64,000 nt of DNA, taken from NCBI RefSeq assembly GCF_018326285.1, contig NZ_AP023362.1:5828001-5892000 (forward strand). Reading direction: 5' to 3'. Each line of letters starts with the position of its first letter. The stretch's first letter is position 1. A program made the position numbers and the translations under genes. This document shows positions 1 to 64,000 of this stretch, piece after piece. The notes beneath the pieces are model-generated. The model made no database searches. It was not told the DNA's origin and was given only the letters and a program-made list of their open reading frames with translations. The stretch is from Mycolicibacterium sp. TY81 (GTDB taxonomy: Bacteria; Actinomycetota; Actinomycetes; Mycobacteriales; Mycobacteriaceae).

Positions 1-399
1 GTCATGGCCATCCACGTGGCCGAGGAGGCCCGGCACATCTCGTTCGCACACGAGTACCTGCACAAGCGCGTGCCGGAGCTGACCCGCTGGAAGAAGTTCT
101 GGCTGTCGCTGTTCGTCCCGGTCACCATGCGCATCCTGTGCTCGGCGATCGTCGTGCCGCCGCGCGCCTTCTGGAAGAAGTTCGACATCCCGAAGTCGGT
201 CCGCAGCGAGCTGTTCTTCGACGCTCCCGAGTCGCGCATGTTCCTGCGCAACATGTTCTCCGACGTCCGCATGCTGTCGTACGACACCGGTCTGATGAAC
301 CCGCTGGCCAAGCTCATGTGGAAGATCTGCAAGATCGACGGCCCGCCGAGCCGGTACCGCAGCGAGCCGCAGCGTCAGCACGTCGTGGTCGCCGCCTGA
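1..399 (+). CDS. AurF-like di-iron oxygenase, C-terminal part
   Basis: The reading frame is open from the first base, so this is the C-terminal 132 residues of a longer protein whose start lies left of the window. An EEARH motif near the beginning of the visible part fits the second iron-binding helix of AurF/p-aminobenzoate N-oxygenase-like di-iron proteins, which hydroxylate or oxidise amines. Its position directly before fprB matches Rv0885 in M. tuberculosis, an AurF-like protein. It ends 15 bp before fprB, so both may share a transcript, and the reductase next door could supply electrons (inference). The substrate is unknown. Confidence 0.8.
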   Translation, partial: VMAIHVAEEARHISFAHEYLHKRVPELTRWKKFWLSLFVPVTMRILCSAIVVPPRAFWKKFDIPKSVRSELFFDAPESRMFLRNMFSDVRMLSYDTGLMNPLAKLMWKICKIDGPPSRYRSEPQRQHVVVAA

Positions 400-414
400 G
401 CATTTAGATAACTC

Positions 415-2091
415 ATGCCGCACGTCATTACTCAGTCGTGCTGTAGCGATGGTTCATGCGTCTTCGCATGCCCGGTGAACTGCATTCACCCGTCCCCGGA
501 CGAGCCGGGTTTCGCTACCGCCGAAATGCTGTTCATCGATCCCGCCGCCTGCGTGGACTGTGGTGCCTGCATCACGGCCTGCCCGGTCGGCGCGATCAAG
601 CCGGACACCAAGCTGACCGAAGCGCAGCTGCCGTTCATCGAGCTCAACGCGTCCTTCTACCCGAAGTACGAGGGCAAGCTGCCGCCGACGTCCAAGCTGG
701 CGCCGGTGCCCGACGCCCCGGCGGTTGACCAGCGGCCGCACGGCCCGCTGCGCGTCGCGATCGTCGGCTCCGGGCCGGCCGCCATGTACGCCGCTGACGA
801 GTTGCTGACCCAGCGCGGGGTCCGGGTCAACATCTTCGAGAAGCTGCCGACGCCCTACGGGCTGGTGCGCGCCGGGGTCGCCCCCGACCACCAGAGCACC
901 AAGGGTGTGACGCGGTTGTTCGACCAGATCACGAAGCGCCGCGGGCTCGACTTCTTCCTCAACGTCGAGGTGGGTCGGGACATCACGCACGCCGAGCTGC
1001 TGGAGCACCACCACGCCGTGCTGTACGCGGTCGGTGCGCCGAACGACAAGCGCCTCGACATCGAGGGCATGGAGCTGCCCGGAACCGGAACCGCCACCGA
1101 GGTGGTCGCCTGGTACAACGGGCACCCCGAGTTCTCGCATCTGCCGGTCGACCTGGGGCACGAGCGGGCGGTGATCATCGGAAACGGCAATGTCGCGTTC
1201 GACGTCGCCCGCATCCTGACCACCGATCCGGATGTGTTGGCGCGCACCGACATTTCCGACCATGCGCTGGCCGCACTGCGCGACTCGAAGGTGCGCGAGG
1301 TGGTCATCGTGGCCCGGCGTGGGCCCATCCACTCGGCGTTCACTCTGCCGGAGCTCATCGGCCTGACGTCGACGTGCGACGTGGTGCTCGACGCCGCGGA
1401 CCACGAGCTGGTTCGTCGGGATCTGGAAGCCGAGACGGACGCACTGACGCGCCACAAGCTCGAGATCCTCACCAAGCTGCCCGACAGCTCGGCCCCGCCG
1501 ACGCGGCCGCGGATCCGGCTGGCCTACGAGCTGACTCCGGCCCGCGTGCTCGGCTCGGACAAGGTCACCGGCATCGAGTTCACCGTCACCGGCACCGACG
1601 AGGTCCGTCAGCTCGACGCCGGCCTGGTGCTGACGTCAATCGGCTACCACGGCAAGGCAATTCGTGGTCTGCCGTTCGACGATGCCGCCGGCGTGGTCCC
1701 CAACGACGAGGGCCGCGTCATCGATCCGGCCACCGGTGAACCCGTCCGCGGCAGCTACGTCGCGGGCTGGATCAAGCGTGGTCCGACGGGCTTCATCGGC
1801 ACCAACAAGTCGTGCGCGGCACACACCGTGGACCGGCTGGTCGCCGACTACAACGCCAGCCGGCTTCGTGAGCCGACCGCGAAAAGCGGTGCGCTGCAAC
1901 AGCTCATCCGCGACCGCCGGCCCGACGTGGTCGACATGGCGGGGTGGCGGGCCATCGACGCGGCAGAGATCGCGCGCGGGGGCGCCGAACGGCCGCGGGA
2001 CAAGTTCATCGACGTGTCCGACATGCTGGCCGCTGCCGCGAGCGCGCCCAAGCCGACGCTGCGTCAGCGACTCCTCAGCGCCTTCTCCTGA
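415..2091 (+). CDS. fprB: Ferredoxin/ferredoxin--NADP reductase FprB
   Basis: This 558-residue fusion protein moves electrons between NADPH and iron-sulfur clusters. The N-terminal 60 residues are a bacterial 7Fe/8Fe ferredoxin with two cysteine clusters (C9, C15, C19, C23, and CVDCGACITACP at about 46-57). Next comes an adrenodoxin-reductase-type flavoprotein with the FAD motif GSGPAAMYAADE near 115 and the NADP motif GNGNVAFDVA near 260. The end, GTNKSCAAHTVDRL, is typical of the family. Size and domain order match mycobacterial FprB (Rv0886). The ATG at 415 keeps the whole first cysteine cluster. The gene ends just before a strong palindrome shared with the convergent VOC gene. Confidence 0.95.
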   Translation: MPHVITQSCCSDGSCVFACPVNCIHPSPDEPGFATAEMLFIDPAACVDCGACITACPVGAIKPDTKLTEAQLPFIELNASFYPKYEGKLPPTSKLAPVPDAPAVDQRPHGPLRVAIVGSGPAAMYAADELLTQRGVRVNIFEKLPTPYGLVRAGVAPDHQSTKGVTRLFDQITKRRGLDFFLNVEVGRDITHAELLEHHHAVLYAVGAPNDKRLDIEGMELPGTGTATEVVAWYNGHPEFSHLPVDLGHERAVIIGNGNVAFDVARILTTDPDVLARTDISDHALAALRDSKVREVVIVARRGPIHSAFTLPELIGLTSTCDVVLDAADHELVRRDLEAETDALTRHKLEILTKLPDSSAPPTRPRIRLAYELTPARVLGSDKVTGIEFTVTGTDEVRQLDAGLVLTSIGYHGKAIRGLPFDDAAGVVPNDEGRVIDPATGEPVRGSYVAGWIKRGPTGFIGTNKSCAAHTVDRLVADYNASRLREPTAKSGALQQLIRDRRPDVVDMAGWRAIDAAEIARGGAERPRDKFIDVSDMLAAAASAPKPTLRQRLLSAFS

Positions 2092-2098
2092 GTGGTTC

Positions 2099-2137
2099 GT
2101 GCACGATTTTCCGCGGTCACCGCGGAAAATCGTGCAC
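2099..2137. repeat. Dispersed palindrome copy 1, between convergent genes
   Basis: Perfect 18-bp arms GTGCACGATTTTCCGCGG and their complement flank a 3-base loop. The element lies 7 bp after fprB and 13 bp before the stop of the convergent VOC gene, so it can act as a two-way transcription terminator or RNA stabiliser. Near-identical sequence recurs at 38137-38185 (inside accD3) and 41626-41674 (before ctpE), so it is a repeat family and not a unique terminator. Confidence 0.9.
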
Positions 2138-2150
2138 AAATCACTGGTCG

Positions 2151-2603
2151 CTAGCCCTGCTGGGCCGCCATCGCCTCGGCGATCTCCTCCGGGCTGACGA
2201 CGCGCACGGTCTGCGCCAGCGACCAGTGGTGGCCGAACGGGTCCTCCACCTGGCTGTAGCGGTCACCCCAGAACATGTCCTGCGGGGCCATCAGTTCGCG
2301 TGCGCCGGCGTCGATGGCGCGCTGGTAGGCCGCGTCGACGTCGGGTACCTGTAGGTGGATGGTGACGGGCGTGCCGCCGAAGGCCGTCGGGGTCTGCGAC
2401 TTGCCGCCACACATTTCCGGGAAGTCGTCGTTGAGGTAGACGTTCGACCCGTTGATGGTCAATGCGGCGTGCATGAGCTTGCCGTCGGGCCCGGGCACCC
2501 GGCCGAGCTCGGTGGCGCCAAAAGCCTTGACGTAGAAGTCGATTGCAGCGGCGCCGTCGCCGACGACGAGGTGCGGGGCGAGGAAGGTCTGGGACTCGGT
2601 CAT
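2151..2603 (-). CDS. VOC/glyoxalase-fold protein, PhnB-like
   Basis: This 150-residue protein has one vicinal-oxygen-chelate fold. It starts with a beta strand and AAIDFYVKAFGATEL, has GPDGKLMHAAL in the middle, and ends with the DRYSQVEDPFGHHWSLA segment typical of PhnB-like members. Such proteins bind a metal and catalyse isomerisation, dioxygenation or resistance chemistry; the substrate cannot be read from sequence. Position and orientation match Rv0887c. The start ATG is preceded by a good ribosome site (GAGGAGAAC). It is probably transcribed alone, with citA oriented the same way 99 bp upstream. Confidence 0.88.
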   Translation of the reverse strand: MTESQTFLAPHLVVGDGAAAIDFYVKAFGATELGRVPGPDGKLMHAALTINGSNVYLNDDFPEMCGGKSQTPTAFGGTPVTIHLQVPDVDAAYQRAIDAGARELMAPQDMFWGDRYSQVEDPFGHHWSLAQTVRVVSPEEIAEAMAAQQG

Positions 2604-2702
2604 CGTGTTCTCCTCAGAGCGGTACTGCGTGGATTGGGGTCATTCGTTATGACCATCTCCAACGCTACTTCTCATCGGTGACAAGAAAACGGGTCTGAAG
2701 TG

Positions 2703-3845
2703 TCAGCTGTGCGCGATGCTGTCCCAGCCGGCCACCGAGTCCGCGGGGCGCGGCTGCGGGCCGACATAGATGGCCGCGGGACGGACCAGCTTGCCCAGCC
2801 GCTTCTGCTCCAGGATGTGGGCGCACCAGCCCGCGGTGCGGCCGCACGTGAACATGGCGGGCATCATCGCGCTGGGCACCTGGGCGAAGTCCAGGATCAC
2901 CGCGGCCCAGAACTCGACGTTGGTCTCGATGGCCCGGTCGGGACGGCGCTCACGCAGCTCGGCGAGGGCGGCCTGCTCCAGCGCGGCGGCGGCCTCGAAG
3001 CGCGGTGCGTCCAGGCGCTTGGCCGTGGCGCGCAGCACGCGGGCCCGCGGGTCCTCGGCGCGGTACACCCGGTGCCCGAAGCCCATCAGCTTTTCCTTGC
3101 GGTCCAGGATGCCCTTGACCACGGCCCGGGCGTCGCCGGTGCGCTCGGTCTCCTCGATCATCGGCAGCACGCGGGCGGGGGCGCCGCCGTGCAGCGGGCC
3201 GCTCATGGCGCCGATCGCACCGGACAGGGACGCGGGCACGTCGGCCCCGGTGGACGCGATGACGCGCGCGGTGAACGTGGACGCATTCATGCCGTGCTCG
3301 GCGGCGCTGACCCAGTAGGCGTCGATGGCCTCGATGTGCCGCGGGTCCGGCTCACCCTGCCAGCGGGTCATGAAACGTGCTGTCACCGTGGGGCATTCGT
3401 CGACGATGCGCTGCGGCACCGCGGGCCGGTAGATGCCGCGGGCCGACTGCGCGACGAACGACAGCGCCGTCACCGACGTCAGCGCCAGCTGCTCGCGGGC
3501 GGTGTCGTCGTCGATGTCGAGCAGCGGCTGGAAGCCCCACAGCGGGGCGAGGGTGGGCAGCGCGGCCTGGACGTCGACGCGGACATCGCCGGAGTGCACG
3601 TGCAGCGGGAAGGGTTCGGCGGCCGGCAGACCCCGGCCGAACTCGCCGTCGACCAGCAGCGCCCAGACGTCACCGAACGTGACGCGGCGGCTCACCAGAT
3701 CCTCGATGTCGACGCCGCGGTAGCGCAGGGCGCCACCGTCCTTGTCCGGTTCGGCGATCTCGGTCGTGAAGGCGACGACGCCTTCCAGGCCGGCGACGAA
3801 GTTCTCGGGGATCTGCGGCGTCGACACTGACGTTGCCTCTGTCAT
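2703..3845 (-). CDS. citA: Citrate synthase CitA
   Basis: The 380-residue protein condenses acetyl-CoA and oxaloacetate to citrate. Catalytic regions are visible: SGPLHGGAPARV (first histidine), [16 protein letters not shown] (second histidine), and the aspartate in ILDFAQVPSAMM. It is shorter than the second citrate synthase at 6643 and diverges from it, matching the CitA (Rv0889c) paralogue that accompanies GltA2 in mycobacteria. The ATG at 3845 fits the usual N-terminus. The upstream gene on the same strand ends 55 bp away. CitA is generally thought of as an accessory citrate or methylcitrate synthase; its exact preference is not visible here. Confidence 0.93.
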   Translation of the reverse strand: MTEATSVSTPQIPENFVAGLEGVVAFTTEIAEPDKDGGALRYRGVDIEDLVSRRVTFGDVWALLVDGEFGRGLPAAEPFPLHVHSGDVRVDVQAALPTLAPLWGFQPLLDIDDDTAREQLALTSVTALSFVAQSARGIYRPAVPQRIVDECPTVTARFMTRWQGEPDPRHIEAIDAYWVSAAEHGMNASTFTARVIASTGADVPASLSGAIGAMSGPLHGGAPARVLPMIEETERTGDARAVVKGILDRKEKLMGFGHRVYRAEDPRARVLRATAKRLDAPRFEAAAALEQAALAELRERRPDRAIETNVEFWAAVILDFAQVPSAMMPAMFTCGRTAGWCAHILEQKRLGKLVRPAAIYVGPQPRPADSVAGWDSIAHS

Positions 3846-3900
3846 GCCGAAATTGTTCCACTAGCCCGTGGACCGATGGCTACCGGCCGGTAACAAACGG

Positions 3901-4521
3901 TCAGACGACGGAGAAACCGGCAGGTAGAGTGCCGCGTCCGGTGAGCGCGGGCAGCACTGCGGCGGCCTGACCGGTCAGGGCCGCGATCTGTGCCGCCAGC
4001 ACGGTGGCGTCGCGCAGTGCCTCGTCGGGCAGCGTGACGTCCAGCCCGGTGGCCCGCGCGATGTCGAGGCTGTGCACCGTCAGCTCGAACACCCGGGTCG
4101 GCAGGTAGTTGCTCAGCCGGATGCCCAGGCCGCCGATCACGGCGATCAGGGGGTCGCCGGTCCCGTCCAAGTCGGTCCGCACCTGGGCCAGCAGGTCGGC
4201 GACTGTGGCCGCGGGATCCGTCCCAAGATTGCGCCCGGCCTCCCGCCCACGTTCGACGATGCCGGGGCTGCCGGCGGCGTAGGCGCGCATCAGCGCGTAG
4301 TAGTGCGCCGGTCCGGTCACGTCCTCCCGGTCGGCGGGTGTGCGCAGGTAGGTGCTGACGGTGATCAGTGACCGTGAGGTGTGCCCGACCAGCGCCCGCA
4401 GGTCCCAGTCACCGAGTCCCGGACCGTCCCACGCCGTGGCCGGGATCTGTGCCACCAGGTCCGCGAAAGCTGTTGCCGCCGAGACGAATACTGAATGGTC
4501 CGGGGGTGCGTCCGACGCCAT
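3901..4521 (-). CDS. Mycothiol-dependent maleylpyruvate isomerase-family protein
   Basis: The protein has 206 residues. The N-terminal part (FADLVAQI...[18 protein letters not shown]) is the DinB/MDMPI-type four-helix domain, in which the histidine of the VGHT motif is a metal ligand. A second histidine region, [14 protein letters not shown], follows near residue 150. Members of this family use a metal and often mycothiol for isomerase or S-transferase reactions, and many have unknown substrates. It is transcribed divergently from pdxH with a 19-bp gap. The family call is good; the reaction is unassigned. Confidence 0.8.
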
Positions 4522-4540
4522 GTCTGCATTGTGTCACCGT

Positions 4541-5224
4541 ATGGGCGTACCGTCGCCGATCATGGTGTCCGACCACAGTGATCATCTCGCCCGGATGCGG
4601 GTCGAATACGGCTCGACGGAGAAGGACGGCAGCGTCGACCTCGACGTCGACTGGCTGAGCCGGGGCTGGCTGGCGCTGTTCCGCGACTGGATGGCCGAGG
4701 CCGTGCAGGCCGGCGTCTCCGAACCCAACGCCATGGTGCTGGGCACCGTCGATGCGCAGGGCCATCCCGTCACGCGCTCGGTGCTGTGCAAATCGATCGA
4801 AGAGACGGGCGTCTCCTTCTACACCAACTACGACTCCGACAAGGGCGAGCAGCTGGCGGCGGTGCCCTACGCGTCGGCGACGTTCCCCTGGTACCGGCTG
4901 GGCCGTCAGATCCATATCCGCGGCGCGGTGACCAGGGTCGACGCCGAGCACACTGCCGAGTACTGGTCGAAGCGGCCGCGGGGTTCGCAGCTGGGGGCAT
5001 GGGCGTCACACCAGTCAAAATCGATTGCCTCGCGGGCGGCGCTGCTGGAACAGTTGCGTGACGTGACCGAGCGATTCGCCGACGTGCCGGAGGTACCGGT
5101 GCCGCCGAACTGGGGCGGCTACCTCATCGCCCCCGAAGTGATCGAGTTCTGGCAGGGCCGAGAGAACCGGGTGCACAACAGGATTCGCATCACGGGCGAC
5201 CGCATCGAACGGCTCCAACCGTGA
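4541..5224 (+). CDS. pdxH: Pyridoxamine 5'-phosphate oxidase PdxH
   Basis: This FMN enzyme oxidises pyridoxamine or pyridoxine phosphate to pyridoxal phosphate. Hallmark segments run in order: [57 protein letters not shown] and the C-terminal [14 protein letters not shown]. Two in-frame starts are possible: ATG 4541 (227 residues) and ATG 4562 (220 residues). Neither has a clear ribosome site and both fit the family length. The gene is divergent from the MDMPI-like gene and followed 28 bp later by an MFS transporter, so the two may be co-transcribed. In M. tuberculosis pdxH lies elsewhere (Rv2607), so its place here is a lineage difference. Confidence 0.93.
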
Positions 5225-5252
5225 ACTTCACCGTCGCTTCGCTCGCCCGCCG

Positions 5253-6524
5253 ATGAAAGGCCTCATCGCCGACACCACACCGCTGCGCAACCCCGACTAC
5301 CGCCGCCTGTGGGGGTCCAGCGTCGTCACGGTGATCGGGGCCAACCTGACGATCTTCGCGGTGCCGGTGCAGCTGTACGCGCTTACGCAGAACTCGGCCT
5401 ACGTCGGGCTGGCAGGTGTGTTCAGCGTGGTGCCGCTCATCGTGTTCGGCCTCTGGGGCGGCGCCTGGGCCGACGCGATGGACCGCCGGCGGCTGCTGAT
5501 CATCGCGTCCTGCGGGCTGGCGGTCGCGTCGGTGCTGTTGTGGGTGCAGGCCGCGGCCGGGCTCAACAATGTCTGGCTGGTGCTGTGCCTGCTGTCGGTG
5601 CAGCAGGCGTTCTACGCGATCAACTCACCCACGCGTTCGGCTGCGATCCCCCGGATGCTGCCGGCCGAGCAACTGCCCGCCGCCAACTCGCTCAACATGA
5701 CGGTGTTCCAGGCAGGCGCGATCATCGGCCCACTGCTCGCCGGTGTGCTGCTGCGGTGGGTCGACCTGTCGACGCTGTATTTCATCGACGCCCTCACCAC
5801 GATCGCGCCGATCTGGGCCACGTTCCGGCTCACGCCGATGCCACCCGAGCACTCGCCCGACGACGACACCTCACGCTGGGGCTTCGCGGCCGTGCTGGAC
5901 GGTTTTCGCTATCTGTCGGGTAACCGCGTCGTCCTCATGTCCTTTGTGGTCGACCTCATCGCGATGATCCTCGGCATGCCGCGGGCGCTGTTCCCGCAGA
6001 TGGCCCACGAGAACTTCGGCGGGCCGGTCGCGGGCGGCACGGCGATGGCGTTGCTGTCGGCGGCCATGGCGGTCGGCGCGGTGGCCGGCGGGGTGTTCTC
6101 GGGGTGGCTGCCCCGGGTCCGCAAGCAGGGTCTGGCGGTGGTGGTCTCGATCGTGGTGTGGGGCGCCGCCATGGCCGGTTTCGGGCTCGCTGTCGGCCAC
6201 GCCACCGGCCGGCCCGACGGGTTCCTCTGGATCGCGCTGGTGCTGTTGGCCGTCGGCGGCGCCGCGGACATGGTCTCGGCGGTATTCCGCAGCACGATCC
6301 TGCAGGAAGCCGCGTCCGACGAACTGCGTGGCCGTTTGCAGGGCGTGTTCACCGTGGTGGTCGCAGGCGGGCCGCGGATTGCTGACGCGGTGCACGGCGC
6401 GGCGGCCGCGGTGGTGGGGACGACGGTGGCCGCAGCCGGCGGCGGTGTCCTGGTGGTGGTCGGCGTCGTCGTCTCGGTTCTGGTGGTACCGGCGTTCGTG
6501 CGCTATCAGGTGGCTCGCAAATGA
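5253..6524 (+). CDS. MFS transporter, EntS/DHA3-like
   Basis: The 423-residue protein has about 12 hydrophobic segments. It opens with the short cytosolic start typical of the DHA3 group (LRNPDYRRLWGSSVVTVIG) and has the cytoplasmic loop motif GGAWADAMDRRRLL between helices 2 and 3. This group contains exporters such as enterobactin exporter EntS and macrolide pumps; the substrate here is not known. It starts 28 bp after pdxH and probably forms a two-gene unit with it. The last helix is glycine- and valine-rich (about 380-415). Confidence 0.85.
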   Translation: MKGLIADTTPLRNPDYRRLWGSSVVTVIGANLTIFAVPVQLYALTQNSAYVGLAGVFSVVPLIVFGLWGGAWADAMDRRRLLIIASCGLAVASVLLWVQAAAGLNNVWLVLCLLSVQQAFYAINSPTRSAAIPRMLPAEQLPAANSLNMTVFQAGAIIGPLLAGVLLRWVDLSTLYFIDALTTIAPIWATFRLTPMPPEHSPDDDTSRWGFAAVLDGFRYLSGNRVVLMSFVVDLIAMILGMPRALFPQMAHENFGGPVAGGTAMALLSAAMAVGAVAGGVFSGWLPRVRKQGLAVVVSIVVWGAAMAGFGLAVGHATGRPDGFLWIALVLLAVGGAADMVSAVFRSTILQEAASDELRGRLQGVFTVVVAGGPRIADAVHGAAAAVVGTTVAAAGGGVLVVVGVVVSVLVVPAFVRYQVARK

Positions 6525-6642
6525 TGCTTGACAGCGGGGTTATGGCGACCCGAGCAAGCACATAGTTCTCTTAACGACTACCGTCTAGTCCCGGACGTTT
6601 CACCTGCCGACACTGCAAGTCGACACCGCAAAAGGGGTTCAA

Positions 6643-7938
<1,296 letters not shown>

Positions 7939-7947
7939 GTTTCACCG

Positions 7948-7988
7948 AGACGGCCCCTTGCGCATTCGCGCCAGGGGCTGTCTCTTTT
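7948..7988 (+). terminator. Intrinsic terminator of gltA2
   Basis: AGACGGCCCCTTGCGC pairs with GCGCCAGGGGCTGTCT across a 4-base loop and is followed by CTTTTCC. The stem has one or two mismatches. Its place right after the gltA2 stop fits a Rho-independent terminator. Confidence 0.85.
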
Positions 7989-8120
7989 CCCGCGAGTGGC
8001 CGTGTCTGTACGGCAACACGCCGCTTTTCACGTGCACTTCGGGGCCGCTCGCGGGCGCCGAGCGCGCGCGTTCTGCTCATGTCGCCAATGTCACTCCGGT
8101 ACGACGTTGCGTCAAAGACA

Positions 8121-8153
8121 GTTGTAGTTTCACAATGGTTGTGTGAATACAAC
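8121..8153. promoter_or_regulatory. Probable MarR operator over the efflux-pump start
   Basis: Two 15-bp half sites, GTTGTAGTTTCACAA and the reverse complement of GTTGTATTCACACAA, flank TGG and match at 12 of 15 positions. The palindrome covers the GTG start (8143) of the MFS gene. The MarR-type gene at 9587 in the same unit is the obvious candidate to bind it, giving autoregulated repression of the pump. Confidence 0.7.
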
Positions 8154-9597
8154 TATCGACGCGCTCGACTCGCGGCGCAAGACGATCATCCTGATCTCCT
8201 GCTGCCTGAGTCTGCTGATCGTGTCGATGGACTCCACCATCGTGAACGTCGCCATCCCCTCGATCCGCCGCGACCTCGGCGCGAGCGCCGCCCAGATGCA
8301 GTGGGTCGTCGACGTCTACACGCTGGTACTGGCCTCGCTGCTGATGCTCTCGGGCGCCGCCGGTGACCGGTTCGGCCGTCGGCGGGTGTTCCAGATCGGC
8401 CTGACGATCTTCGCGTGCGGGTCCCTGCTGTGCAGCCTCGCGCCGACCGCGGACGCGTTGATCGCTGCCCGCCTGGTTCAGGGCATCGGCGGCTCGATGC
8501 TCAATCCTGTTGCCCTGTCGATCATTTCGCAGGTCTTCACCGACCGGGTTGAGCGGGCGCGGGCGCTCGGTTTCTGGGGTGCTGTCGTCGGTATCTCGAT
8601 GGCGCTGGGCCCGACCGTCGGTGGCCTGCTGATCCACGCCGTCGGCTGGCGGTCCGTGTTCTGGATCAACCTGCCGATCTGTCTGGCCGCCATCGTGCTG
8701 ACCGCGATCTTCGTCCCGGAGAGCAAGTCGGGCACCATGCGCGACGTCGACCCGGTCGGCCAGGGACTGGCGGTGCTGTTCCTTTTCGGTCTGGTCTTCA
8801 CCCTCATCGAGGGGCCGGGCATGGGCTGGAGCCACCCGCGCACCGTGGCCATCGCGGTCATGGCGGCGGTCGCCCTCGTCGCGTTCCTGCGCTACGAGCG
8901 CCGGCGTCGCGACCCGTTCATCGATCTGCGCTTCTTCCGCAGCATCCCCTTCGCCGGCGCGACCGTCACAGCCGTGATGGCGCTGACCGCCTGGGGCGCC
9001 TTCCTGTTCATGATGTCGTTCTACCTGCAGAATGAGCGGCACTACTCGGCGATGCACACCGGCATCATCTATTTGCCCATTGCCATTGGTGCCCTTGTCT
9101 TTTCACCGTTGTCCGGACGAATCGTCGGGCGCTACGGCGCCCGGCCGTCACTGATGGCCGCCGGCGTGTTGATGGCGTCCGCGGCACTGATGCTGACGAC
9201 GCTGACTGCGACGACGCCGATGTGGCGGGTAGTCGTCATATTCGCGGTGTACGGCATAGGGTTCGCGATGATGAATGCGCCAGTGACCAACGCCGCCGTG
9301 AGCGGCATGCCGGTGGACCGTGCCGGCGCCGCGGCGGCTGTGACCTCCACCAGCCGGCAGGTCGGCGTGAGTATCGGTGTGGCACTGTGCGGTTCGATCG
9401 CCGGTTCGGCACTGGCCGGCAGTGGCGTCGACTTCGCCGCGCAGGCCCGGCCGCTGTGGTGGATGTGTGTCGGGGTGGGTGTGGCGGTCACCGTGCTCGG
9501 ATTCGTCTCGACCTCGCCACGGGCGCTGCGCTCCGCGGAGCGGCTGGCGCCACTGATCGAGGGGCCGCGCGAGCCGGAGCCGGCCGGTGTCCACTGA
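8143..9597 (+). CDS. MFS drug exporter, DHA2 (EmrB/QacA) family
   Basis: The 484-residue protein has about 14 hydrophobic segments. Family motifs are present: DSTIVNVAIPSIRRDL in helix 1, GDRFGRRRVFQIGL in the first loop, and GWRSVFWINLPI near 170. DHA2 proteins are proton-coupled exporters of drugs or other hydrophobic compounds. The GTG start at 8143 lies inside a palindrome that is probably the operator of the MarR gene, whose start overlaps the end of this gene by 11 bp. The pair is a self-regulated efflux unit; the substrate is unknown. Confidence 0.9.
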   Translation: MNTTIDALDSRRKTIILISCCLSLLIVSMDSTIVNVAIPSIRRDLGASAAQMQWVVDVYTLVLASLLMLSGAAGDRFGRRRVFQIGLTIFACGSLLCSLAPTADALIAARLVQGIGGSMLNPVALSIISQVFTDRVERARALGFWGAVVGISMALGPTVGGLLIHAVGWRSVFWINLPICLAAIVLTAIFVPESKSGTMRDVDPVGQGLAVLFLFGLVFTLIEGPGMGWSHPRTVAIAVMAAVALVAFLRYERRRRDPFIDLRFFRSIPFAGATVTAVMALTAWGAFLFMMSFYLQNERHYSAMHTGIIYLPIAIGALVFSPLSGRIVGRYGARPSLMAAGVLMASAALMLTTLTATTPMWRVVVIFAVYGIGFAMMNAPVTNAAVSGMPVDRAGAAAAVTSTSRQVGVSIGVALCGSIAGSALAGSGVDFAAQARPLWWMCVGVGVAVTVLGFVSTSPRALRSAERLAPLIEGPREPEPAGVH

Positions 9598-10006
9598 TCC
9601 GCTGGCCGACGAGGTCTGGCAGACCATGGCCGCCGTCGTGGTCGAGAACCGCGACAGCTGGAAGCGCGCGGTGGTCGAGCAGACGGGGTTGCCCTTCAGC
9701 CGTGCCCGGATTCTGCGCCGGCTCGATGCCAAGGCCATGACGGCCAAAGAGATCGCCGCCGCGACCGGCATGGACGCGCCGGCCACCACCGTCGCGATCA
9801 ACGATCTGGAAGAGCGTGGATTGGTTGTGCGCCAACCAGATCCCGAGAATCGGCGTTGCAAACTGGTGTCCCTGACGGACGCCGGTGGCGCAGTGCTGCG
9901 TGGCATCGGCCAGCTCGACGACCCGGCCCCGCCCGTGTTTGCCACGTTGGACGCCGACGAGCTCGCCACGCTCCGTGACCTGTTGAGCCGGCTGCGCCGC
10001 CACTAG
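9587..10006 (+). CDS. MarR-family transcriptional regulator
   Basis: The 139-residue protein has a winged helix: LPFSRARILRRL, then the recognition region MTAKEIAAATGMDAPATTVAINDLEERG (about 45-72), then the wing VVRQPDPENRRCKLVSLT. MarR dimers usually repress a neighbouring pump and leave DNA when they bind a small ligand. The GTG start overlaps the DHA2 pump gene by 11 bp, which indicates translational coupling. The palindrome at 8121-8153 is its likely target. Confidence 0.88.
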   Translation: MSTDPLADEVWQTMAAVVVENRDSWKRAVVEQTGLPFSRARILRRLDAKAMTAKEIAAATGMDAPATTVAINDLEERGLVVRQPDPENRRCKLVSLTDAGGAVLRGIGQLDDPAPPVFATLDADELATLRDLLSRLRRH

Positions 10007-10055
10007 GGTGCGGTTCCTGTCCGCCCGCGTCGGGTGCCCGACTACGGTGGTCCCC

Positions 10056-10421
10056 GTGGCTAACACCAAACCTGAGATCGAATTTCCGGACGGCCCGGCA
10101 CCTGACTCGCTGGTGATCGAGGACGTCATCGTCGGCGACGGTGCCGAGGCGGTGCCGGGCGGCAACGTCACGGTCCACTACGTCGGCGTCGAGTACGACA
10201 CCGGTGAGGAGTTCGACAGCTCCTGGAATCGCGGCGAGACCATCGAATTCCCCCTGCGCGGCCTGATCCAGGGCTGGCAGGACGGCATCCCCGGGATGCG
10301 TGTGGGCGGCCGGCGCAAGCTGACCATCCCGCCCGCACAGGCCTACGGCCCCGCCGGTGGCGGGCATCGCCTGTCCGGCAAGACGCTGATCTTCGTCATC
10401 GACCTCGTCGGCGTCCGCTGA
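10056..10421 (+). CDS. FKBP-type peptidyl-prolyl isomerase
   Basis: This 121-residue, single-domain FKBP speeds cis-trans isomerisation at proline bonds. The fold is clear: VTVHYVGVEYDTGEEFDSSW, GLIQGWQDGIPGMRVGGRR, IPPAQAYGP and LIFVIDLVGV. No signal peptide is visible, so it is probably cytosolic. GTG 10056 is chosen because TACGGT at 10043-10048 fits a mycobacterial -10 box (TANNNT) seven bases upstream, which suggests a leaderless message. An upstream in-frame ATG at 10008 would add residues that do not look like the family. Confidence 0.9.
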   Translation: MANTKPEIEFPDGPAPDSLVIEDVIVGDGAEAVPGGNVTVHYVGVEYDTGEEFDSSWNRGETIEFPLRGLIQGWQDGIPGMRVGGRRKLTIPPAQAYGPAGGGHRLSGKTLIFVIDLVGVR

Positions 10422-10539
10422 CCTGATCGACTTTCTGTCGGGCTTAGGGTCCGGCGGTTGTGGCGTGTCATGGCGGCAACGTGCCGTCTCCACAGCTGCC
10501 GGGCTCTAGGCTCGAACGTGTTTCAGGGAGGGTTTTGCA

Positions 10540-11529
10540 ATGCCGGACACAGCTGACGTCATCGAGCCGTCCGGCAGCGGCGGTCGGCTCGGCATGCGCG
10601 GCAGGGTCGCCGTCGTGGCTGTCGCGGTGGCTGTCGTGGCAGCCCTCGGCTGGGTGGTGGTCGGCACCTCGGACGAGCACCGGGCCCCGAGCTCCATTGC
10701 GGCCTCGGCGGTGCCGACACAGGCACAGCCCGAGCTGACCTCCGCGCCATTCGCGCTGACCCGCGACGGCAACACCGTCACCCTGACGGGCAGCCTGGCC
10801 AACACCCGGTCGAAGTCCGAACTGGCCGCCGCCGTCAAGGCGCAGTGGCTGAATGCCACCCTCAACGACAAGACGACCGTCGTCGACGGTGCCGGCACTC
10901 CGGACATGGCGGCCATCGGCAACGTGTTCTCGGCGGCCGATGCCATCGCGGATTTCGGGCTGGCCATCGATGGCGCCACCGTCACGCTGATGGGCACGGC
11001 GCCCAACCTCGACGTGGCCGGCGAGGTGCAGAGCGCCGCGGCCCTGTCGTTCCCGGGTGCGAAGCTGGCCAACAACATTCAGATTCCGGCGCCCGGTGGT
11101 CCCGTCGCGCCGCCCGTGCCGGAACCCTCGTCGGCTCCGGCTCCGGCTCCGGCTCCCGCGGGTGGTCCCTGCGCGAAGGTGCAGGCCGACGTCACGGAGC
11201 TGCTGCGGACCCCGATCAGTTTCGTCACCGGTGGCTCGCAGATGACGGGGGAGTCCCGGCGGCTGCTGGTGCAGATCGCCGACAAGATCAAGGGCTGCCC
11301 GAATGGTGCGGTCACCGTGATCGGCTACACCGACAACCAGGGCAGCGATGCCGTCAACCTCAAGCTGAGCGATACCCGCGCCAAAGCCGTTGCTGCCGCG
11401 CTGGTTTCGAACGGTGTGCAAGCGGCGAAGATGACGGCCCGCGGTGCCGGCGCGGCCAACCCGATCGCCGACAACAACACCGAGGAAGGCCGGGCGAAGA
11501 ACCGCCGGGTCGAGATCACCGTCGGCTGA
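10540..11529 (+). CDS. arfA: ArfA/OmpATb, BON and OmpA-like envelope protein
   Basis: The 329-residue protein has one membrane anchor (about 22-44, VAVVAVAVAVVAALGWVVVG). BON-like repeats follow (65-190), then an Ala/Pro linker (about 190-215) and an OmpA C-terminal domain with GYTDNQGSDAVNLKLSDTRA and the peptidoglycan-binding end NTEEGRAKNRRVEI. It matches M. tuberculosis Rv0899, which supports growth at acid pH and ammonia release. In M. tuberculosis arfB and arfC follow; here neither is found, and a long imperfect inverted repeat fills the gap before prrB. RBS GGGAGGG precedes the ATG. Confidence 0.93.
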   Translation: MPDTADVIEPSGSGGRLGMRGRVAVVAVAVAVVAALGWVVVGTSDEHRAPSSIAASAVPTQAQPELTSAPFALTRDGNTVTLTGSLANTRSKSELAAAVKAQWLNATLNDKTTVVDGAGTPDMAAIGNVFSAADAIADFGLAIDGATVTLMGTAPNLDVAGEVQSAAALSFPGAKLANNIQIPAPGGPVAPPVPEPSSAPAPAPAPAGGPCAKVQADVTELLRTPISFVTGGSQMTGESRRLLVQIADKIKGCPNGAVTVIGYTDNQGSDAVNLKLSDTRAKAVAAALVSNGVQAAKMTARGAGAANPIADNNTEEGRAKNRRVEITVG

Positions 11530-11561
11530 CGGGCACGACTGCTTGAGAGAGGCCGGACCAG

Positions 11562-11696
11562 GGAAGTACGTGGCTTCAATCAGGTGGCGCGTGCGGTAGC
11601 AGTGATTGAACCCAGGCGCTTTTCTGGGCTCGCGGAGGTCCCTGAGTTCAATAACCACCGGCGGATCACCACTACGATTGAGCTCACGTACTTTCC
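11562..11696. repeat. 135-bp imperfect inverted repeat between arfA and prrB
   Basis: The outer arms GGAAGTACGTGGCTTCAATC and the reverse complement of GATTGAGCTCACGTACTTTCC pair well. Inner arms GATTGAACCCAGG and CCTGAGTTCAATA pair again, so the whole block folds back with roughly three quarters matching. It sits between convergent arfA and prrB, where arfBC is found in M. tuberculosis. It may be a small non-autonomous element or a structured RNA/terminator. I see no ORF of note in it. Confidence 0.6.
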
Positions 11697-11751
11697 GCTC
11701 TCGCGTGGCATCGGAGTCACAGGCCAGGACGGGATTCGGCTGCTTTCCCGC

Positions 11752-13101
11752 TCAGCGGTGCCCGGGCAGACGCAGCAGCAACCGCGTCCCGCCGAGGGGG
11801 CTGGTCTCCAATGTCGCGGTGCCGCCGTGCAATTCGGCTTGCTGGGCCACCAGTGCCAGGCCCAGCCCGGAGCCTGAGTGCGACGCGGTGGAGCCCCGGT
11901 TGAATCGGCCGAAGACCTTCAGGCGTTCGTCTTCGGGTACGCCGCAGCCGTCGTCGTCGACGGCGATCTCGACCCCGGCGCGCGAACTGACCGCTGACAG
12001 CTGAACTTTCGACGCACCGCCGTGCTTGACGGCGTTGGCGATCGCGTTGTCGACCGAGAGCCGCAGCCCGGCAGGCAGTCCGACGATGATGATGGTCGGC
12101 GCCGGTACCAGTGACACCTCCAGGTCCGGGTACACGCGCATGGCGTCGTGCGCGGCGCGATCCAGGAGTTCGGTGATGTCCACGGGCACATGGTCATCGA
12201 CGGTGGACAGCTCGCCCTGTGCCAGGCGCTCCAGTGCCCATAGCGTGGTCTCGATGCGCGACTGGGTGCGCACGACGTCGCTCAGCACTTCCTTGCGCTG
12301 CTCATCGGGAAGGTCGAGCGTGCTCAGGATTTCGACGTTGGTGCGCATCGCGGTCAGCGGCGTGCGCAGCTCGTGCGCCGACACCGCGGCGAAGTCACGC
12401 GCCGACGCCAGCGCGGCCTTCGTCCGGCCCTTCTCTTCCCACACGCGGTCCACCAGACCTTTGACCGCGTCGGCGATTTCGACGGCCTCGGTGGCGCCGC
12501 GGACGTCGATGTGCGGGGCCTGCCCGTCCTGGCCTTCGGGGTCGATATCGCGCGTCTGCTGCGCCAGCCGTTTGAGCGGACGCACCGCGAACGCGGCCAG
12601 CGCCCAGCCCGCGACGGCGGCCGCGCCAATGGCGAACGCGCACAACGCGATCACTCGGCGATGCAGGTTGTTGGTGTCGATGATCGTCGCGTCGTACGTG
12701 GCGCCGACCGCCACCAGCATCGGGTCCGGCATGTGGATCTGCACCGTGCGCACCCGGTAGCGGACGCCGTTGACGTCGGTGTCGGCGTAGCCGACGGGTA
12801 GCTCGGGCAGGACGACGTTCGAGTTCGAGCTGACCTGGCCGCTGCGGCGGGCGGTGATGACGACGTTCTCGTCGTGTGGTGGCCGCGGAATCTCGTCCAG
12901 TCCGCGCGGCAGGAACGGGATCGCGAAGCCGGCGGCCTCGTCGAGGCGGCGGTCGAGACGTTCCTTGCGGTCGTTGGTGATGCCGATCCACACGATGGTG
13001 CCGACGATGCCGACCACGATGGCCGCGGCGATACCGGTGGCGAACGCGACGCGCGACTGCAGCGACGGGGTGCGACGGAAGACGCGCGCCAGGATGTTCA
13101 C
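11752..13101 (-). CDS. prrB: Sensor histidine kinase PrrB
   Basis: The 449-residue membrane kinase has two membrane helices (about 17-40 and 150-172) around a periplasmic sensor, followed by a HAMP linker. The phospho-acceptor histidine lies in SAHELRTPLTAMRTN, the N box in DNAIANAVKHGG, and the G boxes in VDDDGCGVPEDE and GSGLGLALVAQQAELHGGT. It is 3 bp downstream of prrA on the same strand, the order of Rv0903c/Rv0902c. PrrBA is reported essential in M. tuberculosis and linked to early intracellular growth and nitrogen response. Confidence 0.95.
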   Translation of the reverse strand: MNILARVFRRTPSLQSRVAFATGIAAAIVVGIVGTIVWIGITNDRKERLDRRLDEAAGFAIPFLPRGLDEIPRPPHDENVVITARRSGQVSSNSNVVLPELPVGYADTDVNGVRYRVRTVQIHMPDPMLVAVGATYDATIIDTNNLHRRVIALCAFAIGAAAVAGWALAAFAVRPLKRLAQQTRDIDPEGQDGQAPHIDVRGATEAVEIADAVKGLVDRVWEEKGRTKAALASARDFAAVSAHELRTPLTAMRTNVEILSTLDLPDEQRKEVLSDVVRTQSRIETTLWALERLAQGELSTVDDHVPVDITELLDRAAHDAMRVYPDLEVSLVPAPTIIIVGLPAGLRLSVDNAIANAVKHGGASKVQLSAVSSRAGVEIAVDDDGCGVPEDERLKVFGRFNRGSTASHSGSGLGLALVAQQAELHGGTATLETSPLGGTRLLLRLPGHR

Positions 13102-13104
13102 GGG

Positions 13105-13815
13105 CTACTGCTGCCTGAGTACGAACCCCACACCGCGGACCGTGTGCAACAGTCGCGGCGCACCGTTGGCCTCCAGCTTGCGGCGCAGGTAGCCGATGAA
13201 CACGTCGACGACGTTGGTGTCGGCGGCGAAGTCGTAGCCCCACACCAGCTCGAGCAGCTGGGCGCGGGACAGCACGGCGGTCTTGTGCTCGGCGAGCACG
13301 GCCAGCAGGTCGAACTCGCGCTTGGTGAGGTCGACGTCGGCGCCGTTGACGCGGGCCCGCCGGCCCGGGATGTCGACTTCGAGCGGCCCGACGGAGATGG
13401 TCTCCGACGAGAACGTCGCCGTCGCGCCGCGGCGGCGCAACAGCGCCTTGACGCGCGCCACCAGCTCGGCCAGCACGAATGGCTTGACCAGGTAGTCGTC
13501 GGCGCCGGCTTCCAGCCCCGCCACCCGGTCGTCGACCGAGCTGCGGGCCGAGAGCACACACACCGGCACGTCGTTGTCCATGGCGCGTAGCGCGGTGACG
13601 ACGCTGACGCCGTCGAGCACCGGCATGTTGATGTCCAGAATGATGGCGTCCGGCCGGAATTCGGTGGCGCTGCGCAGGGCTTCGGCGCCGTCGACGGCGG
13701 TGGAGACCTCGAAGCCGGACAGCCGCAGGCCACGCTCCAGTGAGGCCAGCACGTCCGGGTCGTCGTCGACTACGAGCAGGCGGGGGGAGGCGCTTCCGCT
13801 ATCCATGTGCCTCAT
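13105..13815 (-). CDS. prrA: Response regulator PrrA (OmpR family)
   Basis: The receiver domain (1-125) shows the acidic pair in LLVVDDDPD, the phospho-acceptor aspartate in [11 protein letters not shown] and the conserved lysine in DYLVKPF. A winged-helix DNA-binding domain follows (about 135-236, [33 protein letters not shown] in part). It partners with PrrB, 3 bp downstream. Two ATGs are close together (13815 and 13806); either gives a normal length. It is divergent from the phospholipase D-like gene across 73 bp that hold the promoters of both. Confidence 0.96.
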
Positions 13816-13888
13816 CTTGCCCGATGGCCCACTGTTATTGACGGAGGCACGTCTGGCAGCACCTATTCGGTGCTAGCATCCGGCGCTT

Positions 13889-14878
13889 ATGGGGCCTGTG
13901 TCGCCGCGAGTCATCGTCCAACCCGATGATGGCGTGCAGCCGGTGCGGGATTTCCTCGCATCGGCGCAGAAGTCGTTGCTCATCAAGCAATTCACGTTCA
14001 CCGAGCCGTCCCTCGTGGCGGCGGTGATCGAGCGGCATCAGGCGGGTGTCGCGGTGCGCGTCATGCTGAACCCGGCCCGCTCGGGCGGGGACCGCGCCAA
14101 TGACGAGACGTTCGAACAATTCTCGGCTGCCGGTGTCAACGTCCAGTGGTCCAATCCGACGTTCTACGTGACGCACGAGAAGTCGATCGTGGTCGACGAG
14201 ACGGCGGCGCTCGTGGCCACGTTCAACCTGTGCGAGAAGTACTTCACCCTCACCCGTGACTACGGCGTCATCACCACCGACGCGGAGCACGTCGCGCAGA
14301 TCGTCGAGGTCTTCGACGCCGACTGGTCCCACACCGATTGGGAGCCGTCGCAGTACCACGGGCTGTTGTGGAGCAACTCGAATTCGCGCTACCACATGGC
14401 GAAATTCATCGATACCGCCGAACACCGGCTGCGCATCCAGCATCCCAAGTACGTCGACGCTGTCATCCTCGACCACATCGCGGCGGCGGTGGGCCGGGGC
14501 GTGAACGTCCATGTGCTGTGCGGTGGCAAGCACGGCATCAGCGACTGGGACATCCTCGACACGTTCGCCTCGCTGCGGACCCTGCGCCGGTTCGGCGCGA
14601 AGGTGCGCAAGCAGAAGAACCTACGGGTGCACGCCAAGTTGGTCATCGTCGACGATCATGAGGCCCTCGTGGGCTCGATGAACATCGACCGCAGCGCCTT
14701 CGACCTGCGCCGCGAGCTGGGCGTGATGGTCAAGGACTCCGACGCCGTGGCGCAGCTGTCGCAGGTGTTCGACGCCGACTGGGAGACCTCGCACCACTAC
14801 GAGCCGCCGGATCCGCTGGACTCGTCGCAGCATCACGAAGACGACTTCCCGCATGACCCCGAGCTGGTCCATGAGTGA
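13889..14878 (+). CDS. Phospholipase D-like domain protein
   Basis: The 329-residue protein carries two HKD motifs: HEKSIVVD near residue 97 and HAKLVIVDDHEALVGSMN near 251. These form one active site of the PLD superfamily, which includes cardiolipin synthases, nucleases and phospholipases. No signal peptide or membrane helix is visible, so it is probably cytosolic or peripheral. TAGCAT at 13872 could be its -10 box. Its stop overlaps the start of the chromate transporter gene (ATGAGTGA), so the genes are translationally coupled. The substrate is unknown. Confidence 0.88.
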   Translation: MGPVSPRVIVQPDDGVQPVRDFLASAQKSLLIKQFTFTEPSLVAAVIERHQAGVAVRVMLNPARSGGDRANDETFEQFSAAGVNVQWSNPTFYVTHEKSIVVDETAALVATFNLCEKYFTLTRDYGVITTDAEHVAQIVEVFDADWSHTDWEPSQYHGLLWSNSNSRYHMAKFIDTAEHRLRIQHPKYVDAVILDHIAAAVGRGVNVHVLCGGKHGISDWDILDTFASLRTLRRFGAKVRKQKNLRVHAKLVIVDDHEALVGSMNIDRSAFDLRRELGVMVKDSDAVAQLSQVFDADWETSHHYEPPDPLDSSQHHEDDFPHDPELVHE

Positions 14879-15446
14879 GCAGGTCGACTCGACGGCCCAA
14901 CGGGTTTCGTTGTTCGAGTTGGTCCTGACGTTCAATCACATCGCGCTGGCGTCGTTCGGCGGCGGGCTGTCGGCCTGGTCGCGTGAGGTCCTGGTCGTGG
15001 AGAAGGGCTGGCTCGGGGACGCCGAGTTCCTCTCGGCCACAACGATGTGCCGCATCCTGCCCGGCGCCAACCAGGTCAACATGGCGGTGTTCGCCGGCAC
15101 CAAGATGCGTGGCTTCCCCGGCGCCGCCGCCGCGGTATTCGGCTTGTGCGCCATGCCTCTGGTCATCGTGCTGGTGCTGTCGTTCGCCTACTTCCGGTTC
15201 AAGGAAGTGCCCGCGGTCAAGGGTGTGTTGCACGGCGCGTCGGCGGCCGCGGTGGCCCTGACGCTGACGATGGTGCTCAAGACGGGCCAGAAGTGCCTGA
15301 CGGGCGTCGTGCCGGTGCTGCTGTTCGCCGGCGCCTTCGTGCTGAACGGCGTGCTGCGGTTCCCGCTGCTGGGGACGCTCGCGATTCTGGCCCCGCTCAG
15401 TCTGATCTGGGCGTGGCCGCGGGAGCGCGCCGCGGCGTCGACATGA
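14871..15446 (+). CDS. Chromate transporter, first CHR-domain subunit
   Basis: The 191-residue membrane protein is one short CHR domain: FNHIALASFGGGLSAWSRE near the start, then the conserved loop LSATTMCRILPGANQVNMAVF, then four or five helices. Paired short CHR proteins work as heterodimers that export chromate, or possibly sulfate. ATG 14871 is preferred because it overlaps the stop of the PLD-like gene. The second CHR subunit starts 31 bp downstream. Confidence 0.9.
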   Translation: MSEQVDSTAQRVSLFELVLTFNHIALASFGGGLSAWSREVLVVEKGWLGDAEFLSATTMCRILPGANQVNMAVFAGTKMRGFPGAAAAVFGLCAMPLVIVLVLSFAYFRFKEVPAVKGVLHGASAAAVALTLTMVLKTGQKCLTGVVPVLLFAGAFVLNGVLRFPLLGTLAILAPLSLIWAWPRERAAAST

Positions 15447-15477
15447 GCGTCAGCGAGAAGCCGGAGGCGGATCGCGC

Positions 15478-16038
15478 ATGAGCACAGCGGCGCTCTCGAC
15501 GTACATCCAACTCATCGGGCTGTTCGGCATGCTGTCGCTGCTGTCCATCGGCGGCGGCAACGTGGTGCTGCCGGAGATGCACATCAACGCCGTCAACGGC
15601 AGGCACTGGCTCACCGACAACCAGTTCGCCGACCTGTTCTCGATCTCGCAGACCGCGCCGGGGCCGAGCATCCTCATCGTGTCGATGGTCGGCTACGGCG
15701 CCGGGCTGAAAGAGGGCGGCATTCCCGGCGCGATCATCGGCGGGGTCGTCTCGATGGTCGCGATGGTGGTGCCGGCCGCGGGCTTCGTCTACGTCATCAC
15801 GCTGATCTGGCAGAAGGCCGAACGCTCCAAACTCCGCCGCGCCGTCGAAAAGGGTTTCGCCCCGCTGACGGTGGGCCTGATCCTGGCGGCATCGTTGGTC
15901 ATGAGCCGCGCCGCCGACCACGACTGGCGGGCCTACACCGTCACGGCGGTCTGCACGGTGATCTTCATGCGCACCAAGCTCAACCCGCTGATCGTGGTCG
16001 CCGCGGCGGGCCTCGTCGGGTACCTGGGCTTCATCTGA
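15478..16038 (+). CDS. Chromate transporter, second CHR-domain subunit
   Basis: This 186-residue protein is the partner CHR domain, with GLFGMLSLLSIGGGNVVLPEM, then FADLFSISQTAPGPSILIVSMVG in part and several membrane helices. A good ribosome site (GGAGGCGG) precedes the ATG. Two small CHR genes in tandem are the standard short-chain form of the ChrA family; the two halves insert with opposite topology. Selectivity for chromate over other oxyanions cannot be read from sequence. Confidence 0.9.
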   Translation: MSTAALSTYIQLIGLFGMLSLLSIGGGNVVLPEMHINAVNGRHWLTDNQFADLFSISQTAPGPSILIVSMVGYGAGLKEGGIPGAIIGGVVSMVAMVVPAAGFVYVITLIWQKAERSKLRRAVEKGFAPLTVGLILAASLVMSRAADHDWRAYTVTAVCTVIFMRTKLNPLIVVAAAGLVGYLGFI

Positions 16039-16064
16039 CCTGGTCGCGCCGACGCGCCGGGTGG

Positions 16065-18005
16065 TTGTCGGTGGCACGTGCGAGCATTGAAGTTGTTGTG
16101 TCTGATGTAGCCCAGCCCCTGCACTCGGCTCCGGCGATAGCTCCGGTGCCGCAGCGTCGGCGTGCGTCGACGGACCTGCTGCGTCTGCTGCCGTACCTCG
16201 GCCCCTACCGCGGTCGCTGGGGCGCCATGCTGCTCACCGCGTGCGCCGGTCTGGGCGTGACGGTCGCGATTCCGCTGATGACGAAGGCCGTGATCGACGG
16301 TCCGGTGCGGCATCAGGATCAGCACGGCCTGTGGGTTCTCGGTTCGGCGGCGCTCGCATTGGGCCTCCTCGAGGCGGTGCTGTGGTTCATCCGGCGCTGG
16401 CTCGGGGCGCGGGCGACCATGGGCGTCGAGGCCGACATCCGCAAAGAGCTCTACGCGCGGCTGCAGATCCTGCCCATGTCGTTTCACCGGCAGTGGCAGT
16501 CCGGGCAATTGCTGTCCCGGGTGATGAACGACCTTGGCACCATTCGCCAATTTCTCGGGTTCGGCCTGCTGTTCCTGGTGCTCAACTCGATTCAGATCGT
16601 CGTGGTCACGGCCATCCTGCTGGCGATGTACTGGCCGCTGGGTGTGGTGGTCCTGGCCTCTGTGGTGCCGGTGTCGGTGACGGTCTTCAGATTCGAGCGG
16701 CAGTTCAGCCGGCTGTCGCGGCTGGCGCAGGACCAATCCGGCCATGTCGCAACGCATGTCGAGGAGTCGGCGCTGGGCCTGCGGGTGATCAAGTCGTTCG
16801 GCCGGGAGGACTACGTCTACCAGCGGTTCGACGAGCGGGCCACGGCCCTGTACGACGCCGAGGTCGGCAAGGTGGCGGTATCGGCCCGGTTCTGGACGCT
16901 GCTCGAGGTCATCCCGAATCTCACGCTGATCCTGGTGCTCGGATTCGGCGCGTACGCGGTCGGCCACGACCTGGTCACCATGGGCACGCTCGTCGCGTTC
17001 ATCACAATGATGCTGTCGCTGGTGTGGCCCATCGCGTCGCTGGGCTTCCTGCTGTCGATGATGCAGGAGTCGATGACCGCGGCCGATCGCGTCGCCGAGA
17101 TCTTCGACGCGCCAGTGGATGTCACCGACGGCCCGGTCACCACCGTGCCGCGCGGCGGTCACCTCGAATTGCGTGACGTCGGCTTCCGGTTCCCCGACGC
17201 CGCACCCGACGACTGGGCGCTGCGCCACGTGTCGGTGACGGTCGAACCCGGGCAGACATTGGCGTTGGTCGGCGCCACCGGCTCCGGGAAATCGGTTCTG
17301 GCCGCGTTGTTCTCACGGCTGTACGACGTCACCGAGGGCGCGATCCTGCTCGACGGCCGGGACATCCGCGAGCTGTCGCTGCCCGCCCTGCGGACCGCCG
17401 TGGCCACCGCGTTCGAAGATCCGACGCTGTTCTCGATGTCCGTCGCCGAGAACCTCGCCCTCGGTCGTGGCGCCGACAATCCCGCCACCGACGACGAGAT
17501 TCGCGAAGCCATCGACATCGCCGCCGCCCAGTTCGTCTACGACCTGCCGTTCGGGCTGGACACCCGCATCGGCGAGCAGGGGATGAGCCTGTCCGGCGGT
17601 CAGCGGCAACGCCTTTCGCTGGCCCGCGCGATCCTCGCCGCGCCGTCGCTGCTGGTGCTCGATGACACCCTGTCGGCCCTGGACATGCACACCGAAGCGG
17701 AGGTCACCGTCGCGCTCCGGCGGGTGCTGACGTCGGTGACGGGCATCGTGGTGGCGCACCGGGCGTCGACTGTCCTGCTGGCCGATCGGGTGGCACTGCT
17801 CCAGGACGGCACGATCACCCGCATCGGCACGCACGCCGAGTTGCTGGCGGAGGCACCCGAATACCGCTATCTGTTGTCGGCCGACGACGAGCTCGACGAC
17901 GGTTGCGAGCGCAGCTGTGATTGGGAGCAGGACGCCGAGCGCGAACGGCTCGAGCAGCTGTATCTCGAGCAGACCGATGAGTCCGAAGAGGTGCGGAGGC
18001 GATGA
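16065..18005 (+). CDS. ABC exporter half-transporter, degenerate ATPase site
   Basis: The 646-residue type-I ABC exporter subunit has six membrane helices (about 50-330) followed by an ATPase domain. Walker A is GATGSGKS and the signature is LSGGQRQR. Walker B is LLVLDDTLSAL, with aspartate in place of the usual catalytic glutamate, and the switch histidine is in VVAHRAST. The Asp replacement is the mark of the catalytically weak site in heterodimeric exporters such as BmrCD or TM287/288. The C-terminus is acidic and coiled (DWEQDAERERLEQLYLEQ). It overlaps the next gene by ATGA. TTG 16065, GTG 16071 and GTG 16098 are all possible starts. Confidence 0.9.
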   Translation: MSVARASIEVVVSDVAQPLHSAPAIAPVPQRRRASTDLLRLLPYLGPYRGRWGAMLLTACAGLGVTVAIPLMTKAVIDGPVRHQDQHGLWVLGSAALALGLLEAVLWFIRRWLGARATMGVEADIRKELYARLQILPMSFHRQWQSGQLLSRVMNDLGTIRQFLGFGLLFLVLNSIQIVVVTAILLAMYWPLGVVVLASVVPVSVTVFRFERQFSRLSRLAQDQSGHVATHVEESALGLRVIKSFGREDYVYQRFDERATALYDAEVGKVAVSARFWTLLEVIPNLTLILVLGFGAYAVGHDLVTMGTLVAFITMMLSLVWPIASLGFLLSMMQESMTAADRVAEIFDAPVDVTDGPVTTVPRGGHLELRDVGFRFPDAAPDDWALRHVSVTVEPGQTLALVGATGSGKSVLAALFSRLYDVTEGAILLDGRDIRELSLPALRTAVATAFEDPTLFSMSVAENLALGRGADNPATDDEIREAIDIAAAQFVYDLPFGLDTRIGEQGMSLSGGQRQRLSLARAILAAPSLLVLDDTLSALDMHTEAEVTVALRRVLTSVTGIVVAHRASTVLLADRVALLQDGTITRIGTHAELLAEAPEYRYLLSADDELDDGCERSCDWEQDAERERLEQLYLEQTDESEEVRRR

Positions 18006-19819
18006 CCACCGAGAGCTGGCGCGGCCAGACGGTGGACAAGGCCGAGGACCTGCCCATCGACGAGAGCGTTTCGCGACGCCGCGAGGCCCGCGCCCTGTTG
18101 GGCTCGCTGCTCAAGCCGTACCGCGTCGCGGTACTGCTGCTGGGTCTGGTCGTGGTGGTGGAAAACGGTGCGCGGCTGTCCGTTCCGCTGCTCGTCCAGC
18201 GCGGCATCGACCACGGCATCCCGCCGATCGTGCAGGGCGGGTCCGCCCGTGAACTGTTGCAGATCGTCGCCGCCCTGTGCGGCGTCGTGGTGCTACAGGC
18301 CACCTTCCGGTTGTTCTTCCTGAACCGCTCGGGCCGGATCGGGCAGAAGGTGCTGCTCGAACTGCGCCGCCGGGTGTATCGACAGTTCCAGCGGCTCGAC
18401 GTCGCCTTCCACGACCGCTACACCTCGGGTCGCGTGGTGAGCCGGTCCACCAACGACATCGAAGCCATCCAGACCATGCTGTCGACGGGTTTCGACAGCC
18501 TCATCACCGCGGTGCTCACCCTCGGCGGCACCGCGGTCCTGCTCGTCACACTCGACGTGCGGCTGGGCCTGATGTGCCTGGCCGCCTTCCCGCTCCTGGT
18601 GCTGCTGGTCGCCTGGTTCCGCCGCGAGTCGTCCAGGACGTACCGCACCGTCCGCGAACGCGCGGCCCTGGTGATCGTGCAGTTCGTCGAAACCATGACG
18701 GGCATCAAGGCCGTGCAGGCCTACCGGCGCGAGCCGCGCAATCAGGAGATCTTCGACGACGTCGTCGACGACTACCGCGTCATCAACGAACGCACCATGA
18801 CCCTGCTCGCGGTGTTCATGCCCGGCGTCAAACTCGTCGGCAACGTCACCACCGCGGTGGTGCTGCTGTACGGCGGCTACCTGGTGCTGCACGGGCAGAT
18901 GACGATCGGCACGCTGACGGCCTTCCTGCTGTACCTGCGCATGTTCTTCGAACCGATGCAGGAGATTTCGCAGTTCTTCAACAGCTTCCAGTCCGCGGCG
19001 TCGGCGCTAGAGAAGCTGGCCGGCGTGCTGGGTCAGCAGCCGGCGATCATGGACCCCACCGACCCGGTCGAGCTGACGACGGTCAAGGGCGACATCGCTT
19101 TTCACGGCGTCAGCTTCGGCTACACCCCGGACCGTCCGGTGCTGCCCGAACTGAATCTGACGGTGCCCGCGGGGCAGACCGTCGCCCTCGTCGGTGCCAC
19201 CGGTGCGGGCAAGACGACCATCGCCAAGCTCATCGCGCGCTTCTATGACCCGGTCACCGGCACGGTCACCCTCGACGGCATCGACCTGCGGTCCATCGGC
19301 CAAACCGAGCTGCGCCAGCACGTCGTGATGGTGACGCAGGAGAACTTCATGTTCGCCGGCACCGTCGCCGACAACATCCGGTTCGGGCGGCCCGACGCCA
19401 CCGACGCCGAGATCCGCGCGGCCGCGGAAGCCGTTGGCGCGGACCGGTTCATCGACAATCTGCCGGAGGGCTACGACACCGATGTCGCGAACCGGGGCGG
19501 ACGGTTGTCGGCGGGGCAACGCCAGTTGGTCGCGTTCGCCCGGGCGTTCCTGGCCGATCCCAAGGTGCTGATCCTGGACGAGGCGACGTCGTCGCTGGAC
19601 ATCCCGACCGAGCGGCTGGTGCAGCGCGCGCTGGCCACCGTGCTGGCCGGGCGGACCGCGCTCGTGATCGCGCACCGACTCTCCACGGTGCAGTCCGCGG
19701 ACCGGGTCCTGGTGCTCGACGGCGGGCGCATCGTCGAGGACGGCGCGCCCGACGATCTGGTCGCGCAGAACGGTCGGTATGCGGCGCTGCACCGCGCCTG
19801 GGTCGACTCGCTGGCCTGA
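18002..19819 (+). CDS. ABC exporter half-transporter, catalytic partner
   Basis: The 605-residue partner subunit has six membrane helices (about 35-320) and an ATPase domain. Walker A is GATGAGKTT, Walker B is VLILDEATSSLD with the full catalytic glutamate, and the H-loop is LVIAHRLST. Its signature is LSAGQ in place of LSGGQ, which fits the half of the dimer whose signature faces the degenerate site of the other subunit. The 4-bp ATGA overlap with the preceding gene ensures equal production. The cargo (lipid, drug or peptide) is unknown. It is followed by a convergent regulator 4 bp away. Confidence 0.92.
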   Translation: MTTESWRGQTVDKAEDLPIDESVSRRREARALLGSLLKPYRVAVLLLGLVVVVENGARLSVPLLVQRGIDHGIPPIVQGGSARELLQIVAALCGVVVLQATFRLFFLNRSGRIGQKVLLELRRRVYRQFQRLDVAFHDRYTSGRVVSRSTNDIEAIQTMLSTGFDSLITAVLTLGGTAVLLVTLDVRLGLMCLAAFPLLVLLVAWFRRESSRTYRTVRERAALVIVQFVETMTGIKAVQAYRREPRNQEIFDDVVDDYRVINERTMTLLAVFMPGVKLVGNVTTAVVLLYGGYLVLHGQMTIGTLTAFLLYLRMFFEPMQEISQFFNSFQSAASALEKLAGVLGQQPAIMDPTDPVELTTVKGDIAFHGVSFGYTPDRPVLPELNLTVPAGQTVALVGATGAGKTTIAKLIARFYDPVTGTVTLDGIDLRSIGQTELRQHVVMVTQENFMFAGTVADNIRFGRPDATDAEIRAAAEAVGADRFIDNLPEGYDTDVANRGGRLSAGQRQLVAFARAFLADPKVLILDEATSSLDIPTERLVQRALATVLAGRTALVIAHRLSTVQSADRVLVLDGGRIVEDGAPDDLVAQNGRYAALHRAWVDSLA

Positions 19820-19823
19820 CGGG

Positions 19824-20663
19824 TCAGGGGATCAGCCGCAGCTGCCGTGCCTTCGACACGGCCTCGTGCCGGCTGTGGGTGCCGAGTTTCGTTGCGGCGC
19901 TGCGCAGATAGCTCTTGACGGTCTCGGGTTTCAGCGAAAGCCGCTGGGCGGCTTCGGTATTGGTGCACCCCAGCGCGATCTGCGCGAGGACGTCGACTTC
20001 GCGCGGGCTCAGCGGACCGACCGGCGCGGGCCCGCCGGCCAGGGCTTCGGCGAGCCGGTCGGCGAGGCCGCCCAGATCGCCGGGCGCGACGGGCTCGCCT
20101 CCGGCCGCCAGCCGGCGCAGTTCGGCATGCACCTGGCGGATGTGTTCGGTGTTCACCGCGGTGTCGGCGGCGGGGGCCTGTTGCAGCCGCAGCCGGCGGT
20201 CCACTTCGTCGCGGATCGTCAGCTCGTCCGACAGACGTTGCGCCGAGGCCAGCATCAGGTCCACGGCCCGGCCGCCGAAGGGCGCGCTGGACCGGTAGGC
20301 GCCGTAGAGCACGGCCCGGGCGCGGCCGTCGACCACGACGGGCACCGCCAGCACCGACCGGATGCCTTCAGAGAGCACAGGCATGTCGTAGTCGTGCGTG
20401 ATGGACGGCGCGTGCCGGTAGTCGGCCACCGCGAGCGGCTGACCCGAGACCATGCTGGCGCCGCCGAGCCCGCACATCGAGCGCACCGTCAGCCCCCGGA
20501 GGCCACCGCCGCGGGTGCCGTAGAACTCGGTGATCAGCAGCGCGTCGTCGTGCACCTCGCCGCCGAACATCACGGGTACCGCACCCTCGGAGCCCAGACG
20601 CCGCAGCTCAGCGCGCACCGCGTCGGTGTCGCGCGGGCGCAGCAGGGATGGGCCGGTGGTCAC
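19824..20663 (-). CDS. LuxR-family regulator with GAF-like sensor
   Basis: The 279-residue protein has a GAF-like N-terminal half (about 20-160, including VLSEGIRSVLAVPVVVDGRARAV in part). A LuxR helix-turn-helix forms the end: LSPREVDVLAQIALGCTNTE, then AAQRLSLKPETVKSYLR. GTG 20663 is chosen because AAAGAGGG precedes it; longer versions would run into the divergent ligase gene. It is divergent from two acyl-CoA ligase genes across 58 bp and probably regulates them, the usual arrangement for this GAF-LuxR group (inference). Confidence 0.82.
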   Translation of the reverse strand: MTTGPSLLRPRDTDAVRAELRRLGSEGAVPVMFGGEVHDDALLITEFYGTRGGGLRGLTVRSMCGLGGASMVSGQPLAVADYRHAPSITHDYDMPVLSEGIRSVLAVPVVVDGRARAVLYGAYRSSAPFGGRAVDLMLASAQRLSDELTIRDEVDRRLRLQQAPAADTAVNTEHIRQVHAELRRLAAGGEPVAPGDLGGLADRLAEALAGGPAPVGPLSPREVDVLAQIALGCTNTEAAQRLSLKPETVKSYLRSAATKLGTHSRHEAVSKARQLRLIP

Positions 20664-20721
20664 GGTCAGTACCCTCTTTCGGGGGTAGCGGGCGGAGGGG
20701 TGTGACGTAGATCCTACGTTC

Positions 20722-22446
20722 ATGGCGACAGACGCTGGGATCACCACCAACACCGAGCAGTACCGAGCGGCGCGGGACCGCCTCGTGGCGTCGATCGGTG
20801 ACTCCGCGCAGGCCGCCGATTCGTTCAGTTGGCCGCGGCTGACCGGGACCTTCAACTGGGCCACCGACTGGTTCGACGTCATCGCGCGCAGCCCCGAACG
20901 GGCCGGGCAGGCGGCGTTGTGGATCACCGAAGAAGGCGGCGACGAGCAGCGGTACACCTTTGCGGAGATGGCCGACCGGTCCGACCAGGTGGCGACGTGG
21001 CTACAGGCGCTGGGCGTGGGCAAGGGCGACCGCGTCATCGTCATGCTGGGCAACCAGGTCGAGCTGTGGGAGTCGATGCTGGCGGTCGCCAAGCTCGGCG
21101 CGGTGGTGATGCCGACGACCGGGGCGCTGGGTTCGGCCGATCTGGCCGACCGGATCACCCGTGGCGGGGCGGGCTTCGTGGTGACCAATGCGGCCGATGC
21201 GGACAAGCTCGCGTCCGTGGACGGGCAGTATGTGGGGATCGTCGTCGGGCATCCGGTACCGGGGTGGCACCGCTACGCCGACGCGTACGACGTGGTTTCG
21301 GCGGGACCGTTCGCCGCGGTCACCGAGGTCGACGACCCGCTGCTGGTCTACTTCACCTCGGGCACCACCAGCAAGCCCAAACTCGTTGAGCACTCGCAGA
21401 TTTCGTACCCCGTCGGCCATCTGTCCACGATGGCCTGGATCGGGGTGACGCCCGGCGACGTCCATCTGGCGATCAGCTCGCCGGGCTGGGCCAAGCACGC
21501 CTGGAGTTGTGTGTTCGCGCCGTGGATCGCCGAGGCGACGATCTTCGTCTACAACTACAGCCGCTTCGACGCCGCTGCGCTGCTGGGCCAATTGCGTCGC
21601 GCCGGCGTCAACACCTTCTGCGCGCCACCGACCGTGTGGCGGATGCTGATCCAGGCCGACCTCGGCGCCAAACCCGAAGGGCTGCGCGAGATTCTGGGCG
21701 CCGGCGAACCCCTCAACCCCGATGTCATCGCCAAGGTGCAGGACGCCTGGGGGCTGACCATCCGCGACGGCTTCGGCCAGACCGAGACCACCCTGCTGGT
21801 CGGCAACGCCCCGGGGCAGCCCGTCAAGGCCGGCTCGATGGGCCGGCCCATGCCGGGCGTGCCGGTGGTGCTGGTCGACCCGGTGACCGGTGAGCTCACC
21901 GACGAGGGCGAGATCTGCCTGGACCTCAGGTCCGAGCCGCTCAACCTGATGACCGGTTATCTTGCTGACCCGCAACGCAATGCGGCCGTCATGGCGGGTG
22001 GTTACTACCACACCGGCGACGTGGCCTCCCGTGACAGCGACGGCTACATCACGTACATCGGCCGCACCGATGACGTGTTCAAGTCGTCGGATTACAAGGT
22101 GTCGCCGTTCGAGCTGGAGAGCGTGCTCATCGAGCATCCCGCGGTGATGGAAGCCGCGGTGGTGCCGCAGCCCGACGACACCCGGCTCGCCGTGCCGAAG
22201 GCGTACGTCTGTCTGGCCACGGGCTGGGACGCCGACGCGGACACGGCGCGGTCCATCATGGAATTCGCCCGTGACCACCTGGCGCCGTACCTCAAGGTGC
22301 GCCGGGTGGAGTTCGGTGACCTCCCCAAGACGATTTCCGGCAAGATCCGGCGCGTTGACCTGCGCAAGCGCGAAGATCAAGCGCATGCGGCCGGCACCCC
22401 GATCGCATCGGAATACCGCTATGAGGACCTGGTGAACTTATGCTGA
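20722..22446 (+). CDS. Acyl-CoA synthetase (medium-chain/ACSM-like, AMP-forming)
   Basis: The 574-residue ANL-superfamily ligase activates a carboxylate with ATP and joins it to CoA. Core motifs are YFTSGTTSKPKLVEHS (P-loop, about 210), GFGQTETT, YHTGDVASRDSDGYITYIGR and the catalytic lysine in LPKTISGKIRR. The pattern resembles ACSM-type medium-chain or xenobiotic acid ligases; the exact acid is unknown. It is the first gene of a two-ligase unit, and its stop overlaps the next start (ATGCTGA). Confidence 0.88.
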   Translation: MATDAGITTNTEQYRAARDRLVASIGDSAQAADSFSWPRLTGTFNWATDWFDVIARSPERAGQAALWITEEGGDEQRYTFAEMADRSDQVATWLQALGVGKGDRVIVMLGNQVELWESMLAVAKLGAVVMPTTGALGSADLADRITRGGAGFVVTNAADADKLASVDGQYVGIVVGHPVPGWHRYADAYDVVSAGPFAAVTEVDDPLLVYFTSGTTSKPKLVEHSQISYPVGHLSTMAWIGVTPGDVHLAISSPGWAKHAWSCVFAPWIAEATIFVYNYSRFDAAALLGQLRRAGVNTFCAPPTVWRMLIQADLGAKPEGLREILGAGEPLNPDVIAKVQDAWGLTIRDGFGQTETTLLVGNAPGQPVKAGSMGRPMPGVPVVLVDPVTGELTDEGEICLDLRSEPLNLMTGYLADPQRNAAVMAGGYYHTGDVASRDSDGYITYIGRTDDVFKSSDYKVSPFELESVLIEHPAVMEAAVVPQPDDTRLAVPKAYVCLATGWDADADTARSIMEFARDHLAPYLKVRRVEFGDLPKTISGKIRRVDLRKREDQAHAAGTPIASEYRYEDLVNLC

Positions 22447-24062
22447 GCTACGACGCGGGGCCCACCGACACCCCGATCCTGGAAGAGACCATCGGGGCCA
22501 ACTTCGAGCGCACCGTCGCGGCCCATCCGGATACTCTCGCGTTGGTCGACCGCGGGCAGGGACTGCGGTACACGTATGCCGAGTTGAACGCCGAGGTCGA
22601 CCTGATCGCGCGCGGCCTGATGGCCCGCGGCGTCGACAAGGGTGACCGCGTCGGGGTCTGGTCACCGAACTGCGCGCAGTGGATCGTCACGCAGCTCGCG
22701 ACGGCCAAGATCGGCGCCATCCTGGTCAACGTGAATCCGGCGTACCGGGTGCACGAACTTGCCTACGCGCTCAACCAATCCGGGATGCGCGTACTGGTCT
22801 CGGCGACGTCGTTCAAGACATCCGACTATGCGGCGATGATCGACGAGGTGCGTCCGCAGGTTCCCAGCCTGAGTGACGTCGTCTTCCTGGACGGCGCGGA
22901 CTGGGACCGGTTGCGGGCCGACAGTGCGGCGGTCGGTGCCGATGCCCTGGCGGCCCGGCAGGCCACGCTGGCCAACACCGACCCGATCAACATCCAATAC
23001 ACTTCGGGGACAACCGGATTCCCGAAAGGTGCGACGCTGTCGCACCGAAACATCCTGAACAACGGCTACTTCACGACCGAAGGCATCAACCTGCGGGCGG
23101 GCGAGCGGTTGTGTGTCCCGGTGCCGTTCTACCACTGCTTCGGCATGGTGATGGGTTTGCTCGGCTGTATGAGTCATGGTGCGGCCGTGGTGATCCCGGC
23201 CCCCGGCTTCGACCCGGCGGCCACCCTCGACGCCATCGAGTCCGAGCAGTGCGCAGGCGTCTACGGGGTGCCGACGATGTTCATCGCGATGCAGCACCAC
23301 CCGTCGTTCGCCGGGCGGGACCTGTCGAGCCTGCGCACCGGCATCATGGCCGGCTCGGTATGCCCCGTCGAGGTGATGAAGCACTGCGTATCCGACATGC
23401 ACATGGCCGAGGTGGCCATCGCGTACGGCATGACGGAGACCTCGCCGGTGTCCTGCCAGACGCTGATCGATGACGACCTGGACCGCCGCACCGCGACCAT
23501 CGGGCGGGCGCATCCGCACCTGGAGGTCAAGGTCATCAACCCGGAAACCGGCGAGACCGTCGAGCGCGGCGAACCGGGGGAGTTCTGCACCCGCGGCTAC
23601 TCCGTCATGCTCGGATACTGGAACAACGACGAAAAGACCCGGGAAGCCATCGATTCCGACGGTTGGATGCATACCGGCGATCTCGCGGTGATGCGGTCAG
23701 ACGGCTACTGCGCCATCGTCGGGCGCATCAAGGACATGGTGATCCGCGGTGGGGAGAATGTGTATCCCCGCGAGATCGAGGAGTTCCTCTACACCCACCC
23801 GGACATCGAGGACGCCCAGGTGATCGGCGTGCCCGACGCCCGGTACGGCGAAGAGATCTGCGCCTGGTTGCGGATGCGGCCGGGAGCGCCGCCGCTGGAC
23901 GCCGCCGCCATCCGGGAGTTCACCGCGAATCGGCTGGCGCACTTCAAGATTCCGCGCTACGTGCACATCGTCGACGAGTTCCCGATGACGATCACCGGCA
24001 AGGTGCGCAAGGTCGACATGCGCGCCGAGAGCATCCGCATCTTCGGGCTCGAGCAGCCCTAG
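22440..24062 (+). CDS. Acyl-CoA ligase, FadD family (FadD35-like)
   Basis: The 540-residue AMP-forming ligase has YTSGTTGFPKGATLSHRN (about 185), AYGMTETSPVS, MHTGDLAVMRSDGYCAIVGR, IRGGENVYPREIEEFLY and the catalytic lysine in MTITGKVRKVDM. The overall pattern is closest to FadD35 (Rv2505c)-type ligases of medium-chain or branched acids. It overlaps the preceding ligase gene by 7 bp, so the two are translated together. The LuxR gene across the promoter region is the likely regulator. The FadD number is less certain than the family. Confidence 0.88.
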   Translation: MLSYDAGPTDTPILEETIGANFERTVAAHPDTLALVDRGQGLRYTYAELNAEVDLIARGLMARGVDKGDRVGVWSPNCAQWIVTQLATAKIGAILVNVNPAYRVHELAYALNQSGMRVLVSATSFKTSDYAAMIDEVRPQVPSLSDVVFLDGADWDRLRADSAAVGADALAARQATLANTDPINIQYTSGTTGFPKGATLSHRNILNNGYFTTEGINLRAGERLCVPVPFYHCFGMVMGLLGCMSHGAAVVIPAPGFDPAATLDAIESEQCAGVYGVPTMFIAMQHHPSFAGRDLSSLRTGIMAGSVCPVEVMKHCVSDMHMAEVAIAYGMTETSPVSCQTLIDDDLDRRTATIGRAHPHLEVKVINPETGETVERGEPGEFCTRGYSVMLGYWNNDEKTREAIDSDGWMHTGDLAVMRSDGYCAIVGRIKDMVIRGGENVYPREIEEFLYTHPDIEDAQVIGVPDARYGEEICAWLRMRPGAPPLDAAAIREFTANRLAHFKIPRYVHIVDEFPMTITGKVRKVDMRAESIRIFGLEQP

Positions 24063-24078
24063 CGTCCGGCTTTGTCGC

Positions 24079-24138
24079 CACGAACGTGCAGCCAGGTCAT
24101 GCCGGCGGCAACTTTTGCGGTCTGGTGGCACGTTCGTG
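24079..24138. repeat. Inverted repeat downstream of the ligase operon
   Basis: CACGAACGTGC (24079-24089) pairs with GCACGTTCGTG (24128-24138) across 38 bases, and the match extends weakly outward (GTCGC). A third, altered copy CACGAATGTGC follows near 24160. It lies 17 bp after the fadD stop and may be a terminator or a second palindromic repeat type. The rest of the gap up to the M-box shows nothing else I can support. Confidence 0.45.
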
Positions 24139-24277
24139 ACGTCGCCACGTGGCCGTCGTCACGAATGTGCTTGGAGATCGCGATGTTCGACGAAATCGCG
24201 CACTGTTGCACGCTCGCGGGGAAGCGGCCCAGGTAATCGAGTTGACGGGTCAGTGCACCCGGGTTACCTTGGCTACG

Positions 24278-24450
24278 TCAGCACCTCGCTAGGCGAGGCT
24301 CCTGGACGAACAGAAGCCACTGATCCGACGACGTCGAGAGACGCCCAGGGTCAGGACAGGTCTCCCCGGATTAAGGGGTTACCCAAAGTGGCTATCCACC
24401 TCGGTGGATTACGTCGTCCAGTGCCGAAGCTCTGACGAGAGGGGTGCGGC
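24278..24450 (+). promoter_or_regulatory. M-box (ykoK) magnesium riboswitch
   Basis: The conserved core of the M-box class is present in order: CGCTAGGCGAGGCTCCT, AGACGCCCAGGGTCA followed by GACAGG, ATTAAGGGG, and AGTGCCGAAGCTCTGACGAG. The closing helix P1 pairs GCACCTCG (24281) with CGAGAGGGGTGC (24436-24447). M-boxes bind several Mg2+ ions and fold when magnesium is plentiful, which lowers expression of magnesium-uptake genes. TACCTT at 24265 fits a -10 box. The downstream transporter (24947) is Nramp-like, with two small ORFs between. Confidence 0.95.
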
Positions 24451-24565
24451 AGCGCCAGGTTTTAACAGCCTTTTAATGGGTACACGGTCGCTGCCATCTC
24501 CCTTTTGTGTTGTCATGGGATAGCTGCCCCGACGCGGGCCCGACGGCTAGGAGGTGAGGTACGAC

Positions 24566-24670
24566 GTGAGATCTGGCGATGGCGATAGGTCCAGTTTGGG
24601 ACGAAAACATCACGTAGACACCATCATCCGCGCACTCCCGTCAACCTGCCGACCGGCCGGTTCCGCCTGA
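24566..24670 (+). CDS. Possible 34-residue leader peptide
   Basis: This short ORF begins at GTG with a very strong ribosome site (TAGGAGGTGAGG) and lies between the M-box and the transporter. The C-terminal part reads HHVDTIIRALPSTCRPAGSA. This loosely resembles the HVD..R..S..CR pattern of short actinobacterial leader peptides that sit in front of attenuated genes. Its last third overlaps one arm of a hairpin (24634-24688) that ends just before the next ribosome site, so ribosome position could control the next ORF. Real translation is likely from the ribosome site; the role is inferred. Confidence 0.55.
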   Translation: MRSGDGDRSSLGRKHHVDTIIRALPSTCRPAGSA

Positions 24671-24688
24671 CCGACAGGCCACGGGAGT
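24634..24688 (+). promoter_or_regulatory. Hairpin over the end of the leader ORF
   Basis: ACTCCCGT...CCTG (24634-24648) pairs with CAGG..ACGGGAGT (24675-24688). The 5' arm is inside the leader ORF. The 3' arm ends 12 bp before the ribosome site of the 50-residue ORF. There is no run of T, so translational coupling or attenuation is more likely than simple termination. Confidence 0.5.
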
Positions 24689-24711
24689 CCGATCCCGACA
24701 GGAGCTCTGTC

Positions 24712-24864
24712 ATGACCGTATTTCGCAACCGCGCCGTCCGTCGTATCGCCCGACTGGTGCACTCCCGCACGCACCTGACGCCGCAGGAACGCTACAACCT
24801 GCAGTTGTCGCACACGCCGCTCGCGGTGATCTCGGCGTCTCTCGGGGCGCACCCCAACTTCTGA
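24712..24864 (+). CDS. 50-residue basic protein upstream of the transporter
   Basis: This short ORF starts at ATG after AGGAGCTC and encodes 50 residues. It begins MTVFRNRAVRRIARLVHSR, with six arginines and no membrane helix, and ends SLGAHPNF. The middle, TPQERYNLQLSHTPLA, looks like a structured motif. It lies 82 bp before the Nramp-like gene and under the same M-box, so it is likely made when magnesium is low. It may be a regulator or partner of the transporter, or a coupling peptide. I do not recognise a family. Confidence 0.65.
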   Translation: MTVFRNRAVRRIARLVHSRTHLTPQERYNLQLSHTPLAVISASLGAHPNF

Positions 24865-24946
24865 TCCGTTCGGCCGCACGGTCCGCCCACCGATTCCGGT
24901 GGGCGGACCCCTGTTGTGCTGCCATTTTCCCGGGAGGAATCTCGAC

Positions 24947-26707
24947 ATGGCCCTCTTCGCTCGTACCCCGCGCCCCGCCGGCGAAACGTCAGTGCGGCAA
25001 CGTGATTCACCAAGCACCGCGGTGCTCGACACCGCGCACGTCGGCGACATCGTCGGCGCGCTCGGCACCATCCGTACCGACGAGACCACCACCGGCCGCA
25101 GCCGCCGGCAGCGACTGAAGATGCTGCTGGTGGTGATGGGGCCCGGCCTCATCGTCATGGTCGGAGACAACGACGCCGGCGGCGTCGCGACCTACGCCCA
25201 GGCCGGCCAGAACTACGGCACGGCGCTCATGTGGACACTGGCGCTGCTGATTCCGGTGCTCTACGTCAACCAGGAGATGGTGGTCCGGCTCGGCGCCGTC
25301 GCCGGGGTAGGGCACGCCCGGCTGATCTTCGCGCGATTCGGCAAGTTCTGGGGTGCCTTCAGCGTCGGCGACCTGTTCATCGTCAACGCGCTGACCATCG
25401 TCACCGAATTCGTCGGGGTGTCCATGGCGTTGAACTACTTCGGGCTGCCCAAGGCCATCTCGGTGCCGCTCGCGGCGGTCCTGCTGTTCGCCGTGGTGGC
25501 CGGTGGTTCGTTCCGCCGTTGGGAGCGTTTCATTTTCGCGCTGATCGCCATCAACATCGTGATCTTCCCGCTGGCGTTCATCGTCCACCCGTCGGTGTCG
25601 GAAACCGCGCACGGGTTGATCCCGTCCTTCCCGGGTGGCCTGAACTCGACGCTGTTGCTGCTGATCGTTGCCATCGTCGGCACCACGGTGGCGCCGTGGC
25701 AGTTGTTCTTCCAGCAGTCCAACATCGTCGACAAGCGCTTGACCCCCAAGTGGATTCGTTACGAGCGGGTCGATCTGTGGATCGGCATCGTCGTGGTGAT
25801 GGTCGGCGCGGTCGCGATCATGGCCGCCGCGGCGTTCGGGCTGGGCGGCAGTGCCGCGGCCGGCAACTTCACCGACGCCGGTGACGTGGCAACCCAGCTG
25901 GGCCGGCATGTGTCGCACACGGCGGGTGCACTGTTCGCGATCCTGCTGCTGGACGCGTCGCTCATCGGGGCCAACGCCGTCGGCCTCGCCACCACGTACG
26001 CGCTGGGTGACACCATGGGTAAGCGGCACTCGTTGCACTGGAAGGTCAGTGAGGCGCCCGCCTTCTACCTGGGTTACGCCGCGTTGTTGGCGGTGGCCGC
26101 CGCGGTGTCGTTCAGCCCGGACCACGTGCTGGGGCTGCTCACCCAGGGCGTGCAGGCGCTGGCCGGGGTGCTGCTGCCGTCGGCGACGGTGTTCCTGGTG
26201 CTGCTGTGCAACGACAAGGCGGTGTTGGGGCCGTGGGTCAACACCATGCGGCAGAACATCATGGCGGGCGTGATCGTCTGGGCGTTGGTGCTGTTGTCAC
26301 TGGCGCTGACGGCGGCGACGTTCTTCCCGAATCTGACTGCCGGACAGCTGGAATGGGGCTTTGGGGCCGGGGTTGCCGTCGGCGTGCTCGGTGGCGGCGC
26401 CATCGCGGGGGTGACGCTGCGGTCTCGGCGGCGGGAGCGGAAGCAGGACGCTGTCCAGGTGGCCGCCGAGTTGGGTGGCCTGGATCCCGAGCAGGTGGAG
26501 GATCTGGATGAAGAGCCAGACGACCGCAAGGTCCGCAAGGCACTGCGGAGCCAGGAGCGCGACAGCTTCCGCACGCCTGCGCTGGAGACGCTCGATCGGC
26601 CCGCCTGGTCACCGCTGCGGGTAGCCGGGATGGTCGCGCTACGCGGCTATCTGCTGGTGGCAGTGGTGCTGGTCGGGGTGAAGGTCGCCGAAGCCATCAG
26701 CGGTTGA
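24947..26707 (+). CDS. Nramp-related transporter, probable Mg2+ type (NRMT-like)
   Basis: The 586-residue SLC11/Nramp-fold carrier has about 11-12 membrane helices between 58 and 460, a charged cytosolic stretch (about 480-545) and one more helix at the end. In helix 1 the canonical DPGN site reads DAGG (76-79). In helix 6 the usual MPH motif reads VAPWQ (248-252), so the soft metal-binding methionine is replaced by alanine. Loss of that methionine is known from Nramp-related magnesium transporters. An M-box magnesium riboswitch sits upstream, so Mg2+ uptake is much more likely than Mn2+ or Fe2+. ATG 24947 follows GGGAGGAAT. Confidence 0.88.
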   Translation: MALFARTPRPAGETSVRQRDSPSTAVLDTAHVGDIVGALGTIRTDETTTGRSRRQRLKMLLVVMGPGLIVMVGDNDAGGVATYAQAGQNYGTALMWTLALLIPVLYVNQEMVVRLGAVAGVGHARLIFARFGKFWGAFSVGDLFIVNALTIVTEFVGVSMALNYFGLPKAISVPLAAVLLFAVVAGGSFRRWERFIFALIAINIVIFPLAFIVHPSVSETAHGLIPSFPGGLNSTLLLLIVAIVGTTVAPWQLFFQQSNIVDKRLTPKWIRYERVDLWIGIVVVMVGAVAIMAAAAFGLGGSAAAGNFTDAGDVATQLGRHVSHTAGALFAILLLDASLIGANAVGLATTYALGDTMGKRHSLHWKVSEAPAFYLGYAALLAVAAAVSFSPDHVLGLLTQGVQALAGVLLPSATVFLVLLCNDKAVLGPWVNTMRQNIMAGVIVWALVLLSLALTAATFFPNLTAGQLEWGFGAGVAVGVLGGGAIAGVTLRSRRRERKQDAVQVAAELGGLDPEQVEDLDEEPDDRKVRKALRSQERDSFRTPALETLDRPAWSPLRVAGMVALRGYLLVAVVLVGVKVAEAISG

Positions 26708-26752
26708 CTGTGGTGGGGCGCGGTGCCGGTGGCGCCGCGCCCCGGCTCACAG
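26708..26752. terminator. GC-rich hairpin after the Nramp-like gene
   Basis: CTGTG..GGGGCGCGG pairs with CCGCGCCCC..CACAG across an 11-base loop, directly after the transporter stop. It has no T-run on the + strand. It also covers the end of the small minus-strand ORF, so it may stop transcription from both sides. Confidence 0.6.
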
Positions 26753-26971
26753 GGAGTCACGTGCCGGACAGTTCGAAGGGTCGCCGTCCCCGCAGGTGCA
26801 CAGGTCCGTGTGCCGGCGCTCCGGATCGATGCCAGCAACGTCAGCTGCCGAACTCCGCACAGCGGTGACGATCGAGGCCGTCCCGGCCGCCGCGGTGAGC
26901 AGCAACTCGAATTGATTTGCCGACTGCAGCAGAACGACCAAATCATGCACTGTGAGCAGCCGATTTACCAT
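26747..26971 (-). CDS. Possible small cysteine-containing protein
   Basis: The 74-residue ORF starts MVNRLLTVHDLVVLLQ and continues with a helical middle (ANQFELLLTAAAG). It ends in HTDLCTCGDGDPSNCPARDSL, a short cysteine-rich tail that could bind a metal. Its stop lies in the hairpin that also ends the transporter gene, as expected for a convergent gene. No clear ribosome site is seen. The remaining sequence up to 27307 holds only weak, overlapping frames. The family is unknown. Confidence 0.45.
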   Translation of the reverse strand: MVNRLLTVHDLVVLLQSANQFELLLTAAAGTASIVTAVRSSAADVAGIDPERRHTDLCTCGDGDPSNCPARDSL

Positions 26972-27307
26972 GCTGACCGTCCGATGCATTGCATTGCTGT
27001 GCGTACCTGGATTCGTTCCCGACGACTGTCGCACAGTACCGACGTGGGCGTCAATTCCGCAAACGGTGTGTCCCGGGTCGAGGAACCTGGCGACAGCTGA
27101 TCGCCAGCGCCGGAGGCCCCGCCGACGGGCGAAGCGTGACGCCGGCAGTGGCACCAATTGTGTTGCGTCGTCCAGCGATACGGGACGTACGCTGCCGCCG
27201 GTCCAGGCGTCCCGGACGGCAGATTCGTGCCCCTCGGCATGCCGGGCGACGTAGGCTGAGTGTCCGACTCTCGGGTCGGCGTGGCGACGACGAAAGGTGT
27301 TGGCACA

Positions 27308-28054
27308 GTGAAGGTGACAGTCATGGGGGCCAGTGGCCTCATCGGGAAACTGCTGGTCGACCTCTTGACCCGGGAGGGCGAGGACGTGGTCGCCGCGTCC
27401 CGGCGCTCCGGTGTCGATGTGCTCAGCGGCGTGGGCCTCGCCAAAGCCCTGGCGGGCGCAGACGCCCTTGTTGACGTCACCAACTCGCCGTCCTTCGAAG
27501 AGGACGAGGTGATGGATTTCTTCGTCAGGGCGACCACCAATCTGGTGGCCGCGGCCCGGGCGGCCGGGGTGGGCCATTACGTCGCACTGTCGATCGTGGG
27601 CGTCGACGGACTGCCCGACAGCGGCTACCTGCGGGCCAAGGCCGCGCAAGAGCGGATCATCTCGTCGTCGGGGTTGCCCTACACGATCGTGCGTGCCACG
27701 CAGTTCCACGAGTTCGCAAGGGCCATAGTCGATTCGATGGTGGTCGAGGCCGACACCGATGAAGGTGACGAGCACGATGTGCGGGTGCCGGATGCCTTGA
27801 TCCAGCCGATCGCGGCCGACGAAGTGGCGGCGTACCTGGCCGAGGTCGCGATTGAGCCACCGCGCAACCACGTCATCAACATCGGCGGGCCCGAGAAGTT
27901 CCCGTTCTCGAGGCTGGCTCGGGAGGTGCTGGCGCTCCGCCACGACGATCAGCGGGTGGTGATCGACCCGCACGCGAAGTACTTCGGCACGACGCTGAAG
28001 AAGGAGAGTCTGGTCACCGGGGCCGGGGCGATGATCGCGTCGATTCCCTTCTGA
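27308..28054 (+). CDS. NAD(P)-binding oxidoreductase, SDR/NmrA-like
   Basis: The 248-residue protein opens with the Rossmann motif VTVMGASGLIGKLLVDLL, followed by VDVTNSP and HYVALSIVGVDGLPDSGYLRAK, which are typical of atypical short-chain dehydrogenases of the NmrA/SDR_a5 type. The tyrosine and lysine pair of the active site (YLRAK) is present. Such proteins act as quinone or flavin reductases or as redox sensors; the substrate is unknown. GTG 27308 is the best start because the Rossmann motif begins at once. The gene is convergent with the IclR gene, 6 bp away. Confidence 0.85.
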   Translation: MKVTVMGASGLIGKLLVDLLTREGEDVVAASRRSGVDVLSGVGLAKALAGADALVDVTNSPSFEEDEVMDFFVRATTNLVAAARAAGVGHYVALSIVGVDGLPDSGYLRAKAAQERIISSSGLPYTIVRATQFHEFARAIVDSMVVEADTDEGDEHDVRVPDALIQPIAADEVAAYLAEVAIEPPRNHVINIGGPEKFPFSRLAREVLALRHDDQRVVIDPHAKYFGTTLKKESLVTGAGAMIASIPF

Positions 28055-28060
28055 GCGCCA

Positions 28061-28813
28061 TCACGCCAGCAGCGGCGCCAACTGGGTCGCGCAGTCCTGC
28101 AACGCCGGAACCTGCTTCCGCAGAAGCTGTTCCTGTTCGGCCCGTCCGGACATCGCCACCGCGGCCACCAGGGTCGCGGTGGCGGACCGGACCGGCACCG
28201 CGACGCACGCCGAATCGGCCCGCAGTTCCCCGGTCTGCGCGGCGTATCCACACTCCCGGATCTCGGCGAGCTGTTCGGCCAGAGCGGATTTCGAGGTGAT
28301 GGTGCGGTCGGTGAGCGCCGCCGGGGTCAGGGCCAGCAGCGTGTCGGCATCACGCTTCTCGGCGAGCAGCAGCTTTCCGACGGCACTGGCGTGCAGGTGG
28401 CGGTTGAGCACCGATTCGTCTGCGGGCGGCGGATATTCGCTGTCGGCGTCGGCAAGTCGCACCGAGGTGTTGGTGAAGTAGAACAGGTGCACCCCGAACC
28501 GCACCGACAGCCGCAGTTCGGCCAGCGTCTCGCGGGCCTTGGTGCAAACGGTGGGGGAGACCGCGGCGTCGATCAGCAGGCCCATCCGCGGGCCCAGCGC
28601 GAACCCCGACAGGTCCGGCAGCCGCACGATGTAGCCGTCGGCGACAAGGAGATTCAGCAGCCGGTAGGTGGTGGCCGACGGCATGGACAGGTGCTCGGCG
28701 ATGTCTTTCGCGGTGACACCCGTGCCGGCCAGCGCCACGGCCTCGAGCACCTGGAGGGCGCTCTGGACGGCTTTGGGCTGGCGGCCGGACAGCGCGCCGT
28801 CGGCGGGGCTCAC
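28061..28813 (-). CDS. IclR-family transcriptional regulator
   Basis: The 250-residue protein has an N-terminal winged helix (VTAKDIAEHLSMPSATTYRL, about 33-52) and an IclR effector domain. GTG 28813 overlaps the stop of the permease gene by 4 bp (GTGA), so the two are co-transcribed. It is the only regulator in the amine-degradation cluster. It is therefore the first candidate to bind the TCAAATGAGAAT sites at 30331-30451 and 32031-32068 (inference). Confidence 0.88.
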   Translation of the reverse strand: MSPADGALSGRQPKAVQSALQVLEAVALAGTGVTAKDIAEHLSMPSATTYRLLNLLVADGYIVRLPDLSGFALGPRMGLLIDAAVSPTVCTKARETLAELRLSVRFGVHLFYFTNTSVRLADADSEYPPPADESVLNRHLHASAVGKLLLAEKRDADTLLALTPAALTDRTITSKSALAEQLAEIRECGYAAQTGELRADSACVAVPVRSATATLVAAVAMSGRAEQEQLLRKQVPALQDCATQLAPLLA

Positions 28814-30267
28814 CGGCGCACCTCCCACGGGTTGTAGTCGGCGAAAACGTCACCGGCGACGGTCTCGTCGAACACCCCGACCCGTTCGGCGAGGTCGGGC
28901 ACCCGGCGGCGGCGAACCAGGAATGCCGCCAACCCCAGTGCCAGCAGCGCGGAGTAGACCGCGGTGGCGATCCATACCGGCGACGCCACCGACAGTGCAG
29001 CCCAGATGATGATGGCGATCATGGTGACGGCCGTGGCCAGCCCGACGATCAGCGGCACCGTGGTGAGCTCGCCGATCCGGCGCAGAAATGCCGGAGTGGC
29101 CAGGCACACCAGCAGATACGCCACGATGTAGCCGTGGGCAGACACCGCCAGCAGCCCGATGAGGACGTCGCGGCTGGAGTCCGCGGCGAACAGGTAGGCG
29201 ACCGGCACCGCGACGATCACCGGCATCGCGACGCTGAGTGCGACGTGCGGTGTGCGATAGCGCGGATGGGCATGGCCCAGTGCATCCGGCAGTAGCCCCT
29301 CGCGGCCCATCGCGAACAGGGTCCGGGACAACGCGGTGGTGGAACCGATCACGCACGCGATCCAGGACGCGGTGATGCCGACTTCCATTGCCACGGACAG
29401 TGCGCCGGCCAAGGTGTCGGCCGAGTCGGGGAGTGAGAGCACGATCGGCGTCGACCCGGTTCGGGTCTGGATCGTGCCCGTGGTCTGCAGGACGGCGGCG
29501 AAGGTGTACAGCGCTCCCAGCGCCAGTGGCGTCCAGCGGATGGCCCGGGTGACGGTGACGAACGGGCGTTGCGCCTCGCGGGCCACAGTGCTGGCGCTCT
29601 CGAAGCCCACGTACGAGGTGATGGCGAGCAGCAGAGCGAAGCCCAGCGCGGAATGTGGCGCATCGGCGACGGTTTTCGATGATGCGGCGCTGCCGGTCAC
29701 GGCTCCGCCGAAGGCGATCATCAGCACCACCCCGGCCACCACGATCGCGAACAGTTCGACGGCCAGCGAGATGCGCGCCGACAGCCTGATGCCGCGCGTC
29801 ATGAGGATCAGCGCGGCACCGCCGACGAGTACGGACAGGCCGGCGATGACGGGTTTACCTGCCGGCACGCCGACGCGGCCCAACAGCGTCGCGAGGTAAC
29901 TGGCCGCGCCGAGCGCGCTCGCCATCGCGGCGGCGGCGTAGCCGATGACCAGCGACCAGCCCGCCGCGATCCCCGGAACCGGGCCGAGGCCCTTGACGGT
30001 GTAGCTGTACAGCCCGCTCACCGCGACCATGCGGGTGGAGAACTGGGTGATGCAGTACCCGACCGCGGTCATCATCAAGGCGGTCAGGACGAACACCGCG
30101 ATGGTGGCGTGACCGGCCGCCGGCAGGACCAGTGCCGGCAGCGTGACCATCACCGCGGACGGCGCGACCGCCGAGACCGACTGCCCGAGAACCTGGGTGA
30201 ACGTCAGCTGCGCGCGCTGAAGCCCGGCGACCGGCGAGCGGCTCCGGATGGTTCGGGTGTGGCCCAT
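28810..30267 (-). CDS. APC-family amine/amino-acid permease
   Basis: The 485-residue protein has about 12 membrane helices of the amino acid-polyamine-cation family. Visible features are QVLGQSVSAVAPSAVMVTLP in helix 1, SYVGFESASTVAREAQRP (the conserved helix 6 region) and STTALSRTLFAMGREGLLP. It is divergent from the aldehyde dehydrogenase gene and overlaps the IclR gene, so it belongs to the amine cluster and probably imports a primary amine or related amino acid. ATG 30267 is preferred over a longer start, which would add a basic, unstructured stretch. Confidence 0.87.
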   Translation of the reverse strand: MGHTRTIRSRSPVAGLQRAQLTFTQVLGQSVSAVAPSAVMVTLPALVLPAAGHATIAVFVLTALMMTAVGYCITQFSTRMVAVSGLYSYTVKGLGPVPGIAAGWSLVIGYAAAAMASALGAASYLATLLGRVGVPAGKPVIAGLSVLVGGAALILMTRGIRLSARISLAVELFAIVVAGVVLMIAFGGAVTGSAASSKTVADAPHSALGFALLLAITSYVGFESASTVAREAQRPFVTVTRAIRWTPLALGALYTFAAVLQTTGTIQTRTGSTPIVLSLPDSADTLAGALSVAMEVGITASWIACVIGSTTALSRTLFAMGREGLLPDALGHAHPRYRTPHVALSVAMPVIVAVPVAYLFAADSSRDVLIGLLAVSAHGYIVAYLLVCLATPAFLRRIGELTTVPLIVGLATAVTMIAIIIWAALSVASPVWIATAVYSALLALGLAAFLVRRRRVPDLAERVGVFDETVAGDVFADYNPWEVRR

Positions 30268-30330
30268 TTGTCGGAAGGTAGCCGATCGCCCCCGGCCTCG
30301 GCGGCGTTGTCGGGTAAACATCGAGAATCT

Positions 30331-30451
30331 TCAAATGAGAATCCGCGACCCGGCGGGCCGCGGTGGCGCCCAGGGCACGTCCGGAAATCGAGGCGAGCTG
30401 CGATTATCAACGGTCCCGAATGAGAATGCCGAAGCCATTTCAAATGAGAAT
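30331..30451. promoter_or_regulatory. Repeated TCAAATGAGAAT sites in the divergent promoter
   Basis: TCAAATGAGAAT occurs exactly at 30331-30342 and 30440-30451, with a related CGAATGAGAAT at 30418. The same 12-mer forms a perfect palindrome at 32031-32068. The sites lie between the divergent permease/IclR and aldehyde dehydrogenase genes, as expected for operators of a shared regulator. The IclR protein of the cluster is the likely binder. Confidence 0.7.
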
Positions 30452-30512
30452 CGGAATTCGCGAAATACCCATTCCGAATTAGTGGTGACGCGCACCACAT
30501 CAAGGCGTAGAC

Positions 30513-32021
30513 ATGATTTCCATGACAGCCACGCTCAGCGCCGATCTGGACCCGCGGACCACCGAATTCATCGCCCGCCCGCAGCAGATGTACGTCGACG
30601 GACAGTGGGTCGAGTCGGCGACGGGCCGGCGGTTCGACACCGTCGACCCCGCCACCGAGCAGGTCATCACGACGGTCCCGCACAGCGACGCCGAAGACGT
30701 CGAGCGTGCGGTACGGGCGGCCCGCCGCGCTTTCGAGAACGGCCCGTGGCCGGCCATGACGCCCGCCGAGCGGCAGCGCATGATCTGGCGCATCGCCGAG
30801 GGCATCACGGCCCGGGCCGATCAGTTCGCCGAGCTGGAGAGCATCGACAACGGCAAGTCGGTCGCGGTCGCCAAGGCCGTCGACGTCACCTGGGCCGCGG
30901 AGATCTTCTACTACTACGCGGGCTGGGCCACCAAGATCGAGGGCCGCACCGTCCCGGTGTCGGTGCCGTGGGCTCCGGGCAGCAAGTTTCACGCCTTCAC
31001 GCTGCGTGAGCCCGTCGGCGTCTGCGCCCAGATCACCCCGTGGAACTTCCCGCTGGTCATGGCCGCGTTCAAAGTCGCACCGGCCCTGGCCTGCGGGAAC
31101 ACCGTCATCCTCAAGCCCGCCGAGCAGACCCCGCTGACAGCGGTGCTGCTCGCCGAGGTGATCGCCGAGGCCGGCGTCCCGGCCGGGGTGTTCAACCTGT
31201 TGACCGGTTTCGGTGACGTCGGCGCCGCGCTGTCGGCGCACGACGGCGTCGACAAGGTCGCCTTCACCGGGTCCACCGAGGTGGGCAAGAAGATCGTCAA
31301 CGCCGCGTCGGGCAACCTCAAGAAGGTGTCGCTGGAACTGGGCGGCAAGAGCCCGCAGGTAGTGTTCGCCGACGCCGATCTCGAGGCCGCGATTCCCGGT
31401 GTGGCCAGCGGTTTCCTCTTCAACCACGGCCAGACCTGCACGGCGGGCACCCGGCTGCTGGTCGAGGACGCCATCTTCGACGAGTTCACGCAGGGCGTCG
31501 CTGAGCATGCCGCCGGTCTGCGCATCGGCCCCGGGCTGGATCCCACCAACGACATCGGCCCGCTGGTCTCGCGTGAGCAGCTCGCCAAGGTCACCGGTTA
31601 CCTCGACGACGGCATCGCGCAGGGCGCGCGGGCCTTGGCCGGGGGTGGCCGGCACGGCGACAGCGGCTTCTACGTGCAGCCCACGCTGCTGGTCGACGTG
31701 AACCGTGACTTCACCGTGTACCAGGAGGAGATCTTCGGGCCGGTCGCCGTGGCCGTGCCGTTCAACCGCGACCGCGGCGTGCGTGAAGCCGCCAATGACA
31801 CCCCGTACGGGCTGGCCGCCAGCGTGTGGACGCGCGACGTCTCGACGGCGCACCGGGTGGCACAGCAGATCAAGGCCGGCACGGTGTGGGTCAACTGCCA
31901 CAACGCGTTCGATACCGCCCTGCCGTTCGGCGGATACAAACAATCGGGTTGGGGCCGTGAACTCGGTGAGGGTGCCATTGCCGAATACACCCAGACGAAA
32001 GCCATCAACATCGCGCTGTGA
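30513..32021 (+). CDS. Aldehyde dehydrogenase (phenylacetaldehyde-type)
   Basis: The 502-residue NAD(P)-dependent enzyme oxidises an aldehyde to an acid. The catalytic glutamate is in LELGGKSP and the catalytic cysteine in GQTCTAGTR, with PWNFPLVMAAFKVAPALACG and FTGSTEVGKKI also typical. It is clustered with a copper amine oxidase whose product is an aldehyde, so it most likely carries out the second step of amine breakdown (for example phenethylamine to phenylacetaldehyde to phenylacetate). ATG 30513 and ATG 30522 are both possible starts. A perfect palindrome lies 9 bp after the stop. Confidence 0.93.
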   Translation: MISMTATLSADLDPRTTEFIARPQQMYVDGQWVESATGRRFDTVDPATEQVITTVPHSDAEDVERAVRAARRAFENGPWPAMTPAERQRMIWRIAEGITARADQFAELESIDNGKSVAVAKAVDVTWAAEIFYYYAGWATKIEGRTVPVSVPWAPGSKFHAFTLREPVGVCAQITPWNFPLVMAAFKVAPALACGNTVILKPAEQTPLTAVLLAEVIAEAGVPAGVFNLLTGFGDVGAALSAHDGVDKVAFTGSTEVGKKIVNAASGNLKKVSLELGGKSPQVVFADADLEAAIPGVASGFLFNHGQTCTAGTRLLVEDAIFDEFTQGVAEHAAGLRIGPGLDPTNDIGPLVSREQLAKVTGYLDDGIAQGARALAGGGRHGDSGFYVQPTLLVDVNRDFTVYQEEIFGPVAVAVPFNRDRGVREAANDTPYGLAASVWTRDVSTAHRVAQQIKAGTVWVNCHNAFDTALPFGGYKQSGWGRELGEGAIAEYTQTKAINIAL

Positions 32022-32030
32022 ATTCCGTCG

Positions 32031-32068
32031 TCAAATGAGAATTCGCGGATTCGGCAATTCTCATTTGA
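32031..32068. promoter_or_regulatory. Perfect palindrome of the TCAAATGAGAAT motif
   Basis: TCAAATGAGAATT (32031-32043) and AATTCTCATTTGA (32056-32068) are exact 13-bp reverse complements around 12 bases. It lies between the aldehyde dehydrogenase and the second permease, about 60 bp before the permease start. It may be an operator for an internal promoter; it lacks a T-run and is AT-rich, unlike the terminators here. Confidence 0.75.
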
Positions 32069-32129
32069 ACTCACCGAAGCCTTACCGCACCGCAACCAAT
32101 TCACATTCAATTCCAGCGAAGGTGCTGTC

Positions 32130-33596
32130 ATGACAACTGACGCAGTTCTCGATGCCGGTCGACGCACCGGCGCTCAGCCCAACCGATTGACGGGTCGGCT
32201 CGGCCCGGTGGCCATCGTGTTCATGGTCGTCGCCGCCGCCGCTCCGCTGACCGTCGTCGCCGGCACCTTCCCGATCGGCATCGCCGCCGGCAACGGGGCG
32301 GCCTATCCGGGGTCGTACGTCGTCTGCACCGCGGTGCTGCTGCTGTTCGCGGTCGGCTTCACCGCCATGGCCCGGCACATCACGGGAGCCGGCGCGTTCT
32401 ACACCTACATCGCGCACGGCTTCGGCCGGCATGCCGGTCTCGGCGCCGCGTTCCTGGCGCTGCTGTCCTACACCGCCGTCCAGGTCGGGGTGTACGGCTA
32501 CATCGGCGCGTCCATCAACGAGCTCGTCACCGCGCACGGCGGACCCGCCGTGCCGTGGTACCTCTACGCGCTGCTGATGATGGCGGTCACCGGGTTCCTG
32601 GGTTACCGGCACATCGAGCTGTCGGGCAAGGTGCTCGGGGTCCTGCTGGTCTGCGAGGTCGGCATCGTGCTGGTGATCAACGCCGCCGTCATCGGACATG
32701 GCGGCGCACAAGGGCTTTCGACGGCCGTGCTGCACTCGGGCAACTTCTTCTCCGGGGCGCCGGGCATCGCCCTGATCTTCGCGCTGGCCGGCTACATCGG
32801 TTTCGAGGCGACGGCGGTGTTCCGCGACGAGGCCCGCGACCCGGTGCGGACCATCCCGCGGGCGACGTACGCCGCGCTGTTGCTGATCGGTGGCTTCTAC
32901 GCGCTCAGCAGCTGGGCGTTGGTCAGCGCGTGGGGTGACGCCGGTGCGGTCGACGAGGCGACGAAGAACCCCGCGACCATGCTGACCGAGACCGCCACCC
33001 GCTACGTCGGTGCGGTGGCCGGTGACCTCGTCCAGATCTTCTTGATCACAAGCCTTTTCGCGGCACTGCTGTCCTTCCACAACGTACTGGCCCGCTACAT
33101 CTTCTCGCTGGGCAACAGCCGGGCGCTACCCGAGCGCTGCGGCCGCTCGCACCCGCGGCACGACTCCCCGCACATCGCCTCGTTCGCGCAGACCCTCTCG
33201 GCGCTGGTGCTGGTCGCGGCCGCGGTCCTGGCCGGGCTGGACCCGGTGACGCAGGTGTTCACCTGGTTCGTCGGCGCCGCCTCGGTGGGCATCGTGGTGC
33301 TGATGACGCTGACGTCCGCGGCCGTCGTCGTCTACTTCCGCCGCACCCGCCTCGACACCCGGCCGTGGCACACCGTCATCGCGCCGAGCCTCGGATTCGC
33401 CGGTCTGGCAGTCCTTTCGGTGCTGACGGCGATCAACCTGCCGCTGCTGGTCGGCGGCTCCGGAACCTTGGCCGCGATCATCGGCGTCCTGCTGGTCGGT
33501 GCCTTCGCCGGCGGCATCGCGGTCGCGGTGATGCGACCGCACGCCGGAACTCAACACAACGAAAACCCTGATATCGCAAAGGAGATCGCACGATGA
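32130..33596 (+). CDS. APC-family permease (second, amine cluster)
   Basis: The 488-residue membrane protein has about 12 helices: RLGPVAIVFMVVAAAAPLTV (helix 1), GYIGFEATAVFRDEARDPVR (helix 6 region) and FHNVLARYIFSLGNSRALPE. It is distinct in sequence from the permease at 28810. The stop overlaps the amine oxidase start by ATGA, so the two are made together. It most likely brings in the amine that the oxidase degrades, or exchanges the product. Confidence 0.9.
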   Translation: MTTDAVLDAGRRTGAQPNRLTGRLGPVAIVFMVVAAAAPLTVVAGTFPIGIAAGNGAAYPGSYVVCTAVLLLFAVGFTAMARHITGAGAFYTYIAHGFGRHAGLGAAFLALLSYTAVQVGVYGYIGASINELVTAHGGPAVPWYLYALLMMAVTGFLGYRHIELSGKVLGVLLVCEVGIVLVINAAVIGHGGAQGLSTAVLHSGNFFSGAPGIALIFALAGYIGFEATAVFRDEARDPVRTIPRATYAALLLIGGFYALSSWALVSAWGDAGAVDEATKNPATMLTETATRYVGAVAGDLVQIFLITSLFAALLSFHNVLARYIFSLGNSRALPERCGRSHPRHDSPHIASFAQTLSALVLVAAAVLAGLDPVTQVFTWFVGAASVGIVVLMTLTSAAVVVYFRRTRLDTRPWHTVIAPSLGFAGLAVLSVLTAINLPLLVGGSGTLAAIIGVLLVGAFAGGIAVAVMRPHAGTQHNENPDIAKEIAR

Positions 33597-35518
33597 CTGC
33601 CACTATTGAACCTCAGGTGACCACAGTTCCGGACCACCCGCTCACCCCGCTGAGCGCCGACGAAATCCGCGCGGCACGCCGCATCGTCGACGCGCACGGC
33701 CTGCTCGGCGACAGCGTCCGCTTCGTGTTCGTCGCACTGGAGGAGCCGCACAAGAGCGAGGTGCTGGCCTTCCGCCCCGGCGACGCCATGGACCGGCGCG
33801 CCCGGGTGCTGCTGCTCGACCGGGCCACCGGCCAGGGCTCCGATCTGGTGGTGTCGGTGACCGAGGGCCGCGTCGTCAGCGAGGTAGCGATCGACAGCAC
33901 CCGCGACGGCCACGTGCCGATCCTGGATCAGGAGTTCGAGGACATCGAGGCGTTCCTGCTCGACTGCCCCGAATGGATCGAGGCCATGACCAAACGCAAG
34001 CTGAATCCGGCTGACGTGCGGGCGGTTCCGCTGTCGGCCGGCGTCTTCGGCCACGAGGACGAGGTCGGCCGGCGCATCGTCCGGGTGCTGGCGTTCTACC
34101 AGTACGACGCGGCCGACCTGCCCTGGGCGCACCCGATCGACGGCGTCGTCGCCTACGTCGACCTGACGGGCCGCAAGGTGGTCAAGGTGATCGACGAGAT
34201 CGAGCTGCCGCTGCCCACCGAACGCGGCGAGTGGGATGCCGCGCCACACGCCGTCCCGGCCCGCACCGACCTCAAGCCCATCGAGATCACCCAGCCCGAG
34301 GGCGCGAGCTTCACGGTCGACGGCAACCAGATCACCTGGGCCGATTGGTCTTTCCGCTTCGGCTTCGACGTCCGCGAGGGCCTGACCCTGCATCAGCTGT
34401 CGATCGACGGGCGGCCGGTGGTGTACCGCGCGTCCATCGCCGAGATGGTGGTGCCCTATGCCGATCCGTCGCCGGTGCGCTACTGGCAGAACTACTTCGA
34501 TCAGGGGGAGTACCTGTTCGGCCGGTACACCAACGCCCTCGAACTGGGTTGTGACTGCCTCGGCGAGATCAAGTACTTCGACGTCACCATCGCCGACGAG
34601 AACGGCGAGCCCAAGCTGATGAAGAACGCAATCTGCCTGCACGAGGAGGACTTCGGCGTGCTGTGGAAGCACACCGACATGTTCAACGGCATGGCCGAGG
34701 TCCGTCGTTCGCGCCGTCTGGTGATCTCGTTCTTCCTGACCATCGGCAACTACGACTACGGCTTCTACTGGTACCTCTACCTCGACGGCACCATCGAGCT
34801 GGAGGCCAAGGCCACCGGCATCGTGTTCGCCTCGGCCTACCGTGGGCCGGAAGGTTTTTCCACCGAGATGGCACCGGGCCTGGGCGCGCCGTTCCACCAG
34901 CACATGTTCTCCGCGCGGCTGGACATGGCGGTCGACGGGCTGACCAACACCGTCGAGGAAGTCGACGCCGTCGGTGTTCCGATGGGCCCGGAAAACCCGT
35001 GGGGCAACGCGTTCCGCCCGCAGAAGACCAAGCTGACCCACGAGCTCGAGGCCATGCGCACCGCCGACAACCTCAAAGCCCGGGTCTGGCACATCACCAA
35101 CCCCACCAAGCAGAACCGGCTGGGGCAGAACGTCGGCTACGCGTTGCACCCGGAAGGTCAGCCCACGCTGCTGGCCGACCCGTCGAGCTCCATCGCCAAG
35201 CGCGCCGCCTTCGCGACCAAGCACCTGTGGGTGACGAAATACGATCCGGCCGAACGGTATCCGGCCGGGCAGTTCGTCAACCAGCACCCGGGTGACGCCG
35301 GACTGCCGTCGTACGTCGCGCAGGACCGCAACATCGAGGGCGAGGACATCGTGGTGTGGCACACCTTCGGGCTGACGCACTTCCCGCGGCCCGAGGACTG
35401 GCCCGTGATGCCGGTGGACTACGCCGGATTCAAGCTCAAGCCCGTGAGCTTCTTCGATCGCAACCCGGCGCTGAATGTGCCACCGTCGCCGAAGAAGTCG
35501 CACTGCTGCAACGGCTGA
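33593..35518 (+). CDS. Primary-amine oxidase (copper/topaquinone)
   Basis: The 641-residue enzyme converts a primary amine, oxygen and water to an aldehyde, ammonia and hydrogen peroxide. The tyrosine that becomes topaquinone is in IGNYDYGFYW (consensus NYDY/NYEY). Copper ligands are visible as the HQH pair in PFHQHMFSARLDM and the third histidine in HTFGLTHFPRPEDWPVMP. The N-terminal N2/N3 domains are present and no signal peptide is seen, so it is probably cytosolic. It ends in SHCCNG. The aldehyde goes to the dehydrogenase of the same cluster. The tyramine/phenethylamine class is likely, but the substrate is not proven. Confidence 0.95.
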   Translation: MTATIEPQVTTVPDHPLTPLSADEIRAARRIVDAHGLLGDSVRFVFVALEEPHKSEVLAFRPGDAMDRRARVLLLDRATGQGSDLVVSVTEGRVVSEVAIDSTRDGHVPILDQEFEDIEAFLLDCPEWIEAMTKRKLNPADVRAVPLSAGVFGHEDEVGRRIVRVLAFYQYDAADLPWAHPIDGVVAYVDLTGRKVVKVIDEIELPLPTERGEWDAAPHAVPARTDLKPIEITQPEGASFTVDGNQITWADWSFRFGFDVREGLTLHQLSIDGRPVVYRASIAEMVVPYADPSPVRYWQNYFDQGEYLFGRYTNALELGCDCLGEIKYFDVTIADENGEPKLMKNAICLHEEDFGVLWKHTDMFNGMAEVRRSRRLVISFFLTIGNYDYGFYWYLYLDGTIELEAKATGIVFASAYRGPEGFSTEMAPGLGAPFHQHMFSARLDMAVDGLTNTVEEVDAVGVPMGPENPWGNAFRPQKTKLTHELEAMRTADNLKARVWHITNPTKQNRLGQNVGYALHPEGQPTLLADPSSSIAKRAAFATKHLWVTKYDPAERYPAGQFVNQHPGDAGLPSYVAQDRNIEGEDIVVWHTFGLTHFPRPEDWPVMPVDYAGFKLKPVSFFDRNPALNVPPSPKKSHCCNG

Positions 35519-35530
35519 GCGGAAATTGAG

Positions 35531-35572
35531 CTGCCGGGCCTGGTCACCCCCGAAGACCGGGCTCGGCTTTTC
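35531..35572 (+). terminator. Terminator after the amine oxidase gene
   Basis: CTGCCGGGCCTGGTC pairs with GACCGGGCTCGGC and is followed by TTTTCCGTT. It begins 12 bp after the stop and lies before the convergent monooxygenase gene. Confidence 0.75.
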
Positions 35573-35588
35573 CGTTGTCGACGACTGC

Positions 35589-36728
35589 TCAGCGGTTGGA
35601 CAGCCCGGACAACCGCCACGCGAGCTGGTGCTGCACGGCAGGGAGTCGGCCGGCCAGGCCGATCAACAGGTTCCGGAGCGGGCGGACCGGCGCGGGCAAG
35701 GTGGCCAGCCGCGTCAGCCGGTCCGTCAGGGCCACCACTTGCTGTGCCAGGGGACGTCGGGTCGCGCTGTATTCGTCGAGCACGCCGTCGCGTCCCGTCG
35801 TCAAAGCCGTTGCCAGCGCCTGACTCAACGCGAGGGCGTCTTGGATGCCCAGGTTCATGCCCTGTCCGCCGGCGGGGCTGTGGACATGGGCGGCGTCGCC
35901 GGCGAGCAGCACCCGGCCGGCGCGGTAGCCGTCGGCGACCCGATGGTGAACCCGGAACCGGGAGCCCCATTCGACATCGGTCACCGTCACCCGGCCCGGG
36001 CCGAAGGCGCGGGTGTCGAGCAGTTCTTGGACGAAAGCGGTGGACGGCTCCTCGGGCGCCGCGTCGACGGGCGCGACGATCCGGTACGTGCCACCGGGCA
36101 GCGGCGCGACGACCGTCAGGCCGGCGGCCGCCCAGAAGAGGACCACCTCGTCGTCGGCGACGTCGCCGACGAGGCGGACGTCGGCCAACGCGAACGACTG
36201 TCCGTACTGGCCGCCGCTGAACCCGATGCCGGCCTGCTCCCGCACGACGCTGTGCATGCCGTCGGCTCCGACGAGGTACCGCGCGTGGATCGTCTCGCCG
36301 TCGTCGAAGGCGGCCGTGACGCCGTGCGCGTCCTGGGCGACGCCGGTCAAGGTCTTCGGCCGGATGACCTTGCCGCCGAGTTCGGCCAGGCGGTCCAGCA
36401 GCACCTGCTCGGTGGTGCATTGCGGCAGCATCAGGCTGTAGGGGTACTGCGTCGGCAGCGTGCTGAAGTCGACCGGGATCAGCGTCTCGTGGCGGTCGCG
36501 GATGGTGAACCGCGGGGCCTGAATGCCCAGCTCGACCAGGCGCTGCGACACGCCCAGTTCTTCGAGAACCTCGAGCGTGCGGGCATTGACCACCGCCGCA
36601 CGTGAGGTGTTGGCCCCCGCCGACAGCCGGTCGACCACGAGGGCGTCGACCCCGCGGGCCTGCAGTGCGGCGGCGAGGGCGAGTCCGGTGGGGCCGGCTC
36701 CGACGATCAGGACATCGGTGTCAGTCAT
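35589..36728 (-). CDS. FAD-dependent monooxygenase (PHBH/TetX-like)
   Basis: The 379-residue class A flavin monooxygenase has the dinucleotide motif VLIVGAGPTGLALAAALQARG (in part) at the start, the DG motif GADGMHSVVREQ near 160, and the second FAD motif RVLLAGDAAHVHSPAGGQGMN near 285. These enzymes hydroxylate aromatic compounds or inactivate drugs with NAD(P)H and oxygen. ATG 36728 follows AAGGAGACG. The gene is divergent from a TetR gene, with three copies of one operator half-site between, so it is induced by a ligand of that TetR. Its substrate is unknown. Confidence 0.9.
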   Translation of the reverse strand: MTDTDVLIVGAGPTGLALAAALQARGVDALVVDRLSAGANTSRAAVVNARTLEVLEELGVSQRLVELGIQAPRFTIRDRHETLIPVDFSTLPTQYPYSLMLPQCTTEQVLLDRLAELGGKVIRPKTLTGVAQDAHGVTAAFDDGETIHARYLVGADGMHSVVREQAGIGFSGGQYGQSFALADVRLVGDVADDEVVLFWAAAGLTVVAPLPGGTYRIVAPVDAAPEEPSTAFVQELLDTRAFGPGRVTVTDVEWGSRFRVHHRVADGYRAGRVLLAGDAAHVHSPAGGQGMNLGIQDALALSQALATALTTGRDGVLDEYSATRRPLAQQVVALTDRLTRLATLPAPVRPLRNLLIGLAGRLPAVQHQLAWRLSGLSNR

Positions 36729-36745
36729 CTGCGTCTCCTTCCGCG

Positions 36746-36767
36746 TATGCCAACAGTTGTTGGCATA
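36746..36767. promoter_or_regulatory. TetR operator O1 (perfect palindrome)
   Basis: TATGCCAACA and TGTTGGCATA form perfect 10-bp arms around GT. The site lies 18 bp upstream of the monooxygenase start. Its half-sites recur before the tetR gene (36794-36826), which marks it as the regulator's binding site. Confidence 0.88.
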
Positions 36768-36793
36768 ACCATGGTTGCGCGATTCAAGCCCAA

Positions 36794-36826
36794 AGTCAAC
36801 AAGTGTTGGCATACAGTTGTTGGCAT
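36794..36826. promoter_or_regulatory. TetR operators O2/O3, overlapping
   Basis: Two TGTTGGCAT half-sites in tandem (36803-36812 and 36818-36826) each face a weaker left half (GTCAACA and GGCATACA). They overlap the start of the tetR gene, so the regulator probably represses its own gene as well as the monooxygenase. Confidence 0.8.
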
Positions 36827-37367
36827 GCGCAGATCGTCAGAAGAGACCAAGGCCGTGATCCTCGCGGCGGCCCGCGAGCGGTTCGCGACCACCGGTTACC
36901 AGGCGGCGACCATCAGGGCCATCGCCGCGGACGCGCACATCGACCCGTCGATGGTGATGCGCTACTTCGGCAACAAGGACCAATTGTTCGCTGCCGCAGC
37001 CGAATTCGACCTGCGCTTCCCGGACCTGTCGGCCGTCCCCAGAGCGCAGCTCGGCGCCGCGCTGGTCGCGCATTTCCTGGATCGCTGGACCCAGGACGAC
37101 GGACTGATCGTGCTGCTGCGCTCATCGACCACGAATGCCGAAGCGGCGGGGCGAATGCAAGCCATCTTCGCCGACCAGTTGGGGCCCGCCATCGCGCGTC
37201 TCAAACCCACCGACCCCGCGCGGTGCGCCGGCCTGATCGCCACCCAGGTGCTCGGCATGGCGATGTGCCGGTTCGTGCTGAAACTGCCGCCCATCGTCGC
37301 GATGAGCGACGACGATCTGGTCCACTGGCTCGCGCCGACGCTTCAGCGCTACCTCGACGAGGCGTGA
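36825..37367 (+). CDS. TetR-family regulator of the monooxygenase
   Basis: The 180-residue regulator has the N-terminal helix-turn-helix: KAVILAAARERFATTGYQAA, then TIRAIAADAHIDPSMVMRYF. The rest is an all-helical ligand domain. It is divergent from the flavin monooxygenase gene and flanked by matching palindromes, so it is almost certainly the local repressor. ATG 36825 is chosen because the helix-turn-helix follows at the normal distance; it lies within the operator itself, so the message may be leaderless. It is convergent with accD3 (1 bp gap). Confidence 0.92.
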   Translation: MRRSSEETKAVILAAARERFATTGYQAATIRAIAADAHIDPSMVMRYFGNKDQLFAAAAEFDLRFPDLSAVPRAQLGAALVAHFLDRWTQDDGLIVLLRSSTTNAEAAGRMQAIFADQLGPAIARLKPTDPARCAGLIATQVLGMAMCRFVLKLPPIVAMSDDDLVHWLAPTLQRYLDEA

Positions 37368-37368
37368 A

Positions 37369-38868
37369 TCAGCTGTCAGGGACGCCGATCCGCCGGTAGC
37401 GCTGCAGCCGCACCCCGAGGCGCTGCGCGGCAGGCACGGTGTGCAGCGCGTGCAGCTCGGCGGCGATAGCGGCAGACATCCGTTCGGTGAACCCGGCCGG
37501 GTCGTCGGCGGCGTCGATTTCCTCCGGCACGATGACGTCGACGATCCCGGCCTTCAACAGATCCGCGGACCGAACGCCTTGGGCGGCAGCCAGTTCCGGG
37601 GCGTGGTCGACGTCGCGGTAGACGATGGCGCTGGCGCCTTCCGGCGGCAACGGCGCCAGCCAGCCGTGTTGTGCCGCGAGTACCCGGTCGGCCGGAACCA
37701 TCGCCAGCGCGGGTCCGCCGCTGCCCTGGCCCAGCAGCACCGACACCGTCGGGGTGTCGAGCGTGACCAGCTCGGCAAGGCACCGGGCGATCTCCCCGGC
37801 CAGCCCGTCCTCCTCGGCCTGCTGGGACAGCGCGGGCCCGGCGGTGTCGATCACCAGCACCAGCGGCAGTTGCAGTCCGGCCGCCAGCGCCATGCCGCGG
37901 CGGGCCTCCCGCAGCGCACGGGGCCCGACCAGGCCGCCGATCACCCGGCGCTGACCGACCACGACCGCGGGCTGCCCGCCGAACCGGGCCAGCGCCAGCA
38001 GCGTCGTCCCCGATTCGCCGCGCCCGGTCCCCGACAGCAGCACCCGGTCGGTCGCCCCATGCTTGAGCAGGTAGTCCACGCCCGGCCGGTCTTCCCGCCG
38101 CGACGCCTCCACCGACTCCCACGCCGGCACCTCAGCGATTTGTGCACGATTTTCCGCGCCCACCGCGGATTTTCGTGCACAAATCCCTGGGTCGGGCGGG
38201 TCCGCGACCACCGTCAAAACCCGATTCACGACGCCGCGCAGCTTGTCGAGCGGGACGACGCTGTCGATCACGCCATGGGCGAACAGGTGCTCGGCGGTCT
38301 GCACGCCGTCAGGGAACGGCTCGCCGTACAGGTGCTCGTAGACACGCGGCCCGAGGAACCCGATCAGCGCGCCCGGTTCGGCCGCGGTGAGGTGCCCGAG
38401 CGATCCCCACGACGCAAACACCCCGCCGGTTGTCGGATGCCGCAGATACACCAGGTACGGCAGGTGCGCCTTCTTGTGCAGCTCGACGGCCGCGGCGATC
38501 TTCACCATCTGCAGGAACGCGACGGTGCCCTCCTGCATGCGCGTCCCGCCCGAGGATGGCGACGCGATCAGCGGCAAGCCGAGGGCCGTCGCGCGCTGCA
38601 CGGAAGCGGTGATCCGCTCGGCGGCGGCCACCCCGATCGAGCCGGCCAGGAAGTCGAACTCGCAGGCCAGCACGGCCACGCGCCGACCGGAGACGGTGCC
38701 CTCACCGGTCAGGACCGACTCGTCCAGCCCGGTGCGCAACGTCGCGTCGGCCAGCTCGGCGCGGTAATCGTCGCTGACGGCCACCTCCAGTGGCGGGCCG
38801 TCCCAGCTGCGGAACGATCCGTCGTCGAGGATGGCGTCGAAGAACTGACGGGCTCCGGTCCGACTCAC
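37369..38868 (-). CDS. accD3: Acyl-CoA carboxylase carboxyltransferase AccD3, with embedded palindrome
   Basis: The 499-residue carboxyltransferase joins AccD-like (1-230) and AccA-like (260-499) halves. Crotonase-fold signs include SPSSGGTRMQEGTVAFLQM, GGVFASWGSLGHLTAAEPGALIGFLG (in part) and GQGSGGPALAM. It matches Rv0904c in position next to echA6. The hinge (about 227-247, PGICARKSAVGAENRAQIAE) is encoded by a copy of the dispersed palindrome (38137-38185) that keeps the frame open. The start is GTG 38868. It would carboxylate acetyl- or another acyl-CoA with a biotin subunit; the exact role of AccD3 is not settled. Confidence 0.92.
   Translation of the reverse strand: MSRTGARQFFDAILDDGSFRSWDGPPLEVAVSDDYRAELADATLRTGLDESVLTGEGTVSGRRVAVLACEFDFLAGSIGVAAAERITASVQRATALGLPLIASPSSGGTRMQEGTVAFLQMVKIAAAVELHKKAHLPYLVYLRHPTTGGVFASWGSLGHLTAAEPGALIGFLGPRVYEHLYGEPFPDGVQTAEHLFAHGVIDSVVPLDKLRGVVNRVLTVVADPPDPGICARKSAVGAENRAQIAEVPAWESVEASRREDRPGVDYLLKHGATDRVLLSGTGRGESGTTLLALARFGGQPAVVVGQRRVIGGLVGPRALREARRGMALAAGLQLPLVLVIDTAGPALSQQAEEDGLAGEIARCLAELVTLDTPTVSVLLGQGSGGPALAMVPADRVLAAQHGWLAPLPPEGASAIVYRDVDHAPELAAAQGVRSADLLKAGIVDVIVPEEIDAADDPAGFTERMSAAIAAELHALHTVPAAQRLGVRLQRYRRIGVPDS
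38137..38185. repeat. Dispersed palindrome copy 2, inside accD3
   Basis: GATTTGTGCACGA pairs with TCGTGCACAAATC, followed inward by a TTT/TTT mismatch and TCCGCG/CGCGGA. It differs from the copy at 41626 by two bases in the loop. It lies wholly within the accD3 coding sequence, read as an in-frame insert between the two carboxyltransferase halves. Confidence 0.92.
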
Positions 38869-38885
38869 CCGGACAGGCTAATCGG

Positions 38886-39692
38886 CTACCGCCCCGCCCC
38901 GGTCCACACTTCGTCGTTTCGCGTCCGGCGTCTGACCTCGGCGGCCTGATCCTTCACCCACATGTCTTCGAACCGCTGCCCCTCCGGCTCGCGGCGAATG
39001 CGGTTCATCGCCCGGCTCAGCCACTTCGGCGGGGTGGCCGGCTCGTACATCGGCAGCGCCGAGGCGAGGGAGTACAGCGTCTTGAGCACGACGAACACTC
39101 CGAACATCCGGGCGGGTGAGTTGGTCACCGCGGCGGCGAAGATGCCGAAGATCAGCGCGAGATGCACCACCCCGACCCGCCCGAAGCTGCGGTTGGCGGT
39201 CTGCTCGAGCACGCCGAATGACCAGCGGCGCAGGTACGGCACGTCGACGAGGAAGTCGACGGCGACGATGACGAGCATCTGGAGGCAGCCGATGCCCGCA
39301 CTGCGCCAGTTGAGACCGACGAGCTCGGCGTTGCCATTGTGCGTCAGGATCAGCAGGATCACCGCGATGAAGACGCCGTGCGCCGCGCAGAACACCGCGT
39401 TGATGAAGAAGAACCCCTTGATGAAGGAACCGGGCTTGCCTTGGGGCCCCTTCGACTGCGGCGCTTCGTACCGGAAATGCCCGCGGCGCGGGTTCCACCG
39501 CTGCTGCAGGACGCCGCGGGCGTAGATGAACAGCAATCCGGCGACGGTCTCGAACCAGTAGACGATCAACGTCGTCGCCGCGGACCACTCCTGCGTGAAC
39601 CAGCCGACCGCGGGGATCGCGTTGGCCGCGACCAGCGTCAACAGATGGGCGAACTGATTCGCCCGGGGTTGCTCGGGTGGACTGGGCGGCAC
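38886..39692 (-). CDS. DUF6498-like membrane protein
   Basis: The protein has about 268 residues with six or so hydrophobic segments, including LLTLVAANAIPAVGWFTQEW near the start and ATTLIVYWFETVAGLLFIYA near 45. The cytosolic end is basic (MNRIRREPEGQRFEDMWVKDQ). The layout fits DUF6498 membrane proteins, whose function is unknown. GTG 39692 is chosen; a longer ATG start at 39758 would add an unlikely arginine- and cysteine-containing stretch and almost reach the echA6 promoter. It is located 17 bp upstream of accD3 on the same strand, so the two may be co-transcribed. Confidence 0.8.
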   Translation of the reverse strand: MPPSPPEQPRANQFAHLLTLVAANAIPAVGWFTQEWSAATTLIVYWFETVAGLLFIYARGVLQQRWNPRRGHFRYEAPQSKGPQGKPGSFIKGFFFINAVFCAAHGVFIAVILLILTHNGNAELVGLNWRSAGIGCLQMLVIVAVDFLVDVPYLRRWSFGVLEQTANRSFGRVGVVHLALIFGIFAAAVTNSPARMFGVFVVLKTLYSLASALPMYEPATPPKWLSRAMNRIRREPEGQRFEDMWVKDQAAEVRRRTRNDEVWTGAGR

Positions 39693-39774
39693 GCGCCAAT
39701 CGTCGCACCTGAACACCGGCGCTACTCCGCAACGCGGCTCGGCGCTCGATCGGCGCACCGCCTAGGCTGGCCCA

Positions 39775-40509
39775 ATGATCGGAGTGACCCGGGACGGCAA
39801 TGTCCTGACCCTGGAAATGCAGCGCCCCGAGCGGCGCAACGCGCTCAACGCCGCGCTCGTCGACGGCGTACGTGAAGAAATCGAGAAGGCCTCGCCGTCG
39901 GACACCCGCGCGATCGTGCTGACCGGGCAGGGCACCGTGTTCAGCGCCGGCGCCGACCTGTCCGACGCCGAGGGTGTGGCCAAGGAACTGCCGGACAAGG
40001 CGCTGGCCCTGAACCTGGCGATCGACGCCAGCCCGATCCCGATCATCGCGGCACTCAACGGCCCCGCGATCGGCGCCGGCGTCATCCTGGCCATGATCTG
40101 CGACCTGCGGGTCGCCGCGCCGGGCGTGTTCTTCCAGTTCCCCATCGCCAAATACGGCCTGGCGCTGGACAACTGGAGCATCCGCCGGCTGACGTCCCTC
40201 GTCGGCCACGGCCGCGCCCGCGCCATGCTGCTCGCCGCCGAGCGTCTCGAGCTGGAGACCGCCCTGCAGACCGGCATGGTCAACCGCACCGGCTCGCTGG
40301 CCGACGCGCAGGCCTGGGCCGCCGAGATCGCCGGCTACGCGCCGCTGTCGCTGGCACACTCCAAGCGCGTGCTCAACGACGACGGTGCCTACGACACCGT
40401 CCGCGGCGAACACACCCGCATGTTCAACAAGGCCTGGGCCAGCCCGGACGTGATCGAGGCGCAGGTGGCCCGGTTCGAGAAGCGGGCGCCGAGGTTCCAG
40501 GGCGCCTGA
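39775..40509 (+). CDS. echA6: Enoyl-CoA hydratase/isomerase family protein EchA6
   Basis: This 244-residue crotonase-fold protein has [19 protein letters not shown], then the oxyanion region [14 protein letters not shown] and [20 protein letters not shown]. The two acidic residues used by true hydratases are not both evident, which agrees with mycobacterial EchA6 (Rv0905), reported to carry acyl-CoA to the FAS-II system without hydratase activity. Its position near accD3 and the MBL-fold gene matches M. tuberculosis. The stop overlaps the next start (TGATG). Confidence 0.92.
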
Positions 40510-41624
40510 TGCTGCGACGGGCACTGCGGCTGATGTGGGGAACGGCGGCGCTGGCAGCCGGAGGCTGGGTGTTGCGGGCGCTCAATGGGGCGCCCGCCGC
40601 GCTCGGCGCCGGCCCCGTGGACATCAACGCGGTGGCGGCCAACTCGCCCAACTATCACGACGGGGTGTTCGTCAACCTCGAGCCGCCGTCCGGCACCGAG
40701 CTGAGCCGGGAGCAGCAGGCCGGGCTGGTGCGCGAACTGCTGACCAGCAGCGCCGTGCAGCGCCCGCCCATGCCCATCCCGCTGGTGGTGCCCGATCCGG
40801 GCCTCCCGGCGGGCGACCTGGCGGTCACCTGGTTCGGGCACTCCTCGGCGCTCATCGAGATCGACGGCTACCGCGTGCTGGCCGACCCGGTGTGGAGCCG
40901 ACGATGCTCCCCGTCCCGGCGGGTCGGACCGCAGCGGCTCCACGAGGTGCCGGCGCCGCTGGAGGCGCTGCCGGCCGTCGACGCGGTGATCATCAGCCAC
41001 GATCACTACGACCACCTCGACATCGACACCGTCACGCAGCTGGCGGGTATGCAGCGGGCCAAGTTCTTCGTGCCGCTGGGTATCGGCGCGCACCTGCGGT
41101 GGTGGGGCATCCCGGCCGAGCGGATCGTCGAACTCGACTGGAACCAGAGCGCCGCGCTCGGCGAGCTGACCCTGGTCTGCACCCCGGCCCGGCACTTCTC
41201 GGGACGCTTCCTGACCCGCAACACCACCCTGTGGGCGTCGTGGGCCTTGATCGGCCCGCAGCATCGCGCCTTCTTCGGCGGCGACACCGGCTACACCAAG
41301 AGCTTCGCGGACATCGGCGCCGACCACGGCCCGTTCGACCTGACCCTCATGCCCATCGGGGCGTACCACCCGGGCTGGCCGGACATCCACATGAACCCGG
41401 AGTTCGCGGTACGGGCGCACCGCGATGTGACCGACAGCGGCCTGCTGGTGCCGATCCACTGGGCGACGTTCCGGCTGGCGCCACACCCGTGGTCCGAGCC
41501 GGTCGAGCGGATGATCGCCGCCGCGCGCGACGAATCGGTGGACGTGGCCGTGCCCATGCCGGGTCAACGGCTGGAACCGGCGCGGCTGCCGGGGCTGGAT
41601 GAGTGGTGGCGGCCGTCTCAATAG
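40509..41624 (+). CDS. Metallo-beta-lactamase-fold hydrolase (Rv0906-like)
   Basis: The 371-residue protein begins with a membrane/export segment (LRLMWGTAALAAGGWVLRAL). An MBL fold of the RomA/NAPE-PLD type follows: VTWFGHSSALIEIDGYRVLADP, the zinc motif SHDHYDHLD near 163, TPARHFSGRF and GGDTGYTKSF. NAPE-PLD-like members are phosphodiesterases of N-acyl lipids; the substrate here is unknown. Its start overlaps the echA6 stop by one base, so they are co-translated. It matches Rv0906. A dispersed palindrome begins 1 bp after the stop. Confidence 0.9.
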   Translation: MLRRALRLMWGTAALAAGGWVLRALNGAPAALGAGPVDINAVAANSPNYHDGVFVNLEPPSGTELSREQQAGLVRELLTSSAVQRPPMPIPLVVPDPGLPAGDLAVTWFGHSSALIEIDGYRVLADPVWSRRCSPSRRVGPQRLHEVPAPLEALPAVDAVIISHDHYDHLDIDTVTQLAGMQRAKFFVPLGIGAHLRWWGIPAERIVELDWNQSAALGELTLVCTPARHFSGRFLTRNTTLWASWALIGPQHRAFFGGDTGYTKSFADIGADHGPFDLTLMPIGAYHPGWPDIHMNPEFAVRAHRDVTDSGLLVPIHWATFRLAPHPWSEPVERMIAAARDESVDVAVPMPGQRLEPARLPGLDEWWRPSQ

Positions 41625-41625
41625 C

Positions 41626-41674
41626 GATTTGTGCACGATTTTCCGCGCCTGCCGCGGATTTTCGTGCACAAATC
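41626..41674. repeat. Dispersed palindrome copy 3, before ctpE
   Basis: This has the same arms as copy 2 (GATTTGTGCACGA...TCGTGCACAAATC), differing only at two loop bases. It begins one base after the stop codon of the MBL gene and ends 23 bp before the ctpE start, where it may end the echA6 transcript. In M. tuberculosis this interval holds Rv0907, which is absent here. Confidence 0.92.
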
Positions 41675-41697
41675 CCGACTCGGTGGGGGGATGACGG

Positions 41698-44106
41698 GTG
41701 ACTGTCGGTGATCGGGAACGTACGACGGATCTCAGCGGACTGTCGGATGCCGACGTCGCCCAGCGCGTCGCCGCCGGCCAGACCAACGACGTCCCGACGC
41801 GGGCGGCCCGCAGTGTCTCGGAGATCATCCGCGCCAACGTCTTCACGCGGATCAACGCGATTCTCGGCACGCTGTTCCTGATCGTCCTGGCGACGGGCTC
41901 GGTCATCAACGGGCTGTTCGGGCTGCTGATCGTCGCCAACAGCGCCATCGGCATCATCCAGGAGCTGCGGGCCAAGCAGACCCTCGACCGGCTGGCCATC
42001 GTCGGCCAGGCAAAACCGTTGGTGCGCAGGCAGTCCGGCACTCAGGAACGCCCCGCCGGCGAGGTCGTGCTCGACGACGTCATCGAACTCGGCCCCGGCG
42101 ATCAGATCGTGGTCGACGGCGTCGTGCTGGAAGCGGCCAACCTCGAGGTCGACGAGTCACTGCTCACCGGTGAGGCCGACGCCATCGACAAGAGCGCCGG
42201 CGACACCGTCATGTCGGGCAGCTTCGTGGTCGCCGGTAGCGGTTCCTACCGCGCCACCAAAGTCGGGCGCGCGGCATACGCCGCCCAATTGGCCGCCGAG
42301 GCAAGCAAATTCACCCTGGTGAAGTCCGAGCTGCGCAGCGGTATCAACACCATTCTGCGGTTCATCACCTACCTGCTCTGGCCGGCCGGTGCGCTGATCA
42401 TCTACACCCAGCTGTTCACCGTCACCGGCGTCGGCTGGAAGGAATCGGTACTGCGGACGGTCGGTGCCCTGGTGCCGATGGTGCCCGAAGGTCTGGTGCT
42501 GATGACGTCGCTGGCGTTCGCCGTCGGCGTGGTCCGCCTGGGCCGGCGGCAGTGCCTGGTGCAGGAGCTGCCGGCCATCGAAGGTCTGGCCCGCGTCGAC
42601 GTGGTGTGCGCCGACAAGACCGGGACGCTGACCGAAAACGGTATGCGGGTCAGCGATCTCAGCACGTTCACCGCGGACGACGCCGCGTCCGTACTCGCGC
42701 AGATGGCGGCCGACGACGTACGGCCCAACGCCAGCATGGCCGCCATCGCCGAGGCGTACAAACTGCCGCCGGGCTGGACGCAGACCGCCAGCGCGCCGTT
42801 CAAATCGGCGACCAAATGGAGCGGGGTGTCCTACGGCGAGCACGGCAACTGGGTGCTCGGCGCGCCCGACGTCCTGCTCGAGGCCGGTTCCCCCGAAGCC
42901 GAGCAGGCCGAACAGATCGGCGCCCAGGGTCTGCGGGTGTTGCTGCTCGGCTCGTCGGACCGCCCCGTCGACGCACCCGACGCGCCCGGTGTCGTCACTC
43001 CCGCGGCATTGGTGACGCTGGAGCAGCGTGTCCGTCCCGATGCCGGTGAAACGCTGGACTACTTTGCGCAGCAACATGTCTCGGTCAAGGTGATCTCGGG
43101 CGACAACGCGGTGTCGGTGGGTGCGGTGGCCGGTTCGCTGGGGCTGGACGGCGAGACGCTCGACGCCCGTCGGCTCCCGGACGATCCGGAGCAGTTGGCC
43201 GAAACCGTCAGCGAATACACCACGTTCGGCCGGGTCCGGCCGGACCAGAAGCGCGCCATGGTGCATGCCCTGCAGTCCCGCGGCCACACCGTCGCGATGA
43301 CCGGCGACGGCGTCAACGACATGCTGGCCCTCAAGGACGCCGACATCGGTGTCGCGATGGGATCGGGCAGCTCGGCGACGCGGGCCGTCGCGCAGATCGT
43401 CTTGCTGGACAACAAGTTCGCCACCTTGCCGTATGTGGTGGGGGAGGGCCGCCGGGTGATCGGCAACATCGAGCGCGTCTCGAACCTGTTCCTCACCAAG
43501 ACGGTCTATTCGGTGCTGCTGGCGGTTCTGGTGGGCCTGGCGGGTCTGTCCGCCAGGTTCTTCGGCACCGAGCCGGTGCTGTATCCCTTCCAGCCCATTC
43601 ACGTCACCATCGCGGCGTGGTTCACCATCGGCATTCCGGCGTTCATCCTGTCGCTGGCGCCGAACAATGAACGCGCACACCACGGTTTCGTGCGCCGGGT
43701 GATGACGGCCGCGCTGCCGTCGGGCCTGGTGGTGGGTGCCGCGACGTTCGCGTCCTACCTGCTGGCCTATCACGGGAAGTACGCGGACGCGGTCGAGCAG
43801 AACCAGGCGTCCACCGCGGCGCTGATCACGCTGCTGGTGTCGGCGGTGTGGGTGCTGGCGGTGGTGGCACGGCCGTACCAGTGGTGGCGTGTCGCGCTGG
43901 TCGCCGCGTCGGCGTTGGCATATGTGGTGATTTTTTCGATTCCCTGGGCGCAGCAACAGTTCATGCTCGACCCGTCGAACCTGGCGCTGACCTCGGCGGC
44001 CGTCGGAATCGGGCTGGTGGGCGCCGGTGCGATCGAGGTGTTGTGGTGGCTGCAGGGCCGCTGGCTGGGCGAGCCGCGACGGTTGTGGCGAACCGAGGAG
44101 CAATGA
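41698..44106 (+). CDS. ctpE: P-type ATPase CtpE (calcium uptake)
   Basis: The 802-residue P-type ATPase has the phosphorylation motif DKTGTLTE near 302, the dehydration motif [10 protein letters not shown] near 156 and the hinge [21 protein letters not shown] near 535. There are about ten membrane helices and [18 protein letters not shown] in helix 4. It matches Rv0908 CtpE, reported to import Ca2+ in mycobacteria and to affect cell-surface integrity. GTG 41698 is used. It is followed 49 bp later by the Rv0909/Rv0910-like pair. Confidence 0.95.
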
Positions 44107-44155
44107 AGAATGAGCACGTTCACCGGACAATCCGGCAATAGATAGGGTGGGAATC

Positions 44156-44368
44156 ATGGGATTTCTGGACAAGGTGAAGGACCTGGCGGCGCAGAACGCC
44201 GACAAGGTCGAGGCCGCTATCGAGAAGGTCGGCGACATCGTCGACGAGAAGACCGAAGGCAAGTTCAAGGGCGCTGTCGACAGCGCCCAGGAAGCGGCGA
44301 AGAAGGCCGTCGCAGGAGACCAGCCTGCTGCTGAGGCTCCTGCCGAGGGGACGCAAGAACAGCAGTAG
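44156..44368 (+). CDS. Rv0909-like antitoxin-family protein
   Basis: The 70-residue, highly charged helical protein begins GFLDKVKDLAAQNADKVEAA and has an Ala/Gln/Glu-rich end. It matches the Rv0909 (MT0933-like antitoxin) family. In M. tuberculosis the Rv0909/Rv0910 pair was reported as a toxin-antitoxin system. ATG 44156 follows GGGTGGGA; a GTG nine bases upstream is also in frame. The partner gene starts 2 bp after its stop. As the family is conserved in many mycobacteria at the same locus, a housekeeping envelope role is also possible. Confidence 0.88.
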   Translation: MGFLDKVKDLAAQNADKVEAAIEKVGDIVDEKTEGKFKGAVDSAQEAAKKAVAGDQPAAEAPAEGTQEQQ

Positions 44369-44370
44369 TC

Positions 44371-44808
44371 ATGGCAAAACTCGCAAGTTCCATCGAAGTA
44401 CCGCTGTCGCCCGAAAAGGCCTGGGAGGCAGCGTCGGACCTCTCCCGGTATGACGACTGGCTGTCCATCCACCGGATGTGGCGCAGCCCGTTGCCCGAGA
44501 CCCTGGGGAAGGGCACGCAGATCTCGTCCGTCGTCGAGGTCAAGGGCATGCTGAACCGGGTCGACTGGACCATCGTGCATTACAACCCGCCGGGATCGTT
44601 GACCCTCAACGGCGTCGGCAAGGGTGGGGTCCGGGTCAAGTTGATGGCCAAGATCACGCCGGCCGGCGACGGTTCGAACGTGGCGTTCGACATCCACCTC
44701 GGTGGCCCGGCCCTGTTCGGACCCATCGGTATGGTGGTGGCAGCTGCGCTGCGGTCCGACATCCACCAGTCACTGGAGAAGTTCAAGGCGCTGTTCGCGT
44801 CGGTGTAG
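44371..44808 (+). CDS. SRPBCC-fold protein, Rv0910-like (putative toxin)
   Basis: The 145-residue polyketide cyclase/Bet v 1-fold protein has IEVPLSPEKAWEAASDLSRY at the start, a long ligand cavity (VDWTIVHYNPPGSLTLNG) and a C-terminal helix SLEKFKALFASV. It is the partner of the Rv0909-like protein, 2 bp upstream, and matches Rv0910. The fold binds hydrophobic ligands, so binding of a lipid or metabolite is likely; toxicity is known only from the M. tuberculosis report. A clean terminator follows. Confidence 0.88.
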   Translation: MAKLASSIEVPLSPEKAWEAASDLSRYDDWLSIHRMWRSPLPETLGKGTQISSVVEVKGMLNRVDWTIVHYNPPGSLTLNGVGKGGVRVKLMAKITPAGDGSNVAFDIHLGGPALFGPIGMVVAAALRSDIHQSLEKFKALFASV

Positions 44809-44821
44809 GCCCGTCAGACGA

Positions 44822-44858
44822 AGGTGGCGAGAATTCTCGAATTCTCGCCACCTTTTTC
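44822..44858 (+). terminator. Strong intrinsic terminator after the Rv0910-like gene
   Basis: AGGTGGCGAGAATT and AATTCTCGCCACCT are perfect 14-bp arms around CTCG, followed by TTTTTC. This is the best intrinsic terminator in the window. Confidence 0.95.
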
Positions 44859-44953
44859 ATGTCGGCTTTCTTGTCGACGCCGCCGCGATGAGTTTTCGGT
44901 GGGGTGCTTGTCTGTATCGGTGACCACTCCGTCACTCGTCTAGGGAGAACACC

Positions 44954-45724
44954 ATGGCCACTCGTACCGCGACCCCACTGGGCGCGCCCATCTGGATCGA
45001 CCTCGCCACCTCGGATGTGGCTGGCGCCCAGCGGTTTTACCGCACCGTGCTGGGCTGGGACTACGAAAACCCGGGACCCGACTACGGGGGCTACATCAAC
45101 GCCCGGCGCGACGGCCGCTACGTCGGCGGCATGATGGCGAGCGACCCGGCCTGGAACGCCCCCGACGCGTGGACCGTGTACCTGCACACCGCTGACATCC
45201 AGGCCACCGTCGACGCTGCCGTCGCCGCCGGCGCCACCAACTGCATCCCGGCCATGGAGGTGCCCGAGAAGGGCTGGATGGCCATGCTGACCGACCCGAC
45301 GGGCGCCTTCTTCGGCCTGTGGCAGCCGACCGGGCACCAGGGCTTCGAGGCGTACGAGGAGGCCGGCGCCCCGGTGTGGTTCCAGCTGACCACGACCGAC
45401 TTCGCCAAGGCCACCGAGTTCTACACGACGGTGTTCGGCTGGCAGCTGCAGGTCGAGGCCGACAGCCCCGAGTTCCGATACAGCAACGCCATCTTCGACG
45501 GCGAGCCGCTGATCGGCGTCATGGACGGCTCCGTCATTCCCGGCCTGGAAAGTTCCACGTGGAACGTCTTCCTCGGCAGCGACGACGTCGACAAGACCAT
45601 CGAACTGATCACCGCCAACGGCGGCTCCGTGGTGCGCGCCGCCGAGGACACCCCGTACGGCCGGCTGGCGGCCGTCACCGACCCGACGGGCGCGGCGTTC
45701 AACCTGTCGTCGCTGAAGGACTGA
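44954..45724 (+). CDS. Double VOC-domain protein (Rv0911-like)
   Basis: The 256-residue protein has two tandem VOC domains, IWIDLATSDVAGAQRFYRTV (about 11-30) and VWFQLTTTDFAKATEFYTTV (about 139-158). Each ends in a DPTGA(F/A)F segment. This layout is typical of Rv0911 and other actinobacterial proteins annotated as glyoxalase or hydroxylase (CFP30B-like). It may bind a metal and a small molecule; no reaction can be assigned. The start follows AGGGAGAAC. Its own terminator comes next. Confidence 0.9.
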   Translation: MATRTATPLGAPIWIDLATSDVAGAQRFYRTVLGWDYENPGPDYGGYINARRDGRYVGGMMASDPAWNAPDAWTVYLHTADIQATVDAAVAAGATNCIPAMEVPEKGWMAMLTDPTGAFFGLWQPTGHQGFEAYEEAGAPVWFQLTTTDFAKATEFYTTVFGWQLQVEADSPEFRYSNAIFDGEPLIGVMDGSVIPGLESSTWNVFLGSDDVDKTIELITANGGSVVRAAEDTPYGRLAAVTDPTGAAFNLSSLKD

Positions 45725-45734
45725 CCGGCGAGCC

Positions 45735-45783
45735 TGAGCTTGTGTCCGAAGATCCCACGGATTCTCGGACACAAGCTCATTTT
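45735..45783 (+). terminator. Terminator after the double-VOC gene
   Basis: TGAGCTTGTGTCCGA pairs perfectly with TCGGACACAAGCTCA across a 15-base loop and is followed by TTTTC. It ends the Rv0911-like transcript. Confidence 0.88.
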
Positions 45784-45831
45784 CGGCCCAAAAAACTGTC
45801 CCGATCCGGCCCGCTCGGTGCTCCTACCGAT

Positions 45832-46092
45832 ATGAACATCCACTGGCGGCACCAGCACCCCGCGACTATCACCGATGGGCCGACCTACGAGATCGTCGAC
45901 CAGCTCCACGATCGTCACGCCGTAGGCGTCACGGCGGACCGCTTGGCGGCGACGGTCGCGGGCTGGCTCGCCGAACTGGATGTGCAGAGCCCATTGACCG
46001 AGGAACTGGCCCGCGCGACGCAGCGCGGTGACTGGCCCACCACCCACGCCATCTGCGACCAGCTGTCCATCGATCTGATGATCGCGGCCTGA
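45832..46092 (+). CDS. Small conserved-type protein, 86 residues
   Basis: The short protein begins MNIHWRHQHPATITDGPTYE and is acidic and helical after that (VTADRLAATVAGWLAELDV). No membrane helix or known motif is seen. There is no ribosome site at the ATG, so a leaderless message is possible. It ends 7 bp before the convergent channel gene. Codon use is normal for the genome. I do not recognise the family. Confidence 0.7.
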   Translation: MNIHWRHQHPATITDGPTYEIVDQLHDRHAVGVTADRLAATVAGWLAELDVQSPLTEELARATQRGDWPTTHAICDQLSIDLMIAA

Positions 46093-46099
46093 CGTGGCG

Positions 46100-47779
46100 C
46101 TACGGCGTCCGCTGACCGGTCAGCAGCGTCTCGATCAGTTCGCGGTACGGACCGACCAGATACGCGGTGTCGCCGGCGCACAGTTGGGCGTCGCGCCGCG
46201 GTCGCGGCAGCGTGGTGCCCGCCCGCGCGATGGCGATGACCCGAATCTGCGTCGGCACCTCCGCCATCCGCATCCCGTCGAGCGCGCTGCCCGCGTCGAT
46301 GTGGACGCCGCCCACCATGAACGACTGCTGGCCCACCGAGAAGGTGCCCACGACCTGTAGTCCCATCGCCGCGCCGACGAACCACGGGGCCGCCAGCTCG
46401 ACCGTCGAGCGGACGTGCGCGAAGCCGAAGCGCCCCGCCACCGCTGCTCCGAGGGTGCGGTCGTAGATCCGCAGCACCAGTGGGACGTCGGGCCGGTCGA
46501 TCTCCGGCAGCACCCGGGGACTGAGCATCTCGCGCAGCACGATGCCGGTCTCGATGTTGACCATGTCGTCCTGCGTCAGCACCGCGATGGCGCGCGCCCG
46601 GTCCAGGCGGGCGAGCTCGAGGGTCTGGCGCAGGGTCGCGTCGCCGAAGATCACCGGGACATCCAGCTGGGCGGCCTGGGCCAGGAACCGGTTGGTCTCG
46701 TCCCGTTCGATGACGGCGACGTCGTAGCCGGCCGCAACCAGGTCGCTGACCACCCGGATACCGAACGAGCCGAGGCCCACCACGACGATGTGGTTGCGCA
46801 GGTGCTGCACCCGCCGGCGCCCCGACGAGTTGCCGAGCCGACGGGACAGCAGCGCGTCGGCGACGAACGCGACCAGGATCGCGGTGGTGGTGACGCCGGC
46901 GAACATGAGCCCAATGCCCCACAGCCGCAACCACGTTGGTTGATGCATGAAGCTGAAATCGCCGTAGCCGACCGTCGCGATGGTCTCGGTCGAGAAGTAC
47001 AGCGCATCGATCCAGCTCATGCCGGCCGGGTTGTGATAGGCGAAGCGCAGCAGCACCGTCGACCCGAGCAGCAGCGACATCGACGTGCCCAGGGCCCACC
47101 AGAAGATGGGGTTGATGTCGTCGCGCAGGACGCGCAGCGTGTCGATCACGCGGCGCGGCCATGGGCGGTGGGTTCGGTTGCTCAGCGGACGCGGCACGGT
47201 GATGCCGGCGTCCGCGAGTTCGTCGGCGGTGCCGATCATGGCGGTCCAGTCGCCGGCGCGCACCTCGAAATCCCTACCGGGACAGGGCGTCACCTCGCCA
47301 GGCGCGTCCGAGTTCTCCCCGCGGACGACGGCGACGGGCGCCAGGTCACCGAACATCTCCCGCAGTGTGGCGTCGCGCGGGGCGTCGGTGCCGGAGATGA
47401 CGTAGTCCACGCCGGCCACCGAGATGGTGTGGGTGGTGCGGGCCAGGCAGGCCTCGACGACCGACGGCGCGGCCAGGTCGGCGACGTCGAGAACTGCGCC
47501 CGGTCCGTTGTCCTGCGCCACCGCGGCGCGCAGCACGCTGTTGGCCAGCCGGGTCACCACCCGGACTGTGGGGTTGAGTTCCCTTGCCAGCAGCGCTATT
47601 TCGAGGTTGACGGCGTCGTCGTCGCCGGCGCACACGATGGCGGCGGCGCTGGTGACGATGGCCGCCTTGAGGCCGGCGGGTTCGTGGATCGTCACGACGG
47701 TGGCGCCCGCCGTCTGCAACCCCTCGGTGATCCGGTTGGCCAGCGCGTCGGTGCCGCAGACGATGACGTGCCCTTGCAT
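46100..47779 (-). CDS. Potassium-type ion channel with two RCK/TrkA-N domains
   Basis: The 559-residue protein has an unusual order. An N-terminal Rossmann-type RCK domain (VIVCGTDALANRITEGL) comes first. Then follow two membrane helices with the K+ selectivity filter STETIATVGYGD near 265. A second RCK domain (HIVVVGLGSFGIRVVSDLVA) lies near 335, with a TrkA-C-like end. Such channels open or close by nucleotide or ion binding to the RCK ring. It starts 5 bp downstream of the cupin gene, so the two are a unit. Confidence 0.9.
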   Translation of the reverse strand: MQGHVIVCGTDALANRITEGLQTAGATVVTIHEPAGLKAAIVTSAAAIVCAGDDDAVNLEIALLARELNPTVRVVTRLANSVLRAAVAQDNGPGAVLDVADLAAPSVVEACLARTTHTISVAGVDYVISGTDAPRDATLREMFGDLAPVAVVRGENSDAPGEVTPCPGRDFEVRAGDWTAMIGTADELADAGITVPRPLSNRTHRPWPRRVIDTLRVLRDDINPIFWWALGTSMSLLLGSTVLLRFAYHNPAGMSWIDALYFSTETIATVGYGDFSFMHQPTWLRLWGIGLMFAGVTTTAILVAFVADALLSRRLGNSSGRRRVQHLRNHIVVVGLGSFGIRVVSDLVAAGYDVAVIERDETNRFLAQAAQLDVPVIFGDATLRQTLELARLDRARAIAVLTQDDMVNIETGIVLREMLSPRVLPEIDRPDVPLVLRIYDRTLGAAVAGRFGFAHVRSTVELAAPWFVGAAMGLQVVGTFSVGQQSFMVGGVHIDAGSALDGMRMAEVPTQIRVIAIARAGTTLPRPRRDAQLCAGDTAYLVGPYRELIETLLTGQRTP

Positions 47780-47784
47780 GTGCC

Positions 47785-48225
47785 CTACTGACCAACCAGC
47801 GCGAAGTCTGCGAAGTCGAAGCCGGGCACCACGACACAGCTCACCAGGGTGGGTTCGTCGTCACGGGGGCGCGCCCGCTGCCAGTGCCCCGGCGGAACCA
47901 GCGCCTGCGGCCGTTCGCCCGCTGCGACGTCCGCCCCGAGCAGCACGGTCTCCGCGTTCGCCTGCTCCGGTCCGACCTCCAGTAGCAGCGGACTGCCGCG
48001 GTGGAACAGCCACAGTTCGGCGCTGTGCACGGTGTGCCAGGCGGACTGCTGCCCGGGCATCAGCAGGAACAGGATCGCGGTCCCGGCGCTGCGCGGGCCG
48101 GAATACTGCGCGGGCAGCGCGGATTGGGGGACGGTCAGGTCGCTGCGCCAGGTCTCGCGGTACCAGCCGCCTTCCGGATGCGGCGACAGGTCGAGCTGCC
48201 ACGCCCAATCGGGGAGATCGGTCAT
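47785..48225 (-). CDS. Cupin-fold protein, DUF985
   Basis: The 146-residue cupin has the DUF985 pattern LSPHPEGGWYRETWRSDL, then GTAILFLLMPGQQSAWHTVH, LWLFHRGSPLLL, VPPGHWQRARP and VVPGFDFADFAL. Histidines in the second and fourth motifs could bind a metal. Proteins of this kind are related to sugar epimerase-like folds but have no settled reaction. The start is 5 bp before the channel gene and 62 bp from the divergent membrane-protein gene. Confidence 0.88.
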   Translation of the reverse strand: MTDLPDWAWQLDLSPHPEGGWYRETWRSDLTVPQSALPAQYSGPRSAGTAILFLLMPGQQSAWHTVHSAELWLFHRGSPLLLEVGPEQANAETVLLGADVAAGERPQALVPPGHWQRARPRDDEPTLVSCVVVPGFDFADFALVGQ

Positions 48226-48287
48226 GGCTCTTGAGGCTACGGCTGATCAGCTGTGTCGGCCTGCCGGATGGTCGATAGGCTTTTGCC

Positions 48288-48698
48288 ATGGAACGGTTGC
48301 GGCCCGCCTGGATCGTCGCGCTGTGCGCGTTGGTGCTGTTGGTCAGTGCCTGGTTGCCGTGGCTGTCGAGCCCCGCGGGGCATGCGAACGCCATCGGCGG
48401 GAAGGTCGGTCATATCACTGTTCCGCCACCGGGTTTCGGTGTCGGGCAGCTGATGGTGCTGTTGTCCTCGTGCCTGCTCGTGGCGGCCACGATGGCGGCG
48501 CGTCACCTGTCATCGCGCGCTGCTTCCGTTGTGGCCCTGGTGCTTTCGGCCGGGCTGGCGGCGCTCGGGGTCTGGTATCACGTGCTGTACGTGCACAGCC
48601 CGGTGGTCGCGTCGTACGGGTTGTATGTCGGGCTGGTCGCGGCCGCACTGGCGATAGTGCTGTCAGTGCTGGCCTCCGTCGTCGCCTGGCGGTCGTGA
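48288..48698 (+). CDS. Small four-helix membrane protein
   Basis: The 136-residue protein has four hydrophobic segments: WIVALCALVLLVSAWLPWL (about 8-26), LMVLLSSCLLVAATMAA, VVALVLSAGLAALGVWYHVL and LYVGLVAAALAIVLSVLASV. The loop AGHANAIGGKVGHITVPPPGFG probably faces outside. Mycobacteria have many such small proteins of unknown role. It overlaps the GNAT gene by TGATG and so is co-translated with it. Confidence 0.8.
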   Translation: MERLRPAWIVALCALVLLVSAWLPWLSSPAGHANAIGGKVGHITVPPPGFGVGQLMVLLSSCLLVAATMAARHLSSRAASVVALVLSAGLAALGVWYHVLYVHSPVVASYGLYVGLVAAALAIVLSVLASVVAWRS

Positions 48699-49285
48699 TG
48701 GGGTTCGTCGAACCCGTCGTGCTGACGGGGCGGCGGTGGGTGACGCTGGAACCGCTGACGACCGATCACATTCCCGAGATCGCCGCGGCGGCCGCCGACG
48801 GTGACCCGGGCCGGTTGTGGTTCACCTCCGCGCCCTCGCCGACGACGGCGGGGGAGTGGGTGCAGGCCCGGTTGGCGGTGCAGCGCCCGGATACCGGCCT
48901 GACGTTCGTGGTGCGTGCGCTCGACGGCCGGCTCATCGGCTCGTCCAGCTACCTCAATGTGGACGGTCCCAACCGGCGTCTGGAGATCGGTGCCACCTGG
49001 TACGTGGAGTCGGTTCGGCGGACCGGGGTGAACACCGAAACCAAGCTGCTGCTGCTCGGGCACGCTTTTGAAGCGCTCCACTGTATAGCAGTTGAGTTCA
49101 GAACCCACTTCTTCAACTCGGCGAGTCGCGCGGCAATTGAGCGGCTCGGAGCCAAGCTCGACGGGGTGCTGCGCTCACATCAGTTGCTCGGTGACGGTTC
49201 TCGCCGGGACACCGTGGTGTATTCGATCCTCGACATCGAATGGCCCGCGGTGCGCAACAACCTGCAATTCCGCCTGAACCGGTAA
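48698..49285 (+). CDS. GNAT-family acetyltransferase (RimJ/RimL-like)
   Basis: The 195-residue N-acetyltransferase begins with the RimJ pattern LTGRRWVTLEPLTTDHIPE. It continues with VVRALDGRLIGSSSYLNVDGPNRRLEIGATWY, in which the acetyl-CoA strand is GATWY, and ends with VEFRTHFFNSASRAAIERLGA, the typical helix-loop in which the neighbour set is compared. The family modifies protein N-termini, antibiotics or small amines. It is coupled to the membrane protein upstream by a one-base overlap. Confidence 0.85.
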   Translation: MGFVEPVVLTGRRWVTLEPLTTDHIPEIAAAAADGDPGRLWFTSAPSPTTAGEWVQARLAVQRPDTGLTFVVRALDGRLIGSSSYLNVDGPNRRLEIGATWYVESVRRTGVNTETKLLLLGHAFEALHCIAVEFRTHFFNSASRAAIERLGAKLDGVLRSHQLLGDGSRRDTVVYSILDIEWPAVRNNLQFRLNR

Positions 49286-49423
49286 CTTCGCCCACCCCGG
49301 TGATCAGCATCTCTTGAGCAAAACTTGACAGTTTGCCAAGCTATGTTTTTGAATTCGTGTCTAATCGTGACCGAATTGTGATTTGATCCAAGCATCGGTT
49401 CGTTCGCTTGATCGGGGGGACGG

Positions 49424-49969
49424 ATGTACGCAATGAGCTTCAAGTCGTATGCGGGTGTCGCGCTCGCGGCCGCTTTGATCGCCGCCGGCGGGATGATGAC
49501 GGCGCCCGCGAGCAACGCTGATTCGGCGTCGTACGTCGACCCGATGTCCTACGGTCAGCAGACCGGTCAGCCTGCCGGCCAGCAGTACGCCGGCCCCGCC
49601 CGGACCATGGGCGCGGTCCAGGCCTCGAACTCCGGCTGGCCGGGCCAGTGCACGTGGGGTGCGCTGCAGATGGCTTTCCAGAACGTGGGCTACTACCCGG
49701 ACATCCATGGCAATGCCAGGGTCTGGGCTGACGCCGCCCGGTCCCGTGGCTGGACCGTCGTGGACGAGCCGCAGGCCCGGTCCATCGCGGTATACCCGGC
49801 CGAACTGCCCGGGGTGAGCCAGTACGGCCATGTGGCATGGGTGAATTCGGTGTCCGGTCGCTGGATCAACATCACCGAGATGAACAACGAGTCCCACGGC
49901 GGCCCGTTCGCCTGGTGGACCCGCGACACCCAGCACATCCCGGGGATGAGCTACATCCTGATCCCCTGA
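49424..49969 (+). CDS. Secreted CHAP-domain peptidase
   Basis: The 181-residue protein has a signal peptide (SYAGVALAAALIAAGGMMTA, cut near residue 33). A linker rich in Gln/Gly/Pro follows, then a CHAP domain with the active cysteine in GQCTWGALQM and the histidine in GHVAWVNSV, followed by TEMNNES. CHAP enzymes cut peptidoglycan peptides, so a role in cell-wall remodelling is likely. The start could be ATG 49424 or ATG 49433. It is convergent with the methyltransferase gene (5 bp gap). Confidence 0.88.
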   Translation: MYAMSFKSYAGVALAAALIAAGGMMTAPASNADSASYVDPMSYGQQTGQPAGQQYAGPARTMGAVQASNSGWPGQCTWGALQMAFQNVGYYPDIHGNARVWADAARSRGWTVVDEPQARSIAVYPAELPGVSQYGHVAWVNSVSGRWINITEMNNESHGGPFAWWTRDTQHIPGMSYILIP

Positions 49970-49974
49970 CGCTG

Positions 49975-51027
49975 TTACGGCCGCGCTTCGAATACGAGGT
50001 TGAACGGCGTCTCGGTGGCGCGCCGGAACCGGGTGAAACCGCCTTTGTCGACGACGACGTCGCGCAGCCTGGCCTCGCCGGCCTGCGCGCCGAGCGCCGG
50101 CCCGTTGCGGGCCAGTGACACCGGCACGCAGATCTGCGACGAGGCGCCGTACATCATGCGACCGACCGGATTCAGGTTGTCCTGCACCCGATCGTTGGCG
50201 AACGGCTCGACGAGCATCGCGATGCCGTCGGTTTTGAGTGCCGCGCGGGTGTGCTGCATGACCCCGACCGGATCAGCCATGTCGTGCAGGCAGTCGAAGA
50301 ACGCGATCAGGTCGAAATCCTTGTCTTCGTAGCCTGTCGCGTCGGCGACCTCGAAGCGCGCGTTCGTCACCCCGGCTTCCGCCGCGCGTTCGGTCGCGAC
50401 GTGTATCGACTCGGGGTGGTAGTCGTAGCCGATGAACGTCGAGTTCGGGTACGTCTTCGCCATCAGGATCGTGCTGACGCCGTGGCCGCAGCCGACGTCG
50501 GCTGCCTTGGCCCCGGACTCGAGGCGTTCGATCGCGCCGTCCAGTGCCGGCAGCCAGGAGCCGACGAGTTCGGCGTTGTAGCCGGCGCGGAAGAACCGCT
50601 CGGTGCCGGCGAACAGGCACGGATGGTGCTCGCCCCATTCCAGGCCGGCGCCGGTTTTGAAGTTCTCGGTCGTGCGGTCGAGGACGTGGAACACCGCTTC
50701 GACGATGTTGTAGGCGCCGGGGATATCGACGGGGCCGTTCGGGTCGGCGAGGCAGGCGGCCTGCTCCGCGCTCATCGACCACATGCCGCTGCCCGGATCG
50801 AACTGGACGTAGCCGCCGGCGGCCTGGTTGGCCAGCCACTCGCGCACGTACCGCTCCACGGTGCCGGTCTTCTCGGCCAGCTGCGTGGCCGTGAGCGGCC
50901 CAGTCGCCAGGGCCTTGTACAGCCCGAGCCGGTCCCCGATCAGGACCAGGCCGGCACTGATCGCGGCACCCATGTCGCCGATCGCCATGCCGAGAAATTG
51001 GTTCAGCTTGTCTTCGTCCACAGGCAT
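49975..51027 (-). CDS. SAM-dependent methyltransferase with N-terminal winged helix
   Basis: The 350-residue protein starts with a dimerisation/winged-helix part (GLYKALATGPLTATQLAEKT). A class I methyltransferase fold follows, with motif I AADVGCGHGVSTILM near 177 and YDYHPESIHVATERA. This layout matches Rv2258c-type proteins of mycobacteria, in which the substrate is unknown. ATG 51027 follows GGAGGTCCAGAC, a clear ribosome site. It is divergent from the SLC13-like carrier gene. Confidence 0.88.
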   Translation of the reverse strand: MPVDEDKLNQFLGMAIGDMGAAISAGLVLIGDRLGLYKALATGPLTATQLAEKTGTVERYVREWLANQAAGGYVQFDPGSGMWSMSAEQAACLADPNGPVDIPGAYNIVEAVFHVLDRTTENFKTGAGLEWGEHHPCLFAGTERFFRAGYNAELVGSWLPALDGAIERLESGAKAADVGCGHGVSTILMAKTYPNSTFIGYDYHPESIHVATERAAEAGVTNARFEVADATGYEDKDFDLIAFFDCLHDMADPVGVMQHTRAALKTDGIAMLVEPFANDRVQDNLNPVGRMMYGASSQICVPVSLARNGPALGAQAGEARLRDVVVDKGGFTRFRRATETPFNLVFEARP

Positions 51028-51238
51028 GTCTGGACCTCCAGAAATGTGGTTGCCAGCTTGACTGTACGACTGCGGAAATTCCTGAACAATGCGTAGTTTT
51101 TCGACGGTCGAATGCGTGCTGGGGCAATAGCGTGGCGGCGACGTGCGCTCCGGATTCGGGGCATCTCCGACCGATCCGTGGCGGCGAATGTTATTGATCA
51201 AGGGTGTTCGTATCGGTCGGCGTCGTTCAGGTTCGCCA

Positions 51239-53077
51239 GTGACTCATCAGATGTGGATCGTTGTCGGCATCCTGGCCGGCGCCATCGGCCTGTTCGTGTG
51301 GGGCCGTCCGCGCGCCGACATCGTCGGAGTACTGGTCGTCGTCGCGTTGATGAGCACCGGCGTGCTGACGCCGACCGAGGCGCTGGCCGGCTTCGGTTCG
51401 CCCGTGGTGATTCTGTTGGCCGGCATATTCATCGTCAGCGCGGGCTTGGTCAACACCGGGATCACCCAGCGGCTCGGTGAGTTCGTCGTCAAGGTCGGCG
51501 GCCGCAGCGAGTCGCGGCTGGTCGCGCTGATCATGGTCCTGTCGGCCGGTATCGGGTCGGTCATGAACTCGTCGGCGATCGTCTCGATGCTGATCCCCGT
51601 GGTGCTGACCGTCACGGCCGCAACGGGTTTGAACCGCAAACGCATGCTCATGCCCTTGTGCGTCGCCGTCATGATCAGCGGCATGATGACGTCGATCGCG
51701 TCGTCGCCGAACATCATCATCGAGGGCATCCTCAGTCAGCGCGGCATCACGCCGACGCTCGGCTTCTTCGGCTTCACGCCGTTCGGTGTCGTCACGCTCG
51801 CGGTCAGTCTTGTTTTCATGCTCCTGGTCGGGCGTAACCTCTTGAGCCGCAACCGGACCGGAGTGGCCGACGCACAGCAACCCTCCACCTTCGACGTCAT
51901 CGCGTCCTACGGGCTGCGGCCCCGCTGGCACCTGCTGCACGTATCCGCTGACTCACCACTGGTGGGGCAATCGGTTGCGGCGCAACGCCAACCGCTGCGC
52001 GAGCGTTACGGCCTCGATCTTCTCGGCTTCGAGAAGCACACCCGCGGCCCGGCGCAATACCTGTCGGCGCGGCCGGAAACCGTCTTCGAGGCAGGCGATC
52101 TGGTCTTCACGCTCGTCGATGAACAGCAGACCGCCGCGGTGGCGGCCGACCTGCGCTGTCAGGTCACCGGCCCGCGTGCCGAAGACGAGCGCCGCGAAGT
52201 GCTGCAGAACGTCGGGGTGGCCGAGGTGATGCTGGCACCCGAGTCGAAGTCGATCGGCATGACGCTCGGCGAGCTCGATCTGGCCGCTGCCCATAACGTG
52301 ACGGTCCTGGCGGTCCGGCACCGCGGCCAGAGCATCACCGCGGACCTGTCGGGCCGCACCCTTGACTTCGGTGACGCGATGTTGGTGGGCGGCAACTGGG
52401 ACGACATCGAGCGGCTCAGCGATTCGCGCCGGAACTTCATCCTGTTGAACCTGCCCGCCGAGTATCAGCAGCGGTTGGTGGCGCCGGGCCGGGGTCGTGC
52501 CGCAGTGGTCATCCTCATCGCGATGGTCACGTGCATGGCGTTCGGCTGGCTGCCCAGCGCCGATGCGGCGCTGCTCGGGGCACTGGCCATGGTCGGGGCG
52601 GGCTGCGTTCGCGTCGACAGCATCTACCGGTTGATCAGCTGGAGCACGCTCGTCCTGATCGCCGGGATGCTGCCGTTGGCCACGGCGCTGGCCAAGACCG
52701 GGACGACGACGCTGATCGCCGGTCACCTGGTCGACACGTTGGGCAGCCTCGGTCCGACCGGCATGCTCGCGGTGGTGTTCCTGGTGACGGCGGTGGTCGC
52801 CTTGTTCATCTCGAACTCGGCGACCGCCGTGCTGATCGCGCCCGTGGCCATCGAAGCGGCGCAGGCATTGCACGTCTCGCCGCAGGGATTCGCGATGACG
52901 GTCGCCATCGCCTGTTCGGCCGCGTTCGTGACGCCGGTGTCGTCGCCGACCAACATGCTGGTGATGGAGCCGGGCGGCTACCGGTTCTCGGATTACGCGA
53001 AGGTCGGCGTGCCGCTGCTGGCGCTGACCATGGTGATCACGGTGGTGATGGCCCGGCTGATCTACCTGCCGGGCTAG
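51239..53077 (+). CDS. SLC13/CitM-type anion carrier with RCK_C domains
   Basis: The 612-residue protein has two halves of membrane helices split by a cytosolic pair of TrkA-C (RCK_C) domains (about 220-380). The first half contains SSAIVSMLIPVVLTVTAATG and SSPNIIIEG; the second contains SNSATAVLIAPVAIEAAQAL and VSSPTNMLVMEPGGYRFSDY, the paired substrate hairpins of DASS/IT carriers. These transport sulfate, di- or tricarboxylates with Na+ or H+. GTG 51239 is chosen; upstream in-frame sequence is basic and unlikely to be translated. Confidence 0.88.
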   Translation: MTHQMWIVVGILAGAIGLFVWGRPRADIVGVLVVVALMSTGVLTPTEALAGFGSPVVILLAGIFIVSAGLVNTGITQRLGEFVVKVGGRSESRLVALIMVLSAGIGSVMNSSAIVSMLIPVVLTVTAATGLNRKRMLMPLCVAVMISGMMTSIASSPNIIIEGILSQRGITPTLGFFGFTPFGVVTLAVSLVFMLLVGRNLLSRNRTGVADAQQPSTFDVIASYGLRPRWHLLHVSADSPLVGQSVAAQRQPLRERYGLDLLGFEKHTRGPAQYLSARPETVFEAGDLVFTLVDEQQTAAVAADLRCQVTGPRAEDERREVLQNVGVAEVMLAPESKSIGMTLGELDLAAAHNVTVLAVRHRGQSITADLSGRTLDFGDAMLVGGNWDDIERLSDSRRNFILLNLPAEYQQRLVAPGRGRAAVVILIAMVTCMAFGWLPSADAALLGALAMVGAGCVRVDSIYRLISWSTLVLIAGMLPLATALAKTGTTTLIAGHLVDTLGSLGPTGMLAVVFLVTAVVALFISNSATAVLIAPVAIEAAQALHVSPQGFAMTVAIACSAAFVTPVSSPTNMLVMEPGGYRFSDYAKVGVPLLALTMVITVVMARLIYLPG

Positions 53078-53160
53078 CGTCCTACGTCGAGCGTGGCGGC
53101 TGACGAGGCGACACGCGAGACGGAATCTCGGCAAGCCACACGTTCGACGCAGCGACCCCA

Positions 53161-54519
53161 TGTCGGACTTCGGTTGATGGGTGACGGATCTGTTTCGGTT
53201 GATCCTTGACACTCGTGTTGGTGGTCAGGCCTGTTCGCGGGTGCGGCAGGCCTTCTTGTTTCGTACCGCCCCGGTGCTGTTGCGGGCTGCGGTTTTGACC
53301 AATTGCTCACCGACCCAGAACCTCAGCAGGTCCCCGTCGACATGAACGTCGCAGCGTTGCCCGGCCCAGTGCCTGCCGATACTGACCTGCTGCCACGACA
53401 CGCACACCACCCCGTTGGTGGTGACCCGCCGCGAGACCCAATCTGAGCCCTGGCGCTGGTGCTCGCGCGCAGCCGTGGAGTTCGAGGGCGCCGCCGCCGG
53501 CGCTGATGCGGTGAACCGCTGAGCTGGGGTGTCCATCTTCAGGGACTGGTGCGGCCGGGCGGTGTTGTACTCGATCACCCACTCATCGAGCGCCTGCTGC
53601 GCCGCCTTCAAATTGGGGAAAGGTGCTGCGGTAGAAAGGAATTCCGCGCGCAGACTCCGGTGAAACCGCTCGATCTTGCCTGTAGTGGTCGGCGAGCGCG
53701 GCTGGGTCAACAAGTGCTCGATGCCGTGCTCGCGGCAGATCGCATCAAAGAGCACCTCCACCGGTGGATGGTTGAACCGGCCGGTGAACACCTTGCCGTT
53801 GTCGGTCAGGATCTGTTCTGGTGAGCCGTAGGTCGCCAACGCACCGCGCAGTCCATCGCACACCGCGCGGGTGCGCTCGCGAGTCATCAGCCGGGCGCAC
53901 ACGCACATCCGGGAGTGGTCGTCGATCCCGGTCAAGGCCTTGGCGCTGGTCCCGTCGGCCAGCGGGAACCCACCGACGACATCCATCTGCCACAACTCCA
54001 TCGGCGCGCCCCGCTCCCAGCGTTTCCACTTGCGGGCCCGCCGGTCGCGCAACCGCGGATCGATCAACCCCGACCGCACCAACGCCCGGTACACCGCCGA
54101 CTCCGAGGGCACCGGTGACACCTTGCGTTTGGTCAGCTCGAACACCAACCGCCGCGGCCCCCAATACGGACGTGAGCGCCGCAACTCCAGCACCGCCGCT
54201 TCAACCTCGGCTGACATCTGATGCGGACACGACACCGGCCGATGCGACCGATCAACCAACCCGTCCAAACCCTCGGCCTCATACCGGGCCAACCAGGCAT
54301 GCACCGTCTGACGCGACACCCCCGCCTTCTCGGCCGCCTGCGTCACCGACAACCCATCACTGATCACTGCCAGCACCGTCTGATACCGCTGCTCAGCCAC
54401 GCTCAACTCCCTCATTCAGGGAGTGTCAAGGATCAACCGAAGCAGGAGTAAAGCATCAGCCGAAACACTGTCAGGCATCACCCGACAGAGAAATGTCAGC
54501 CATCAACCGACGTAATACA
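53161..54519 (-). mobile_element. IS481-family insertion sequence, complete
   Basis: The element runs from TGTCGGACTTCGGTTGATGG at 53161 to CGTAATACA at 54519. The two ends are imperfect inverted repeats (matching at TGT, TCGGTTGATGG, TGAC, CTGT and TCGG), with a second pair, CGGTTGATCCTTGACACTC, just inside. It holds one intact transposase gene on the minus strand. No convincing target duplication is visible. It stops 11 bp from the 3' end of a tRNA-Arg gene. Confidence 0.85.
53225..54415 (-). CDS. IS481-family transposase
   Basis: The 396-residue DDE transposase begins with two helix-turn-helix parts (SVTQAAEKAGVSRQTVHAWL). The catalytic acids lie in LWQMDVVGGF, LTDNGKVFTG and TTGKIERFHRSL, spaced as in the IS481 group. 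The C-terminal tail contains a small beta domain (about 330-396). All key residues are present, so the element could be active. The last codons end 64 bp from the left end of the element. Confidence 0.93.
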   Translation of the reverse strand: MRELSVAEQRYQTVLAVISDGLSVTQAAEKAGVSRQTVHAWLARYEAEGLDGLVDRSHRPVSCPHQMSAEVEAAVLELRRSRPYWGPRRLVFELTKRKVSPVPSESAVYRALVRSGLIDPRLRDRRARKWKRWERGAPMELWQMDVVGGFPLADGTSAKALTGIDDHSRMCVCARLMTRERTRAVCDGLRGALATYGSPEQILTDNGKVFTGRFNHPPVEVLFDAICREHGIEHLLTQPRSPTTTGKIERFHRSLRAEFLSTAAPFPNLKAAQQALDEWVIEYNTARPHQSLKMDTPAQRFTASAPAAAPSNSTAAREHQRQGSDWVSRRVTTNGVVCVSWQQVSIGRHWAGQRCDVHVDGDLLRFWVGEQLVKTAARNSTGAVRNKKACRTREQA

Positions 54520-54530
54520 CCCGGATAAGT

Positions 54531-54602
54531 GCCCCCGGCAGGATTCGAACCTGCGACACCGGCTTTAGGAGAGCCGTGCTCTATCCCCTGAGCTACGGGG
54601 GC
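54531..54602 (-). tRNA. tRNA-Arg (anticodon CCT)
   Basis: A 72-base cloverleaf on the minus strand. The acceptor arm GCCCCCG pairs with CGGGGGC, the anticodon loop is CTCCTAA (anticodon CCT, reads AGG), and the T loop is TTCGAAT. The CCA end is not encoded. It lies between an IS481 element and the DDE/recombinase pair. Confidence 0.97.
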
Positions 54603-54814
54603 GGCGGGACGTCTTTGGATACCTGACTAAAACCTAGCCGGTGGGAGCGCGGGGTGGTTTTCGGCGGTGTTTCGTGGCGTCCTGGTGTTGTTCCCGGCGA
54701 ATTAGCTGGTCGTCGGGGAGTAGCGGGTGTGAGTGTAGCGGGCGCGACGATAGCCACGCGACGCGCTGGCGTCCGTGGCCGGCCTGAGTGAGCCTCGCTG
54801 TCGTGGTGGCGGCG

Positions 54815-56242
54815 TTAGGCGGTTCGCTCTTCGGGGTGTCGTCGGCGGTGCAGGTAAGCCGCTATTGCGTTTCGGCCCAAAGCGAATCCGAGCATCACGG
54901 TCAACTGGCGAACCGCAGCAAAAGCGATCATCCGCCCGCCATAGAGGGTGCGGTCGAGGGTGTTGTTGAGGCTTTCGCTGTCTTCGCGCCAGCCATAGCA
55001 ACGGTCGTAGACGCTGCCGCGGTCGTCGGTCTTGACGTGCTGGCGTAGGTGCTCGGCGCGGTTGTAGCCGCAGCTGCGGTCGGCGTCGGTGGTGTCGATA
55101 CGCGTACGATGCACCGTGCCGCAGGATGGGGTGGCGAACTCGATGTACCAGCGGTGGCTGTCGTCGGCGTTGCCGCGCGGGTAGATCTTGGCCACCGGGC
55201 AGGGCTGCATGTGTCTGTCGCCGGCGTCGAGGATCTGGCGTTCGCAGATCCGTCCATCTTCGGTCCACAGGTCATGAACGTCGCCGCACGAGCACTCGAG
55301 TCGGGCGAATGCGGTGGGTACGCGGGTGCTGTCGTGCATCGGTGAGAGCACGGTCAACCCGAGCTTCATGGCGCGGTCGATGTGCTTGCCGCGGAACGCT
55401 CCGTCGTAGCAGACGCCGTCACACCGTACGTCGGCGTCGGCGACGACGCGGTCGATCATGTCGAGAGCGACACGAGCTTCACCGCCGTAGCCCTTGCCCG
55501 CTGGCACGGCGTCGACGTCGAGGATGACCCTGTTGTTGCGGATGGTGTCGGGGCGGGTACTGAGCATGGCGAACTTGGTGCCGTAGCGGAATTCGGTGTC
55601 GCTGTCGCCGTTTTGGGCTTCGATGCCGGCGTGCACGTGGCGTCCGCCTTGTTCGGCCCAGTGGTCGGCGGTGGCCTTGCGCACTGGTGCGGCGACAACG
55701 GTGCCATCGCCGACGACGTACTGCCCGCGCGCCGGGCTGGTGTGGGACACCCCAGCGTCTGGGTCGAGACAACCGAGTTCGCGCGCGAGCCGCCGCGCGA
55801 GCAGGCGAAACGTGTCAAGCAGCTTGTCGGTGTACTCGTCGAGTAGCCGTTGGGCGTAGTTGTGGTGCCAGCGCTGTGGTGGGCGCCGCGGCGCCCTTGG
55901 TGGCTGATGTTTGGCGGCCCGGTGGCGGATGGTGCGCCAGTAGGTGGGGTGGGCCATCGCGCGGGCGGCCTTGCTGTGCGAGCCCAGCACCCCGGCTAGG
56001 GCCTTGTGCAGCACGTGCACCCATGGGGGGTAGTGCGGACGCCGGCCCGGGGTTCCCGGCTCGTGGACGGGCAGGACCGCGGCGAGTTGATAGATGACCT
56101 CGTGGGAGGCGATCGCCTCGATGGTGTCGATCTCCAGCAGCGTGAGATCCATTGGCGTTTCGACCCGGCGCAGCTCGCGTTGCTTGATGCGTTCGGCGCC
56201 GTAGGCGCCGGCCTTTTTACGGGACCGGTCTTTGGGGTTCAT
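54815..56242 (-). CDS. DDE-transposase-like protein, 475 residues
   Basis: The 475-residue protein has a layout like IS4/IS1182-type DDE nucleases. Candidate acids are D179 in VVGDGTVVAAP, D280 in VCYDGAFRGKH and E423 in WREDSESLNNTL, inside an RNase H-like pattern. A cysteine-rich insert (LECSCGDVHDLW, then QPCPVAKIYPRG) may bind zinc. It overlaps the recombinase-like gene by ATGA, which is unusual for a simple insertion sequence. I found no clear terminal repeats around it. It may be a mobile-element enzyme or a domesticated one. Confidence 0.75.
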   Translation of the reverse strand: MNPKDRSRKKAGAYGAERIKQRELRRVETPMDLTLLEIDTIEAIASHEVIYQLAAVLPVHEPGTPGRRPHYPPWVHVLHKALAGVLGSHSKAARAMAHPTYWRTIRHRAAKHQPPRAPRRPPQRWHHNYAQRLLDEYTDKLLDTFRLLARRLARELGCLDPDAGVSHTSPARGQYVVGDGTVVAAPVRKATADHWAEQGGRHVHAGIEAQNGDSDTEFRYGTKFAMLSTRPDTIRNNRVILDVDAVPAGKGYGGEARVALDMIDRVVADADVRCDGVCYDGAFRGKHIDRAMKLGLTVLSPMHDSTRVPTAFARLECSCGDVHDLWTEDGRICERQILDAGDRHMQPCPVAKIYPRGNADDSHRWYIEFATPSCGTVHRTRIDTTDADRSCGYNRAEHLRQHVKTDDRGSVYDRCYGWREDSESLNNTLDRTLYGGRMIAFAAVRQLTVMLGFALGRNAIAAYLHRRRHPEERTA

Positions 56243-57192
56243 AACGGGCCCGCCCGGTCATGCCAGTGGTAGCCGATGAGGGCGGCGGTGGTGTCCAGCG
56301 AGGGTGAGCCGATGAGACGCGCGGCGTCTTCGATGCGGCCGGTGCGGTCGAACTCGCGGCGCGCCGCGAAGGCGGTCAGCGATGCCGGCCGCACCCCGGA
56401 GTCGTCGGATAGCTCGGCGCGGGAGAGGATTTCGCGCACGGTCACGCACACCCGGGCCTGCTTATGTGCGTCGCTTCCGCCGGCGCCGGTGCACAACACC
56501 GGCGAGGGTTTGGGGCTGGGTAGCGGGCGGGTGAGGTGGGCGGCGCGCTCGGAAAGCACTCGCATCGACCAGCGGTCCAGCGTCAGTGTGCGGGGGCGAT
56601 ACTTGCTCGAGCCGTGCATCCACACGGTTGCGGCCTGTGGATCCAGATCGGCGGCGGTGATGTGTCCCAGCTCGGAGGTGTGCGCGCCGGCGAGTAGCAA
56701 CGCCGCGGTCGCGGCGTGCCGAGTCGGGGCGGTGCGTTCGGAAAACAACCGCACCAGCGCGGCCTCATCCTCGGACAGTGGGCGCTGGCAGGACGACTGT
56801 CGGGCGGGGACGGCGATGTCGATAGTCGGGTCGTCCAGCGTCAGCCGCAGCCGGCGCGCGGTGCGAAAGAACGCGCGCAGCGCCGCACGGCGGTTGTGCA
56901 TGGTCGCCACCGCCGCGTCCGATACGACACCGTGGCGGGTACGGCCTTTGGCCGCAACGAATTTCGCGACCAGCGCGTGATCGACTGCGGCGAGGGTGGT
57001 GACGTCGTGCACTGCGGCGAATCGGCTGAATCGGCGGATCAGCAGACCGAACTTGTCCAGCGTCTGCGCGGCCAGCACCCCATCGGCGATCCACGCACCG
57101 GTCACCGCCTGCACCGCCGCGGCCAGGCTCCCGTCAGCCATGGCCGGCCCCCACTGCAGCGGCAGCAGCAGCTGCACCCCGGGCCTCAGCAT
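56239..57192 (-). CDS. Degenerate tyrosine-recombinase-like protein
   Basis: The 317-residue protein has an N-terminal core-binding SAM-like domain (about 25-125, MHNRRAALRAFFRTARRLRL) and a recombinase-type C-terminal domain. The expected first arginine (consensus R-x-SEL) reads GAHTSELGHI, with histidine in its place (H171). The HxxR box reads VRPASLTAF, and the LGH..TT box reads IGSPSLDTT. So most catalytic residues are lost, although a tyrosine (Y308) remains near the end. It probably binds DNA without cutting. Its stop overlaps the DDE-like gene by 4 bp. The start could be ATG 57192 or ATG 57141. Confidence 0.72.
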   Translation of the reverse strand: MLRPGVQLLLPLQWGPAMADGSLAAAVQAVTGAWIADGVLAAQTLDKFGLLIRRFSRFAAVHDVTTLAAVDHALVAKFVAAKGRTRHGVVSDAAVATMHNRRAALRAFFRTARRLRLTLDDPTIDIAVPARQSSCQRPLSEDEAALVRLFSERTAPTRHAATAALLLAGAHTSELGHITAADLDPQAATVWMHGSSKYRPRTLTLDRWSMRVLSERAAHLTRPLPSPKPSPVLCTGAGGSDAHKQARVCVTVREILSRAELSDDSGVRPASLTAFAARREFDRTGRIEDAARLIGSPSLDTTAALIGYHWHDRAGPL

Positions 57193-57238
57193 GCGGCGCC
57201 GCCGTTGATGACAGCTGGATCATCATGGTGACCCCTTC

Positions 57239-57265
57239 CCAAGTGGTGCGTGTATGCACCATTGG
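57239..57265. promoter_or_regulatory. Palindrome between the recombinase-like and HTH genes
   Basis: CCAA-g-TGGTGC and GCACCA-TTGG flank six bases. The site lies 47 bp from the recombinase-like start and 59 bp from the HTH gene start, the right place for an operator of the HTH protein. Confidence 0.55.
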
Positions 57266-57323
57266 AGCAGAGGGGTCCGACACGTCGGCCTGCGGCGACG
57301 GTGGGGCGGGATATCGTGGGCCT

Positions 57324-57680
57324 GTGTCGCGCAGCAATGGTGACCGCCCACCGAGCGCATACGTCTTGCGGGGGTTCTGGCCGGACGCCGACCTGGACCC
57401 CGACGCGCCACCGTCGGCACCTGCCGCGCAGCAGCTCGCGCGTGCATTGCGCGCAGCCATGACCGAGACCGCCACCGGCCAGCGAGCACTCGCGGCGACC
57501 AGCGGAGTGGCCCACACCACCATCGGACGGATCCTGGCCGGCACCGTGCTCTGCGACATCGGCTCCCTGGCCCGCCTGGAACAGGCCCTGGGCCGACGGC
57601 TGTGGCCCGAACGTGACGACGTGCAAAGCCGCCCCCGCTCCAAGCACCGAGCGACCACCCGAAAGGCGAGTGGCGTCTGA
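57324..57680 (+). CDS. Small HTH (XRE-like) protein
   Basis: The 118-residue protein begins with a short unstructured part. Its helix-turn-helix is GQRALAATSGVAHTTIGRIL followed by SLARLEQALGRRLWP, the XRE/Cro pattern. GTG 57324 is chosen because TATCGT at 57312 gives a -10 box six bases upstream, as in leaderless mycobacterial messages. It is divergent from the recombinase-like gene, with a palindrome between, and is the likely repressor of it. Confidence 0.72.
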   Translation: MSRSNGDRPPSAYVLRGFWPDADLDPDAPPSAPAAQQLARALRAAMTETATGQRALAATSGVAHTTIGRILAGTVLCDIGSLARLEQALGRRLWPERDDVQSRPRSKHRATTRKASGV

Positions 57681-57831
57681 CACGTGAGGCAGGTTACAGG
57701 GTTGTAGTTCGATTGCAGGCCCGCCGATGCGGTGTGTTGCGCTTGACTCACGTTACAAGTGGCAGAACACTAGGTGTCGCGCGAACATACAGACGCGTCA
57801 ACAGACCGAGCTAATGGGCGGTGGGCTGACT

Positions 57832-58497
57832 ATGGGTAAGACCAGCAGATCGCTGATCGATTTGATCGACGTCGCCGCGCAACGTTACGGTGGGGCGTCC
57901 GGGCGCAGGCTAGCCGAGCTGGCGCAACACGGCGGGCATGACATTTCGCACGCGACGCTGAACCGGCTGCGGCAGGGCACGTATGCCACCCGGCCCTCGG
58001 ATGCGTCGATTCGGGCGATCGCCTACCTGGCCGACGTGTCGGAGAATACCGCGTTCGCGGCGGCTGGGGTGAGGGCGCCGGGTGCGGTGGGGTATGAGCC
58101 GCCGTCTGAGGCCCAGCGCATGAACACCCGCCAGTGCAAGGCGATCGACGAGCTGATTCGGGCATTCATCGCCGACGACACCGGCGCGGTGGCGACCCGC
58201 AGCGACCTGACCAACCTCGTCGATGCGCGGCAACGGCTTGGGGCCGCGTTGAGCGCGGTCGACGTTGCTCAGCCCGCGACGGGCCAACTCGTGGCCGCCG
58301 CACAGGATGCGATGCGCTGCATCGACGAGACGCTGGACATTTTGAGCAACACCAGCGCGATGCCTCCGTCCTGGCACGGCAAGCCGCCGGAGGAGATGAC
58401 CGACGCCGAACTGGACGAGGCCGCCGCGGCCGGGGACCCCTGGCCTGCGTACATTCGCACCAGGACGAAGGAGCGGATCGACGTCGACGGGGGGTAG
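57832..58497 (+). CDS. HTH-type protein, first gene of a three-gene accessory operon
   Basis: The 221-residue protein has an N-terminal helix-turn-helix region (HDISHATLNRLRQGTYAT, then IRAIAYLADVSENTAFAAAG) and a helical C-terminal part ending in an acidic stretch (PPEEMTDAELDEAAAAGDP). It starts at ATG 57832 (or ATG 57814). The next gene begins 3 bp after its stop. The most likely role is to control the operon, as the antitoxin of such a set often does. The C-terminal part matches nothing I recognise. Confidence 0.7.
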   Translation: MGKTSRSLIDLIDVAAQRYGGASGRRLAELAQHGGHDISHATLNRLRQGTYATRPSDASIRAIAYLADVSENTAFAAAGVRAPGAVGYEPPSEAQRMNTRQCKAIDELIRAFIADDTGAVATRSDLTNLVDARQRLGAALSAVDVAQPATGQLVAAAQDAMRCIDETLDILSNTSAMPPSWHGKPPEEMTDAELDEAAAAGDPWPAYIRTRTKERIDVDGG

Positions 58498-58499
58498 AC

Positions 58500-59033
58500 A
58501 TGCTTCCGCGCTGCATGGGCGAGCACGGAACACTACCGCCGGGCATCCATCGGGCGACGTTGGACGAGGTACGCTCTCGATTCGTCGATGACGCTGCCGA
58601 TCACACGCGCGAGCGGCGTGGCTTGATTCTGGATGCGATCCGGATTCACATCACCCTTGTCAGACAGTTGTTCTATCGTCACGAGATCACGATTTGGCTC
58701 AGCGGCGGCTTCTGCACCTATAAAGACGACACGCCCGGCGACGGCGATTTCGCCTGTCTGGTGCCAGCTCACGCGTTGGAGCAGGTACACGGTGATGCCG
58801 CACTGCCGCTGTGGACTCTCGGCTCGGTCACCGGCACCCTCGGGCACAGTGACCTGGTTGTGCAGACAGACAAGCTGCATTGCATGGGCGGGCTCACCGA
58901 CGCCCTGGTGGTGAACCGCGACAACCCATATGCCGTTGAGCGGCAACGCCGGTGGTGGTCACGGGTGATCGGCCCCGATGGTGAGATAATCGACAGTGCG
59001 ACAAAGGGCTTCGTGGAGGTGATCGATCAATGA
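58500..59033 (+). CDS. DUF6932-type nucleotidyltransferase-like protein
   Basis: The 177-residue protein opens with the DUF6932 pattern LPPGIHRATLDEVRSRFV. It contains IWLSGGFCTYKDDTPGDGDF (about 65-84), a GG/S motif followed by D-x-D (D81, D83) as in minimal nucleotidyltransferases. Such enzymes act in toxin-antitoxin and defence systems by adding nucleotides to tRNA or protein. The second glycine in place of the usual serine should be noted. It overlaps the next gene by ATGA. Confidence 0.75.
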   Translation: MLPRCMGEHGTLPPGIHRATLDEVRSRFVDDAADHTRERRGLILDAIRIHITLVRQLFYRHEITIWLSGGFCTYKDDTPGDGDFACLVPAHALEQVHGDAALPLWTLGSVTGTLGHSDLVVQTDKLHCMGGLTDALVVNRDNPYAVERQRRWWSRVIGPDGEIIDSATKGFVEVIDQ

Positions 59034-60016
59034 CCGGTCTCGGCCACCTCTCCGGCCTCAGCGACGACGACCTGCTTCGAGCCGCCATCCGCTATGAATA
59101 CGAGCATTTCCCCGACACCGCGGATTTCGCACTCGGCCAGCTGTATTCGGGCACGGTACAAGGTGATCCGGCCGCAGAACGCGTCTGGGCCGAAGAAACC
59201 GCGCCTGAACAAGTCGAGCTCGACCTGCACTTGGAGGGCGCCGGGGTGCGGGGCCATGCCACCCGCGCGGACAAACTCGCAACCTTCGTCGCCGGAGTCA
59301 ACGACGCCACCAAAGCGATCGTTCGAGAGAGACTTCAACTGAACGCGCTGAATCGAAACCTTCTCATACACGGGCTCGGTCCCGGCTCGGTGCGGGTTGT
59401 GCTGCGCGCCGACGCCCCACTTGACGGAGATGCGAAGCATGTACCACTCGGCGGCACAAGCCAATTCGCCTCAAGCCCCGATTCGGAGGCGCTGCGCACA
59501 ATCGCCCGGCTGTTCACCAACGCTAGCTCCAGTGCCGCCGGAGTCGGCAGCGACGTGCGTGACCTACCGATCAAAGCGCGACGAGGCCTGCTGCGCTCCA
59601 CATCCGCAATGAGAACAGCTGGATGGGACATCGCCGGACAGATACGCCAGCGCGGCCTCGGATCTACCGAAGTCGCCTTCACCCAGGCCGGAGCCGCGCT
59701 GCTTGGCAGCGAACTGAAAAACTACAACTACGACAGCGAACGCGGATGGGCGATCGGCACCATCGACGGTTTCCGCCGCAGCCTCGGCAGCCTATACCTC
59801 ACCCCGTCAGGCACCAAAACCCCTCTGGCGGTCAACGTCAGCGACCCCGACACCCTCGCCGCCGCCGCGCGGCTGGCCGCCGAGGAGGGAGTGGTCGTGC
59901 AGGTGCAGATCGAAACCGTGCGCGCGCTCAGCAGTGAGGAATCGACTCGCATGACAACCAGCCGCAGCCTGCTGCAGATCGAACGTGCCGCCGAATCACT
60001 GCCCTACCCCGAATAA
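59030..60016 (+). CDS. Unknown 328-residue protein of the accessory operon
   Basis: The protein has an N-terminal helical part (1-45) and then a beta-alpha region (VELDLHLEGAGVRGHATRAD near 65, then KLATFVAGVNDATKAIVRE). A variable middle follows, and a beta-rich end (WAIGTIDGFRRSLGSLYL, then VVVQVQIETVRAL). I do not recognise a family. It is coupled to the nucleotidyltransferase-like gene by a 4-bp overlap, so the two proteins probably work together, for example as target or partner. No membrane helix is seen. Confidence 0.7.
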   Translation: MTGLGHLSGLSDDDLLRAAIRYEYEHFPDTADFALGQLYSGTVQGDPAAERVWAEETAPEQVELDLHLEGAGVRGHATRADKLATFVAGVNDATKAIVRERLQLNALNRNLLIHGLGPGSVRVVLRADAPLDGDAKHVPLGGTSQFASSPDSEALRTIARLFTNASSSAAGVGSDVRDLPIKARRGLLRSTSAMRTAGWDIAGQIRQRGLGSTEVAFTQAGAALLGSELKNYNYDSERGWAIGTIDGFRRSLGSLYLTPSGTKTPLAVNVSDPDTLAAAARLAAEEGVVVQVQIETVRALSSEESTRMTTSRSLLQIERAAESLPYPE

Positions 60017-60081
60017 CCTTGCTGCTGTCGGGCACGCGACGCGGCGGGCGGCCGCTGCCGTTAAACCACATCGAGCGGTTC

Positions 60082-60637
60082 ATGAGGCACATCAGCAAGT
60101 CATGGGGCAGCGCAGCCGCATTGGCCGTTACCGCAACCCTGCTCGCGGGATACGGCGGGGGGCCGCCAGGTGATGTCGCCGGTGGCGACAAGCGGCCGAC
60201 CGGTGAGACGACGCTACGCGTGGTGCCCACGCCGCGCCGAAGCCCGGCTGGAGCAAGACCATCCACGCCTTCGCCGCCACGCCGGAGGGCAGGGGAGTGG
60301 CCGTGACCACGTTCTACTACGGCGCCTCGGGTGATCAGCCGCGCGCCGTTGTCGACCGCAAGCCCGCCGACATCGTCAACTTCTCGGTGGAGCCCGGTGT
60401 CACCCGACTGGTCAGGGCCGATGAGGTAGCCAAGGACTGGAACGCCGACAACATCAAGAGCATCCCATTCGGATCAAGAGCATCCCATTCGCGGGTGGGC
60501 TCTGGGATTTAACGCTTTACGGTGGCTGGCATACCACGCCCGAGGAGTGTGTGGTGGCAGTGAAGCGCTATGACCGCGACTCAGACAGCTCGAATGCGCG
60601 GCCGCGAGGACTGTATGTGCGAGGACGAGGTCTGTGA
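60082..60637 (+). pseudogene. Decayed lipoprotein gene
   Basis: The ATG at 60082 begins a clear export signal (SWGSAAALAVTATLLAGYGGG), but the lipobox cysteine is replaced by tyrosine (LAGY). The frame then shifts near 60240. The second part (KTIHAFAATPEGRG, VTTFYYGASGDQPRAVVD) is open in another frame up to a 20-bp tandem duplication at 60453-60492. After removal of one copy the frame continues IPFAGGLWDLTLYGGWHTTP to a stop at 60637. These three lesions indicate a dead gene. It may have been an exported mce-associated or other lipoprotein. Confidence 0.7.
60453..60492. repeat. 20-bp tandem duplication
   Basis: ATCAAGAGCATCCCATTCGG is followed at once by ATCAAGAGCATCCCATTCGC (19 of 20 identical). 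The length is not a multiple of three and breaks the lipoprotein reading frame. Confidence 0.92.
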
Positions 60638-60685
60638 GCTGGAGCAGGTACGCCGTGCTGTCTGGTGTGTCGAGACCGTCTGACA

Positions 60686-61690
60686 CTATCGGGCTTCGGG
60701 CCCGTCGGGCATGTGTTCCCCCTCGGGAGTCGACTCAGGTGGTGTGCCGTCTCCAAACGGCCTACCGCCTAACTCTTCCCGGCCGTGCGGCGTGAGCCAG
60801 TTTGACAGGTCAGGACCCTTCGGCACGACTTGTGTCGGATTGATATCCGTGTGCACGATGTAGTAGTGCTGCTTGGTCTGCACGAAGTCGATGGTGTCGC
60901 CAAAGCCCGGTGTCTGGAACAGATCCCGCGCGTAGGCCCACAGCGTCGGCATCTCTGTGAGTTTCGACCGATTGCATTTGAAGTGGCCGTGATATACGGA
61001 GTCAAATCGGGCCAGTGTGGTGAACAGCCGGATGTCTGCCTCGGTGATGGTGTCGCCTACGAGATAGCGTTGGGTCTGTAGGCGCTCAGAAAGCCAATCG
61101 AGTGCGCTGAATAATCGGTCGTAGGCTCTGTCGTATGCATCCTGTGAGCTCGCGAACCCGCATTGGTAGACGCCGTCGTTGACCTCGGTGTAGATGCGCT
61201 GAGCGACGTCGTCGATCTCGTCGCGCCGTCGCTCGGGATAGAGCTGGGGGGCGCCCTCGCGATGGAAATGGGTCCACTGCGTCGAGAAGTCCACGGTCAT
61301 TTGGGCGAAGTCGTTGGTGACCACTGCGCCCGTCGGCGCGTCCACGATCGCGGGCACCGTGACTCCCTTCGGATAGTCCGGTATGCGCTTGTTGTATGCG
61401 TCGCGTAAGAAATGGATCTTCAGCACTGGGTCGAGGCCACCTGGGTCGAGGTCGAAGGTCCAGCTGCGTGTATCGTGCGTTGGTCCGCAAAAGCCAATAG
61501 ACAGAACCTTTTCCAGGCCGAGCAGTCGTCGCACAATGATCGTGCGGTTGGCCCACGGACAGGCCCGCGCGACGATCAGGCGGTAGCGGCCTGGTTCGAC
61601 GGGATAGCCGTCGCGGCCGTCAGCGGTGATGCGGCTGCTGATGTAGTTGGTGTCGCGATTGAATTCGCCGGCCGCGGCGACATAGCTCAT
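60686..61690 (-). CDS. Glutathionyl/mycothiolyl-hydroquinone reductase
   Basis: The 334-residue protein is a Xi-class GST-like enzyme. The catalytic cysteine is in RLIVARACPWANR near 45, followed by GFCGPTHDTRSWTF, the thioredoxin-fold region PKGVTVPAIVDAPTGAVVTNDF (in part) and the helical domain YLVGDTITEADIRLFTTLAR. The family removes the thiol from glutathionylated hydroquinones. Mycobacteria use mycothiol in place of glutathione, so the natural substrate is probably a mycothiolyl-hydroquinone (inference). It is transcribed alone towards the pseudogene. Confidence 0.9.
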   Translation of the reverse strand: MSYVAAAGEFNRDTNYISSRITADGRDGYPVEPGRYRLIVARACPWANRTIIVRRLLGLEKVLSIGFCGPTHDTRSWTFDLDPGGLDPVLKIHFLRDAYNKRIPDYPKGVTVPAIVDAPTGAVVTNDFAQMTVDFSTQWTHFHREGAPQLYPERRRDEIDDVAQRIYTEVNDGVYQCGFASSQDAYDRAYDRLFSALDWLSERLQTQRYLVGDTITEADIRLFTTLARFDSVYHGHFKCNRSKLTEMPTLWAYARDLFQTPGFGDTIDFVQTKQHYYIVHTDINPTQVVPKGPDLSNWLTPHGREELGGRPFGDGTPPESTPEGEHMPDGPEAR

Positions 61691-62450
61691 GGTTTACTCG
61701 TCCTTTTCAAGGGGTTACCCGATCTGGAATCGTGTGGGATTGATGTGGCCGTAGGTTTAGACGAGGGGTGCCGGTCAGGGTTTCGACCTGCAATCGGTTA
61801 GCCACCTCCGGCGTCCAAAGAGCGTCTTCGACCGATTGGGTATTAATGCCCATCAACACATCTCACGTTTTTACCTAGAACATTGGTGTAGCTCGCATGC
61901 GCTGCGCTCCACGTCGGATCGATCAGTCACCACCGCGTGGGATGAGCAAGTCCTGCCACGCGCGCGGCCGCCCGTCCCGAGCGAGATCGGTCTGCGTGTA
62001 CTGCTTACCGTCGGGCCCGGTGTACGTGCCGGTTGCGGGGTCATACTGGGCGACCGCGATGGGTGGCGGTGCGGGGGGACCGGCTGGTGGCGGCGTCCCC
62101 GGCGGCTGCTGGGGTACCGACTGGCCGGACAGCGTGGCATTCGGGTCGCCCTTCCAGTTGTAGCCGTCGTTGAGAGGCACATAGTCCTCGTCGCTCTCGC
62201 ACAACTTGACGGTGGGTGCACGCTTGCCTGGGCGTGTGATGCATGGGGCGTTACGCGCACCGCGCACGTCCAACGCCGAGTCTTGCGGCACCCGGCAGTA
62301 CATGTCGCCCGCCGGCCGTTCGGGATAGTCCACTTCGCTGGGCGAGCGTACCTGTTGAGCGGGGAGGAAACCGGTGGTGCACGGCGGAGGGAGGTTTGAA
62401 TCGCCCCGTGTTTGATGCACACCTTCTTTCGAGGGAAGGTAGTTCGCATC

Positions 62451-62762
62451 ATGCCGAAGAAGTACGACGACGATTTCAAGACCCGGGCGGTGCGGTTGGT
62501 CACCGACCATGCCGAGGAGTACGACACCCGGACGGCCTGCGTGGCTGCGGTCGCCAAGCGACTGGGTATCGCGCCGGAGACGCTGCGCCGGTGGATCACT
62601 CAAATTGAGGTTGATGCCGGGGTCCGCGACGGGGTGCCCTCCGAGATCGCACGGGAGAACCGGGAACTCAAACGCAAGAACCGCGAGCTCGAGGAAACCA
62701 TCGAAATCCTCAAAGCCGCAACAACTTTCTTCGCGCGGGAGAGCGACCCGCGACACCGTTGA
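62451..62762 (+). CDS. IS3 OrfA (DNA-binding subunit)
   Basis: The 103-residue protein has a helix-turn-helix (TACVAAVAKRLGIAPETLRRW) and a leucine-rich coiled coil (ENRELKRKNRELEETIEIL). It starts at ATG 62451; a longer ATG at 62412 would include the terminal repeat. The orfB frame begins before its end in the -1 frame, so a -1 ribosomal frameshift in the last part probably makes the OrfAB transposase, as usual in IS3 elements. Confidence 0.92.
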   Translation: MPKKYDDDFKTRAVRLVTDHAEEYDTRTACVAAVAKRLGIAPETLRRWITQIEVDAGVRDGVPSEIARENRELKRKNRELEETIEILKAATTFFARESDPRHR

Positions 62763-63721
62763 TCTGTGCGTTCATCGCCGAGCATCGTGCTCGGTTCGGG
62801 GTCGCTCCGATCTGCCGCGTGCTCACCGAGCACGGCGTCACGATCGCCCCGAGAACGTTCTACGCCTGGTTGTCGAGACCCCCATCAGCGCGGGCGCTGT
62901 GGGATACGGTCATCACCGAGGTGCTGGCCGGCCATTACGAGCCCGACGAGCACGGCCGCCGCACACCCGAGTCGCTGTACGGGGCCACCAAGATGTGGGC
63001 TCACCTGCAGCGTCAGGGCATCATGGTGGCCCGTTGCACCGTGGAGCGCCTCATGCGTGCCAACGGCTGGCGCGGGGTCACCCGCCGCAAGAAGGTCCGC
63101 ACTACGATCGCCGATCCAGCCGCAGCGCGTGCCGCCGATCTGGTCAAGCGTCAATTCCGGGTGCCTGCACCCAACATGCTGCTCGTCGCGGACTTCACCT
63201 ACGTCCGGCTGGCCAGCGGGGTGTTCGTCTACACCGCGTTCGCGATCGACGCCTACGCTGGTCGCATCGTGGGCTGGACCTGCTCGGCGGGCAAGAGTGA
63301 TGCGTTCGTGCGCCGGGCGATCCGCCACGCCGCGCAACTCCGCATCGGGGAAGGTAACCCACTGTCGGGCAACACTATTCACCACAGCGATGCCGGCTCG
63401 CAGTACACGTCTGTACGCCTTGGGGAAACCCTGACCTTGTCGGGGCTGGTGCCCTCGATCGGCTCGGTGGGCGACGCCTTCGACAACGCCCTGGCCGAGA
63501 CGACGATCGGGTTGTACAAGAACGAAGCCGTCCGCGACGACTCACCATTTCGACGCGGCCCGCTGCACCGGCTGACCGACGTCGAATTGCTCACCGCCGA
63601 CTGGGTCGGCTGGTACAACACCGACCGCCTCATACACCGCCTGGGTCGCATCCCACCAATCGAATACGAAGCCAACCACTACGCTGCAATCACAGCCCCA
63701 TCCGCGGCTGCACACCAGTAA
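62759..63721 (+). CDS. IS3 OrfB transposase (DDE)
   Basis: The 320-residue integrase-fold part has the HTH_21 region YGATKMWAHLQRQGIMVARC. The acids are in LLVADFTYVRLAS, HHSDAGSQYTSVRL and DNALAETTIGLYK, a complete DDE set. The end, WYNTDRLIHRLGRIPPIEYE, is typical. It is produced mainly as a fusion with OrfA by -1 frameshifting. A TTG at 62759 is the nominal first codon. Confidence 0.93.
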   Translation: MICAFIAEHRARFGVAPICRVLTEHGVTIAPRTFYAWLSRPPSARALWDTVITEVLAGHYEPDEHGRRTPESLYGATKMWAHLQRQGIMVARCTVERLMRANGWRGVTRRKKVRTTIADPAAARAADLVKRQFRVPAPNMLLVADFTYVRLASGVFVYTAFAIDAYAGRIVGWTCSAGKSDAFVRRAIRHAAQLRIGEGNPLSGNTIHHSDAGSQYTSVRLGETLTLSGLVPSIGSVGDAFDNALAETTIGLYKNEAVRDDSPFRRGPLHRLTDVELLTADWVGWYNTDRLIHRLGRIPPIEYEANHYAAITAPSAAAHQ

Positions 63722-64000
63722 CCACGTGTGCATCGAACCCGGGGCGATTCAGTTGGCGTTGAGGTTGAACGACAGGAACAGTCCCTTGTAGTCCTGCTTG
63801 GTATCGCGGTTGGCGAGTTGGGCCGCCTGGAGCATTTCGATGTCCTTGGGGAACAGGACAAGGATCTGTTCGAGACTGGGTTGGTAGGTGACTGCCACCT
63901 GTTCGAGGTTGACGAGGTTGGCCAGGACCACGGGCAGCGTGGGTTTGAGCCGGTCAATCAGCTGGCGTGCTTCGGTTGTTGCGGCAGGCCCTCTGTCCAG

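Follow-up and report, generated by a model that had tools for sequence, protein, structure and literature searches.

Palindromic elements that are read in frame inside ordinary genes are known from Rickettsia. REP sequences are short palindromes that are present in many copies, mostly outside genes, and the gene of the associated enzyme (RAYT) is itself flanked by copies, according to PMC3733652, which also mentions the Rickettsia elements. For AbiEi, PMC7319586 describes binding to two 23-bp inverted repeats that lie 3 bp apart (49 bp overall) in its own promoter, and I-Bth0305I, a homing enzyme of the EDxHD kind, forms a dimer on a site of nearly 60 bp (PMC3943268). As far as our search went, dispersed palindromes with a dedicated enzyme have been described only for Y1 transposases. 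In open-licence PMC, a scope that leaves absence from print unproven, we found no system that links the DUF559 nuclease family with palindromes, mobility or mycobacteria (e.g. the extract of PMC1189080 does not name DUF559). Here we describe a palindrome that recurs in a mycobacterial genome (G000) and that, on balance, we think is probably recognised by a nuclease whose gene lies at another place in G000, with cutting and repair spreading its copies.

Three copies of the palindrome in the window

The window is the 64,000-bp stretch between positions 5828001 and 5892000 of contig C1 of G000, a genome of 6.47 Mb in 4 contigs. The initial annotation had placed palindromes bounded by GATTT...AAATC at 38137-38185 and 41626-41674, and their inner arms at 2099-2137; all three sequences were located there, and belong to elements of 53 bp (Table 1). 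Two further claims, that the first two palindromes differ by two bases at the centre (CCCAC at 38137-38185 vs CCTGC at 41626-41674) and that the accD3 copy is in frame (the minus strand translation across the element is GICARKSAVGAENRAQI), were also borne out. The plus strand gene downstream of copy 3 (41624..41676) presumably encodes a P-type-ATPase-like protein. A search of the window with the 17-mer half-site, allowing up to three mismatches, gave six matches where 0.35 are expected. Chance likeness is excluded by shuffles (none out of 100 reached six matches) and by reversed-pattern controls (no matches in one search and two in another).

Table 1. Coordinates of the element copies and of the genes associated with them (window positions, unless a contig is given)
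Feature	Position	Strand	Description
53-bp element, copy 1	2092..2144	.	between convergent genes; changed left foot (GTGGTTC); inner arms 2099-2137
53-bp element, copy 2	38135..38187	.	in frame inside accD3; centre CCCAC on +
53-bp element, copy 3	41624..41676	.	directly past stop codon of + strand gene
accD3-like carboxyltransferase ORF	37369..38868	-	499 aa, Pfam Carboxyl_trans; hinge carries element
nuclease gene	G000:C1:4844092-4844961		289 aa; element copies at 4844004 and 4844968 flank gene

Elsewhere in the window there are an M-box magnesium riboswitch (24278-24450, 142.8 bits) and, between divergent monooxygenase-like and TetR-like genes (labels assigned by eye), three CAACAGTTGTTGGCATA-like repeats (36740-36833), which are likely operators.

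Structure and genomic distribution of the element

The palindrome had been proposed to be dispersed, and the genome does hold further copies. The half-site, searched genome-wide with at most two mismatches, has 50 forward and 45 reverse matches (none for the controls), and 59 copies of the element, in 41 stretches, were catalogued in G000. Copies entered the catalogue if the consensus arms matched at no fewer than 25 of 34 positions; more decayed copies are missed at this threshold, and the half-site at 1173787 was left out.

Based on the 59 copies, the element reads G-N-GATTT...AAATC-N-C over its full 53 bp, and each arm has the outermost G in 58 of the 59 copies. From the edge inwards come G-N-GATTTGTGCACG, a 5-bp A/T-rich block, CCGCG and the centre, followed by the mirror image. 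The centre is mainly S-Y-N-R-S, with 41 distinct pentamers. The A/T block is chiefly ATTTT (type a) or AAAAT (type b), and the arms are combined as aa in 30 copies, ab in 13, bb in two and in other ways in 14, where random pairing of the same arms predicts about 26 aa, 13 ab and 2 bb (calculated by hand); a few rare A/T blocks are identical in both arms. Since perfect arm pairing is dispensable, a site bound as duplex by a dimeric protein is favoured over a hairpin obliged to fold. The spacer in the G000 copies is mostly one 5-bp block or the exact reverse complement of that block, and intermediates are few, which gives the impression of blocks having been flipped or exchanged between arms.

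For the placement of the copies (and for the T-run counts given below) gene positions were taken from our own codon-usage gene caller and not from an annotation. The gaps that hold copies are convergent for 33 of them, tandem for 21 and divergent for one; the other four copies are inside genes. In 15 of the 41 stretches, convergent gaps account for 17 of the 30 gaps with an element vs 32 of the 202 gaps without one, and divergent gaps for none of the 30 vs 46 of the 202. Many copies start a few bases past a stop codon, and with T as N the TGA is part of the foot (GTGATTT). The enrichment in convergent gaps and the avoidance of divergent gaps favour what we consider the strongest rival explanation, that a host function at gene ends keeps the sites: they would be under selection as targets of a nuclease-like protein that now acts as a DNA-binding factor (roadblock, nucleoid or transcription-end), with no nuclease-driven spread. 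The four copies inside genes speak against it, and we regard it as unlikely, if well short of negligible. The reading frame is open across all four. Besides accD3, they are in casI, which scores 1019 bits (cut-off 900) as an NCBIfam steroid-22-oyl-CoA synthetase, in a gene that at 512 bits (cut-off 210) is assigned to the MmpA family of trehalose lipid delivery, and in a 1324-aa ORF whose NADase-type glycan-binding domain reaches 43 bits (cut-off 38).

The initial annotation had also brought up terminator-like repeats, as normally only intergenic. If the palindromes were ordinary intrinsic transcription terminators that resemble one another, their position would fit, as most copies stand past stop codons, and a simple terminator scan of the plus strand picks up two of the three copies in the window, at 38153 and 41642 (three matches in the region vs 1.3 expected from shuffles). 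At site 6024955 (see below), moreover, two species carry another terminator-like hairpin instead of the element. A terminator-like reading fits these two window copies but not the element as a whole: 40 of the 59 copies have no T-run past the inner stem on either strand, copy 1 has no terminator match, and the T-runs in tandem gaps point with the upstream gene in four cases and against it in three. Termination would also leave unexplained the exact outer half-sites, the coupling with the nuclease (see below) and the copies in coding sequence. It would account for a minority of the copies at most, and as an explanation for the whole family we find it very improbable.

Occupied and empty sites in related genomes

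The palindrome in the AccD3 hinge is present in seven related species, and the 23 species that lack it have a hinge that is seven residues shorter (30 species were compared, out of 32 with a match). A hinge palindrome common to all mycobacteria is ruled out by these 23 species. In G268, G216 and G322 about 32 bp are found in place of the 53-bp element of G000. Thus, the proposal that the element was inserted into accD3 stands insofar as the frame is kept, with a net gain of seven residues, but it was not a plain insertion, since 53 bp replaces about 32 bp. On this comparison the accD3 palindrome is a tolerated in-frame insertion. The casI copy is found in seven out of eight aligned genomes, including G322 (81% protein identity); the casI of G262 is without the element, and its protein is eight residues shorter. 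Both genes can be seen as examples of selfish-looking DNA turned into a protein linker. In G356, casI is matched by two overlapping pieces (residues 1-298 and 288-560), and the gene may be broken there.

Sites outside genes also differ among close relatives. Copy 3 of the window is common to seven sister species and is not found in G322. Site 6014019 is occupied in three out of seven species and empty in the other four; site 6020856 is occupied in five species and empty in two, which can be read as loss instead of gain. Site 6024955 is occupied in five species, and G404 and G173 carry in the same convergent gap an unrelated terminator-like hairpin of the GAGCAGACG type. The unoccupied orthologous sites are either empty or hold another hairpin, with no half-decayed copy among them. 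By eye, neither a target-site duplication nor a clear insertion signature was seen at the compared orthologous sites. The pattern of presence and absence in relatives points to mobility of the element, although gain and loss cannot be told apart site by site. That the same site is occupied or empty among close species argues against a host function as the reason for the sites.

Insertions of other kinds were observed next to some copies. In G356, at the orthologue of 6020856, an IS630-like insertion (ends CTAGTGTCCTG.../...CAGGACACTAG; family assigned by eye) lies directly at the edge of the palindrome, and a similar CTAGTGTCCTG-ended insertion is found at the orthologue of 1684801. Beside copy 1 (2092-2144) there is about 1.8-2.0 kb of extra DNA in G356, G228 and G173, but not in G000, G246 and G181.

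Conservation of the arms

For 13 sites and 48 species pairs (orthologous copies matching at 24 or more of the 34 arm positions), divergence was 0.1% in the outer half-site, 0.4% in the inner half-site, 6% in the spacer, 29% in the centre and 7.2% in the flanks; fourfold sites are 12-27% divergent in accD3 and 6.5-33% in the nuclease gene. By these figures, the arms are held fixed at shared copies, accD3 included, and the centre changes at a near-neutral or slightly higher rate. A hypermutable centre was considered and rejected: its divergence relative to that of the fourfold sites of accD3 does not exceed a ratio of about 2.5 and is often close to 1, and no hot spot is claimed. The contrast between the arms and the fourfold sites of accD3 adds to the case that a host function keeps the sites at gene ends. 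Mobility alone does not account for the fixed arms, which suggest a retained function; selection on each copy and copying between copies would both produce them, and the two are not separable here.

A nuclease gene flanked by the palindrome

In G000 the gene that lies between two copies of the element (Table 1) encodes a protein whose N-terminal part is assigned to Pfam AbiEi_4 (36 bits, cut-off 25) and, weakly, to AbiEi_1, and whose C-terminal part is assigned to Pfam DUF559 and MTES_1575 (Vsr-like). Its layout is that of an AbiEi-type winged helix and a second domain joined to a DUF559/MTES_1575 nuclease domain. Among named proteins, the closest are those of Mycolicibacterium mucogenicum (96%) and M. 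llatzerense (92%), and G000 therefore probably falls in the group of these species. The nuclease part has relatives by sequence in the PDB, i.e. 3hrl (3e-8) and 3r3p ('Mobile intron protein', 6e-4), and we take the latter to be I-Bth0305I. The structure model (pLDDT 88) has a predicted helix at residues 25-34. E192, D219, E230, D232 and H237 are invariant in 50 sequences; these acidic and histidine positions suggest a working enzyme, which counts against a protein that has become a DNA-binding factor for the host.

Of the PADLOC models, those for AbiEi hit the DNA-binding part (9.4e-23) and the remainder is covered by weak matches to nuclease models, as might be expected of an AbiEi-like defence enzyme directed against phage or plasmids, with the chromosomal palindromes as decoys or self-marks. 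However, the PADLOC match spans the DNA-binding fold, and no AbiEii-like operon partner is present at the G000 locus, where the next large downstream ORF is on the opposite strand (judged by strand); we therefore give the defence explanation very little weight.

Movement by a Y1 (RAYT/IS200-type) transposase would agree with the general likeness to REP sequences (many copies, mostly outside genes), and two Y1_Tnp genes are indeed found on minor contigs of G000 (G000:C2:180401-180763 and C3:20513-20863). But G356 and G246, with 65 and 60 copies of the palindrome, have no match to Y1_Tnp (PF01797), the palindromes have no GTAG foot, and the gene between the copies does not encode a Y1 transposase. 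Unless a lost transposase is assumed, this explanation is refuted for these genomes, and we assign it hardly any probability.

Relatives of the nuclease were found in 174 out of 396 sampled genomes of the genus. Palindromes of the window type are found in all 11 genomes with the matching nuclease (≥86% identical), in each of which the gene lies between two palindromes. They are found in only one (G347) of the other 385 genomes, or in two if a single-mismatch match in G279 is included; of these 385, 359 rest on having no match to a looser pattern, and 26 were tested for the window type. The looser GTGCACG pattern matches 37 of the 396 genomes, 33 of which have the nuclease, with one control match (in G035). 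G347 has five palindromes of this pattern, at least some of them of the window type, and no nuclease match; its partner gene may have been lost. Palindromes of a second type, GTGGAGT, are found in 61 of the 396 genomes with up to 18 copies (and no control match in the rows listed); 55 of the 61 have the nuclease and six do not (Fisher p 4e-16, with related species not being independent). Genomes such as G347 and these six, with palindromes and no nuclease match, weigh against the pairing. For example, in G202 the GTGGAGT copies at 776656 and 777605 flank the nuclease match at 776749-777597.

Palindromes beside the nuclease genes and their coupling to the protein

Genome contigs were scanned for relatives of the nuclease, and of the 151 obtained we kept the best 80; by their titles, 79 are from Mycobacteriaceae and one is from an Actinomycetes MAG. 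These 80 loci have 13 upstream contexts, with 45 loci in one shared genomic context, which suggests that the nuclease cassette itself moves rarely. In an unbiased search for hairpins within the 130 bp upstream, a palindrome with at least 16 of 22 pairs was found in 64 of the 80 loci vs none of 317 control windows (at least 15 pairs: 75 of 80 vs nine of 317), and the best hairpin starts 87 to 104 bp ahead of the matched start in 78 of the 80 loci. Between hairpin and start, 36 of the 80 loci have the motif GGAAC-N15-18-[CG]TC (vs five of 1600 control windows), which resembles an ECF-sigma promoter. A downstream palindrome (at least 15 pairs) is found in only 40 of the 80 loci: in 15 of the 45 that share the commonest genomic context and in 25 of the 35 with other contexts. 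The best arms of the upstream and downstream palindromes are identical at 20.3 of 22 bases within a locus and at 13.8 of 22 between loci (37 loci).

The type of the upstream palindrome varies with the nuclease (GTGCACG, GTGGAGT, GTGTGCG, CGGCGCG, CGGTGTA and others). Base columns and coupling were analysed for the 66 loci out of 80 with at least 15 pairs and a clear GATTT foot. Pairs 6-11 are paired in 60-66 of the 66 loci (one to four pair types each), pairs 14-16, in the spacer, in 26-39, and pairs 18 and 20-22 in 54-61. Across these 66 loci, the two half-sites of the upstream palindromes thus stay paired through compensatory changes, and pairing drops in the spacer between them.

Protein columns were scored against palindrome positions by mutual information with average-product correction. 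Among the top 20 of 3060 couplings, eight join residues 20-31 with the inner half-site and 10 join residues 97-108 with the outer half-site (the remaining two join other positions); when the set was thinned to 43 loci, the same two blocks held 16 of the top 20 pairs. The residue windows were picked after a first look, and none of up to 100 random window pairs (some were skipped for having too few variable residues) equalled the coupling score of the two chosen blocks. This protein-DNA coupling is the best evidence in our analysis that the nuclease reads the palindrome.

Proposed mechanism

From the sequences, we strongly infer that the nuclease recognises the palindrome, and that it does so as a dimer with the helix-turn-helix at the inner half-site and residues about 97-108 at the outer half-site. 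We further infer, as a prediction, that the nuclease cuts and spreads it. In our proposal, the nuclease dimer would bind the palindrome and control its own gene; the upstream copy, which is probably also the operator of the nuclease, matches the AbiEi operator in span and place, making autoregulation likely. The nuclease would cut or nick near the S-Y-N-R-S centre at some rate, and break repair would copy the palindrome, sometimes with the whole nuclease cassette, to new places, removing some bases of the target without duplicating it. Most of the surviving copies would stand just past stop codons; others would be tolerated in protein linkers, as in the AccD3 hinge, if the net change in length is divisible by three. 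As frequent cutting at about 60 sites would harm the cell, cutting should be rare, conditional or absent.

In its most far-reaching form, the proposal is of dispersed DNA of a new class: the palindrome that serves an AbiEi-nuclease fusion as operator would have turned into a genomic site that multiplies and is maintained by selection. Break repair by a homing-type nuclease, instead of a transposase, would spread it, its recognition code would be legible from natural variation, and insertions would become protein linkers. We put this form forward tentatively, at a little under even confidence. The many palindrome types beside a presumed reader bring two questions within reach of tests, namely how a protein of this sort selects its DNA and how short sequences can multiply when no transposase moves them.

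Comparison with known systems

The in-frame copies in protein genes (four out of 59 here, with accD3 and casI compared with relatives that lack the element) resemble the palindromic elements of Rickettsia. To our knowledge those elements are longer and have no known enzyme, whereas the element described here has 53 bp, is found mainly at gene ends and has a partner gene.

The nuclease domain is related by sequence to EDxHD/Vsr-like homing endonucleases (through 3r3p), but there is no intron or intein here, and the palindrome that it would recognise flanks the gene of the nuclease itself and is dispersed. With AbiEi antitoxins (type IV toxin-antitoxin) the nuclease shares the DNA-binding fold, and the upstream palindrome has the span and place described for the AbiEi operator. 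It differs from them in the fused nuclease domain and in an operator that is present in about 60 copies, and, unlike in type IV AbiE, no AbiEii nucleotidyltransferase toxin was seen downstream at the G000 locus.

The closest likeness in organisation is to REP/RAYT, since the nuclease gene is flanked by palindromes in all 11 genomes with the window type (and has a downstream copy in 40 out of 80 wider relatives). There are several differences: the enzyme is an AbiEi_4 and DUF559 nuclease and not a Y1 tyrosine transposase; there is no GTAG (or CGTC) foot tag, and the foot is G-N-GATTT in nearly all of the 59 copies; and the palindrome is twofold and 53 bp long, with pairing in the spacer being dispensable. 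We read the pair of nuclease and palindrome as working like REP/RAYT with an unrelated enzyme, an unusual partnership of an enzyme and a dispersed repeat, in which an unrelated nuclease family goes together with palindromes of its own, and natural palindromes of many types lie next to the protein presumed to read them.
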